Shown here in pieces: positions 1-35,824 of a stretch of 35,824 nucleotides of DNA. The DNA lies in the NCBI GenBank assembly GCA_030828175.1, contig JAURDB010000010.1, forward strand, positions 1-35,824, in the 5' to 3' direction. Within the stretch, counting starts at the first letter, position 1; each line of letters opens with the position of its first letter. The stretch is from Flavobacteriales bacterium. GTDB lineage: Bacteria > Bacteroidota > Bacteroidia > Flavobacteriales_D > Sanyastnellaceae. The notes beneath the pieces are model-generated. The model saw nothing but the letters and a program-made list of their open reading frames with translations. It had not been told where the DNA came from and ran no database searches. A program made the position numbers and the translations under genes.

Positions 1-118
1 GTTGGACGAGCTCGTCGATTCTTCCTGCCGCATCACGCACGCTCTTGGCTTCTCCCTCCGCCACAGTCAGGGGGTAGGTTCGGCCAGCAATGGTGACTTG
101 GATGGAGGATTCGTTCAT
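1..118 (-). CDS. zapA: Cell division protein ZapA (N-terminal part, runs off the window)
   Basis: Only the first 39 codons are visible; the gene continues past the left edge. The N-terminus begins MNESSIQVTIAGRTYPLTV and continues with an acidic stretch and a helix ending GRIDELV, the usual ZapA opening: a short beta strand pair then a helix of the dimer head. In the family, ZapA binds FtsZ at the division site and bundles its protofilaments. The ATG at 118 overlaps the TGA of the upstream coiled-coil gene (ATGA), so the two are probably translationally coupled. The assignment rests on the N-terminal pattern only; the C-terminal coiled coil is outside the window. Confidence 0.8.
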   Translation of the reverse strand, partial: MNESSIQVTIAGRTYPLTVAEGEAKSVRDAAGRIDELVQ

Positions 119-441
119 GCGTTGGCGATTTCGGCGGCAACCAGATCCCGGGGAGGGGGCATCAAGGCAATGCAGGCGTCGATTTCTTCCACGAGCGCCC
201 GAATGCGTTCTCCGACCACAGGGTTGCGAGAGGGTGCAGGGGGGGTGATGGGAGGAGGGGCAGCAGCCTGTTCAGAATGCGCTTGCTCACAAGAGGCCAG
301 GGCCGTTTCCAGTGATTGGACGCGCTCTTCCAACCGGGCATTATCAGACAACAGGCGGTTGCGCTCTGCAACCAAGCCTGCGGTTCTCTTTTTGATGTCT
401 TCGAGCACTTCGCTCATCAAAGCGAAATCGGGATGCCGCAT
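115..441 (-). CDS. Coiled-coil protein of unknown function, coupled to zapA
   Basis: A protein of about 108 residues. Residues 10-55 form a heptad-like coiled coil rich in Leu, Glu and Arg (AERNRLLSDNARLEERV), followed by a Pro/Ala linker and a second short helix near the C-terminus. No enzyme motif is visible. It overlaps zapA by four bases, so a role as a ZapB-like or ZapA-partner protein at the divisome is reasonable, but this is inferred from position and coiled-coil character. The start is uncertain: the perfect -7 element TAAATTTG at 456-463 rules out the longer frame above it and leaves ATG 441, GTG 450 (five bases after the element) or ATG 417. Confidence 0.65.
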   Translation of the reverse strand: MRHPDFALMSEVLEDIKKRTAGLVAERNRLLSDNARLEERVQSLETALASCEQAHSEQAAAPPPITPPAPSRNPVVGERIRALVEEIDACIALMPPPRDLVAAEIANA

Positions 442-455
442 CTCTTCCACGAACT

Positions 456-463
456 CAAATTTA
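456..463 (-). promoter_or_regulatory. -7 element for the coiled-coil/zapA operon
   Basis: TAAATTTG on the minus strand is an exact match to the Bacteroidota -7 consensus TAnnTTTG. It lies 14 bases before ATG 441 and five before an in-frame GTG at 450. No clear TTTG -33 box is visible. Confidence 0.5.
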
Positions 464-496
464 ATCGCCGGGAGCATGGGGATGACACGGCTTAGG

Positions 497-504
497 TAAT
501 TTGC
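497..504 (+). promoter_or_regulatory. -7-like element of the M23 peptidase gene
   Basis: TAATTTGC lies exactly four bases before ATG 509. It matches TAnnTT with a shifted TTG. The spacing is the one seen repeatedly in this window and predicts a leaderless transcript. Confidence 0.4.
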
Positions 505-508
505 GAAC

Positions 509-2179
509 ATGAGAACGGGAATGACTGGAAAGAAGAGCGGAAAGTGGATGTGGTCGGCCTGTTTCTTGGGTTTGTTGGCAGGAGTTCCGGCACAGGATAC
601 ACTGCACTCGCCATTGACTATTCCATTGCAGTTCAGTGGGAATTTCGGGGAAATCCGGACGGGGCATTTCCACACTGGATTGGACATCAGAACCGATGGG
701 CGAGAGGGAATTCCCGTGTTGGCCGCCCAGGATGGACAGGTCTCCCGCATCAAGGTCTCGCACCGGGGTTATGGCCTCGCCCTTTATTTGAATGGAGGTG
801 GTCTGACCACTGTGTATGCCCACCTGGCGGCTTTCCACCCGGAAATCGAGTCGTGGCTCATGCGCCGTCAATACCGCGATGAGGAATGGCAGTTTGATGG
901 CAAGCCGGACAGCACATTTCAATTCAGCGCAGGGGATACGATTGGTTGGTCCGGCAACACCGGAGGTAGTTTTGGTCCCCATTTGCACTTCGAGGTGCGG
1001 GATGCGCGGAACCAGCATCCCATCAACCCCTTGCACTGGTCGTTTTCGGGCAAAGGCATGGCAGAGGACCCCGTCCCCCCGGAGTTCCGCGGGGTTTGGG
1101 TGATGCCCGAACCCGGTGGACGGGTTGAGGGAGCATCGGAGCGGTTCCGCTGGACTGCGGCATATGCGGAAGGTGTCAGGGCGGCCGGTCCCTTCACCTT
1201 GGGCGTAGAGGGATTCGATCGACTCGCAAGAGATGCGTACATCCACGGTCCCTATGGCGTGGACGTATGGTTCGGTGACAGCCTGGTGCACAGCCACCGT
1301 ATGGACACCCTGAATTTCTCCACCAACGGAGACGTTTCCGCCCACATCGACCTGCCCGCTTGGCAGGACAGAAAAGCCCGGGTCCACCGTGTGCAGAGGC
1401 TTCCGGGCAACCGGCTGGACATCTACAGGAATTCGGCAAGGGAGACCCCTTTCGAAGTGGCGCCGGACGATTCAGTGGAGGTTCGGGTCAAATTGCTCGA
1501 TGTGGCGGGCAATGAGACCAATGCCGCCCTGTGGATTTGGGGAGACTCCCTGCCTCCGCTGGACGATGTGTCCCTCCGTTCCGCGCCATTGGATCGCCGC
1601 AAACCGCATCGTTTGAACGTCGGGGAGGTCATCGTCGACCTGCCGGCCAATGCCCTGTACAGCGATGCGGTCATCGAAGTGGAGACGCTGGACTCGGCCC
1701 TGTTTCGGGTGGCTTCTGAAGCACGCATCACACGTTCCGATTACACTTTGACAACACCGGTCCCCGAGGCCGTGTCGGGCTCAGGTCAAGCCCTGGTCAT
1801 GTGCGCGCTGGGCGAGGAGGGGGAAGTGCTGGGTACCTGGGTAGCCGATGAGCGCAATGGCATGCTCACCGTTCGCTTGGATCGCTTCGGTGTATTCGAG
1901 GTTCGTCAGGACACGGCGCCGCCGATATTGGGCAGCCCTGTCATCGAGGACGGCGATGTCATCATTCCTGTCATGGATGAGTTGTCCGGCATCGCGCGAT
2001 GGGAGGGTCGGTGCGGGGACCAATGGTTGCGCTGGTCCATGGACAAGGGCATCCTTCGCTACCGTTTGGATGACGGTCGAATCGATGGCAAGGAGGACCA
2101 GGAAGTCAAGGTCTGGGCCATCGACAACGTCGGCAACATTGGCCAAACCTCCTTCTGGCTGCGCGACCTCAAGCGCTGA
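509..2179 (+). CDS. Secreted M23 family metallopeptidase (LytM-type) with C-terminal beta domains
   Basis: A 556-residue protein. A signal peptide covers about residues 9-28 (WSACFLGLLAGVPAQ). The peptidase domain spans about 35-165, with zinc ligands in HTGLD (H55, D59) and HLHFE (H160), plus H158 and the YAH motif (H105). M23 enzymes cut peptide cross-links of peptidoglycan; with all ligands present it is likely active in the periplasm or outside. The remaining 390 residues lack a recognised catalytic motif and look like beta-sandwich repeats (DRFGVFEVRQDTAPP is typical of Ig-like repeats found after M23 domains in this phylum). No T9SS tail is seen. It is divergent from the coiled-coil/zapA pair and ends eight bases before the convergent DUF5916 gene. 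A start at ATG 521 is also possible. Confidence 0.85.
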   Translation: MRTGMTGKKSGKWMWSACFLGLLAGVPAQDTLHSPLTIPLQFSGNFGEIRTGHFHTGLDIRTDGREGIPVLAAQDGQVSRIKVSHRGYGLALYLNGGGLTTVYAHLAAFHPEIESWLMRRQYRDEEWQFDGKPDSTFQFSAGDTIGWSGNTGGSFGPHLHFEVRDARNQHPINPLHWSFSGKGMAEDPVPPEFRGVWVMPEPGGRVEGASERFRWTAAYAEGVRAAGPFTLGVEGFDRLARDAYIHGPYGVDVWFGDSLVHSHRMDTLNFSTNGDVSAHIDLPAWQDRKARVHRVQRLPGNRLDIYRNSARETPFEVAPDDSVEVRVKLLDVAGNETNAALWIWGDSLPPLDDVSLRSAPLDRRKPHRLNVGEVIVDLPANALYSDAVIEVETLDSALFRVASEARITRSDYTLTTPVPEAVSGSGQALVMCALGEEGEVLGTWVADERNGMLTVRLDRFGVFEVRQDTAPPILGSPVIEDGDVIIPVMDELSGIARWEGRCGDQWLRWSMDKGILRYRLDDGRIDGKEDQEVKVWAIDNVGNIGQTSFWLRDLKR

Positions 2180-2187
2180 TCCTGGGA

Positions 2188-4593
2188 TCACCTGCGACCG
2201 CTCAGGTCGGCGTAATCAAGGAAGTAAATGGCCTTGATGGAGAAGCTGTTGCGGTGCGGCACACGCAGGACGTCCTCCAGGTTTTCGGCGTAGGTGTCGG
2301 GAAGCCTGTCGCCTTGGTCTTCGAGCAGGTTTTTCCAGACCACGGACAGCTCGCTGCCCGGGGCGAAAATCCATCGGAAAACGCAGTCTATCGACCATGC
2401 ATTGTAGCTGATGTCGTATTCGGATGTACCGGCATCATCCAGGGTGATGTCATCGGTCAATTCCAATAGGCCATCGTCGCGGAGGAAGTAGAAGCGGTCA
2501 TTTTCCACCCGACTCCAGTAGTGGCGCAATCGGAAGGTGATGCCCTTTCGGTTGTCGATCACGTAGGACGCATTGAGCACGTGGGTGCGCGAGTAGTTGT
2601 TGCGTTTGGCCCACAGGCTTTGTGTCTCACCCAGCTGAGTGCCATTGGGCAGGGAATCCACCAAGGCGGACCAGCCGCGTTCGTTGAATTTGTCCTGGTG
2701 GCTGTAGACGTGACTGATCCGGAAATGGTCGTTGGGGCGCCAAATCGGTTCGATCCGGAAGTTTCGTTCCTTCCAATCCGGATAGAGTCGGCCTCCCGCG
2801 TTCCACGTTCCGATGTCAATGGCGAATTCCCGCCGATAGTCGGTGCTCATGAAGGCATCCCAAGACCACCATTTGGGCACCTGCCAATAACGGTCGGCCA
2901 GCCGGGGGGCGAAGTAATCCCGGCCGTCATAAGGCATGGAGGTCGCACCGAATTTGAGAAAGTCGAAGCTCTCAAGCAGCAAGCGCCATTCCAGGTCGTA
3001 CGTCTGGCTGATGAAGGATCTCGGGGTGTGGAGCATTTCCCGGTTCACTTCCAGTTCCCATGACATGCTGTTGAAACCGATTCCCATCGCTTTGAAGGGC
3101 TGGGGGATGCGGTATTCCACATTGGCATATTCCGCCACTGCATTGGGCGCAGCGAGAAAGCCGATGGCATTCGGGTCGTATTCAGGTGATTCGGTATAAT
3201 GACCCACCGTCCACTGCAAGCGCCCTTTCAAGCGGGACAACTCCATTCCCCAGGTGTGTCCTTCTCCTCCGGCTTGCAGGGTGCCAGAGCGCCGGTTCAC
3301 CCCTCCTTGGCCCGACAAGGACCAACGCTGGAGCGAGTCGCGCACCTGGAATGCCGCACTGCCCACCCAATCGTCCATCCGGTCGCCTTCCCTCAGTACT
3401 TGACCGCTCTGCACGGACACATAGCCATTGTTGGGCAGGTTCTGGTCTACGACGGCTACGGAGAAGTCGGTCAGGGAGCCATTGCCATCGCGGGAGACCG
3501 CATTGAGCAATCCCAGTCCCGTCCCACCGCTTGTCCTGCCCGTTACCTTGGAAGCGTTGAGCAACTGCTCTCCGTCGCCCACCCTTCGGCTGTAGAAGTT
3601 GCCGGTCTTGTTGAACAGCTCGGTGCCCTCGGTAAAGAACTGGCGGTTCTCGTTGAACCTCACCTCGTAAGGCGACAGGTTCAAGACGAGGTTGTCGGCC
3701 ACCACTTGGCCGAAATCGGGTACCAAGGTCATGTCAAACGTGAACGCATCGCCAATGCCCACCTTCATGTCCAGGCCACCGTTCACCCGGTTGGTGCTCT
3801 CTCCGTTCTCCGAATCGAGGTAACTGCTCGCGTAGGGGTACAGGCTCAACCGCGGAGGGGGCGTGATGCCTTGGATGCCGGTGAGTATTCCACCTTGGTT
3901 CATCAGGCCTTCCTGGTTCGGGTCCATGGCCCGCCACACGTAATCCGAGCGGTAGCGTCGGATGTAGCGATAGAAATTCATCCCCCAGCGCTGTCCTTGC
4001 TCCCCGCTATCGGCAAAGCGAAACACCGACCAGGGCAGGGCGAATTCCGCCGTCCATCCTTTGTCGTCAATGCGGCATTCGGACACCCAAACGGCGTTCC
4101 AACTGCCGTCTGAACCGTCGGTGGTAAGCAACTCATCGGACTGCACCCCGTCGGGCGTGACCGAGAAGCGCACCCCATTTACCCCGTCGTTGAAGCAATT
4201 GAACCAGATGCCGAATACGTCGGTGTTGCCTCCGCCGTCGCGTTGGACGAGCTGGTGGAGGATGCTGTCCGGTGCCGTGTCCCACATGCGCGCAGCGATG
4301 TACAAGGCCCGGTCATCGTAAGCGAACCGCACCTCTGTGTCCTGACGGGGCTGGGCAAAGGGAACGGGTTTGAATTCCCTCAGTTGGGTCTCTGCCGTTA
4401 TGTCTTGCCAAGCCTCATCGCCCAGGTCGCCGTCCACAATAATGGATTGCTCGGGCACCCTTTGGGCCCACGCCTCAGGATTTCGCGGGAGATCGGCCGG
4501 CCATTCCTGTCCGCAAAGGGGCGTTGTGCCCCAAGTCAACATCAGCAGACAGAAGCCCGAAATGAGATGGCAGATTTGAACGGTCCGGAACAT
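2188..4593 (-). CDS. DUF5916 protein with N-terminal family-9 carbohydrate-binding-like domain
   Basis: 801 residues from ATG 4593. A signal peptide ends near the CGQ about 28 residues in. Residues about 35-230 form the CBM9-like fold typical of this family (motifs IIVDGDLGDEAW, YDDRALYIAARMWD, GWTAEFALPWSVFRF). The rest is the DUF5916 region, with the hallmark VPDFGQVVADNLVLNLSP followed by RQFFTEG, then alternating strands that probably form an outer-membrane barrel. The function of DUF5916 is not established; sugar or glycan binding at the outer membrane is inferred from the N-terminal domain. An upstream in-frame ATG at 4626 is rejected as the start because the -7 element TACTTTTG at 4601-4608 lies downstream of it. 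Confidence 0.85.
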   Translation of the reverse strand: MFRTVQICHLISGFCLLMLTWGTTPLCGQEWPADLPRNPEAWAQRVPEQSIIVDGDLGDEAWQDITAETQLREFKPVPFAQPRQDTEVRFAYDDRALYIAARMWDTAPDSILHQLVQRDGGGNTDVFGIWFNCFNDGVNGVRFSVTPDGVQSDELLTTDGSDGSWNAVWVSECRIDDKGWTAEFALPWSVFRFADSGEQGQRWGMNFYRYIRRYRSDYVWRAMDPNQEGLMNQGGILTGIQGITPPPRLSLYPYASSYLDSENGESTNRVNGGLDMKVGIGDAFTFDMTLVPDFGQVVADNLVLNLSPYEVRFNENRQFFTEGTELFNKTGNFYSRRVGDGEQLLNASKVTGRTSGGTGLGLLNAVSRDGNGSLTDFSVAVVDQNLPNNGYVSVQSGQVLREGDRMDDWVGSAAFQVRDSLQRWSLSGQGGVNRRSGTLQAGGEGHTWGMELSRLKGRLQWTVGHYTESPEYDPNAIGFLAAPNAVAEYANVEYRIPQPFKAMGIGFNSMSWELEVNREMLHTPRSFISQTYDLEWRLLLESFDFLKFGATSMPYDGRDYFAPRLADRYWQVPKWWSWDAFMSTDYRREFAIDIGTWNAGGRLYPDWKERNFRIEPIWRPNDHFRISHVYSHQDKFNERGWSALVDSLPNGTQLGETQSLWAKRNNYSRTHVLNASYVIDNRKGITFRLRHYWSRVENDRFYFLRDDGLLELTDDITLDDAGTSEYDISYNAWSIDCVFRWIFAPGSELSVVWKNLLEDQGDRLPDTYAENLEDVLRVPHRNSFSIKAIYFLDYADLSGRR

Positions 4594-4600
4594 GGGGGCG

Positions 4601-4608
4601 CAAAAGTA
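4601..4608 (-). promoter_or_regulatory. -7 element of the DUF5916 gene
   Basis: TACTTTTG on the minus strand matches TAnnTTTG exactly and sits seven bases before ATG 4593. A TTTG at 4624-4627 is a possible -33 box, but its 15-base spacer is short for this phylum. Confidence 0.6.
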
Positions 4609-4634
4609 CATGGCGCCTGCGCGCAAAGCGGGGT

Positions 4635-5666
4635 CTATTTGTAGACGCCTTGCGCATCCAACGCCCTTCTATAACGACGTGCGTTGCGTTCGTGTTCCCG
4701 ATTTGTCTTGGCAAAGGCGTGATAACCGCTGAAATCCTCCTTGGCGCACATGAAAATGTAGTCGTGGGTTTCAGCGTTGAGCACGGCTTCCAAGTAGGCA
4801 GGTTCGGGGTAATTGATGGGGCCGGGAGGCAGTCCTTTGTGCACGTATGTGTTGTAGGGACTGTCAATCTCGCGGTGCACGTTGAGCACCCTGCGGATGG
4901 AAAAGTCACCCAGGGCATAAATCAGGGTCGGGTCGGCTTGAAGACGCATGCCGCGACGCAGTCGGTTCATGTAGAGGCCTGCAACGGTCGGCGCTTCATC
5001 CAATCGAGAAGTCTCTGCCTTCACAATGGAAGCGAGAATGCCCACTTCCTCAGGGGTAAGCATGAGTCGCTCTGCCTGGGCCCGTCTTTTCAGGGACCAC
5101 CACTTCTTCCACTCGAGCGTCATCCGCTCCACGAAATCGGGCGCAGAAAGATCGTACCAGAGTTCGTAGGTGTTGGGGATGAACCTCGTGCGGAAGCCTT
5201 CCACATTCGTTCCATTGCGCGCCGCAGTGAGGGGGTCTTTCATGGCCGAGAGCAACTCGACTTCGTCAAAGGCCATCTGGTCGGCCACCTTTTCTGCCAA
5301 ATTTTCCGGCAGTCTTACCGCATTGAATCTGACCTTGACTGCTTCTCTTGAACCTGAACGCAGGAGCCGGGCCAATGCGCGGTTGTCCATTCCTCCGGGA
5401 ATGACATAGCGTCCGGGGCGCAGTGCATCCTCGGAGTCCCAATCCCGCCATCCCAGATAACGGAGAAAGCTGCCGGCATCTTCGATCCGGCCTTCTGCGG
5501 TGAGTTTCGCAGCCACGCTGTCCAAAGGGGTTCCCTCTGTCAAGACGAATCGTCCGTCTCTCTCAACGGTGTTGGGCTTCAGCGCGGTCTTCCATGCCCA
5601 TCCTCCTCCGAGAATGGAAATGGCAAAAAGCGAAATGAGCCACACCAGTGCTGAAGTCCGGTTCAT
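4635..5666 (-). CDS. mltG: Endolytic murein transglycosylase MltG (YceG family)
   Basis: 343 residues from ATG 5666. One membrane span lies at about 6-24 (LVWLISLFAISILGGGWAW), followed by a LysM-like region and the YceG domain. The catalytic glutamate is in ILASIVKAET (E218 in this numbering, equivalent to the E. coli catalytic Glu). Other family marks are AGLYMNRL, QADPTLIYALGD, SPYNTY, GLPPGPINYPEP and the closing YHAFAKTNREH. MltG cleaves nascent glycan strands at the inner membrane and helps set strand length. The start overlaps the GNAT stop (ATGA), so both are one transcription unit. Length and motifs are normal for the family. Confidence 0.93.
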   Translation of the reverse strand: MNRTSALVWLISLFAISILGGGWAWKTALKPNTVERDGRFVLTEGTPLDSVAAKLTAEGRIEDAGSFLRYLGWRDWDSEDALRPGRYVIPGGMDNRALARLLRSGSREAVKVRFNAVRLPENLAEKVADQMAFDEVELLSAMKDPLTAARNGTNVEGFRTRFIPNTYELWYDLSAPDFVERMTLEWKKWWSLKRRAQAERLMLTPEEVGILASIVKAETSRLDEAPTVAGLYMNRLRRGMRLQADPTLIYALGDFSIRRVLNVHREIDSPYNTYVHKGLPPGPINYPEPAYLEAVLNAETHDYIFMCAKEDFSGYHAFAKTNREHERNARRYRRALDAQGVYK

Positions 5667-6202
5667 GATTCCTCGGGATTGAGAACGGCTTGAAACAGCA
5701 CGGCGTCGCGCCAACCATTCTGGGTTCGGGTCCACGCTGTGAACCGCCCGATTTCCTGGAAACCGCCGGCAGAGAAGAGTTGTAGGCTGGCCGGATTGTC
5801 GGCGTGGACTTCGGCGTGCAGGGACTTCATCAGCAGGACTTCCTTGGCGTGGCGCAAAGCAATCTGCAGCGCTCTTCCGCCGGTGCCCTGTCCCCGGTGG
5901 GAAGCATCCACCAGGATCCCGACACCGCTTCGCTGGTGGAGTCCCGAATATTCATAGAGATCCACAGCGCCAACCGGCTTGCCCATCTCTTCGATGATCC
6001 ATCGAAGCTGTCCGGCAGTATGCAGGTCTTGGTGGCCTTCGCATAGGGCCTGCAAAGCCGCCCGAGAATAAGGGACGGTGGTGCCACTGACGGCCCAATG
6101 GCTGGGGTCATTTTCCCAACGGATCAGCCAATCTGCATCTCCGGGCTCCAGTGTTCGGAGGCGGGTAGGACCATTTCGAAGCAAATCTTGGGGAAAGGAC
6201 AT
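5663..6202 (-). CDS. GNAT family N-acetyltransferase
   Basis: 179 residues from ATG 6202. The acetyl-CoA pyrophosphate-binding motif is SHRGQGTGGRAL, preceded by strand GVGILVD and followed by a DNPASLQLF motif and a C-terminal F-x-E-IGRF strand, the order of RimJ/RimL-like GNATs. The acceptor substrate cannot be told from sequence; protein N-termini, amines or sugar amines are all possible. It is translationally coupled to mltG by a four-base overlap, so a link to envelope metabolism is possible but unproven. The long frame above ATG 6202 has no family similarity and crosses the divergent promoter, so it was not used. Confidence 0.85.
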   Translation of the reverse strand: MSFPQDLLRNGPTRLRTLEPGDADWLIRWENDPSHWAVSGTTVPYSRAALQALCEGHQDLHTAGQLRWIIEEMGKPVGAVDLYEYSGLHQRSGVGILVDASHRGQGTGGRALQIALRHAKEVLLMKSLHAEVHADNPASLQLFSAGGFQEIGRFTAWTRTQNGWRDAVLFQAVLNPEES

Positions 6203-6208
6203 CGCAGG

Positions 6209-6216
6209 TGAAATTA
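6209..6216 (-). promoter_or_regulatory. -7-like element of the GNAT/mltG unit
   Basis: TAATTTCA on the minus strand is a near match to TAnnTTTG and lies six bases before ATG 6202. Confidence 0.35.
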
Positions 6217-6263
6217 CTTGGACAATCCGGTTTTGAACCCTCGCATCCCTTGGATGGTCGACG

Positions 6264-6271
6264 TATTTTCG
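6264..6271 (+). promoter_or_regulatory. -7 element of the Wza-like gene
   Basis: TATTTTCG is followed by four bases and then ATG 6276. One mismatch to TAnnTTTG. No -33 TTTG lies at the usual distance. The spacing predicts transcription starting at or next to the start codon. Confidence 0.5.
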
Positions 6272-6275
6272 CACC

Positions 6276-7088
6276 ATGCCCTTGCAAAAGCTGTTCGCCC
6301 GTGCTCTTCCGATTGCCTTGATTGCCATCATGGTGAGCGGTTGTACGATCAATCGAAACATCATGTTTCGAACGCCAACGGACTTCGAATTCGACGTGTT
6401 CGACCCCATTGTGGATGTGAACTACCGGATCGCTCCCAACGACCTCATCAGTTTTCAGCTGTATTCCAACAAAGGCGAGCGCCTGCTCACCATGACGGCA
6501 GGTTCTATTGCGGGGGGAGCAAACGGAGCTGGGGGAGGCGGAATGAACCAGATGATGAACGGGAACAACCGTTTCGCTTACGAGGTGCGTCCGGATGGCA
6601 CGGTGGATTTGCCCGAAGTGGGGTTGGTCAGCTTGAAGGGGATGAACATCGATGAAGCAGAAACCCACCTCGAAAACCTCTACAGCGAGAACTACAACGA
6701 CCCCCTGGTTTTCATTGAGGTGACGAACCAGCGCGTGTTGGTCTTCCCCGGCGAGGCTGGCGTAGCGTCCGTGGTTCCGCTGGTGAACCCCAACACCAGT
6801 CTTTTGGAGGTGCTGGCATTGAGCGGAGGCATCCGGGCGAGGGGAGATGCCAAGAATGTCAAGCTCATCCGGCGCGGAGCCGAGCGTCAGACCATTCATC
6901 GGTTCGACCTCTCCACCATCGAGGGATTGAAATTCGCCAACACCACGGTTCAGGCCGGAGACATCATCTATGTGGAACCCCTTCCCCAATATGCGAGGGA
7001 AGCGCTCGCTGACATCAGCCCCATCCTGAGTCTCATCACCACCATCAGCAGTTTCATTGCGCTCATCAGCGTGGTGGGCGGCAATTGA
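6276..7088 (+). CDS. Polysaccharide export lipoprotein, Wza/BexD-like (Poly_export and SLBB)
   Basis: 270 residues. The lipoprotein signal peptide ends in VSGC, so Cys22 is the predicted lipidated residue. The Poly_export domain starts at about residue 50 (YRIAPNDLISFQLYSNKGE) and contains a Gly-rich insertion (IAGGANGAGGGGMNQ) before VRPDGTVDLPEVG. An SLBB-like segment follows (VTNQRVLVFPGEAG, LEVLALSGGIRARGDAKNV). The C-terminus carries a hydrophobic helix, as in Wza where it spans the outer membrane. Wza-type proteins form the export channel for capsule or exopolysaccharide. The usual Wzc kinase and other export genes are not in the window. rfbC follows directly, so a shared polysaccharide role is likely. 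Confidence 0.9.
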   Translation: MPLQKLFARALPIALIAIMVSGCTINRNIMFRTPTDFEFDVFDPIVDVNYRIAPNDLISFQLYSNKGERLLTMTAGSIAGGANGAGGGGMNQMMNGNNRFAYEVRPDGTVDLPEVGLVSLKGMNIDEAETHLENLYSENYNDPLVFIEVTNQRVLVFPGEAGVASVVPLVNPNTSLLEVLALSGGIRARGDAKNVKLIRRGAERQTIHRFDLSTIEGLKFANTTVQAGDIIYVEPLPQYAREALADISPILSLITTISSFIALISVVGGN

Positions 7089-7099
7089 GCTTACCCATT

Positions 7100-7657
7100 A
7101 TGGCGCATCCATTGGAGATACAAACTGGCGTGCTCGATGGACCCGTCATGCTGCGGCCGAGGAGATTTGGGGACGATCGCGGCCATTTTTCGGAGACATG
7201 GAGAAGGGGCCATTTTGAAGAGGCCATCGGCCGGCAGGTGGATTTCGTGCAGGACAACGAATCTGTCTCAGGAGCCGGCGTGCTCAGGGGGCTTCACTTT
7301 CAGGTTCCGGACCGCGCACAGGGGAAATTGGTTCGTGTCGCCCGAGGCTCGGCGCTCGATGTGGCTGTGGACCTGCGCAAAGGGTCACCGACCTATGGAC
7401 AGCACCAAACGGCATTGTTGACGGAAGAAAACCGCTGGCAGTTTTGGATTCCGGAAGGCTTTGCTCACGGATTCCTGACGCTGGAGCCCGACACCGTATT
7501 TTGTTACAAGTGCACGGACATTTACAGTCCGGAGCACGAGCGCTCACTGCGATGGGACGACCCTGACCTCGCCATTGATTGGGGCACGAAGGCACCTCTT
7601 CTGTCAGAAAAAGACAGGTTCGCTCCGTTGTTCGCTGACTTTGATTCGCCTTTCTGA
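7100..7657 (+). CDS. rfbC: dTDP-4-dehydrorhamnose 3,5-epimerase
   Basis: 185 residues from ATG 7100. The cupin fold of RmlC is clear: PRRFGDDRGHFSETW near the N-terminus, LRGLHFQ with the catalytic His, GKLVRVARGSALDVAVDLR, the strand IPEGFAHGFLTLEPD, the Tyr in CYKCTDIYSPEHE, and DPDLAIDW at the C-terminus. It converts dTDP-4-keto-6-deoxyglucose to dTDP-4-keto-rhamnose in dTDP-L-rhamnose synthesis. The other rml genes (A, B, D) are not here. A TTG at 7085 overlapping the preceding stop would add five residues; ATG 7100 is preferred because the added residues do not fit the family's start. Likely co-transcribed with the Wza-like gene. Confidence 0.92.
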   Translation: MAHPLEIQTGVLDGPVMLRPRRFGDDRGHFSETWRRGHFEEAIGRQVDFVQDNESVSGAGVLRGLHFQVPDRAQGKLVRVARGSALDVAVDLRKGSPTYGQHQTALLTEENRWQFWIPEGFAHGFLTLEPDTVFCYKCTDIYSPEHERSLRWDDPDLAIDWGTKAPLLSEKDRFAPLFADFDSPF

Positions 7658-8581
7658 ATGGGGCGCGCAACCACCATGAGGAACTGGGTCTGGTTTGTGA
7701 TGCTGGCAGCGGCTGCTACTGGAGTATGGCAGCTCTCGGCGAATCCTGCAGATGGAGGGCGCGCAAGGCCAAGCGATGGGGAGCCTACGATGCATACAGT
7801 GCGCCCCCCGCGCATTGCCCAAGGGCTCGACTTTGCGGGCTCGACTTTGCCGGTCGAACGCGTAGGTGTCAGGGAGCGCATGGAGAGGGAACTTCTGGTG
7901 GGAACGTTCCGGCACAGCAGCACTTTGCTCACGCTGAAACGGTCCGGTCGTTGGTTTCCCGTGATCGAGCCCATCTTGGTTGATTCTGGTATCCCTCTGG
8001 ACTTCAAGTACTTGAGCGTAATCGAGTCGGGATTGTCCCATGCGGTATCCCCATCGGATGCACGCGGTTTCTGGCAATTCATGGAGCCCGCTGCGAAGGA
8101 GTTCGGATTGCGTGTGGACCGGGATGTGGATGAGCGCTACCACGTCGAGAAGGCCACGCGTGCTGCTTGCGCCTATCTCAATGAGGCACACGAGCGTTAT
8201 GGAGATTGGATCTTGGCTGCTGCGAGCTATAACATGGGGATGTCAGGATTGTCGCGGCGCATGGAGGAACAGGCCGGCACCTCATATTGGGACTTGGTTC
8301 TGAACGATGAGACAGCGCGCTACGTGTACCGACTTTACGCTACGAAGCAGGTCATGGAAGACCCGGAAGCCCATGGTTTTCAGTTGAATGCAGAAGATTG
8401 GTATTCGCCGCTACAGACCCGGGATACCGTTGTTGTGGATGCCATTGACGACCTTGTGTCGTTCGCAGCATCACAAGGGGTGAGCTACAACGCCTTCAAG
8501 ACCTTGAATCCATGGCTCCGATCGACCCGCCTCCCCATTGCTGAGGATCAGTACTACGTGCTGAGCTTCCCATTGCGCTGA
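7658..8581 (+). CDS. Lytic transglycosylase, SLT domain (MltD-like)
   Basis: 307 residues with an N-terminal signal peptide or anchor (NWVWFVMLAAAATGVW). The SLT domain lies at about 100-230: the catalytic Glu is in SVIESGLSHAVSP, followed by DARGFWQFMEPAAKEFGL, a Y-x-AA motif (YLNEAHERYGDWILAAASYN) and GMSGLSRRM. It cleaves glycan strands of peptidoglycan to 1,6-anhydro products. The C-terminal 60 residues (VSFAASQGVSYNAFKTLNPWL) resemble one degenerate LysM-like module. It starts immediately after rfbC with no gap, and its last 28 bases overlap the convergent CaiB gene. ATG 7676 is an alternative start that would give a more compact signal peptide. Confidence 0.88.
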   Translation: MGRATTMRNWVWFVMLAAAATGVWQLSANPADGGRARPSDGEPTMHTVRPPRIAQGLDFAGSTLPVERVGVRERMERELLVGTFRHSSTLLTLKRSGRWFPVIEPILVDSGIPLDFKYLSVIESGLSHAVSPSDARGFWQFMEPAAKEFGLRVDRDVDERYHVEKATRAACAYLNEAHERYGDWILAAASYNMGMSGLSRRMEEQAGTSYWDLVLNDETARYVYRLYATKQVMEDPEAHGFQLNAEDWYSPLQTRDTVVVDAIDDLVSFAASQGVSYNAFKTLNPWLRSTRLPIAEDQYYVLSFPLR

Positions 8582-9669
8582 ATGTGGAAGGCGACCTGGC
8601 GCATGTGCCTTACCGTCTGGCCTTCCATCGAGAATTCTGCGGTCATGGCCTTTCCGGTGGGGTGAAGCAAGGCTTCTGAGACCGAATTCAGTCGTCCCAT
8701 GGGAATGCCGCGCAACCGCCCCAGTTCAAGAAGGTCGGCACCATCGATGAGGGCCAAGGCCTGCGCAAGCACTTTGGCCAATTCCTTTCTGTTCCGCACC
8801 CTGGAAGGGTTCGTGGAAAACCGTGCATCCTCTGCAAGTCCAGGGCGCTGGATGGCCCCACACAGGGCCTGAAATTGGCGGTCATTTCCCACGGCGAGGA
8901 CAATCCGGCTTCCACAGGCACAGGCGAATGACTCGCCGTATGGCGCAATCTGCGGGTGCTCGGGACCGAGCGCCTGAGGTTCGCTGCCCGCGACAAGATG
9001 CTCTGTGCCCCGATTGACCAATGCACTGAGACCGGAGGCGTCGAGCCAAACCTGCACATAACTGCCCATGTTGTCCTTTTCTCTTTCCCACAAAGCGAGC
9101 AACGCAGCGGAACGCAGCTGGTGGGCCGCGAGGATGTCCATCATGGCCACGGGCATGCGGAAAGGCGAACGCCCCGGCTCGCCATTCAAAGCCATCAGGC
9201 CGGTTTCCGCTTGAACCACCATGTCGTAACCGGGTCGATCCGGTTCGTGCAAGAATCCTTGGAGGTGGAGGTGAATGAGGCCCGGATGCTTCTTCGCGAT
9301 TTGGGAGGGGGCCAAGCCCAACCGATCGAGGCTAGAAGCTTTGAAATTCTGGAGCAGAATGTCCGCCCCTTTGAGCCAATCGTCAAGGGCCGCCCGGTCG
9401 TCTTCGACCGACAGGTCCAGAAAAACCACCTTCTTTGGGCCGTTTGCAGCTGCGTAATAAGCGCTCACTCCAAGTGGAGACTCCCCTTGGGCCCTCCATT
9501 GACGGGTCACGTCACCACCGGAACGGGGGTGCTCCACCTTGATGACCTCAGCGCCCAATTCGAGCAGAAACGTGCCCGCCAACGGCCCGGCCAGCACGGA
9601 GGCCAGTTCTATCACTTTGAGACCCGTGAGAGGCCGGTAAGCACCCAGTGGAGAGTCGGGTTGGTCCAT
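8554..9669 (-). CDS. CaiB/BaiF family CoA transferase (alpha-methylacyl-CoA racemase-like)
   Basis: 371 residues. Family III CoA-transferase features: LTGLKVIELASVLAGPLAGTFLLELGAEVIKVEHP at the N-terminus, the ILLQNFKASSLDRLGL segment, the loop with the catalytic Asp (RPGYDMVVQAETGLM), and the C-terminal TAEFSMEGQTVRHMRQVAF. It is shorter than the about 400-430 residues of formyl-CoA transferases and closer to racemase-like members. The acyl group cannot be assigned. It starts nine bases after the photolyase stop on the same strand, so the two may share an mRNA, yet a -7-like box formed partly by that stop codon could also drive it. It overlaps the lytic transglycosylase gene tail to tail by 28 bases. 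Confidence 0.88.
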   Translation of the reverse strand: MDQPDSPLGAYRPLTGLKVIELASVLAGPLAGTFLLELGAEVIKVEHPRSGGDVTRQWRAQGESPLGVSAYYAAANGPKKVVFLDLSVEDDRAALDDWLKGADILLQNFKASSLDRLGLAPSQIAKKHPGLIHLHLQGFLHEPDRPGYDMVVQAETGLMALNGEPGRSPFRMPVAMMDILAAHQLRSAALLALWEREKDNMGSYVQVWLDASGLSALVNRGTEHLVAGSEPQALGPEHPQIAPYGESFACACGSRIVLAVGNDRQFQALCGAIQRPGLAEDARFSTNPSRVRNRKELAKVLAQALALIDGADLLELGRLRGIPMGRLNSVSEALLHPTGKAMTAEFSMEGQTVRHMRQVAFHIQRNGKLST

Positions 9670-9673
9670 GAGG

Positions 9674-9681
9674 CCAAGTTA
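9674..9681 (-). promoter_or_regulatory. -7-like element overlapping the photolyase stop codon
   Basis: TAACTTGG on the minus strand sits exactly four bases before ATG 9669. Its TAA is the stop codon of the upstream photolyase gene. It fits TAnnTT with the recurrent spacing but could be a coincidence of the stop codon. Confidence 0.3.
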
Positions 9682-11016
9682 GGCCTCCGCCAAAGCTGCT
9701 TTGTATGTGTCGATCGCCCTTTGGCGGGCGAATTTGTGCTCCACGATGGGCGCGCCATATCCGGGGGTTCCCCATTCTGGAACCCAGCGCTTGACATAGA
9801 TTCCTTTGGGGTCGAACTTCTTCATTTGGCTTTCCGGATTGAATACCCGGAAGTAGGGAGCGGCATCGCAGCCACTGCCAGAAGCCCACTGCCACCCGCC
9901 GACGTTGGAGGCCAATTCGTAATCGAGCAATTTCTCGGCGAAATACCGTTCTCCCCAGCGCCAATCAATGAGCAGGTGCTTGCAAAGGAAACTCGCTACG
10001 ACCATGCGTACACGGTTGTGCATGAAGCCGGTCGCATTCAATTCGCGCATGCCCGCATCCACAAGGGGATAGCCCGTCTTCCCGCGGCACCAGGCATCAA
10101 AACCGGCTTCGTCCTGTCGCCACGGAATGCGGTCGTATTTGGGCCGAAAGGCATCGCTTGCGCTGTGGGGGAAATGATGCAAGATGGACTGATAGAATTC
10201 ACGCCAAATCAGCTCTGTCAGCCATTTCTCACTGTGCTTCATCCCCAAGGCTGCCAGGTGCCGGATCGAAACGGTGCCAAATCTCAGGTGCAGACTCATG
10301 CGCGTTGTGCCCATGATGGAAGGGGTGTCCCGACGTTCAGCATAGGCACGAATTGTATCGGGCTGGAGTGCATGGTCGAATGCCGTCCAGCCTTCGGGAT
10401 TGCCGGATTCTTCATCAAAGCCCATTTCCTGAAGGGTGGGCAATGCCTGGAGTGGAGAACTCGCCCAGCTCCCTTGTTCCAAGGAGTCCACGGTATCCAG
10501 GGGAACCCCGTCCATCGATTCCAAAACCCTGTGCCATTTTCTGGAATAGGGAGTGAAAACGGTATAGGGTGTACCGTCGTCCTTGAGCACCGATTCGGGC
10601 GGCAGAATCACATGGTCTTCGTGCAGCGAGAAAGAAATCCCCTGATCTTCGGCCCATTGTGCCACCTCAAGGTCACGGCGAACCGGATAGGGAGCATAGT
10701 CTCTATTGGTGTGGATTTCGACCACCTTCTGTCCACGCGATCGCAGCACTGCTATGAGCTCCTTGAGCGATGTCAAAGGTTGACCATGCAACACGTGCAG
10801 GCTTCCGCCAGACTGGGCATATTCTTGGCTTAACCTCGATACATGATGGTGGATGAAACCCACCCGTCGGTCCAATTCGGGCAAACGGTCGAGAATGTAA
10901 CGGTCAAAACAAAAGAAAGAGGCCACAGGGAGCCCTGAAGCACGTGCGGCGAAGAGGCCGCGGTTGTCTTCCATGCGCAAGTCCCTGCGGTGCCAGAAGA
11001 GAGAGATATCGGTCAT
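9679..11016 (-). CDS. Cryptochrome/DNA photolyase family protein (class I CPD photolyase type)
   Basis: 445 residues from ATG 11016. N-terminal photolyase alpha/beta domain (LFWHRRDLRMEDNRGL), then the FAD-binding domain: TRMSLHLRFGTVSIR, ELIWREFY, WCRGKTGYPLVDAGMRELN, MHNRVRMVVASFL, DWRWGERYF, and ASNVGGWQWASGSGCDAAPYFRVFNP. The Asn before VGGWQW corresponds to E. coli Asn378 near the flavin N5, and the Trp after GG to the first electron-transfer Trp (Trp382). This supports blue-light repair of cyclobutane pyrimidine dimers rather than a signalling cryptochrome, although that split cannot be settled by motif alone. An upstream ATG at 11070 has no conserved sequence behind it. It probably shares a transcript with the CaiB gene. 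Confidence 0.92.
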   Translation of the reverse strand: MTDISLFWHRRDLRMEDNRGLFAARASGLPVASFFCFDRYILDRLPELDRRVGFIHHHVSRLSQEYAQSGGSLHVLHGQPLTSLKELIAVLRSRGQKVVEIHTNRDYAPYPVRRDLEVAQWAEDQGISFSLHEDHVILPPESVLKDDGTPYTVFTPYSRKWHRVLESMDGVPLDTVDSLEQGSWASSPLQALPTLQEMGFDEESGNPEGWTAFDHALQPDTIRAYAERRDTPSIMGTTRMSLHLRFGTVSIRHLAALGMKHSEKWLTELIWREFYQSILHHFPHSASDAFRPKYDRIPWRQDEAGFDAWCRGKTGYPLVDAGMRELNATGFMHNRVRMVVASFLCKHLLIDWRWGERYFAEKLLDYELASNVGGWQWASGSGCDAAPYFRVFNPESQMKKFDPKGIYVKRWVPEWGTPGYGAPIVEHKFARQRAIDTYKAALAEA

Positions 11017-11036
11017 GGTAGGGCAGAAAAGAGGCA

Positions 11037-11056
11037 GCCCGGAGATTACCCCGGGC
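11037..11056 (-). other. Hairpin in the photolyase 5' leader
   Basis: GCCCGG at 11037-11042 pairs with CCGGGC at 11051-11056, a 6-bp GC-only stem with an 8-base loop, ending 20 bases before the photolyase ATG at 11016. It has no U tract, so it is not a typical terminator. It may influence mRNA stability or translation of the photolyase; function unknown. Confidence 0.4.
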
Positions 11057-11073
11057 CGCCAGCAAATCAAACG

Positions 11074-11116
11074 TGATCATAAACACCTTACTGATCAAGA
11101 ACCCCTCGTTCGGGGT
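11074..11116. other. Intergenic region with twin TGATCA palindromes and a short stem
   Basis: The 164-base gap between the epimerase stop and the photolyase start holds TGATCA at 11074-11079 and 11092-11097, centres 18 bases apart, followed by a 5-bp stem (ACCCC 11101-11105 with GGGGT 11112-11116). The stem could act as a weak terminator for the epimerase gene; the palindromes could be an operator for the photolyase. No TAnnTTTG box was found here. Confidence 0.3.
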
Positions 11117-11180
11117 CATGAAGTGAACAACAGGAAGAATAGAATGTTCACGCAGCCGAAGAAATTTCTGCCAAAGGCCA

Positions 11181-12119
11181 TCACTTCTTTCGGTCCACCA
11201 GATCCTGGAGGGCCGAGTGCAAATCCGGGTGTTGGAACTGGAAATCCAGCGCCTGCAGTTTCTCAGGAAGGATGCGATGTGAGGCGAGCAAAGCTTCCGC
11301 TGCCTCGCCGAACCAAAGTCTCAGTGCCCAGGAAGGAACGGCCGGGAAAAAATGAGGCCTGCCAAGGACGGTCGCAAGGGCATGGCTGAATTCCCGCTGT
11401 CTCACGGGCCCGGGAGCAACTGCATTGAGGGTACCATGGAAGTCATCGTTTTGAACCGCCTCGGAAATCAATGCCACCAAATCTTCGAGGTGAATCCAGC
11501 TCTGCCATTGTTCACCGGATGCCAAAGGCGCCCCAAGGCCCCATTTGTAAATGGGCAAGAGCCTCTCCAAAGCGCCACCTTGAGTGGATAGGACCAATCC
11601 GATCCGAAGGCAGGTATGCCCACCGCCAAGATGGCCCAAGTCGCCTGCAGACTTTTCCCATTCGGCCACGACATCGGCAAGAAAGCCACTGCCTCCGGCC
11701 ATGCTTTCCGTCTTGGCCTCATCGCCAGGAGGGTAAAAGCCGATGGCGCTGGCGGAAATGACATGTGGCGCCACCCCTGCATCCCTGCATGCGGCCCGGA
11801 TCAAATCGAGACTGTCAATGCGGCTCGCTCGAATTCTCTTCTTCGCTTCCGGGGTCCATCGCTGGGCAACAGGCTCTCCAGCGAGGTGAATGACGGTGCC
11901 CACATCTTCCAGCGCTCCTTTTTGGATTTCTCGCTTTTCCAGGTCCCAGCCGAAAGCTTGTACCGGAAGCTCCGAAGCCCGGGCGCGATTCGGTGGAGTT
12001 CGGGTCAGCACACGCAGGGGGCGATGGGGCAGACACCGCGTCAATTCTGCGGTCAGAGCGCGTCCCACCAAGCCTGAGGCGCCGGTAATCAAGATGGGCG
12101 AGGAGTCTGATGGTGTCAT
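11181..12119 (-). CDS. TIGR01777 family NAD(P)-binding epimerase-like protein (YfcH/SulA type)
   Basis: 312 residues from ATG 12119. The N-terminus has the Rossmann glycine motif ILITGASGLVGRAL, followed by VIHLAGEPVAQRWTPEAKKRIRASR, a hallmark of TIGR01777 proteins, SASAIGFYPPGDEAKTE, LRIGLVLSTQGGAL, and WIHLEDLVALI. The C-terminal DUF1731-like segment is present (LGRPHFFPAVPSWALRLWFGEAAEALLASHRILPEKL). The reaction of this family is unknown; E. coli YfcH is the standard homologue. It heads a leftward trio with the photolyase and the CoA transferase; TIGR01777 genes often lie near photolyase genes, which suggests a stress or light context, but this is inference. Confidence 0.9.
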   Translation of the reverse strand: MTPSDSSPILITGASGLVGRALTAELTRCLPHRPLRVLTRTPPNRARASELPVQAFGWDLEKREIQKGALEDVGTVIHLAGEPVAQRWTPEAKKRIRASRIDSLDLIRAACRDAGVAPHVISASAIGFYPPGDEAKTESMAGGSGFLADVVAEWEKSAGDLGHLGGGHTCLRIGLVLSTQGGALERLLPIYKWGLGAPLASGEQWQSWIHLEDLVALISEAVQNDDFHGTLNAVAPGPVRQREFSHALATVLGRPHFFPAVPSWALRLWFGEAAEALLASHRILPEKLQALDFQFQHPDLHSALQDLVDRKK

Positions 12120-12254
12120 TTTGGGTCTGCCTGAAGAGAACCAATGCCTTGGCCTCAGGTTCAATCGAATCTTTCAATTGCGCGACAAGGGGCATGAAAT
12201 TTGGGATAAAATGTAAAATATAGACGACGAATTCGTATTTTTAAGGCCTTGATC
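12120..12254. promoter_or_regulatory. AT-rich divergent promoter region
   Basis: This 135-base gap has the lowest GC of the window around 12195-12245. On the plus strand TATTTTTA (12236-12243) is a candidate -7 box for the choice-of-anchor gene, 11 bases before ATG 12255 and five before an in-frame TTG at 12249. On the minus strand TATATTTT (12215-12222) is a candidate for the epimerase gene with a leader of about 90 bases. Neither has a convincing -33 box. Confidence 0.4.
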
Positions 12255-14303
12255 ATGCCCCCATTGGCTCTTCTCCAGACACTGTTCTATCGCAACGTCT
12301 TGCTGTGGATCTGTTGCACCTTATCCCTTGGGGTGGTGGCGCAGGGAGCGTGCATTGGAGGTATGATCAATGAAACGTGGCCCTGCCACAATGTCGAATT
12401 GCTCGCCCATGTCCCCAATGTCATGACCGGGGAGCAAAATGCCAACGACCTGTGGGGGTGGACCGATCCTGTTGACGGACGAGAGTATGTCCTCTTGGGG
12501 AAGCGCAACGGGACCTGGTTCGTGGACGTGAGCGAACCGAAGCAGCCGAGGGTTGTGGGAAAGCTGGCCACGGTGGGCTTGGCCAATTCACTGTGGAGGG
12601 ACGTCAAAGTGGTGGGCAACCACATGGTGGTTGTCAGTGAGGTGGTGAACTCCCGTTTGCAGGTCTTCGACTTGACCCGTTTGCGCAACCACACATCCAT
12701 CGCTCCGCCCATCACATTTTCAACCGACACAGTGCTGGGTGGATTTTCCAAGGCGCACAATCTCGCCGTGGCCCCGGATGAACCCCTGGTGTTCGTATGC
12801 GGCTCAAATGGAACCGGGGGGGTGCTGGTTTATGATTTCGCCGACACAAATTCACCCGCTCTGGTGGGGAGTTGGACAGAATCCTATGTTCATGATGCCC
12901 ATGTCATTCGATATGCTGGACCGGATACACTGTACCAGGGTAAACTGATGGCGGCAGCAAGCTGTGCGACTGACTTTCGGATCTTGGACGTTACGGATGT
13001 AGGTGACATTCAGGAAGTGTCATCGGCTGCACACCAGCCCCATGGCTATCTGCACCAAGGTTGGTTCTCTGCAGACCATAGGTACTTCTTTCTCGGAGAT
13101 GAAACGGACGAAACGAATGGCATTGTCAACGGAACCACCACGTATGTCTGGGATGTTCAGGACTTGGATTCTCCGTTGCTGCTCGGAGCTGTGGATTTGG
13201 GGACGGAAGGCACCGATCACAATCTTTACGCCCGAGGGGATTGGCTGTTTCAGAGCAATTACAACGATGGCCTGAGGGCACAATTGTTCTCGCCGGAAAG
13301 TGACGATTTGCTGCAGGAGATGGCGTTTTTTGACACGCAGCCTGACCTCAGCATCCCCGGTTTCTCAGGAAGTTGGAGCAACTATCCCTTTTTTGAATCG
13401 GGCACCATCGCTGTTTCCGATCAAACGAAGGGCCTCTTTTTGGTCCGAACACAATTCATGCGTGGCTGGCCTGAGTTGATTACGCTCTGCCCTTCAGACA
13501 CCGCGCACATTCTTCTGGAAATCGACTCTTGCATTGTCGGTCCGGTGAGTGTTCTGGTACCCGATGGGGTACAATGGGTATCCACCGATAGCTTGCCCGG
13601 TCCGGGTACATGGCCTGTGGATATTGCGGGTTTCGACTGGAATGACATGCAAGGCATGACCTTGCGCATTGTTGCCGGGGGATTGGTTCACGCCTACGAT
13701 GTTTTCATCGACGTGACCGAGGACGCGGCACATTTTCCAGACCTTGATGGCGATGGCTATGGGACCTTTGATGGAGTCGTCTTCGGCTGCAATCCGGGGC
13801 CCGGATATGCCCATGTCGGTGGAGACTGCAATGACCTGGATGCCGATATCCGCCCTGGACTGATCGATTTATGTGACGGAATTGACACCGATTGCGACCA
13901 GACCATCGACGAGGATGGTGAGTCCATTCCGTTTTACCTCGACATTGATGGGGACGGTGTTGCTGGATCCCAGGTGTTTGCATCCTGCACCCCGCCTTCA
14001 TACGCCTTTTTGGAGCCGGGGATGGACTGCAACGACCTGGACGCAACCATGTTTCCCGGGGGGGCGCCGACGATGGCGGGGGTGGACAATGACTGCAATG
14101 GCTACATCCTGGGAATGGAACAATTGGGCGGAGGTTGTCCAGGGGACCTGAATGGAGACCAGGTCGTCACCATCCAGGATTTGCTCGAGTTCCTGAACTT
14201 TTTTGGCAGCTATGGTTTCCTCGAGGCCGATTTGAATTTTGATCAGCATGTAGGTGTTGCCGATCTGCTTCTGATGCTCGGTTATCTCGGGGTCGAGTGC
14301 TAA
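12255..14303 (+). CDS. Secreted choice-of-anchor B family protein with MopE-type and dockerin-like calcium modules
   Basis: 682 residues. A signal peptide covers about 15-32 (LLWICCTLSLGVVAQ). Residues about 45-390 match the choice-of-anchor B family, a beta-propeller-like extracellular domain (DLWGWTDPVDGREYVLLG, FVDVSEPKQPRVVGKL, VHDAHVIRYAGPDTLYQGK). After an Ig-like stretch come two MopE-type motifs: DLDGDGYGTFD with GDCNDLDADIRPG and CDGIDTDCDQTIDED at about 496-555, and a degenerate second copy at about 560-617. The C-terminus (from about 627) is a dockerin-like pair, GDLNGDQVVTIQDLLEFL and ADLNFDQHVGVADLLLML, each with an EF-hand calcium loop. The protein ends there with no standard T9SS tail. 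Its ligand is unknown. It is convergent with the ABC exporter, with only seven bases between the stops. Confidence 0.85.
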   Translation: MPPLALLQTLFYRNVLLWICCTLSLGVVAQGACIGGMINETWPCHNVELLAHVPNVMTGEQNANDLWGWTDPVDGREYVLLGKRNGTWFVDVSEPKQPRVVGKLATVGLANSLWRDVKVVGNHMVVVSEVVNSRLQVFDLTRLRNHTSIAPPITFSTDTVLGGFSKAHNLAVAPDEPLVFVCGSNGTGGVLVYDFADTNSPALVGSWTESYVHDAHVIRYAGPDTLYQGKLMAAASCATDFRILDVTDVGDIQEVSSAAHQPHGYLHQGWFSADHRYFFLGDETDETNGIVNGTTTYVWDVQDLDSPLLLGAVDLGTEGTDHNLYARGDWLFQSNYNDGLRAQLFSPESDDLLQEMAFFDTQPDLSIPGFSGSWSNYPFFESGTIAVSDQTKGLFLVRTQFMRGWPELITLCPSDTAHILLEIDSCIVGPVSVLVPDGVQWVSTDSLPGPGTWPVDIAGFDWNDMQGMTLRIVAGGLVHAYDVFIDVTEDAAHFPDLDGDGYGTFDGVVFGCNPGPGYAHVGGDCNDLDADIRPGLIDLCDGIDTDCDQTIDEDGESIPFYLDIDGDGVAGSQVFASCTPPSYAFLEPGMDCNDLDATMFPGGAPTMAGVDNDCNGYILGMEQLGGGCPGDLNGDQVVTIQDLLEFLNFFGSYGFLEADLNFDQHVGVADLLLMLGYLGVEC

Positions 14304-14310
14304 AAAAGCC

Positions 14311-16197
14311 TCACCCGGTCGAGCGCTGTTGCTTTCGATTCAATTCCGCATACAGGCCTTGCTTCTGAAGCAGCCCGTCGTGATCACCCTGCTCCACAAT
14401 CCTGCCCTTTTCCAGCACGAGGATGAGGTCGGCATCCCTGACCGTAGAGACCCGGTGAGATATGAGGATGGTCGTCCTTCCTTTCATGATGCGGCGAAGG
14501 TTCCCCAAGATGAGGGCCTCGGTTTCGGTATCCACCGCACTCAGGCAATCATCGAAAATCAGAATCCGCGGCTTTCTCAGGATGGCCCTTGCAATGGATA
14601 TCCGCTGCTTTTGGCCACCACTCAAGTTGACCCCCCGCTCGCCGAGCAAAGTGCCATAGCCTTTTGGAAAGTCCACAATGTTGTCATGTACAGCTGCATC
14701 CTTGGCGGCTTGCATGATTTCCTCGTCGGTGGCGTCATCGACGCCAAATGCGATGTTGTTGGCGATGGTGTCAGAAAACAGAAAGACATCCTGTGGAACG
14801 TATCCAATGGATCCACGCAAGCTGGAAAGGTGGATGTCCCGCAGGGAAGTTCCATCCAATTCTACTCGACCTCGGGTGGGGTCGTAGAGACGAGCGACGA
14901 GTTGGGCCAAAGTGGATTTGCCGCTTCCGGTTCGACCGATGACGGCCAAGGTTTGCCCCTTGCCCAGACTGAATTCGATGTTTTCGAGGGCGGCGATGTT
15001 GGAATCCGAATAGGTCAATCCCACGTTCCGAAAGGCGATGTTGCCTTCGATGTCCGTGGGTTTGGAAGCGGCATTGACAATGTCTGATTCCAACTCGAGA
15101 AAGGCGTTGATTCGGGCCTGGCTCGCTGCTGCCTTCTGTACGAGCGAGGTTACCCAACCGACCGAAGCAAATGGCCAAGTCAGCAAGTTGACATAAAAAA
15201 CAAACTGGAATATGTGCCCCAGTTGCAGGTCGCCGGAAAATACCCTGAGCCCTCCCACATAAATGGTCAGGATGGTGCTCAATCCTACCAACATCACAAT
15301 GATGGGCATGAACATGGCGTCGACCTTCACCAAGTCTAGGGAGCGGAATTTGTACTCGTCCGCGGCTTCGCGAAAGCGCTCCATGGCCCGCTTTTCACGG
15401 CGGTGCGCAGCCAGTACCCGAATGCCTGAAAAATCCTGCTGGACTTTGGCGCTGATGAGGCTCTGCTGAGATTGGACCGCATCGCTCTTTTTGTGGATGC
15501 GGGAACTGACCTTGTAGACGCCCCAACTCATGATGGGGAGGGGAGCGAGTGACCAAAGGGTCAAGGTGACGTCAATCTGCAACATCACGCCCACCGTGAG
15601 CACCATCATTGACACCAGTGTGAGCCCGTACATCACAGCCGGTCCGAGGTACATCCGCACTTTGGATACGTCCTCGGAGATGCGGTTCATCAAGTCACCG
15701 GTGGCGTGCTCCTTGTAGAAGGACACGGGCAACCGCTGATATTGGTCGTAAATGGCCTCTTTGAGATCGTATTCGATCAGACGACTCATGACAATGATGG
15801 TCTGCCGGGTCATAAAGGAAAAAATGCCCTTCAGGAGGTAGGCCAACATGTACAGCAATGCCTGTAGTCCCGCGATGACCGTGACGAATCGAATGAGCTC
15901 CTCTCGATTTTCAGGAACGAGATTGTCACTGGCATTCCAGCCGATCCAGCGGGACAGAGTGGAGAGTGTAGGGGGGGCATCGGGAACTCCCTGCGCAAAT
16001 ACCTCAGCCGCGCTTTGTCCTTCATCCAGGGGCTGGAGGTAGTCGGTGTAGGCTGCCTGAAGAAGGTTGATGCCTTCGCCGATCACAACGGGAGCGAATA
16101 CTGAAAAGGCATTGGTGAGCAGCACGAACAGCACACCGAGGGCGAGCCGTCCACGATACTTCCAGAAGAAGGGGTTCAATGCCGCCAGCGCTCCCAT
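14311..16197 (-). CDS. ABC transporter, fused permease and ATPase (MsbA/lipid-exporter-like)
   Basis: 628 residues. The membrane domain (residues 1-370) has about six spans and an unusually long first periplasmic loop (about residues 45-105). The nucleotide-binding domain has Walker A GRTGSGKST, Q-loop VPQDVF, signature LSGGQKQR, Walker B ILIFDD, D-loop SAVD and H-loop ISHR. The residue after Walker B is Asp rather than the usual catalytic Glu, as in the degenerate site of some heterodimeric exporters. It likely moves a lipid, drug or peptide out of the cytoplasm; the substrate is unknown. It starts nine bases after the TonB receptor stop on the same strand. Confidence 0.9.
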   Translation of the reverse strand: MGALAALNPFFWKYRGRLALGVLFVLLTNAFSVFAPVVIGEGINLLQAAYTDYLQPLDEGQSAAEVFAQGVPDAPPTLSTLSRWIGWNASDNLVPENREELIRFVTVIAGLQALLYMLAYLLKGIFSFMTRQTIIVMSRLIEYDLKEAIYDQYQRLPVSFYKEHATGDLMNRISEDVSKVRMYLGPAVMYGLTLVSMMVLTVGVMLQIDVTLTLWSLAPLPIMSWGVYKVSSRIHKKSDAVQSQQSLISAKVQQDFSGIRVLAAHRREKRAMERFREAADEYKFRSLDLVKVDAMFMPIIVMLVGLSTILTIYVGGLRVFSGDLQLGHIFQFVFYVNLLTWPFASVGWVTSLVQKAAASQARINAFLELESDIVNAASKPTDIEGNIAFRNVGLTYSDSNIAALENIEFSLGKGQTLAVIGRTGSGKSTLAQLVARLYDPTRGRVELDGTSLRDIHLSSLRGSIGYVPQDVFLFSDTIANNIAFGVDDATDEEIMQAAKDAAVHDNIVDFPKGYGTLLGERGVNLSGGQKQRISIARAILRKPRILIFDDCLSAVDTETEALILGNLRRIMKGRTTILISHRVSTVRDADLILVLEKGRIVEQGDHDGLLQKQGLYAELNRKQQRSTG

Positions 16198-16201
16198 TCG
16201 G

Positions 16202-16209
16202 TGAAGTTA
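16202..16209 (-). promoter_or_regulatory. -7-like element overlapping the TonB receptor stop codon
   Basis: TAACTTCA on the minus strand sits exactly four bases before ATG 16197 of the ABC exporter. Its TAA is the stop codon of the upstream receptor gene. The same arrangement occurs at 9674-9681. Confidence 0.3.
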
Positions 16210-18603
16210 GAACTTGAAGTTCCAGGTGACGGAAGGAAGAATGGGGAACAGGCTGACTTGATATGCTTGGATGTCCAGCGTTCCTTCTTGGATGTTTCCT
16301 TCGTTTCCGAAATAGATGAAATAGGGGTTCATCCGGTTGTACAGGTTGTACACCGAGAAGACCCACTGTCCGTGCCTGACGCGGCCCTTTTTTGGACGCG
16401 GGGTGTGGGTGGCACCGATGTCCGCGCGGTGGTATGCCGGCATCCGGAATCCGTTGCGGGGCCCGTACACATCGAGCAGGTTTCCATCGAGAAAATACCG
16501 TTGCGATGGCACGGTGATGGCGTTGCCTGTCCCATAGATGAACGTTCCTCCCAGCTTCCAACGGTCGTCCAGCGTGCATTCCAGAACGATGCTCAAATCG
16601 TGCCGCCTGTCGTACCGGGAGGGAAAGGGCAGGCCTCCATTCAGCTCCGCGAACACCCGGTCCGTTCGGCTCCACGTATATCCCAGCCATCCGGTCCATT
16701 GTCCCCTTCTGCGCTTGAGGAAGAATTCGGCACCATAGCTCGTTCCTGAACCAAACACCAGGTTGTTGTCCACGTTGTTCCGGATGTTGTCATCAGGTTG
16801 ACTTCCTTCTGCATAGGCCACCAGGTTGGACAACCATTTGTGGTATACCTCGATGGAGCCCTCCACATTGCGGTCCTTGCCGAAGTCGCGGAACCAACCG
16901 GCAGAAACCTGGGTGCCGTCCTGAGGCCGGACCACGTCCGAGCTGGGCAGCCAGATGTCACCGGGGAGGGAGGTTGGTGACAATGAGGCCAGGTGAATGT
17001 ATTGAAGGTTGCGACCAATGCCGGCCTTGAAGGAGCTGCGCGGACCCGTTGTCAGACGCATGGAGATGCGGGGTTCCAAACCGCCATATGTCGCTACAAT
17101 GTCAGACCGGGAGTAGCGGATTTCTTCTGCCTCGGAGGTAGCCGCCAAGGGGTCAGCATCCTCGGGTGGAATGTACCGGGTGAAGGGCCCCGTCTGCATG
17201 AATCCGCTCCACCGCAGTCCCGCCTTTACACGAAGCGCATCACTGATGTCCCAGGTGTCTTCGAGATATGCCGCCACTTCGTGACTTCGGGTGCGGATGG
17301 CTTCACCGAGGTCGAAATCGACCCCATTGGAGGTGGCGTAAAATTCAGTGGGCAGAAAGGTGTGATAGGTGTATTCGATGCCCGTTCGAACCGTATGCTG
17401 GGGGTTGGGATACAGGGTCAGCCGGGATTTCAGACCCCGGTCATCGATTCCGCTGCGGAAACCAAAAGTGAAGCTGTCCTGTTGGGCCTCGAAGGCAAAG
17501 GAGTAGTCGCTGTAGGTGGCGGTGGTGGTGATGAACGCCTTGTCGCTGATGAGGTGGTTCCAGCGACCCGTTACGGTGGCATTGCCCCATGGGATCCGGC
17601 TCCCGAAGTCAGCGGATTGGGAGCGGAAATCAAACACGTCTTCTCCGAAGTAGCCGCTGAGGTAATATTGATTGCGATCGGAAGCGCGCCAATTCACTTT
17701 GGCATTGAGGTCGTAGAAGAAATATCCCGATCCCGCGAAGGCTCCCTCGGGATTCACGAAGGGGCGCGCCAAAACATCGATGTAGGTTCTTCGGGCGCTG
17801 ATGATGTAGCTGATGGTGTCCTCTACGATAGGGCCCTCCAAGGTCAGGCGGGAACTGATCAGCCCAAGCCCCCCGCTCAAAGTGGTTTCGCGCGCATTGC
17901 CTTCTTTCAGTCCGATGTCCAAAACGGAAGAAATGCGCCCCCCGAACCTCGCTGGCATGGTCCCTTTGGTTACTTCGATGTCCTTGACGGCATCGGGATT
18001 GAAAACGCTGAAAAACCCAAACAGGTGGGAGGCGTTGTATACGACCGCGTCGTCCACAAGGACCAGGTTCTGATCCGGTCCGCCACCGCGAACGTAGAAG
18101 CCGCTGTTTCCTTCGCCCGCGCTTTGGATACCGGGAAGAAACTGGATGACCTTGAGCACATCCACTTCTCCCAAAAGCGCAGGAAGGGATTTGATGGTTT
18201 CCACACCTACCGAGGCTTTTCCCATGTCCGTGCTCTCGGTGTGGGCCGATCGTTCTGCTTCCACCTCTGCCGCAGCCATGGCAACGACGGAAGGTGCCAG
18301 TTCCACATCAAGAACCCGATTTTGGTCCAGATTGAGGGTTTGCCTGACAGGGGTGTAGCCGATGAACGACCAGGTCAAATTCTGGGTTCCGGAGGGCAGG
18401 GAAAGGCTGTAGAAGCCGTACACATTGGTTGAAGTGCCCAAGGTGGTGCCGTCCACGGTCACCGCAGCTCCGAGAATGTACTCACCGGTTTGAGCGTCCA
18501 CCACGCGGCCGCTGATGGTAACGTCTTGCGCTGACGCCGCAAATGAGAGGAAAGTGAGGGGAATGAAAAGCGAAAGGAGCCTTCCGATCTGGGCAGGTGT
18601 CAT
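16207..18603 (-). CDS. TonB-dependent outer-membrane receptor with N-terminal CarboxypepD_reg-like domain
   Basis: 798 residues from ATG 18603. Signal peptide about 8-27 (LLSLFIPLTFLSFAASAQ). The carboxypeptidase-regulatory-like domain follows (ISGRVVDAQTGEYILGAAV to LDVELAP), then the plug (VDVLKVIQFLPGIQSAGEGN, GFYVRGGGPDQNLVLVDD, FFSVFNPDAVKDIEVTKG, PARFGGRISSVLDI), and a barrel to the C-terminal Phe (LPSVTWNFKF). Such receptors import siderophores, cobalamin, glycans or other ligands using TonB energy. No SusD partner, iron gene or polysaccharide enzyme is adjacent, so the ligand is open. The in-frame extension to 18777 is rejected because the -7 element at 18614-18621 lies inside it. Confidence 0.92.
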   Translation of the reverse strand: MTPAQIGRLLSLFIPLTFLSFAASAQDVTISGRVVDAQTGEYILGAAVTVDGTTLGTSTNVYGFYSLSLPSGTQNLTWSFIGYTPVRQTLNLDQNRVLDVELAPSVVAMAAAEVEAERSAHTESTDMGKASVGVETIKSLPALLGEVDVLKVIQFLPGIQSAGEGNSGFYVRGGGPDQNLVLVDDAVVYNASHLFGFFSVFNPDAVKDIEVTKGTMPARFGGRISSVLDIGLKEGNARETTLSGGLGLISSRLTLEGPIVEDTISYIISARRTYIDVLARPFVNPEGAFAGSGYFFYDLNAKVNWRASDRNQYYLSGYFGEDVFDFRSQSADFGSRIPWGNATVTGRWNHLISDKAFITTTATYSDYSFAFEAQQDSFTFGFRSGIDDRGLKSRLTLYPNPQHTVRTGIEYTYHTFLPTEFYATSNGVDFDLGEAIRTRSHEVAAYLEDTWDISDALRVKAGLRWSGFMQTGPFTRYIPPEDADPLAATSEAEEIRYSRSDIVATYGGLEPRISMRLTTGPRSSFKAGIGRNLQYIHLASLSPTSLPGDIWLPSSDVVRPQDGTQVSAGWFRDFGKDRNVEGSIEVYHKWLSNLVAYAEGSQPDDNIRNNVDNNLVFGSGTSYGAEFFLKRRRGQWTGWLGYTWSRTDRVFAELNGGLPFPSRYDRRHDLSIVLECTLDDRWKLGGTFIYGTGNAITVPSQRYFLDGNLLDVYGPRNGFRMPAYHRADIGATHTPRPKKGRVRHGQWVFSVYNLYNRMNPYFIYFGNEGNIQEGTLDIQAYQVSLFPILPSVTWNFKF

Positions 18604-18613
18604 AGCGGTAATA

Positions 18614-18621
18614 CGAAGGTA
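18614..18621 (-). promoter_or_regulatory. -7 element of the TonB receptor gene
   Basis: TACCTTCG on the minus strand, one mismatch from TAnnTTTG, lies ten bases before ATG 18603. It decides against the longer in-frame start. Confidence 0.5.
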
Positions 18622-18645
18622 GAACCGCAGTCGGGCGCTGAGGTT

Positions 18646-18653
18646 TAACTTTT
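18646..18653 (+). promoter_or_regulatory. -7-like element of the solute-binding lipoprotein gene
   Basis: TAACTTTT, one mismatch from TAnnTTTG, lies ten bases before ATG 18664, mirroring the spacing of the divergent receptor promoter 25 bases away. Confidence 0.4.
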
Positions 18654-18663
18654 CGCGAAATCC

Positions 18664-20325
18664 ATGATGAGTCCTCAGGCCATGCACCGCACAACGGGTT
18701 CCATTGGGAATGGAAGGGCTTGGCGGTTGCCGTTCTTGTGCTTCGCCTGTCTCACCATTGCTTGTTCCAGCCCACATGACCGGCAGGAAACGGAGCTGTT
18801 CACCTACAACGCATCAGACGGGGTGCGTTCCCTGGATCCCGGAAAGGCCATGGATTTGGAATCCATCTGGGTGGTCGATCAGCTGTACGAAGGACTGCTC
18901 GAGCTGGACGAGGACATGAACCTGCGTGGGGCACTTGCAGAGAATTGGAGGGTTTCGGAAGACGGATTGAGTTATGCATTCAAGCTGCGGGAAGGAGCCG
19001 TCTTTCACAATGGAGATCCTGTCACAGCACAGGATGTGGCTGCCAGTTTTGAGCGATTGATCGAGCCCTCCTCCGCTTTGCCCGGTCGCTGGGTGCTCGA
19101 TGCGCTGAAGCCCGAGGGTGGAATCGAGGTGGTGGCAGATGACAGCATTCAATTGCACCTGGTCCAGCCCTCTCCGGTGTTCGGTGCCCTGCTGGCGACT
19201 CCGCAGGCTTCCATCTTGAGCCAGGGTGGATGGAAGGGCAAGCCGGACAGGGAAGACCTGGGGAGCGGTCCGTTCACCTTGAGAGGTTGGATTCCGGAAA
19301 CCGCCATGGTTTTGCACCGTTTCCCCGACTACTGGATGAAGGACGACGAGGGGAATGCCTTGCCCATCATCGATGGGGTGCGCGTCGAATTCAATCGGGA
19401 GCCCGGCGCGGAATTTCTCGGGTTCAAGCAAGGGAAATACGATTTTGTTTCGGCCCTGGATCCGGTTTGGGCCATGGCCATGCGCGACAATCAAGGTGAT
19501 TGGAAACCCGAGTGGAAAGGAAGGGTCAATGAATACCGGGTGCCTTACCTCAAAACGGATTACATCGGAATCCTCATGGATTCTGCCGCCATGGAGCGAG
19601 GAGGCTTCGAACTGCCCGAGCGGAAGTTGCGCAAAGCCATGAGCCTCGCCCTGGACAGGGAGGCATTGATCAGGGAACTTCGAGCGGGAGAAGCAACTCC
19701 TGCAGAGGGTTTTGTTCCACCGGGAATGCCCGGTTTCGGCAGTGCAGTGCGCAGGATTCACCCCGATTTGAACTTCGATCCTGAACGCGCCAGGCTAGGG
19801 TTGTCAGAACTGGGAATCGGTGCAGAACCTCCCTTGCGCCGCTTGAAGGGGCTGGTGCTCGGAACCAAACCGGAGATGGCAGATTTGGCAGCTGCCCTTC
19901 AGTTCATGTGGTCGCAATTTGGCGTTGACATTGAAATCGACATTGCGCCCAGTGCGATGGACGCCGAGCGGGTGGCAAAAAGCCAAGTGCCGCTGTTTCG
20001 GAAATCGTGGCTTGCCGATTATCCCGATGCCGAGAACTTCTTGGGTTTGTTCCATCCGAGTCGCTGGTGCCCAGATGGGCCCAATTACACGCATTTCGAG
20101 CAAGAATCTGTAACCCGACTCTTGGACAGTGCCATGGTCCTACCGGCGTCCGACGAGAGAACCGAATTGCTGCGGCAGGCCGAATACGAGGTGTTGGAGG
20201 AGATGCCGGTCATTCCCCTCTGGCACGATGAGGTTGTGCACATTGTTTCCTCGCGCTGGACCCATTGGAGGGTCACGCCCACAAATCGTTTGGACTTGCG
20301 GCATGTCCGGAGGGCTGAGGAGTAA
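18664..20325 (+). CDS. ABC transporter family-5 substrate-binding lipoprotein (peptide/nickel type), orphan
   Basis: 553 residues. A lipoprotein signal peptide ends at LTIAC, so the mature protein would be anchored by that Cys (about residue 34). The family-5 SBP fold is evident: SLDPGKAMDLESIWVVDQLYEGL, ALAENWRVSEDGLSYAFKLREGAVFHNGDPVTAQDV, GSGPFTLRGW, a D-x-Y hinge segment, LRKAMSLALDREAL, GFVPPGMPG, and a C-terminal ADYPDAENFLGLFHPSRW. Members bind oligopeptides, nickel chelates or other small ligands. No permease or ATPase genes lie nearby, so transport is not established. The start could also be ATG 18667 or 18682. It is followed after 11 bases by the ACMSD-like gene, suggesting one operon. 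Confidence 0.88.
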   Translation: MMSPQAMHRTTGSIGNGRAWRLPFLCFACLTIACSSPHDRQETELFTYNASDGVRSLDPGKAMDLESIWVVDQLYEGLLELDEDMNLRGALAENWRVSEDGLSYAFKLREGAVFHNGDPVTAQDVAASFERLIEPSSALPGRWVLDALKPEGGIEVVADDSIQLHLVQPSPVFGALLATPQASILSQGGWKGKPDREDLGSGPFTLRGWIPETAMVLHRFPDYWMKDDEGNALPIIDGVRVEFNREPGAEFLGFKQGKYDFVSALDPVWAMAMRDNQGDWKPEWKGRVNEYRVPYLKTDYIGILMDSAAMERGGFELPERKLRKAMSLALDREALIRELRAGEATPAEGFVPPGMPGFGSAVRRIHPDLNFDPERARLGLSELGIGAEPPLRRLKGLVLGTKPEMADLAAALQFMWSQFGVDIEIDIAPSAMDAERVAKSQVPLFRKSWLADYPDAENFLGLFHPSRWCPDGPNYTHFEQESVTRLLDSAMVLPASDERTELLRQAEYEVLEEMPVIPLWHDEVVHIVSSRWTHWRVTPTNRLDLRHVRRAEE

Positions 20326-20330
20326 ATTGA
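20323..20330 (+). promoter_or_regulatory. -7-like element before the ACMSD-like gene
   Basis: TAAATTGA, fitting TAnnTT, overlaps the preceding TAA stop and lies six bases before ATG 20337. Weak match; it may only reflect the stop codon. Confidence 0.25.
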
Positions 20331-20336
20331 CGCTCG

Positions 20337-21347
20337 ATGCTGAAGATTGATACCCATACCCATATTATGCCCAAGCACCTGCCCGATTGGAGCAGCAAAC
20401 TGGGGTATGGGTCGTTCATACACTTAGAGCACCACCGGGAAGGAGCGGCCAGGATGATGCAGGGAGACCGATTTTTTCGAGAGGTCATGGCCAATTGCTG
20501 GGACCCCGAGCTCCGCATCGAAGAGTATGCCCAGGCTGGCGTTCAGGTCCAGGTGGTGTGCACCATCCCTGTGCTCTTCGCCTATTGGGCCAAAGCCAAG
20601 GACACCCTCGACATCGCTCAATTTCTCAACGATGACATAGCCCGCACGGTGCAGGACCATCCCAGACACTATGTAGGGCTGGCCACCTTGCCCATGCAGG
20701 ATGTGGAATTGAGCATCCGGGAACTCGAACGCTGCAAGGAATTGGGGTTTGCGGGCATTCAAATAGGCTCCAACATCAACGGGTACAACCTTTCAGAGCC
20801 TCGTTTCGAGCCGCTTTGGGAGGCCTGTGACCGTTTGGGCATGGCCATCATGATCCACCCTTGGGACATGATGGGGAAGGAGATGATGACCAAATACTGG
20901 TTGCCTTGGTTGGTAGGCATGCCGGCAGAGACCTCCAGGGCGGCCTGTTCCATGGTGTTCGCGGGGGTTTTCGACCGTCATCCCGGATTGCGCGTGATGT
21001 TCAGCCATGCCTCAGGGGCCTTTTTGGCCACCTTGGGAAGGATTGAGCACGGTTGGCGCTGCCGTCCCGACCTCGTGGCCGTGGACAATCCCAACAACCC
21101 GAGGAATTACTTGGGTAAGTTCTGGGTGGACAGCATTACACACGATGCCCGAATGCTCGAATACGTCTTGGAATTGCAGGGGGCTGAGCGCATCGTCATG
21201 GGCTCCGATTATCCCTTTCCATTGGGAGACCTGGAGTTCGGCAAGTACATCGAAACAGACCTGGATCTGTCCGAGGACCAAAGGGCCTCCATCTTCCATG
21301 GAGCAGCATTGGATTGGCTAAATATGGAAAGGGCGAGGTTCGCATGA
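20337..21347 (+). CDS. Amidohydrolase family, 2-amino-3-carboxymuconate-6-semialdehyde decarboxylase (ACMSD)-like
   Basis: 336 residues, TIM-barrel amidohydrolase. Metal-binding motifs: IDTHTHIMPKHLPDW at the N-terminus (the first two His ligands), MIHPWDMMGKEMM with the third His, FSHASGAF with the active-site His, and GSDYPFPLGD with the catalytic Asp. The SNINGYNLSEPRFEPLW segment and the strongly conserved MTKYWLPWLVGMPAETS fit ACMSD of the kynurenine pathway, which decarboxylates aminocarboxymuconate semialdehyde and steers tryptophan carbon away from NAD. Other kynurenine genes are not in the window. Related decarboxylases of this family act on other aromatics, so the substrate is probable, not certain. 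Confidence 0.88.
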   Translation: MLKIDTHTHIMPKHLPDWSSKLGYGSFIHLEHHREGAARMMQGDRFFREVMANCWDPELRIEEYAQAGVQVQVVCTIPVLFAYWAKAKDTLDIAQFLNDDIARTVQDHPRHYVGLATLPMQDVELSIRELERCKELGFAGIQIGSNINGYNLSEPRFEPLWEACDRLGMAIMIHPWDMMGKEMMTKYWLPWLVGMPAETSRAACSMVFAGVFDRHPGLRVMFSHASGAFLATLGRIEHGWRCRPDLVAVDNPNNPRNYLGKFWVDSITHDARMLEYVLELQGAERIVMGSDYPFPLGDLEFGKYIETDLDLSEDQRASIFHGAALDWLNMERARFA

Positions 21348-21406
21348 ACAGGAAGACCCCCAGGGAATTGCCGTCCGCTGCGCAACCCGATGGGGAAATC
21401 CACCGT

Positions 21407-21414
21407 TATTTTTA
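21407..21414 (+). promoter_or_regulatory. -7-like element of the sigma-factor operon
   Basis: TATTTTTA lies exactly four bases before ATG 21419; the 11-mer TATTTTTAAGG is shared with the region before 12255. The AAGGA that follows also looks like a Shine-Dalgarno core but touches the start codon, too close to serve as one. Confidence 0.45.
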
Positions 21415-21418
21415 AGGA

Positions 21419-22015
21419 ATGGCGTCATCCGAGGAGCTGATGGTTTTGATCGAAGGGTGCAAGGCACAAAAGCCAGCAGCCCAACGCTTGATGTACGCCC
21501 GTTTCAGTGGCCAACTCTTTGCCACTGCCATACGCCACACGAACAGCCGGGAGGATGCGGAGGATGTACTTCAAGACAGTTTCGTCAAAATCTTCAAGCA
21601 CATCAAGAGTTACCGCGAAGACTTCTCTTTTGAGGGGTGGATGAGGCGCATTGTCGTCAATACCGCCATTACCCATTATCGAAAGAACCAGAAGCACAGC
21701 AGACACCAGGAAATCGAAAGTGTCCCCGCGACCCCTCAGGACATGGAGAACAAAGTGGATCCTGAATTCACGGCAGATGAGCTGGAGTTTGCCATCGCGC
21801 AGCTTCCGCTGGGTTATCGCACCGTGTTCTGCATGTATGTGATCGAAGGCTTCAAACACCAGGAAATCGCCGAACAGTTGGGAGTGGATGTGAATACATC
21901 CAAGAGCCAATTGAGCCGGGCACGGAAATATTTGCAACGTGTGCTTGCAACCCTTTCGGCCCGAGCGCAGTCCATACCAAGCACAGCCTCCGGAGACGCA
22001 GGTTCAGCAAGATGA
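21419..22015 (+). CDS. ECF-type RNA polymerase sigma factor
   Basis: 198 residues with the two ECF regions. Region 2 at about 25-95: SREDAEDVLQDSFVKIFKHI for core binding and FEGWMRRIVVNTAITHYRK for -10 recognition. Region 4 at about 125-180: ELEFAIAQLPLGYRTVFCMYVIEGFKHQEIAEQLGV with its helix-turn-helix and SQLSRARKYLQ. ECF factors switch on envelope, stress or transport genes. The next gene overlaps its stop (ATGA) and encodes a single-span membrane protein, the usual place for an anti-sigma factor. The ATG at 21419 is supported by the -7-like box. Confidence 0.92.
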   Translation: MASSEELMVLIEGCKAQKPAAQRLMYARFSGQLFATAIRHTNSREDAEDVLQDSFVKIFKHIKSYREDFSFEGWMRRIVVNTAITHYRKNQKHSRHQEIESVPATPQDMENKVDPEFTADELEFAIAQLPLGYRTVFCMYVIEGFKHQEIAEQLGVDVNTSKSQLSRARKYLQRVLATLSARAQSIPSTASGDAGSAR

Positions 22016-22722
22016 AAGAAAACGATACTCATACCGAATGGACGGATGCGGATTTCGATGCGCGTTGCAAGTCGCTGCTCGAAAATCGGTCCGTTGTCGC
22101 ACCCAAGCCCCGAGCCGACATGTTCGCCACAGACGCTCGGAAATGGAGCCGTTGGATGGCGGCAGCCTTGTTGCTGTCGGCTGGGGTCGGAATCACAGTG
22201 ACCTACAACGCGGGAAACCGGGTTGATCCGCAGGCCATACCGCAAAAAGCGATTGAAGTCTCGACCGACATTCCTGTCGAGAATGGGATTTCATTGCCAA
22301 GGGAGAATGCGGCATCCAATGTTGCCTTGCCCGTTGAAGACCAGCCCGTTTGGGCCGAGCCCGCAGCGGCAGCTGCACAGACGGAGGATGTGGCATCCCC
22401 CCGCGAAATGGCGGAGTCCACAGTGGTCCAACCCGGCGAAAGTGGGGAGGCCCATTCAGCGGTGGGCAGAGAAGAGCCCACGGAAGTTGCGGGTGAGCAG
22501 GTGCCTCCCGTTGACAATCATGGCCTGACCGAGGTGGAAACAGAGGAGGTGACAGAGCCAGCAACTGAGGTGGTGGAAGAGCAGTCCCTGCCGGACACAT
22601 CTTTGCCCACAGAGGTGAATTCGGCGGAATCGAGCGAAAAGGAAGTCAAGTCAGAATCGGATGCCGATGCGCCCATTCTGAAATTGCCTTTGACTGTGAA
22701 ACCGGGAGGAGGACATCGTTGA
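22012..22722 (+). CDS. Single-span membrane protein with acidic periplasmic tail, candidate anti-sigma factor
   Basis: 236 residues. An N-terminal cytoplasmic part of about 46 residues (TDADFDARCKSLLENR) precedes one membrane span, about 47-66 (WMAAALLLSAGVGITVTYNA). The rest is a low-complexity tail rich in Glu, Pro, Val and Thr, with VETEEVTEPATEVVEEQ as the densest part. No anti-sigma zinc motif is present, and no catalytic motif is visible. Start overlap with the sigma gene and single-span topology argue for a membrane-bound regulator of that sigma factor; the sequence itself does not prove it. Confidence 0.75.
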   Translation: MKENDTHTEWTDADFDARCKSLLENRSVVAPKPRADMFATDARKWSRWMAAALLLSAGVGITVTYNAGNRVDPQAIPQKAIEVSTDIPVENGISLPRENAASNVALPVEDQPVWAEPAAAAAQTEDVASPREMAESTVVQPGESGEAHSAVGREEPTEVAGEQVPPVDNHGLTEVETEEVTEPATEVVEEQSLPDTSLPTEVNSAESSEKEVKSESDADAPILKLPLTVKPGGGHR

Positions 22723-22723
22723 G

Positions 22724-23689
22724 ATGTCAATGAACCGGTCTGCGATTCACAAAAGAGTAGGAAGGAAAAGGTGCGGCCTGTGCACCTCCTTTTTGCCCGC
22801 AATCATTTGCACATACGGACGGCTGATTTTGACAGGCATGCTGCTTGCATGTTCCTCTGCTTCGTTCGGAGCCATGGTCCTCTCTGACACCATCACAGTG
22901 GATGGGATTCCATTGCAGCTTGAGCTGGATATCATGGAGGTTACCCCCCCTCGGCCTCCCGCAAACAAGGGGAAGGGCAAGACGATTCGAGGCCGGAACA
23001 TGCCGGATGTCGTGGTCGGCGTCGGATGGGGGGCGATGATGCGGCCCACAAGTGCACAGGGGCCCACCTTGGATGCCTTCCTTCAGCGCGGTTTGCGCCC
23101 GGTGTCGGGTGCGAACTTGGCCCTGGAGTGGCGGCAGGAGCGCATGTTCCTTCGGGTGAACGTAGCCGGCGATGTCATGAAGGAGTGGGCTTTTGATGCG
23201 CGCTTCCTCGAGGACAGTTTGTATGAGGTGGAGCCGGATGGAAGCGGTGGATTGGAACAGCGCATTTTCAGGACCTATGATTTGGGCATCGAGATCGATA
23301 CGCTTTCTCTGCCCACTTCCGCACATCGGGTGACCTCGGGCGTGGTGGGCATCAGCTTGGGAGGGATTCGCAGCGGCCCGAGAAGCGGGCAAGAACTGTT
23401 TCGTTGGTGGGCGGGTTTTCATTGGAGAGCAGCCAGGGGGTCGAGGACACCATCGCAGATCAACCGCATGATTCCGGATGGATTGCCATCTCCAGCCGGT
23501 GTGGAAGGGGAGCAACGCAATGATTGGGAACCCAACCAATCAAGCGGGTGGGGTGTGCAGGCCGGCTTGTCAAAGAATTGGGCCAATGGGCCGCTCTACC
23601 TGCGTCTCATTGGGCAATGGACGGCAGGTGACCAAGGCCGCTGGTCCTGCATGGCAGGCCTGGGATGGCGGTTGCGAAGTCGCGATTGA
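22724..23689 (+). CDS. Exported protein of unknown function, possibly outer-membrane barrel, third gene of the sigma operon
   Basis: 321 residues, beginning one base after the previous stop. The N-terminal about 45 residues include a hydrophobic stretch (LILTGMLLACSSASFGA) that can be read as a signal peptide with a cut after SFGA or as a lipoprotein signal at LLAC. From about residue 95 the sequence alternates polar and hydrophobic residues, with Gly and aromatic residues at strand ends (VVVGVGWGAMM, LYLRLIGQWTAGD, WSCMAGLGWRLR), consistent with a small barrel. I do not recognise a named family. In this phylum ECF sigma genes are often followed by membrane protein and beta-barrel genes, so it may be an envelope sensor or target. 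ATG 22730 is an alternative start. Confidence 0.7.
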   Translation: MSMNRSAIHKRVGRKRCGLCTSFLPAIICTYGRLILTGMLLACSSASFGAMVLSDTITVDGIPLQLELDIMEVTPPRPPANKGKGKTIRGRNMPDVVVGVGWGAMMRPTSAQGPTLDAFLQRGLRPVSGANLALEWRQERMFLRVNVAGDVMKEWAFDARFLEDSLYEVEPDGSGGLEQRIFRTYDLGIEIDTLSLPTSAHRVTSGVVGISLGGIRSGPRSGQELFRWWAGFHWRAARGSRTPSQINRMIPDGLPSPAGVEGEQRNDWEPNQSSGWGVQAGLSKNWANGPLYLRLIGQWTAGDQGRWSCMAGLGWRLRSRD

Positions 23690-23729
23690 CACCTATTGGG
23701 AACTGTGCAAACAACATTTTTGGACCCTC

Positions 23730-23769
23730 GTGCGTCTTATTACTGCAGGCCTGAGACGCCTGCGCGCAC
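23730..23769 (+). other. Structured element downstream of the sigma operon
   Basis: GCAGGC (23745-23750) pairs with GCCTGC (23758-23763) around a 7-base loop, and outside it GTGCG (23730-23734) pairs with CGCAC (23765-23769) across an internal bulge of ten bases on one side. Together with the terminator that follows, it makes a two-domain structured 3' region. It may be an mRNA 3' end or a small RNA; no known family is recognised. Confidence 0.4.
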
Positions 23770-23806
23770 AGCGAGAAGATTTGGTTCAAGTTGTTTTGGT
23801 TAAGGT

Positions 23807-23834
23807 GAAGGAGCTCCGAACGCGGGGCTCCTTC
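23807..23834 (+). terminator. Stem-loop terminator of the sigma operon
   Basis: GAAGGAGC (23807-23814) pairs with GCTCCTTC (23827-23834); three more inner pairs and one G-U extend the stem to 12 bp with loop AACG. The following TCATTTATAT is only moderately T-rich. It lies between the sigma operon and the next promoter at 23858, which fits a terminator. Confidence 0.6.
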
Positions 23835-23857
23835 TCATTTATATGGGCATGATTGGT

Positions 23858-23865
23858 TATTTTGC
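23858..23865 (+). promoter_or_regulatory. -7-like element deciding the start of the T9SS cargo gene
   Basis: TATTTTGC is followed by four bases and ATG 23870. The same 8-mer with the same spacing precedes the GTG start at 32104. It supports ATG 23870 over ATG 23843 or 23900. Confidence 0.45.
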
Positions 23866-23869
23866 CGTC

Positions 23870-24949
23870 ATGACGGGCATTTCGCGAGGCCAGAATCCCA
23901 TGAGGGTGCACAAATGGAGTGCCCTTCTTTTGGTCGTCCTGTTGTCTACCTCCCTTGCAGACGCCCAATTGATCAATGGAGGATTTGAATCCTCTTCCGG
24001 ATTTCCCAATGCCCCGGGCATGTGGCATCTGCTCGAAGGATGGAACAATGCCCAAAGTGGAATCGCCACACCTGATTTCTTTCACCTGGATGGCACGTTG
24101 GGTGGAGATTTGCCCGAAACACCCATTGCGCTTGTCATGCCCCATGGGGGCAGAGGCTTGGGCGGTCTGGCCGTCATCAAGAGGAACGGCGCAGGACAAC
24201 CGCTCTCCAGGGAGTACTTCGTTCAGCAGTTGAGTACGCCACTGATTCCCGGACAGTACTATTCGTTGTCTTTCCATTTCACCAACGGTGTCCGCCTGCC
24301 CACTTCTTCATCGGGCCTTGCGGTAAGCGGCGTTGGACTTGCCCTCTCAGTGGATCAGCCGGTTCAATTCGGCGATGGGCTGTTGGATTTGTCTTCCGTT
24401 TTTGCCTTCCCCTACGCCCGTTACGAGGAGGACTGGCAGCAGGTGACGATGACGTTTCAGGCCGATGAGCCCAGTCGGTACCTGACTTTGGGTGTATTTC
24501 TCCCAGATGAGGAACTGGAGGTGGAAATCCGTTCCGGAGAGAACCCCAGTCTCGCGTATTACTTCGTGGATGATTTCTCGATTGAAATCGCAACGCCACC
24601 CGGTGAACCGGAGCCCGTTTCAGAGGAAATCAAGAAGCCCGTCTCAGAAGAGGAAGATGGAGAGACCACTTTCGGCATGTTCGTTCCCAATGCGTTCTCG
24701 CCCAATGGAGACGGGCTCAACGATTTGTTCCAACCCCAGGTGGGCGATGTGCAACCTTCATCGTTCGGCATTTACTCCAGATGGGGCGAGCGCATCGTCT
24801 CTCTCGATCCGGTCAACCCCAGTTGGGATGGGCGCAATATGGAAGGCAGGTTGCTCGAACCAGGTGTATACATCTGGATGCTGGAATGGCCGAGAAGCAT
24901 CCCCAAAGGCCAGCGCCAACAGCAAGGAGCTGTGATGCTGCTGCATTGA
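23870..24949 (+). CDS. Secreted protein with type B T9SS (gliding-type, CHU_C) sorting domain
   Basis: 359 residues from ATG 23870. A signal peptide lies at about 15-33 (SALLLVVLLSTSLADAQ). Residues about 35-225 form a beta-rich domain starting LINGGFESSSGFPNAPG, as in DUF642/carbohydrate-binding-like extracellular modules. A Glu/Pro-rich linker (about 227-250) leads to the sorting domain: FVPNAFSPNGDGLNDLF, then FGIYSRWGERI, SWDGRNMEG, and GVYIWMLEW. This tail directs secretion across the outer membrane by the type 9 system and attachment or release. The function of the cargo is unknown. The start could also be ATG 23900, which leaves a shorter N-region. bshC follows after 12 bases. Confidence 0.85.
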   Translation: MTGISRGQNPMRVHKWSALLLVVLLSTSLADAQLINGGFESSSGFPNAPGMWHLLEGWNNAQSGIATPDFFHLDGTLGGDLPETPIALVMPHGGRGLGGLAVIKRNGAGQPLSREYFVQQLSTPLIPGQYYSLSFHFTNGVRLPTSSSGLAVSGVGLALSVDQPVQFGDGLLDLSSVFAFPYARYEEDWQQVTMTFQADEPSRYLTLGVFLPDEELEVEIRSGENPSLAYYFVDDFSIEIATPPGEPEPVSEEIKKPVSEEEDGETTFGMFVPNAFSPNGDGLNDLFQPQVGDVQPSSFGIYSRWGERIVSLDPVNPSWDGRNMEGRLLEPGVYIWMLEWPRSIPKGQRQQQGAVMLLH

Positions 24950-24961
24950 TGCCACCCCTCC

Positions 24962-26575
24962 GTGTCGAGTTACCAGATTTTGGACGCCATCGCGGCATTG
25001 CCTGAATCCCATATCGTCCGCACGTGGTGGGAAGGCAGGTTGGTGAGCCCTGGAAATGGGAGCTGGCCACAACGCCCCGATCAAGCCGTCCTGGATGCGA
25101 TGAGAAGCGGGGTGGGAGGGAATCCCCGAGGGGCCCTTGTTGAATCCTGCATCCGCCAGCAGTATCAAACGTCGGGCATTGAGCCGCCCCAAAGGCTGTC
25201 TCTTCTGGCGACACCAGATTGTCGCACGGTGACCACCGGGCATCAATTGTGTCTAGCCGGCGGCCCTGCATTTACCTATTACAAAATTCGGACGGCCATC
25301 GCGTTGGCCGCTCGGTTGGAAAAGCGCTGGGGAACACCGGTACTTCCCGTCTTTTGGATGGCTTCCGAAGACCATGATTTCGACGAAGTGAGTGGCCTTT
25401 GGAGCGGCGAGGAGTGGGTCCGTTGGAATCCTTCGGGGCCTGTTGGCGGTCCCGTTGGCAGGATGTCCACAGACGGCGTGGCTTCCCTCCTCAAGGGTTG
25501 GTTGGACGGCATGGGAAGCAGCGAGGGTTGGGACTCCTTGATCCGGGAATCAGGAAATGGGGCAACGCTTGCCCAAGCCATGCGCCACTGGATCCATGCT
25601 CTTTTTCCCAATGGAGATGTCGTGGTCATAGATGGGGACGTTCCCGAGCTCAAATCGCCGTTTGTTTCTGTGATGCGCAAAGAGGTGGAAGAAGCCTTGG
25701 TTCATCGGGCCGTTTCGGAAGTGGACCAGACACTGTCCTCCATGGGTTTTGCCCCGCAAGTGCATGTGCGGGAATGCAACCTGTTCCACATGGACGACCT
25801 AGGCCGCCACCGCCTGGCTGCCGAAAATGGAGGTTGGTCTGCATTGGGAGGCAAGAAGTGGGCATCGAAGACAGATCTACTCGCAGCACTGGAATCCGAT
25901 CCGCATTCATTCTCCCCGAATGCGCTTTTGCGGCCGGTGTATCAGAATTTCCTGCTGCCCGATGTGGCGATGGTGGGGGGAATGGCGGAGATCGCATATT
26001 GGATCCAGCTGACAGGCGTTTACGAGCGGCTGGGCATGACCCAACCCGCTTTGGTGCCGCGGGATGGCGCTTGGGTCCTTCCACAGCGCTGGTCGCGGCT
26101 GCTGGAAAAAACGCACCTGGGGTCAAACGACCTGGGGCGACCATGGACGGAATGGGAATCCGAGGCCATCGCTGCATCCGGTCCTCCCGACGTAAAGGCC
26201 TGGAGACAGTCCGTTGACGAATCGGCGAATCAAAGCCTGGAAAACTTCTCGAAGCTGGATGCTTCCCTGGCCGCGAGCGTGCAAGCCGCACGTGCCAGAA
26301 TCCATGGGGTGTTGGATAAGCTGGAGCAACAGGGGAGGAAGGCTGTAAAAAGGAAAGAAACCGAAGCTTTGGCGCGGTTGAGCCGCATTCATGGCTGGGT
26401 TCAGCCCATGGGTGTAAACCAGGAACGCATCACAAGTTTCATCCAACTCTCCGTGGAGTGGGACAGGGCGGAGAACGCGCCCCTCACCCTCAGCGAGTCC
26501 TTGTCCAGATCGATGCTTGAGGGGCACGGAGAGGGAGATTGGCGTCCACTTGTGCACTTGCTTCGACAGGATTGA
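24962..26575 (+). CDS. bshC: Bacillithiol biosynthesis cysteine-adding enzyme BshC
   Basis: 537 residues with a GTG start. BshC hallmarks are clear: VTTGHQLCLAGGPAFTYYKI near residue 95, PVFWMASEDHDFDEV, then WVRW, VVVIDGDVPELK, VHVRECNLFHMDD, PNALLRPVYQNFLLPDVAMVGG and a late coiled-coil helix (about 415-455, ARARIHGVLDKLEQQGRKAVKR). In BshC the final step adds cysteine to glucosaminyl-malate to give bacillithiol, the thiol cofactor used for redox balance and detoxification. bshA and bshB are not in the window. The length is typical. No in-frame ATG lies upstream in a plausible position, so GTG 24962 is chosen. Confidence 0.93.
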   Translation: MSSYQILDAIAALPESHIVRTWWEGRLVSPGNGSWPQRPDQAVLDAMRSGVGGNPRGALVESCIRQQYQTSGIEPPQRLSLLATPDCRTVTTGHQLCLAGGPAFTYYKIRTAIALAARLEKRWGTPVLPVFWMASEDHDFDEVSGLWSGEEWVRWNPSGPVGGPVGRMSTDGVASLLKGWLDGMGSSEGWDSLIRESGNGATLAQAMRHWIHALFPNGDVVVIDGDVPELKSPFVSVMRKEVEEALVHRAVSEVDQTLSSMGFAPQVHVRECNLFHMDDLGRHRLAAENGGWSALGGKKWASKTDLLAALESDPHSFSPNALLRPVYQNFLLPDVAMVGGMAEIAYWIQLTGVYERLGMTQPALVPRDGAWVLPQRWSRLLEKTHLGSNDLGRPWTEWESEAIAASGPPDVKAWRQSVDESANQSLENFSKLDASLAASVQAARARIHGVLDKLEQQGRKAVKRKETEALARLSRIHGWVQPMGVNQERITSFIQLSVEWDRAENAPLTLSESLSRSMLEGHGEGDWRPLVHLLRQD

Positions 26576-26586
26576 CCCTACTTTCG
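26558..26586 (+). promoter_or_regulatory. Promoter of the HAD gene (-33 TTG and -7 TACTTTCG)
   Basis: TTG at 26558-26560 is followed by an 18-base spacer and TACTTTCG at 26579-26586, one mismatch from TAnnTTTG. This is the best two-part promoter in the window. It predicts a leader of about 60 bases, unlike its neighbours, and lies across the end of bshC. Confidence 0.6.
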
Positions 26587-26610
26587 TATCTTCTTTAGAG
26601 CGAATAGGTA

Positions 26611-26653
26611 ATGGTCCTGTTCCGTCGAATCCCATCGCACAAAGCAGGACCAT
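26611..26653 (+). promoter_or_regulatory. Leader hairpin that sequesters the HAD start codon
   Basis: ATGGTCCTG (26611-26619) is a perfect 9-bp inverted repeat of CAGGACCAT (26645-26653), with a 25-base loop. The 3' arm ends on the A and U of the start codon at 26652. The 5' arm itself begins with an ATG in another frame. Folding would hide the true start, so it could act as a translation switch. Confidence 0.55.
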
Positions 26654-27101
26654 GGAAAGCAAGAAAGACCTTTCACTTCAAGCGGCGAAAGATGCCGAAG
26701 GCCGCGCCGCCTCTCCCCAACTTCCCGAGCACGTCAAGAATTTCCTCATTGACATCGATGGGACCATCACCGAGGATGTGCCCAACGAGGAGCCGGAGCG
26801 CATGTCCACGTGCGTCCCATTTCCAGATGCGTTGGCTACCCTCAACGGATGGTTTGACGAAGGGCACGTCATTACGTTTTTCACCAGCCGCACGGAGGAT
26901 CATCGGGAGGTGACGGAAGCATGGCTCGAAAAACACGGATTCAAGTACCATGGATTGCTGATGGGAAAGCCCCGTGGAGGCAATTACCACTGGATTGACA
27001 ATCACGTTGTCCGGGCCACTCGCTATGTGGACCGCTTCACCGAACTCGTCAAGACCACGAGGGAAATCGAAGTCTTCAAGGGGAACGAGTCACAAGGGTA
27101 A
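26652..27101 (+). CDS. HAD-like phosphatase family protein (often labelled phosphoheptose isomerase in Bacteroidota)
   Basis: 149 residues from ATG 26652. HAD motif I is LIDIDGTI, with the nucleophile and acid Asp pair; motif II is TFFTSR; motif III is the Lys in LMGKPRGGNYHW; motif IV is WIDNH. A polar N-terminal helix precedes motif I. The strongly conserved KYHGLLMGKPRGGNYHWIDNH block belongs to a small Bacteroidota family whose common label, phosphoheptose isomerase, is not supported by any isomerase motif here. A phosphatase or nucleotidase is more likely; the substrate is unknown. The gene has its own promoter and a hairpin at its start. It overlaps ruvX tail to tail by 12 bases. Confidence 0.8.
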   Translation: MESKKDLSLQAAKDAEGRAASPQLPEHVKNFLIDIDGTITEDVPNEEPERMSTCVPFPDALATLNGWFDEGHVITFFTSRTEDHREVTEAWLEKHGFKYHGLLMGKPRGGNYHWIDNHVVRATRYVDRFTELVKTTREIEVFKGNESQG

Positions 27102-27515
27102 TCCTCCTCGGGAATCGAGAAACCGCTGAAGGATGAGGGCAGCCGCTACCTTGTCCAGTTGCCCTTTCTCTCGCCGCTTGGACTTGCGCATTCCGCTTTG
27201 GACCATGGCCAGACCGGCCTCCCGACTCGTGTAGTCTTCGTCCACCAGATGGACGGGGAGCCCAGGGAACCATTTTTCCAGGCGAGCGGCGAACCCACGG
27301 ATGTCCTGGGTGCTGTGGGCCGATGTGCCGGATATGAGACCGGGGATGCCCAGTACGAGACCGGCACAAGGTTCGGCGCTGACCAAATTTTGAACCACTT
27401 CTCGGATTTCGGCGGGAGAACAGGTGCCTTCTGGAGAAGCGATCAAGGCGCCTGAATCCGTCACGGCAATTCCAATTCTGCGGGATCCGTAGTCAAATGC
27501 GATGAACCGGGCCAT
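27090..27515 (-). CDS. ruvX: Putative pre-16S rRNA nuclease / Holliday junction resolvase RuvX (YqgF)
   Basis: 141 residues. RNase H-like fold with motif I FDYGSRRIGIAVTD (catalytic D8), the LVLGIPGL strand, motif VDEDYTSREA, and the last acidic motif DKVAAALILQRFLD. YqgF/RuvX trims the 5' end of 16S rRNA precursors and was earlier proposed as a resolvase. The length is typical. The start ATG 27515 has a -7 box four bases upstream. It is divergent from dapD with 40 bases between starts, and convergent with the HAD gene. Confidence 0.92.
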   Translation of the reverse strand: MARFIAFDYGSRRIGIAVTDSGALIASPEGTCSPAEIREVVQNLVSAEPCAGLVLGIPGLISGTSAHSTQDIRGFAARLEKWFPGLPVHLVDEDYTSREAGLAMVQSGMRKSKRREKGQLDKVAAALILQRFLDSRGGLPL

Positions 27516-27519
27516 GGCG

Positions 27520-27527
27520 CGAATTTA
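27520..27527 (-). promoter_or_regulatory. -7 element of ruvX
   Basis: TAAATTCG on the minus strand lies four bases before ATG 27515, one mismatch from TAnnTTTG. The divergent dapD box begins only 17 bases away on the other strand. Confidence 0.5.
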
Positions 27528-27543
27528 CCTGAGGCACGCCGGG

Positions 27544-27551
27544 TATCTTCG
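27544..27551 (+). promoter_or_regulatory. -7 element of dapD
   Basis: TATCTTCG lies four bases before ATG 27556, one mismatch from TAnnTTTG. It rules out the in-frame ATG at 27502, which lies inside ruvX. Confidence 0.5.
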
Positions 27552-27555
27552 TCCC

Positions 27556-28413
27556 ATGGAACAAGCATTGGAATCAGTGGGGGCCATGTCAGCGGATTGG
27601 AGAGAGGTCAGGGAAAGAATCGAGACGGCTTGGGAGGACCGTTCGCTCTGTGAACGCAAGGAAACCAGAGAGGCTGTAGAGGCCGTTTTGGCTTCTTTGG
27701 ATGCAGGCCAATTGCGGTGTGCCGAGCCCCTCGGGTCAGAATGGCAGGTCAACGAATGGGTCAAAAAAGCCGTCGTCTTGTATTTCCCCATGCGGGAGAT
27801 GAAGGTGCAGGAGGTGGGGCCGTTCCAATTCCACGACAAGATGGCGCTCAAGCGCAACCACGCTGAGGCCGGCGTTCGCGTGGTCCCCCATGCCATCGCG
27901 CGATATGGCGCCTTCCTCGGAAAGGGCGTGGTCATGATGCCGAGCTATGTGAACATTGGCGCCTATGTGGGCGAAGGAACCATGGTAGACACATGGGCCA
28001 CCGTCGGGTCTTGTGCCCAGATTGGAAGTGATGTGCACCTGAGCGGAGGCGTCGGCATTGGCGGTGTCCTGGAGCCCCTTCAGGCGGCCCCCGTCATTGT
28101 AGAGGATGGAGCATTCATTGGCTCCCGGGTGATTGTGGTCGAAGGCGTTCGGGTGGGCCGTGAGGCCGTGCTCGGAGCAGGGGTGGTCTTGACTTCGAGT
28201 ACCCCCATCATCGATGTGACGGGAAGCGAACCGGTGGAATACAGAGGAGCGGTTCCGCCGCGGTCCGTTGTGATTCCTGGAACCAGGCAGAAGTCGTTCC
28301 CAGCCGGTGAATATGGCGTGCCCTGCGCTTTGGTCGTCGGCCAAAGAAAGGAAAGCACCGACCGCAAGACTTCACTCAACGAAGCCCTGCGGACCCACGC
28401 AGTGGCCGTATGA
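27556..28413 (+). CDS. dapD: 2,3,4,5-tetrahydropyridine-2,6-dicarboxylate N-succinyltransferase
   Basis: 285 residues. An N-terminal helical domain (residues 1-95) is followed by a left-handed beta-helix of hexapeptide repeats (YGAFLGKGVVMMPSYVNIGAYVGEGTMVDTWATVGSCAQIGSDVHLSGG is split here into its repeats). Family marks: NEWVKKAVVLYFPMREM, DTWATVGSCAQIG, GVGIGGVLEPLQAAPVIVED, and IPGTRQKSF. DapD succinylates tetrahydrodipicolinate in lysine and meso-diaminopimelate synthesis, so it feeds both protein and peptidoglycan. It overlaps the GT9 gene by four bases (ATGA), forming an operon. Confidence 0.93.
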   Translation: MEQALESVGAMSADWREVRERIETAWEDRSLCERKETREAVEAVLASLDAGQLRCAEPLGSEWQVNEWVKKAVVLYFPMREMKVQEVGPFQFHDKMALKRNHAEAGVRVVPHAIARYGAFLGKGVVMMPSYVNIGAYVGEGTMVDTWATVGSCAQIGSDVHLSGGVGIGGVLEPLQAAPVIVEDGAFIGSRVIVVEGVRVGREAVLGAGVVLTSSTPIIDVTGSEPVEYRGAVPPRSVVIPGTRQKSFPAGEYGVPCALVVGQRKESTDRKTSLNEALRTHAVAV

Positions 28414-29504
28414 CATTCGCGGGCCGGCTTTCACTGGCGGAGGATGCACGGATCATTCTGCTGCAACCCGCGTTTTTGGGAGATGTGGTGCTCTCCACGG
28501 CCTTGCTGGAGTCATGGCATCGGGCCCATCCACGCCACCCAATTGAAATGGTGGTCAGACAGGAGGCAGCAGGTTTGTTGAGGAATCACCCCTTTCTGGA
28601 CAAAGTGCATGTCTGGGACCGAGGAGGTTGGGGCAAATACAGTCGGTTGATTGGATTGGCGGGAAAAGTGAGGGCAAGAGAACCTGAACTTGTCATCAAC
28701 CTGCACCGCTATGCCAGCATGGCCCTTTTGGGACGTCGGTCAGGGGCTCCGCATCATGTCGGGTTTACAGAAGGGACCCGATGGCATGCAGGAAATGCCC
28801 GGTTGAAGCCCCATTCTTGGGGTGACGGTCGTCATGAAACAGAGCGGAATCACGCATTGGTACAGGATTACATCGGTGATTGGAATGCCGAACGGGATGT
28901 TCCGAGGCTGCATCCTGCTGCATCCGATTGGTCTGCGGCTGCGGCCTTCCCCCAAGACGCCCTCATTTTGGCGCCTTCCAGCGTTTGGGCCACCAAGCGG
29001 TGGCCATCAGAACGATGGAGTGCCCTGGCAGATGAGTGGGTGACCTCGGGGCAGGATGCACCGGTGGTATTGCTCGGTGGGCCGGCGGACCGGGAGTTGT
29101 TGGAGGCAGTGAGCCAAGGTTGTCAGAAAGCCAAGCCCCTCGTGGTCGCAGGGACATTGGATTTGCTCGGGTCAGCGGCATTGATGGGAAAGGCGCGCGC
29201 CGTTGTGAGCAATGACAGCGCGCCATTGCACATGGCAGGTGCCATGAATGTGCCCGTAGTCGGGGTGTTCTGCAGTACGACTCCCCGTTTTGGTTTTGGC
29301 CCATTGCCCACCATGATGAAAGAGGGGAGGGCCGCCGTTGTGGAGATCGGGGAATCTGAAATGGATTGTAAACCGTGCGGGCCACATGGGCACGGTCAAT
29401 GTCCCATGAAGCATTTCCGTTGCGGTCTCCATGTCGACCACAAGGCGGTGTGGGATGCCGTCCTTTCGGTCAGCAGCCCTCGACGCGGAAACCCGACTCC
29501 TTGA
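28410..29504 (+). CDS. Glycosyltransferase family 9 protein (ADP-heptose:LPS heptosyltransferase-like)
   Basis: 364 residues, translationally coupled to dapD. GT-B fold: N-terminal RIILLQPAFLGDVVLSTALLESW, where FLGDVVLSTALL is the GT9 GD motif, then VINLHRYASMALLGR and PHHVGFTEG. The C-terminal half has LAPSSVWATKRWPSERWSAL, VVLLGGPADRELL, and the nucleotide-sugar motif SNDSAPLHMAGAMNVPVVGVF. Family members add heptose to lipopolysaccharide core; the exact sugar is not set by sequence. A CKPCGPHGHGQCPMKHFRC segment near the C-terminus has the Cys pattern common in this family. The last 35 bases overlap the small secreted gene on the opposite strand. Confidence 0.9.
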   Translation: MTFAGRLSLAEDARIILLQPAFLGDVVLSTALLESWHRAHPRHPIEMVVRQEAAGLLRNHPFLDKVHVWDRGGWGKYSRLIGLAGKVRAREPELVINLHRYASMALLGRRSGAPHHVGFTEGTRWHAGNARLKPHSWGDGRHETERNHALVQDYIGDWNAERDVPRLHPAASDWSAAAAFPQDALILAPSSVWATKRWPSERWSALADEWVTSGQDAPVVLLGGPADRELLEAVSQGCQKAKPLVVAGTLDLLGSAALMGKARAVVSNDSAPLHMAGAMNVPVVGVFCSTTPRFGFGPLPTMMKEGRAAVVEIGESEMDCKPCGPHGHGQCPMKHFRCGLHVDHKAVWDAVLSVSSPRRGNPTP

Positions 29505-29826
29505 TCACTTTCAAGGTGCAGGACTCCGTTGGAACGTCCACGTAGTCGCGGTATTCCTGACCGTCGATGACCATGTGGAGCTCAAAGCCCACAATGGTTC
29601 CGAGCTGAGGGTGGAAATGGAAATTGCCGTAGTGGAACTGCACACCTTGCGCGTCCAGGGCAATCCTGGTTTCATTCAATGCTTCTCTGGTCACGGGGCC
29701 TTCCAGTGTGGCCAGAACGGTCTCTTGGGCCTGAGGAGCCTCGGCCTGGGCTTGAGTGTTCGTGGTGACAGTGCAAAGAGCAACCGTGATGAGGGCGATG
29801 CACAAGGGTTTGACAGCAACATTCAT
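29470..29826 (-). CDS. Small secreted protein of unknown function
   Basis: 118 residues from ATG 29826. A signal peptide covers about 1-27 (AVKPLCIALITVALCTVTTNTQAQ). The mature part is about 90 residues with strands VQFHYGNFHFHPQLGT and VGFELHMVIDGQEYRDYVDV and two Cys (one in ESCTLKV, one at the C-terminal end), which could form a disulfide. I do not recognise a family. A longer in-frame ATG at 29913 lies before the -7-like box and is rejected. The gene is supported by its signal peptide and its start-site box, but it is short. It overlaps the GT9 gene tail to tail. Confidence 0.65.
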   Translation of the reverse strand: MNVAVKPLCIALITVALCTVTTNTQAQAEAPQAQETVLATLEGPVTREALNETRIALDAQGVQFHYGNFHFHPQLGTIVGFELHMVIDGQEYRDYVDVPTESCTLKVIKESGFRVEGC

Positions 29827-29830
29827 ACGC

Positions 29831-29838
29831 ACAAAATA
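29831..29838 (-). promoter_or_regulatory. -7-like element of the small secreted gene
   Basis: TATTTTGT on the minus strand lies exactly four bases before ATG 29826 and fits TAnnTT. Confidence 0.4.
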
Positions 29839-29942
29839 CGCATGTTCGGGATAGGGGAGAAGAGAAAAGAAGGCACATCCGCGGTGCATCCGTTGTGAAA
29901 AAGTGAAGTGCATTCCTCGCGGTCAAGGGAGGGCCGTCAAGG

Positions 29943-29950
29943 TATTTTCG
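29943..29950 (+). promoter_or_regulatory. -7 element of dnaN
   Basis: TATTTTCG, the same 8-mer as before 6276, lies 18 bases before ATG 29969, giving a short leader. No -33 TTTG at the usual distance. Confidence 0.45.
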
Positions 29951-29968
29951 AGGTCCCATATACATCGC

Positions 29969-31090
29969 ATGCAGTTCATCGTCTCCAGCACCGCTTTGCT
30001 TCGTCAGCTCCAGGCCATCAGTGGCGTGCTCAATAGCAGCAACACTTTGCCCATCCTGGACAATTTCCTCTTTGACATCAAGCCGGGAAAAGCAGCCATC
30101 AGTGCGAGCGATCTCGAGACCACGATGACCACGGCGGTAGAAGTCACGGCAGAAGAGGAAGGGGCGATAGCCATTCCCGCAAAAATGTTGCTGGACATCC
30201 TGAAGACGTTTGAGGATTTGCCCTTGACCTTCAAGGTGGATGCCAAGACGTGCGGCGTGGAATTGACCAGCGAAGCCGGTAAGTACAAATTGGCGGGTGC
30301 CCACGCGGACGAATTCCCCAGGACGCCTGAACTGGAGGACGCTACTGCGGTGACGTTGAACTCCGACACTTTGGCCGAAGCCATTTCACGGACCCTGTTT
30401 GCTGCGGGGAGCGATGACCTCCGCCCGGTGATGAGCGGCATCTTTTTCGAGTTGCGCAACGACCACCTGAGCTTCGTGGCCACGGATGCCCATCGCCTCG
30501 TGCGCTACGCCCGGAACGACGCCTCGGCGCCTGAGAATGCAGAGATGATTGTGCCCAAAAAGCCACTCAACCTGCTCAAGGGAACCCTTCCCATGACGGA
30601 TGAGGTGGTGGTCAGTTTCAATGAGGCCAATGCCCATTTCAAGTACGGTGAAATGGACTTGGTGTGCCGTTTGATTGAAGGGAAGTACCCGAATTACGAA
30701 GCGGTAATCCCCAAGGACAATCCCAATTGCATGACGATTGACAGGAAGGATTTCCAGCGCAGCATTCGACGTGTGTCCATTTTCGCCAACAAGACCACCC
30801 ACCAGGTGCGTCTCTCATTGGCAGGCAGCAGTTTGCGCATCAGTGCCGAAGACGTGGATTTTGCCAACGAGGCAAACGAGACGCTGGTCTGTAATTACGC
30901 AGGAGATGACATGGAAATCGGATTCAATAGCCGGTTCCTGTTGGATATGCTGAACAATCTTGATGCCCAGCAGATCACCCTTGAATTGAGCGCGCCGAAC
31001 CGCGCTGGAATCATTCGGCCACAGCACGATGGAGACAATTCCGGAGAGGACATCCTCATGTTGGTGATGCCCGTGATGCTCAATTCCTGA
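29969..31090 (+). CDS. dnaN: DNA polymerase III beta subunit (sliding clamp)
   Basis: 373 residues from ATG 29969, the usual length. The three clamp domains of about 120 residues are visible: domain 1 starts MQFIVSSTALLRQLQAISGV and holds LPILDNFLFDI; domain 2 has FAAGSDDLRPVMSGIFFEL and FVATDAHRLV; domain 3 has RRVSIFANKTTHQVRLSL, EIGFNSRFLLDML and ends EDILMLVMPVMLNS. The clamp ring encircles DNA and tethers polymerase III, and it binds partner peptides in a cleft of domain 3. dnaA and recF are not adjacent, as is common in this phylum. Its TGA abuts the rhomboid TGA on the other strand. Confidence 0.96.
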   Translation: MQFIVSSTALLRQLQAISGVLNSSNTLPILDNFLFDIKPGKAAISASDLETTMTTAVEVTAEEEGAIAIPAKMLLDILKTFEDLPLTFKVDAKTCGVELTSEAGKYKLAGAHADEFPRTPELEDATAVTLNSDTLAEAISRTLFAAGSDDLRPVMSGIFFELRNDHLSFVATDAHRLVRYARNDASAPENAEMIVPKKPLNLLKGTLPMTDEVVVSFNEANAHFKYGEMDLVCRLIEGKYPNYEAVIPKDNPNCMTIDRKDFQRSIRRVSIFANKTTHQVRLSLAGSSLRISAEDVDFANEANETLVCNYAGDDMEIGFNSRFLLDMLNNLDAQQITLELSAPNRAGIIRPQHDGDNSGEDILMLVMPVMLNS

Positions 31091-32104
31091 TCAACGCCAT
31101 TTCTTCAGGGCGGTCTTTGACCTGATATGAGGACCCTTTCGGCCCTTTCGTGCGCCCCGGTGCTGCAAAGGGCGATGGGGTATACGGGGCGGCGGACCTT
31201 TCCACAACAGTGTCTTTCGTCGTTGAGGGTCCACATTTTTCGCAGCGGAGTCGGGTTCATTCGGTAGGGAATGCCTTTCCTGTGCTGGACGGGAGTGGGA
31301 TTCTTCTTCTTCAACGACCGGTGCCCGAGGGCCTTCCTTGCGCAGCACCCAAGCCAAAAGCAATCCGGCCGAAGCGCCTGCCAGGTGTCCTTGCCAACTG
31401 ACACCCACCTCGATGGGGAACACGCCCCACACGATGCTGCCATATAGGAAAACCACGACGAAGGCCACCCGCATCAACACGGAATATCCGCGGATGATGC
31501 CACTTGCAAACAAGAATGCGGCCAGTGCATATACCACGCCGCTCAACCCGATGTGATTTCCTGGGGCACCGCTGACCCAAAGCAAAAATCCGCTGCCGAT
31601 CCAAGACCAAAACAACACCTTCAAACCCACACCCCGGTAGAAATAAAGGAGCATGGCACCCAGTGTGAAAAAAGACACGGTGTTGCCCCAGATGTGGTCC
31701 CAGCCGCCGTGCAGGAATGGCATGGAGAAGACCCCGATCAGCCCTTCGGCTCGCATGGGGCGGTTTCCAAAGCGATTCAAATGCAGGTTGAGCTGGAGGT
31801 CGACCAGGAACACGCCCCAGACCAAAGTCAGCACGCCAATGGTCAGAAGAAGGGCATGGCGTATCCGCCGTCTGTCCGCTTCGATGGCCTCAGGGCTCCA
31901 CCCTCCATGGCTGTTGTGGCTTGGAGGCCGAACGCCCCTGGGCCTCCAAGGCCTTGCCTGAGGCGCAATCCCCACTTTATTGGGGTCGGTATTTACCTCC
32001 GTGCCGCGGCGCATTGGCTCAGCAGAAGGAGGAACGGTACTGGAGGCCTCGCCGAACCGGGGGTTGGGCGTGGCATCCACACGTTGGTTTGGAAAAGAAC
32101 CCAC
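31091..32104 (-). CDS. Rhomboid family intramembrane serine protease with long terminal tails
   Basis: 337 residues from GTG 32104. About 80 N-terminal residues are polar and Pro/Arg-rich. The rhomboid core, about 85-250, has the L1/TM2 motif FLHGGWDHIWGN, the catalytic Ser in NHIGLSGVVYALAAF, and the catalytic His in WQGHLAGASAGLLLAW; about six membrane spans fit. Then a C-terminal tail of about 85 residues, Lys/Arg/Pro-rich (HRGARKGRKGPHIRSK). The enzyme cleaves membrane-embedded helices; substrates are unknown. The GTG start is chosen because TATTTTGC lies exactly four bases before it; otherwise GTG would be missed and the frame could be read from 32164 or 32014. Confidence 0.85.
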   Translation of the reverse strand: MGSFPNQRVDATPNPRFGEASSTVPPSAEPMRRGTEVNTDPNKVGIAPQARPWRPRGVRPPSHNSHGGWSPEAIEADRRRIRHALLLTIGVLTLVWGVFLVDLQLNLHLNRFGNRPMRAEGLIGVFSMPFLHGGWDHIWGNTVSFFTLGAMLLYFYRGVGLKVLFWSWIGSGFLLWVSGAPGNHIGLSGVVYALAAFLFASGIIRGYSVLMRVAFVVVFLYGSIVWGVFPIEVGVSWQGHLAGASAGLLLAWVLRKEGPRAPVVEEEESHSRPAQERHSLPNEPDSAAKNVDPQRRKTLLWKGPPPRIPHRPLQHRGARKGRKGPHIRSKTALKKWR

Positions 32105-32108
32105 GCCG

Positions 32109-32116
32109 GCAAAATA
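32109..32116 (-). promoter_or_regulatory. -7-like element before the rhomboid GTG start
   Basis: TATTTTGC on the minus strand, four bases before GTG 32104; identical to the box and spacing before ATG 23870. Confidence 0.45.
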
Positions 32117-32134
32117 GGCCTTGATTGGCGGAGG

Positions 32135-32142
32135 TACTTTGC
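32135..32142 (+). promoter_or_regulatory. -7-like element of the SirB1-like gene
   Basis: TACTTTGC lies 15 bases before ATG 32158 and 19 bases from the divergent rhomboid box. Near match to TAnnTTTG. Confidence 0.4.
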
Positions 32143-32157
32143 CGCAACGAACCTGAA

Positions 32158-33072
32158 ATGACAATGAGTGTTGCTGAGCTACATGCGTTGATTTCGCTGT
32201 TGGAGGACCCGGATGAGGGAATCTACAGCACGGTAAGGCAGGAATTGGAACAAATCGGAGAGGCTGCTTTGTCGCCTCTGCGGCAGGCCCTGGAGCAAGA
32301 AGGGCACGGCGTGATTTTCCTCAACCGAGCCAAGGCCTTGATCGATCATCTGGGAACCGATGAAGTTCGGGGCGGATTTGCGGAATGGACGGGCTCCGAT
32401 GATCACCTGGTGGGCCAGGCCCTGCTGCTTTTGGATCGCTATGTGGATCCTGCTCGCTCTGCAGAAGGACTCAAGGAGTCATTGCAGCGAATCCGGCAGG
32501 ACATTTGGTTGGAACTCAATGACGACATGACGGCATTGGAGCAAGTCAAGGTGGTCAACCGCATTTTCTTTGAGCACCACGGTTTCTCAGGAACCCGCGG
32601 GGGAGCTGCAAAACCAGCCGATGCACTGCCCCGTGAAGTCTTGGCGTCCAAAAAGGGCAATTCGTTGGCCTTGGGTGCGCTCTATCTCGCCATGGCGCAG
32701 GAATTGGGGTTGCCCATTCACGGGGTCAACCTTCCCAATCACTTCATTCTGGCTTATTGTGACGGGGGACACCTCGGGGAGTTCAGCCAGGATGGTGGTC
32801 CGGGAGGCATCCTGTTCTACATCAATCCTTACAACAAAGGCGGCATCATCCATCCGGATGAGGTCAACGCCTTCCTGGGGCATTTGGACCTGCCCGTGGA
32901 CCAGCAGAACTGTGGACCTTGCCATCCCGTGGACGTGGTCCGCAGGTTGATCGGCAACCTCGCGTATGCCTTTGAGCGCCAAGAGGAATTGGAAAAAGCA
33001 GAGCGGATGCGAGAACTCCTCTTCTTTGTGGAAGGATGTTCAGCCCCTCAACGCACCGAGCGTGCGGAATAG
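32158..33072 (+). CDS. SirB1/transglutaminase-like family protein
   Basis: 304 residues from ATG 32158. The N-terminal half is helical, HEAT-like (ISLLEDPDEGIYSTVRQELEQIG). The transglutaminase-like core is at about 120-215: VNRIFFEHHGFSG, ASKKGNSLALGALYLAMAQELGLPIHGVNLPNHFILAY, followed by GILFYINPYNKGGII. In SirB1 proteins this GNxx segment replaces the transglutaminase Cys motif; here Ser-Leu-Ala-Leu follows Asn and no Cys is present, so classical protease or cross-linking chemistry is unlikely. The His in NHFILAY is kept. The role of the family is unknown in this phylum. The gene overlaps the sugar transferase gene tail to tail by 33 bases. The longer in-frame TTG start at 32125 is before the -7 box. 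Confidence 0.82.
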   Translation: MTMSVAELHALISLLEDPDEGIYSTVRQELEQIGEAALSPLRQALEQEGHGVIFLNRAKALIDHLGTDEVRGGFAEWTGSDDHLVGQALLLLDRYVDPARSAEGLKESLQRIRQDIWLELNDDMTALEQVKVVNRIFFEHHGFSGTRGGAAKPADALPREVLASKKGNSLALGALYLAMAQELGLPIHGVNLPNHFILAYCDGGHLGEFSQDGGPGGILFYINPYNKGGIIHPDEVNAFLGHLDLPVDQQNCGPCHPVDVVRRLIGNLAYAFERQEELEKAERMRELLFFVEGCSAPQRTERAE

Positions 33073-33627
33073 AAGCCGGATGTCTCCCGCCAGGGTTCGC
33101 TCCTGGGCGTAGCGGGCTTGCATGGCCAGTTTCTCAGGCAGGATTTCATCCCGGTAGCAGGAGTCGGCATCCTTTGCGTTGGCCAGTCTTTCGCCTTCAT
33201 CCTTGAAGGCCAAAGCGTCCGGGCCTGTAATTCCCGGTCGAACGGACAGTGCAGCTTGCCAATTCGCGTGATGCATGTCCACATATTCCGGGACTTCCGG
33301 TCGGGGACCCACCATGCTCATGTCCCCCCGAAGTACGTTCCACAACTGGGGCCACTCATCGATTCGATACCGGCGAAGAATGGCACCGAAGGGGGAGATG
33401 CGGGCATCGCTTTCTCCCTGGGTGATCCGTCCATCGCCGGGCCGAGGGGGGCGCATGGTACGGAATTTCAAAATATCGAAGGGTACACCATGGCGTCCCA
33501 TTCGCTGCTGACGGAACAGAATGCCTCGGCCTTGTGTGGTCCTCATTGCCAGTGCAATAAAGAGCATAGGCAGCGCCAAAATCCACAAGAGGACGATGGC
33601 CAGCAGCACATCAAATGCTCGTTTCAT
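33040..33627 (-). CDS. Bacterial sugar transferase (PglC-like undecaprenyl-phosphate phosphosugar transferase)
   Basis: 195 residues. One N-terminal hydrophobic re-entrant helix (DVLLAIVLLWILALPMLFIAL) is followed by the catalytic core: RQQRMGRHGVPFDILKFRTM, RRYRIDEWPQLWNVLRGDMSMVGPRPE with the catalytic Asp-Glu pair (DE), and YVDMHHANW with RPGITGPDAL. It lacks the extra N-terminal spans and CoA-binding-like domain of WbaP-type enzymes, so it matches the small monotopic PglC class. It transfers a phosphosugar from a nucleotide sugar to undecaprenyl phosphate, starting glycan assembly. Its ATG overlaps the stop of the DegT aminotransferase gene, suggesting that this enzyme's amino-sugar product is its donor. 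Confidence 0.92.
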   Translation of the reverse strand: MKRAFDVLLAIVLLWILALPMLFIALAMRTTQGRGILFRQQRMGRHGVPFDILKFRTMRPPRPGDGRITQGESDARISPFGAILRRYRIDEWPQLWNVLRGDMSMVGPRPEVPEYVDMHHANWQAALSVRPGITGPDALAFKDEGERLANAKDADSCYRDEILPEKLAMQARYAQERTLAGDIRLLFRTLGALRG

Positions 33628-34901
33628 GATGTACGGCTCACAGGCAATTGAGACCCGATTTCTGCGATGGCATGGCAGACACGTTGAACGTCCGAAAGGG
33701 ACATGTGGCGGTGGATGGGCAAACTGATGGCCCGCAGGAAGGCCTGGTGGGATTCTGGATAATCCACGACATCAAACCCCCTTTCGGCATAAGCAGTCAG
33801 CAAGGGAATCGGCGGAAAGTGGACATTGGTGGCAATGCCCCGTTCAGCGAGTTCAGCCATGATGTCATCGCGGAAAGGCATCCACTCTTCCGACAATTGG
33901 ATGGGGTAGAGGTGGTCAGCACTTTTGCGCTGCAAATCGTTCCTGAAGGGCAGGGTGATGGCCGAGACTTGGCTCAAGCCCGCGTCGTAGGCATCTGCCA
34001 GGGAGCGCCGGTGTTGGAGGTCTTCGGCATACCGGGACAGGGCCACTCTGCCCATGGCCGCTTGGATGTCGGTCATGTTGCATTTGAAGCCCGGTGAAGT
34101 AACGTCGTATTGCCAAGCTCCCCGGCCGGAAGCCCGGAATTTGGCATCGGCATCCTTCGTCTGACCGTGAAGACAAAGCGATTTCAATTGCTTTTTCACT
34201 GCATCCGCTGAGAATGAATCCGGCAGTGAGATTCCTGCAGCACCTCCCTCTGCGGTCGTGAGATTTTTGACGGCGTGGAACGAAAACAGCGTGATGTCGG
34301 CCTGATGGCCCAAGGCCTTTCCTTCTATTTCGGCTCCCAGCGAGTGGGCGGAGTCAGCCAACAGCAAAGGGCGGCCCAAAGCCGATTGTTCAGGGTGGTT
34401 GGCTACAAATCCATTTTGCTTCGACCAAGCTTCCAATCTCGATTTCCATTGGGAGTGGTGAACGGGCCAACCACCTATGTCAACGGGCATGATCACCTTG
34501 GTCCGGCTGGACAGGCGGGACGCGACCTGGTCCCAGGTGACATTCAGACCGTCGGATTTTTCTCCAGGAGGGAGATCCAGAAGAACCGGGGTGGCGCCGC
34601 GATGGAGCACCACATTGGCCGTTGCGCAGTATGTGTAAGCGGGTAGGATCACCTCGTCCCCAGGTCCTACACCGAACCAGTCCAGCACCACACCGGCCAA
34701 GCCGGTCCAGGACCCACCGCAAACGACTTGATCCGCACCGGTATAGGCCGCCAATTCCTCTTCAAAGGCTGAGGTTTCAGGCCCTGTTGTGATCCATCCC
34801 GAGCGCAGAACGCGTTCCACGGCGGCAATGGTAGCCTCATCAATGTATGGCGGGGCGAAACCAATTGGAGGTGCTGCAGAGCGAGGTTGATCAAGGGTCA
34901 T
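33624..34901 (-). CDS. DegT/DnrJ/EryC1/StrS family sugar aminotransferase
   Basis: 425 residues from ATG 34901. PLP-dependent fold I: VLRSGWITTGPETSAFEEELAAYTGA, GDEVILPAYTYCATANVVLHRGATPVLLD, VIMPVDIGG, LLADSAHSLGAE, and the PLP Lys in LFSFHAVKNLTTAEGG. The C-terminus has IATNVHFPPIPLL. It transaminates a keto-sugar nucleotide, for example UDP-4-keto-6-deoxy-GlcNAc in bacillosamine-type synthesis. It forms a two-gene unit with the PglC-like transferase (ATGA overlap). About 50 residues longer than the usual 370-390, with an insertion around residue 150-170 (WPVHHSQWKSRLEAWSKQ). Confidence 0.92.
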   Translation of the reverse strand: MTLDQPRSAAPPIGFAPPYIDEATIAAVERVLRSGWITTGPETSAFEEELAAYTGADQVVCGGSWTGLAGVVLDWFGVGPGDEVILPAYTYCATANVVLHRGATPVLLDLPPGEKSDGLNVTWDQVASRLSSRTKVIMPVDIGGWPVHHSQWKSRLEAWSKQNGFVANHPEQSALGRPLLLADSAHSLGAEIEGKALGHQADITLFSFHAVKNLTTAEGGAAGISLPDSFSADAVKKQLKSLCLHGQTKDADAKFRASGRGAWQYDVTSPGFKCNMTDIQAAMGRVALSRYAEDLQHRRSLADAYDAGLSQVSAITLPFRNDLQRKSADHLYPIQLSEEWMPFRDDIMAELAERGIATNVHFPPIPLLTAYAERGFDVVDYPESHQAFLRAISLPIHRHMSLSDVQRVCHAIAEIGSQLPVSRTS

Positions 34902-34905
34902 GGGT

Positions 34906-34916
34906 GCGAAATTCGC
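34906..34916. promoter_or_regulatory. Overlapping divergent -7-like elements in a near-palindrome
   Basis: GCGAAATTCGC is palindromic except for its centre base. Read leftward it gives GAATTTCG (34907-34914), five bases before ATG 34901; read rightward GAAATTCG (34908-34915), 24 bases before ATG 34940. Both equal TAnnTTCG with T changed to G. It could be a shared divergent promoter or an operator. Confidence 0.35.
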
Positions 34917-34939
34917 CCAAGGAGGGCAAATCCCATCCG

Positions 34940-35206
34940 ATGGAATTACTTTCACGGCTGAAAGCATCCGCCATGTGGCTTGAAAAGGACAATCGATTGA
35001 CCAGGGAATTCCGGTTCAAGGATTTTCAGGAGGCATTCACCTTCATGACCCGGGTTGCCTTCTTGGCAGAGCAAAAGGGCCATCACCCTGCGTTTCACAA
35101 CGAATACAGTTATGTGCGGATTGAGTTGCATACGCACGATGCAGGACGTGTGGTTACCGATCGCGATCGAGAGTTGGCCGAGGCCATTGATGGCTTGTTG
35201 CAATAA
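34940..35206 (+). CDS. Pterin-4a-carbinolamine dehydratase
   Basis: 88 residues from ATG 34940. The family signature is clear: FQEAFTFMTRVAFLAEQKGHHPAFHNEYSYV, with the catalytic HHP motif, then LHTHDAGRVVTDRD and a C-terminal helix. It dehydrates 4a-hydroxytetrahydrobiopterin formed by aromatic amino acid hydroxylases; bacterial members also stabilise related pterin cofactors. The aromatic residue after HHP-x is Phe rather than the usual Trp. No hydroxylase is in the window. The in-frame extension to 34847 overlaps the DegT gene and lacks family similarity. Confidence 0.9.
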   Translation: MELLSRLKASAMWLEKDNRLTREFRFKDFQEAFTFMTRVAFLAEQKGHHPAFHNEYSYVRIELHTHDAGRVVTDRDRELAEAIDGLLQ

Positions 35207-35254
35207 AGCCGAGATCGTGCTCCTGATGGTGTGCCGCAAAAGGAATCACCACAC

Positions 35255-35288
35255 ATGAAAAAGGCCTCCATTTGGAGGCCTTTTTCAT
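35255..35288. terminator. Bidirectional intrinsic terminator
   Basis: A perfect 15-bp stem (35255-35269 with 35274-35288) around loop ATTT. The core AAAAAGGCCTCC pairs with GGAGGCCTTTTT, giving a GC stem with A and T tracts on both strands. It separates the convergent dehydratase and DUF1573 genes and can stop transcription from both sides. Confidence 0.9.
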
Positions 35289-35306
35289 CGTGCTGTACAG
35301 CCGGTA

Positions 35307-35824
35307 TCACATGCCGGCGCCCTCCGCAGGAGCGGGAGTCACGTTGGCCGAAATGGTGATCCGGGTCTGCTCCGGCACCGTATTGGCGTTGATTGTGACC
35401 GTCTTGGTTTGCTTGTTCTTCTTTCCTTTGGAATTGAACTTCACTTCGATTTCACCCTCTTCTCCGGGAGCGATGGGCTCCTTTGGGCACTGGGGAACCG
35501 TGCAGCCGCATGAACCCTTGCAGCGGTCGATGATCAGCGGGTTGTCGCCCGTGTTCGTGAACTTGAAGACATGCGTGACGGCATCCCCTTCATCAATGGT
35601 GCCGAAATCCCAGGCATTTTCAGCAAAAGTGATGGAGGTAGTGGGGCCAGCAGGTTCCGGGGTTGCAGGAGCTTCGGCAGCATCACGCGCGGCATCCATA
35701 TTGTTCTCCGCAGTTGCGGCTGGAGTCTCGGTGGAAGTCGCACTGGCTGCGCCTTCGTCTGTTCCGCTCTCACTGGAACAAGCGATGAGAAACAGGGGGA
35801 TGGCCAACAGGGCCAAGTGGCGGT
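35307..35824 (-). CDS. DUF1573 lipoprotein (start just outside the window)
   Basis: At least 172 residues; the frame stays open to the right edge, so only the first few residues are probably missing. A lipoprotein signal ends LFLIAC. A long Ala/Glu/Pro-rich linker (about 45 residues) precedes the DUF1573 domain: FAENAWDFGTIDEGDAVTHVFKFTNTGDNPLIIDRCKGSCGCTVPQCPKEPIAPGEEGEIEVKFNSKGK, split here by sense into the FGTI start, the CxGSCGCTVPQ Cys-rich loop and the Lys-rich strand. DUF1573 proteins are small Ig-like periplasmic or surface lipoproteins common in this phylum; their role is not established. A TTG at 35816 could serve as a start but upstream codons remain open. Confidence 0.85.
   Translation of the reverse strand, partial: RHLALLAIPLFLIACSSESGTDEGAASATSTETPAATAENNMDAARDAAEAPATPEPAGPTTSITFAENAWDFGTIDEGDAVTHVFKFTNTGDNPLIIDRCKGSCGCTVPQCPKEPIAPGEEGEIEVKFNSKGKKNKQTKTVTINANTVPEQTRITISANVTPAPAEGAGM

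Follow-up and report, generated by a model that had tools for sequence, protein, structure and literature searches.

A covarying leader element that may control translation of a HAD phosphatase-like gene in uncultured Flavobacteriales

Introduction

Bacteroidia generally initiate translation without Shine-Dalgarno pairing, and initiation depends instead on upstream adenines, low structure and the lack of nearby AUGs (PMC9976891, PMC6847099). A start codon that is folded into a hairpin raises a question in these bacteria: is the hairpin one of the many that chance produces, or does it belong to a leader that controls the gene? We address it for a small gene of the haloacid dehalogenase-like (HAD) superfamily in a stretch of 35,824 nucleotides from a Flavobacteriales bacterium (contig JAURDB010000010.1 of assembly GCA_030828175.1), hereafter the window, and in its relatives. 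The features discussed below are listed in Table 1.

Table 1. Features of the HAD locus (positions in the window)
Feature	Position	Strand	Description and basis
bshC, bacillithiol synthesis cysteine-adding enzyme	24962..26575	+	NCBIfam TIGR03998 and Pfam; adjoins the HAD gene upstream
Bacteroidota-type promoter	26558..26586	+	TTG 26558-26560, 18-nt spacer, -7 box TACTTTCG 26579-26586
P1 hairpin, near the 5' end	26603..26621	+	stem AATAGG 26603-26608 / CCTGTT 26616-26621; loop TAATGGT 26609-26615
P2 5' arm: ATGGTCCTG and two more bases	26611..26621	+	inverted repeat and folding; overlaps the P1 loop and the P1 3' strand
Upstream AUG in the P1 loop	26611..26613	+	alignments and table of upstream open reading frames; invariant in all carriers of the element, no conserved frame
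P2 3' arm: bases before the HAD start codon and its first two bases	26643..26653	+	folding; pairing kept in relatives
Small HAD-superfamily phosphatase-like gene	26652..27101	+	149 aa, DxDGT motif; Pfam PF24694

Results

The gene, its promoter and its leader

The product carries HAD motif I as FLIDIDGT, the DxDGT signature of HAD superfamily hydrolases. In a Pfam profile search its match to PF24694 lies just above the cut-off (29.1 bits against 27.7), and there are weak matches to capsule-biosynthesis phosphatases in NCBIfam and the PDB.

The initial annotation had assigned to this gene a two-part promoter and a leader, and both are borne out. TTG-N18-TACTTTCG is one of only two matches to TTG-N17..19-TAnnTT(T/C)G in a pattern scan of the window, and its -33 part lies inside the 3' end of bshC. 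A TAnnTT(T/C/G)G box is kept at all 13 loci of the genus where it can be read, ending 4-16 nt before the hairpin that we call P1 and 41-65 nt upstream of the HAD start. Since the position of the -7 box upstream of the start is conserved in relatives, the leader is real. The assembly of the window's genome is fragmented (252 contigs).

The reported hairpin is unremarkable in the window

The stem that drew attention to this locus is present as described: ATGGTCCTG (26611-26619) and CAGGACCAT (26645-26653) are perfectly complementary over 9 bp and enclose a loop of 25 nt. RNA folding lengthens it to 11 bp by adding the pairs 26620 U-G 26644 and 26621 U-A 26643; this fold, P2, has a further inner helix and an energy of about -22 kcal/mol. 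Folding also agrees with the proposal that the start codon lies partly in the 3' arm, with positions 26652-26653 paired at a probability above 0.8.

On the evidence of the window alone, the P2 hairpin is unremarkable and chance would yield one. The window has four perfect inverted repeats with arms of at least 9 and loops of 3-30, against 4.3 +/- 2.4 expected from first-order Markov sequences, and several other genes of the window have equally negative folding energies around their starts. As such repeats are no more frequent than chance predicts, the significance of P2 rests on the relatives and not on the window. Two further genes of the window, at 27515 (-) and 28410 (+), have starts paired with upstream sequence beyond shuffled spacers (uncorrected p-values of 0.03 and 0.01, respectively, among 29 genes).

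A smaller hairpin covaries in relatives

The aligned leaders of the genus share a conserved block resembling AGGYAATGNYCCTTTC soon after the -7 box, followed by a spacer of variable length and the start codon. The initial annotation overlooked P1, a smaller conserved unit that is a competitor of the reported stem. It consists of six pairs and a loop of 7 nt with an invariant AAUG, and lies shortly after the TAnnTTTG promoter box. The two genera with the element supply 15 distinct sequences, in which 96.7% of the cells of the P1 stem are paired and there are nine double-sided changes, at four of the six pairs (3-21, 4-20, 5-19 and 6-18). The covariation score is 0.448, against 0.174 for shuffled and at most 0.276 for slid alignments, and none of 500 shuffles reaches it, so that P1 shows the compensatory changes above controls that mark a covarying RNA. 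In the window, three pairs of the stem depart from the usual form, GGAAGG/CCTTTC, and the stem is still fully paired. When cells depart from Watson-Crick pairing, they are mostly G-U wobbles (15 of 18), as an RNA would have. Within the loop, the core AAUG is unchanged in every sequence carrying the element.

The start region pairs with the element in most relatives

If the reported structure matters, related genomes should preserve it by compensating changes, and relatives do retain the start-region structure, either by such changes or in another register. ATGGTC pairs with GACCAT, with varying extensions, in the window and in four relatives (L003, L004, L005 and L006), ATGAC with GTCAT in three (L010, L013 and L018), and GGCAATG with CATTGCC directly before the start in two (L011 and L012), the start codon itself being mostly unpaired in L011. 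Locus L014 pairs GGCAATGG with CCATCGCC, with one mismatch. At L007-L009 the direct P2 pairing is lost, and CTTTC and GTGTTG pair with GAAAG and CAACAC flanking the start codon. The spacer between element and start is otherwise free to vary, and the pairing is nonetheless kept. Counted in the P2 start register, five pairs have changed on both sides, among them a GC pair that became AU and a UA pair that became CG next to the start.

Positions -8 to +4 have a mean probability of 0.59 of being paired with the 5' element, which drops to 0.16 for shuffled spacers, with a Fisher combined p of about 6e-11 over 12 dereplicated loci; the test was designed after inspection of the leaders and the spacers are short, so this p-value is strong but not exact. 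A comparable test on 29 genes of the window gave a combined p of 0.30, and among 102 HAD genes lacking the element eight reach p<0.05. On average, exchanging the start region for that of a relative weakens the pairing with the element. The two loci of a second genus have weaker start-region pairing and favour P1.

Throughout the genus, the helix at the start region draws on one strand of P1 or on its loop; in the window the shared bases are 26611-26621. Because these bases are shared, P1 and P2 are mutually exclusive, and the leader has, in silico only, two exclusive structures, as a translational riboswitch would, one of them hiding the initiation site. The equilibrium probability of P1 is 0.000 in the window, 0.12-0.31 at L007-L009, and 0.54 and 0.90 in the second genus. 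Even species in which P1 is the minor form conserve it, a hint that P1 matters, either during transcription or when bound. A pseudoknot, with P1 formed and its loop paired to the start, can be drawn in nine sequences (ATGNY/RNCAT) but is disfavoured, since by rough hand estimates of energy the nested P2 is preferred. We also discarded mimicry of the 16S tail by CCTTTC, a sequence that is not kept in the window, in L003 or in the second genus.

The element follows the HAD gene and occurs once per genome

The HAD gene is present in 15 of the 17 genomes of the window's genus, and the P1 element at 14 of these 15 loci. The species are well separated and the tree is star-like; across them an 18-nt core is 82% identical, against 51% at third codon positions of the HAD gene. 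One genome of the genus (G009, locus L015) has the HAD gene without the element, with a different upstream sequence and an apparently very short leader. The element is absent from the other genera examined, many of which also have apparently very short leaders, with the exception of the second genus. Its two genomes (G058 and G059) carry GGGCAATGATCCC some 36 nt upstream of the HAD start and a different upstream gene, which indicates that the element travels with the HAD gene and not with bshC. In these two, GGG/CCC replaces the AGG/CCT of the P1 stem, and the loop is retained as CAATGAT. In another genome (G015, contig C15, about 28057-28453; L016/L018) the HAD gene is apparently split by a frame change and an in-frame TGA, either an assembly error or a pseudogene.

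The exact core motif has essentially one copy per genome. A covariance model scores the HAD leader at 28.6-33 bits and no other site in the genus above 20.9, which amounts to one strong match per genome, and it found no second strong copy in the genus genomes. The idea of a wider regulon was abandoned, the best extra matches in the family falling mostly within long open reading frames or on the strand opposite to them. A loose motif-plus-CATG pattern had only scattered, chance-like matches among 399 genomes of the order, and a search of window positions 26400-26900 against Rfam 15 (E up to 5) returned a single chance snoRNA match far below its cut-off. At one other locus (L119; G005:C1:57068-57081), an apparent Nudix-type gene begins at AGGCAATGATCCTT and has the ATG of the motif as its own, shortly after a TACTTTTG box; this is likely chance.

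Six loci of other genera (L178, L183, L184, L186, L188 and L189; genera g4, g5, g15, g16 and g17) have another dyad, AGTGT-N7-ACACT, upstream of the HAD gene. These genomes have 9-17 such sites each, against 1-5 for the reversed control, and the window's genome has none; from its sequence distribution, the dyad looks like that of a transcription-factor regulon that includes the HAD gene. Just before the HAD promoter at L188 (genome G032), the dyad forms part of a 17-bp hairpin with a T run behind it, a combination that looks like an intrinsic terminator.

Upstream AUG and temperature

The ATG noted in the 5' arm of the stem is confirmed, and it is invariant across the whole set. It lies 29-41 nt from the HAD start, with all three frames represented and peptides of different lengths. 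The suggestion of control by upstream translation, in the form of a conserved peptide, thus finds no backing in the relatives, and we rejected attenuation or coupling by a leader peptide, given that the table of upstream open reading frames has no conserved frame or peptide.

Control by temperature, also put forward initially, fares no better. In folding of seven species the pairing around the start is nearly constant from 5 to 45 C, and the accessibility of positions -8 to +3 is nearly flat; in the window the P2 stem persists in silico at 65 C. With no temperature response in folding, the leader is not a simple thermometer.

Discussion

Our results describe a lineage-specific, covarying leader element whose role, judging from its sequence evolution, is most likely translational control by alternative pairing. 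P1, the start-region pairing, the mutual exclusivity of the two and the position of the promoter are demonstrated by comparative computation. We infer that the start-region pairing would lower translation. With moderate confidence, we propose that the HAD leader is a bistable translational leader in which the start is sequestered by default in P2 and opened when P1 is favoured. The HAD mRNA would begin with this two-state leader. In one state, the leader would fold close to its 5' end into P1, a hairpin of 6 bp whose 7-nt loop bears AAUG; in the other, the P1 loop and one P1 strand would pair with the bases around the start codon in the longer P2 helix. In the window P2 is predicted to be strongly favoured at equilibrium, so that HAD translation should be low by default. 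A factor favouring P1 by acting on the conserved loop, such as a protein, a small RNA, a ligand or the 30S subunit, would then free the start codon; slow co-transcriptional refolding that favours P1 would be another route of release. Control of the leader by a ligand, a protein or a small RNA is possible.

The main rival to this two-state leader is an operator: a transcription factor would bind the conserved P1 dyad (nAGG-N7-CCTn) as DNA, just past the promoter, and the pairing of the start region would be incidental. The dyad lies 4-16 nt past the -7 box, a position usual for repressors, and the same gene has in other genera of the family the dyad AGTGT-N7-ACACT, also with an N7 spacer and enriched genome-wide there. 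But operators usually have conserved half-sites, a variable spacer and further sites in the genome, and the P1 dyad departs from this pattern: its spacer is the most conserved part, its half-sites covary, and the stem dyad is not enriched over a reversed control in the genus genomes. The G-U wobbles of the stem also speak for RNA, and an operator leaves the complementarity to the start region unexplained. We consider this explanation unlikely, although a single-site regulator may act at the dyad. It is improbable, too, that the structure is static, setting a low translation rate or shielding the 5' end from decay without regulated switching. Such a role would suit the very stable and temperature-insensitive P2, and the relative that has the gene without the element, but the maintenance of two exclusive helices and of a conserved unpaired loop exceeds what a static block needs.

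Other explanations start from the loop itself. Its AUG could be a real initiation site near the 5' end, where a ribosome would melt P2 and expose or tune the HAD start. The AAUG does not vary, even in sequences where it takes no part in P2, its distance from the promoter is typical of a short leader, and the upstream reading frame stops across the HAD start, as ATGA, in three species. Against this, frame, length and peptide are unconserved, and many of these reading frames enter the HAD gene out of frame; codon 2 has an invariant third base and variable first two, unlike coding sequence, and the covariation of the P1 stem is left unexplained. We think this use of the AUG unlikely. A more tentative idea, and a doubtful one, is a minimal two-state leader in a lineage that initiates without Shine-Dalgarno pairing: a decoy AUG in the 7-nt loop would compete with the true start, pairing of loop and start would silence the gene, and the start would be released once the initiating ribosome, or a factor mimicking it, recognises the AUG of the loop. 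If this were true, the leader would sense initiation capacity. Finally, that warming melts the stem and frees the start codon is very improbable. The codon does sit in a stem, as in a thermometer, but neither the flat accessibility in seven species nor the window stem at 65 C shows melting in the physiological range, and we dropped this reading.

The two-state leader that we favour has partial counterparts among known systems. Translational riboswitches and other alternative-helix leaders likewise have two exclusive helices in the 5' leader, one of them over the initiation region. The HAD leader differs in being only about 20-50 nt long, in covering the start codon itself where others cover a Shine-Dalgarno sequence, and in matching neither an Rfam family nor a described aptamer family; it would act like a translational switch, and membership of the riboswitch class would take an aptamer that binds a metabolite directly. 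Candidate 5' leaders of Flavobacteria, Flavo-1 RNA among them (PMC2864571, PMC9723704), are also structured RNAs upstream of genes in the same order, but neither Flavo-1 nor any other Rfam family matches this region, and the HAD element occurs once per genome and is tied to one gene. The rpsU (bS21) leader of Flavobacteriales (PMC9976891) is another case of leader-based control of initiation in a mostly non-Shine-Dalgarno group. It uses an extended Shine-Dalgarno sequence, whereas the GG-rich strand of the HAD leader varies in sequence (it reads AATAGG in the window), and the HAD gene is unrelated to rpsU. RNA thermometers such as ROSE and fourU also place the initiation region in a hairpin, but the HAD leader lacks their temperature response in silico.

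The conserved nearby AUG and the covered start of the HAD leader fit control rather than efficient initiation. They run against the published pattern of open starts without nearby AUGs, and the covarying hairpin and the complementarity to the start recur in about 15 species. The element is found in two related genera of uncultured Flavobacteriales, where the conserved leader marks the HAD phosphatase as a putatively regulated gene. How leaders switch translation in Bacteroidia is poorly understood, and the HAD leader offers a compact, testable case of control at the level of the start codon.
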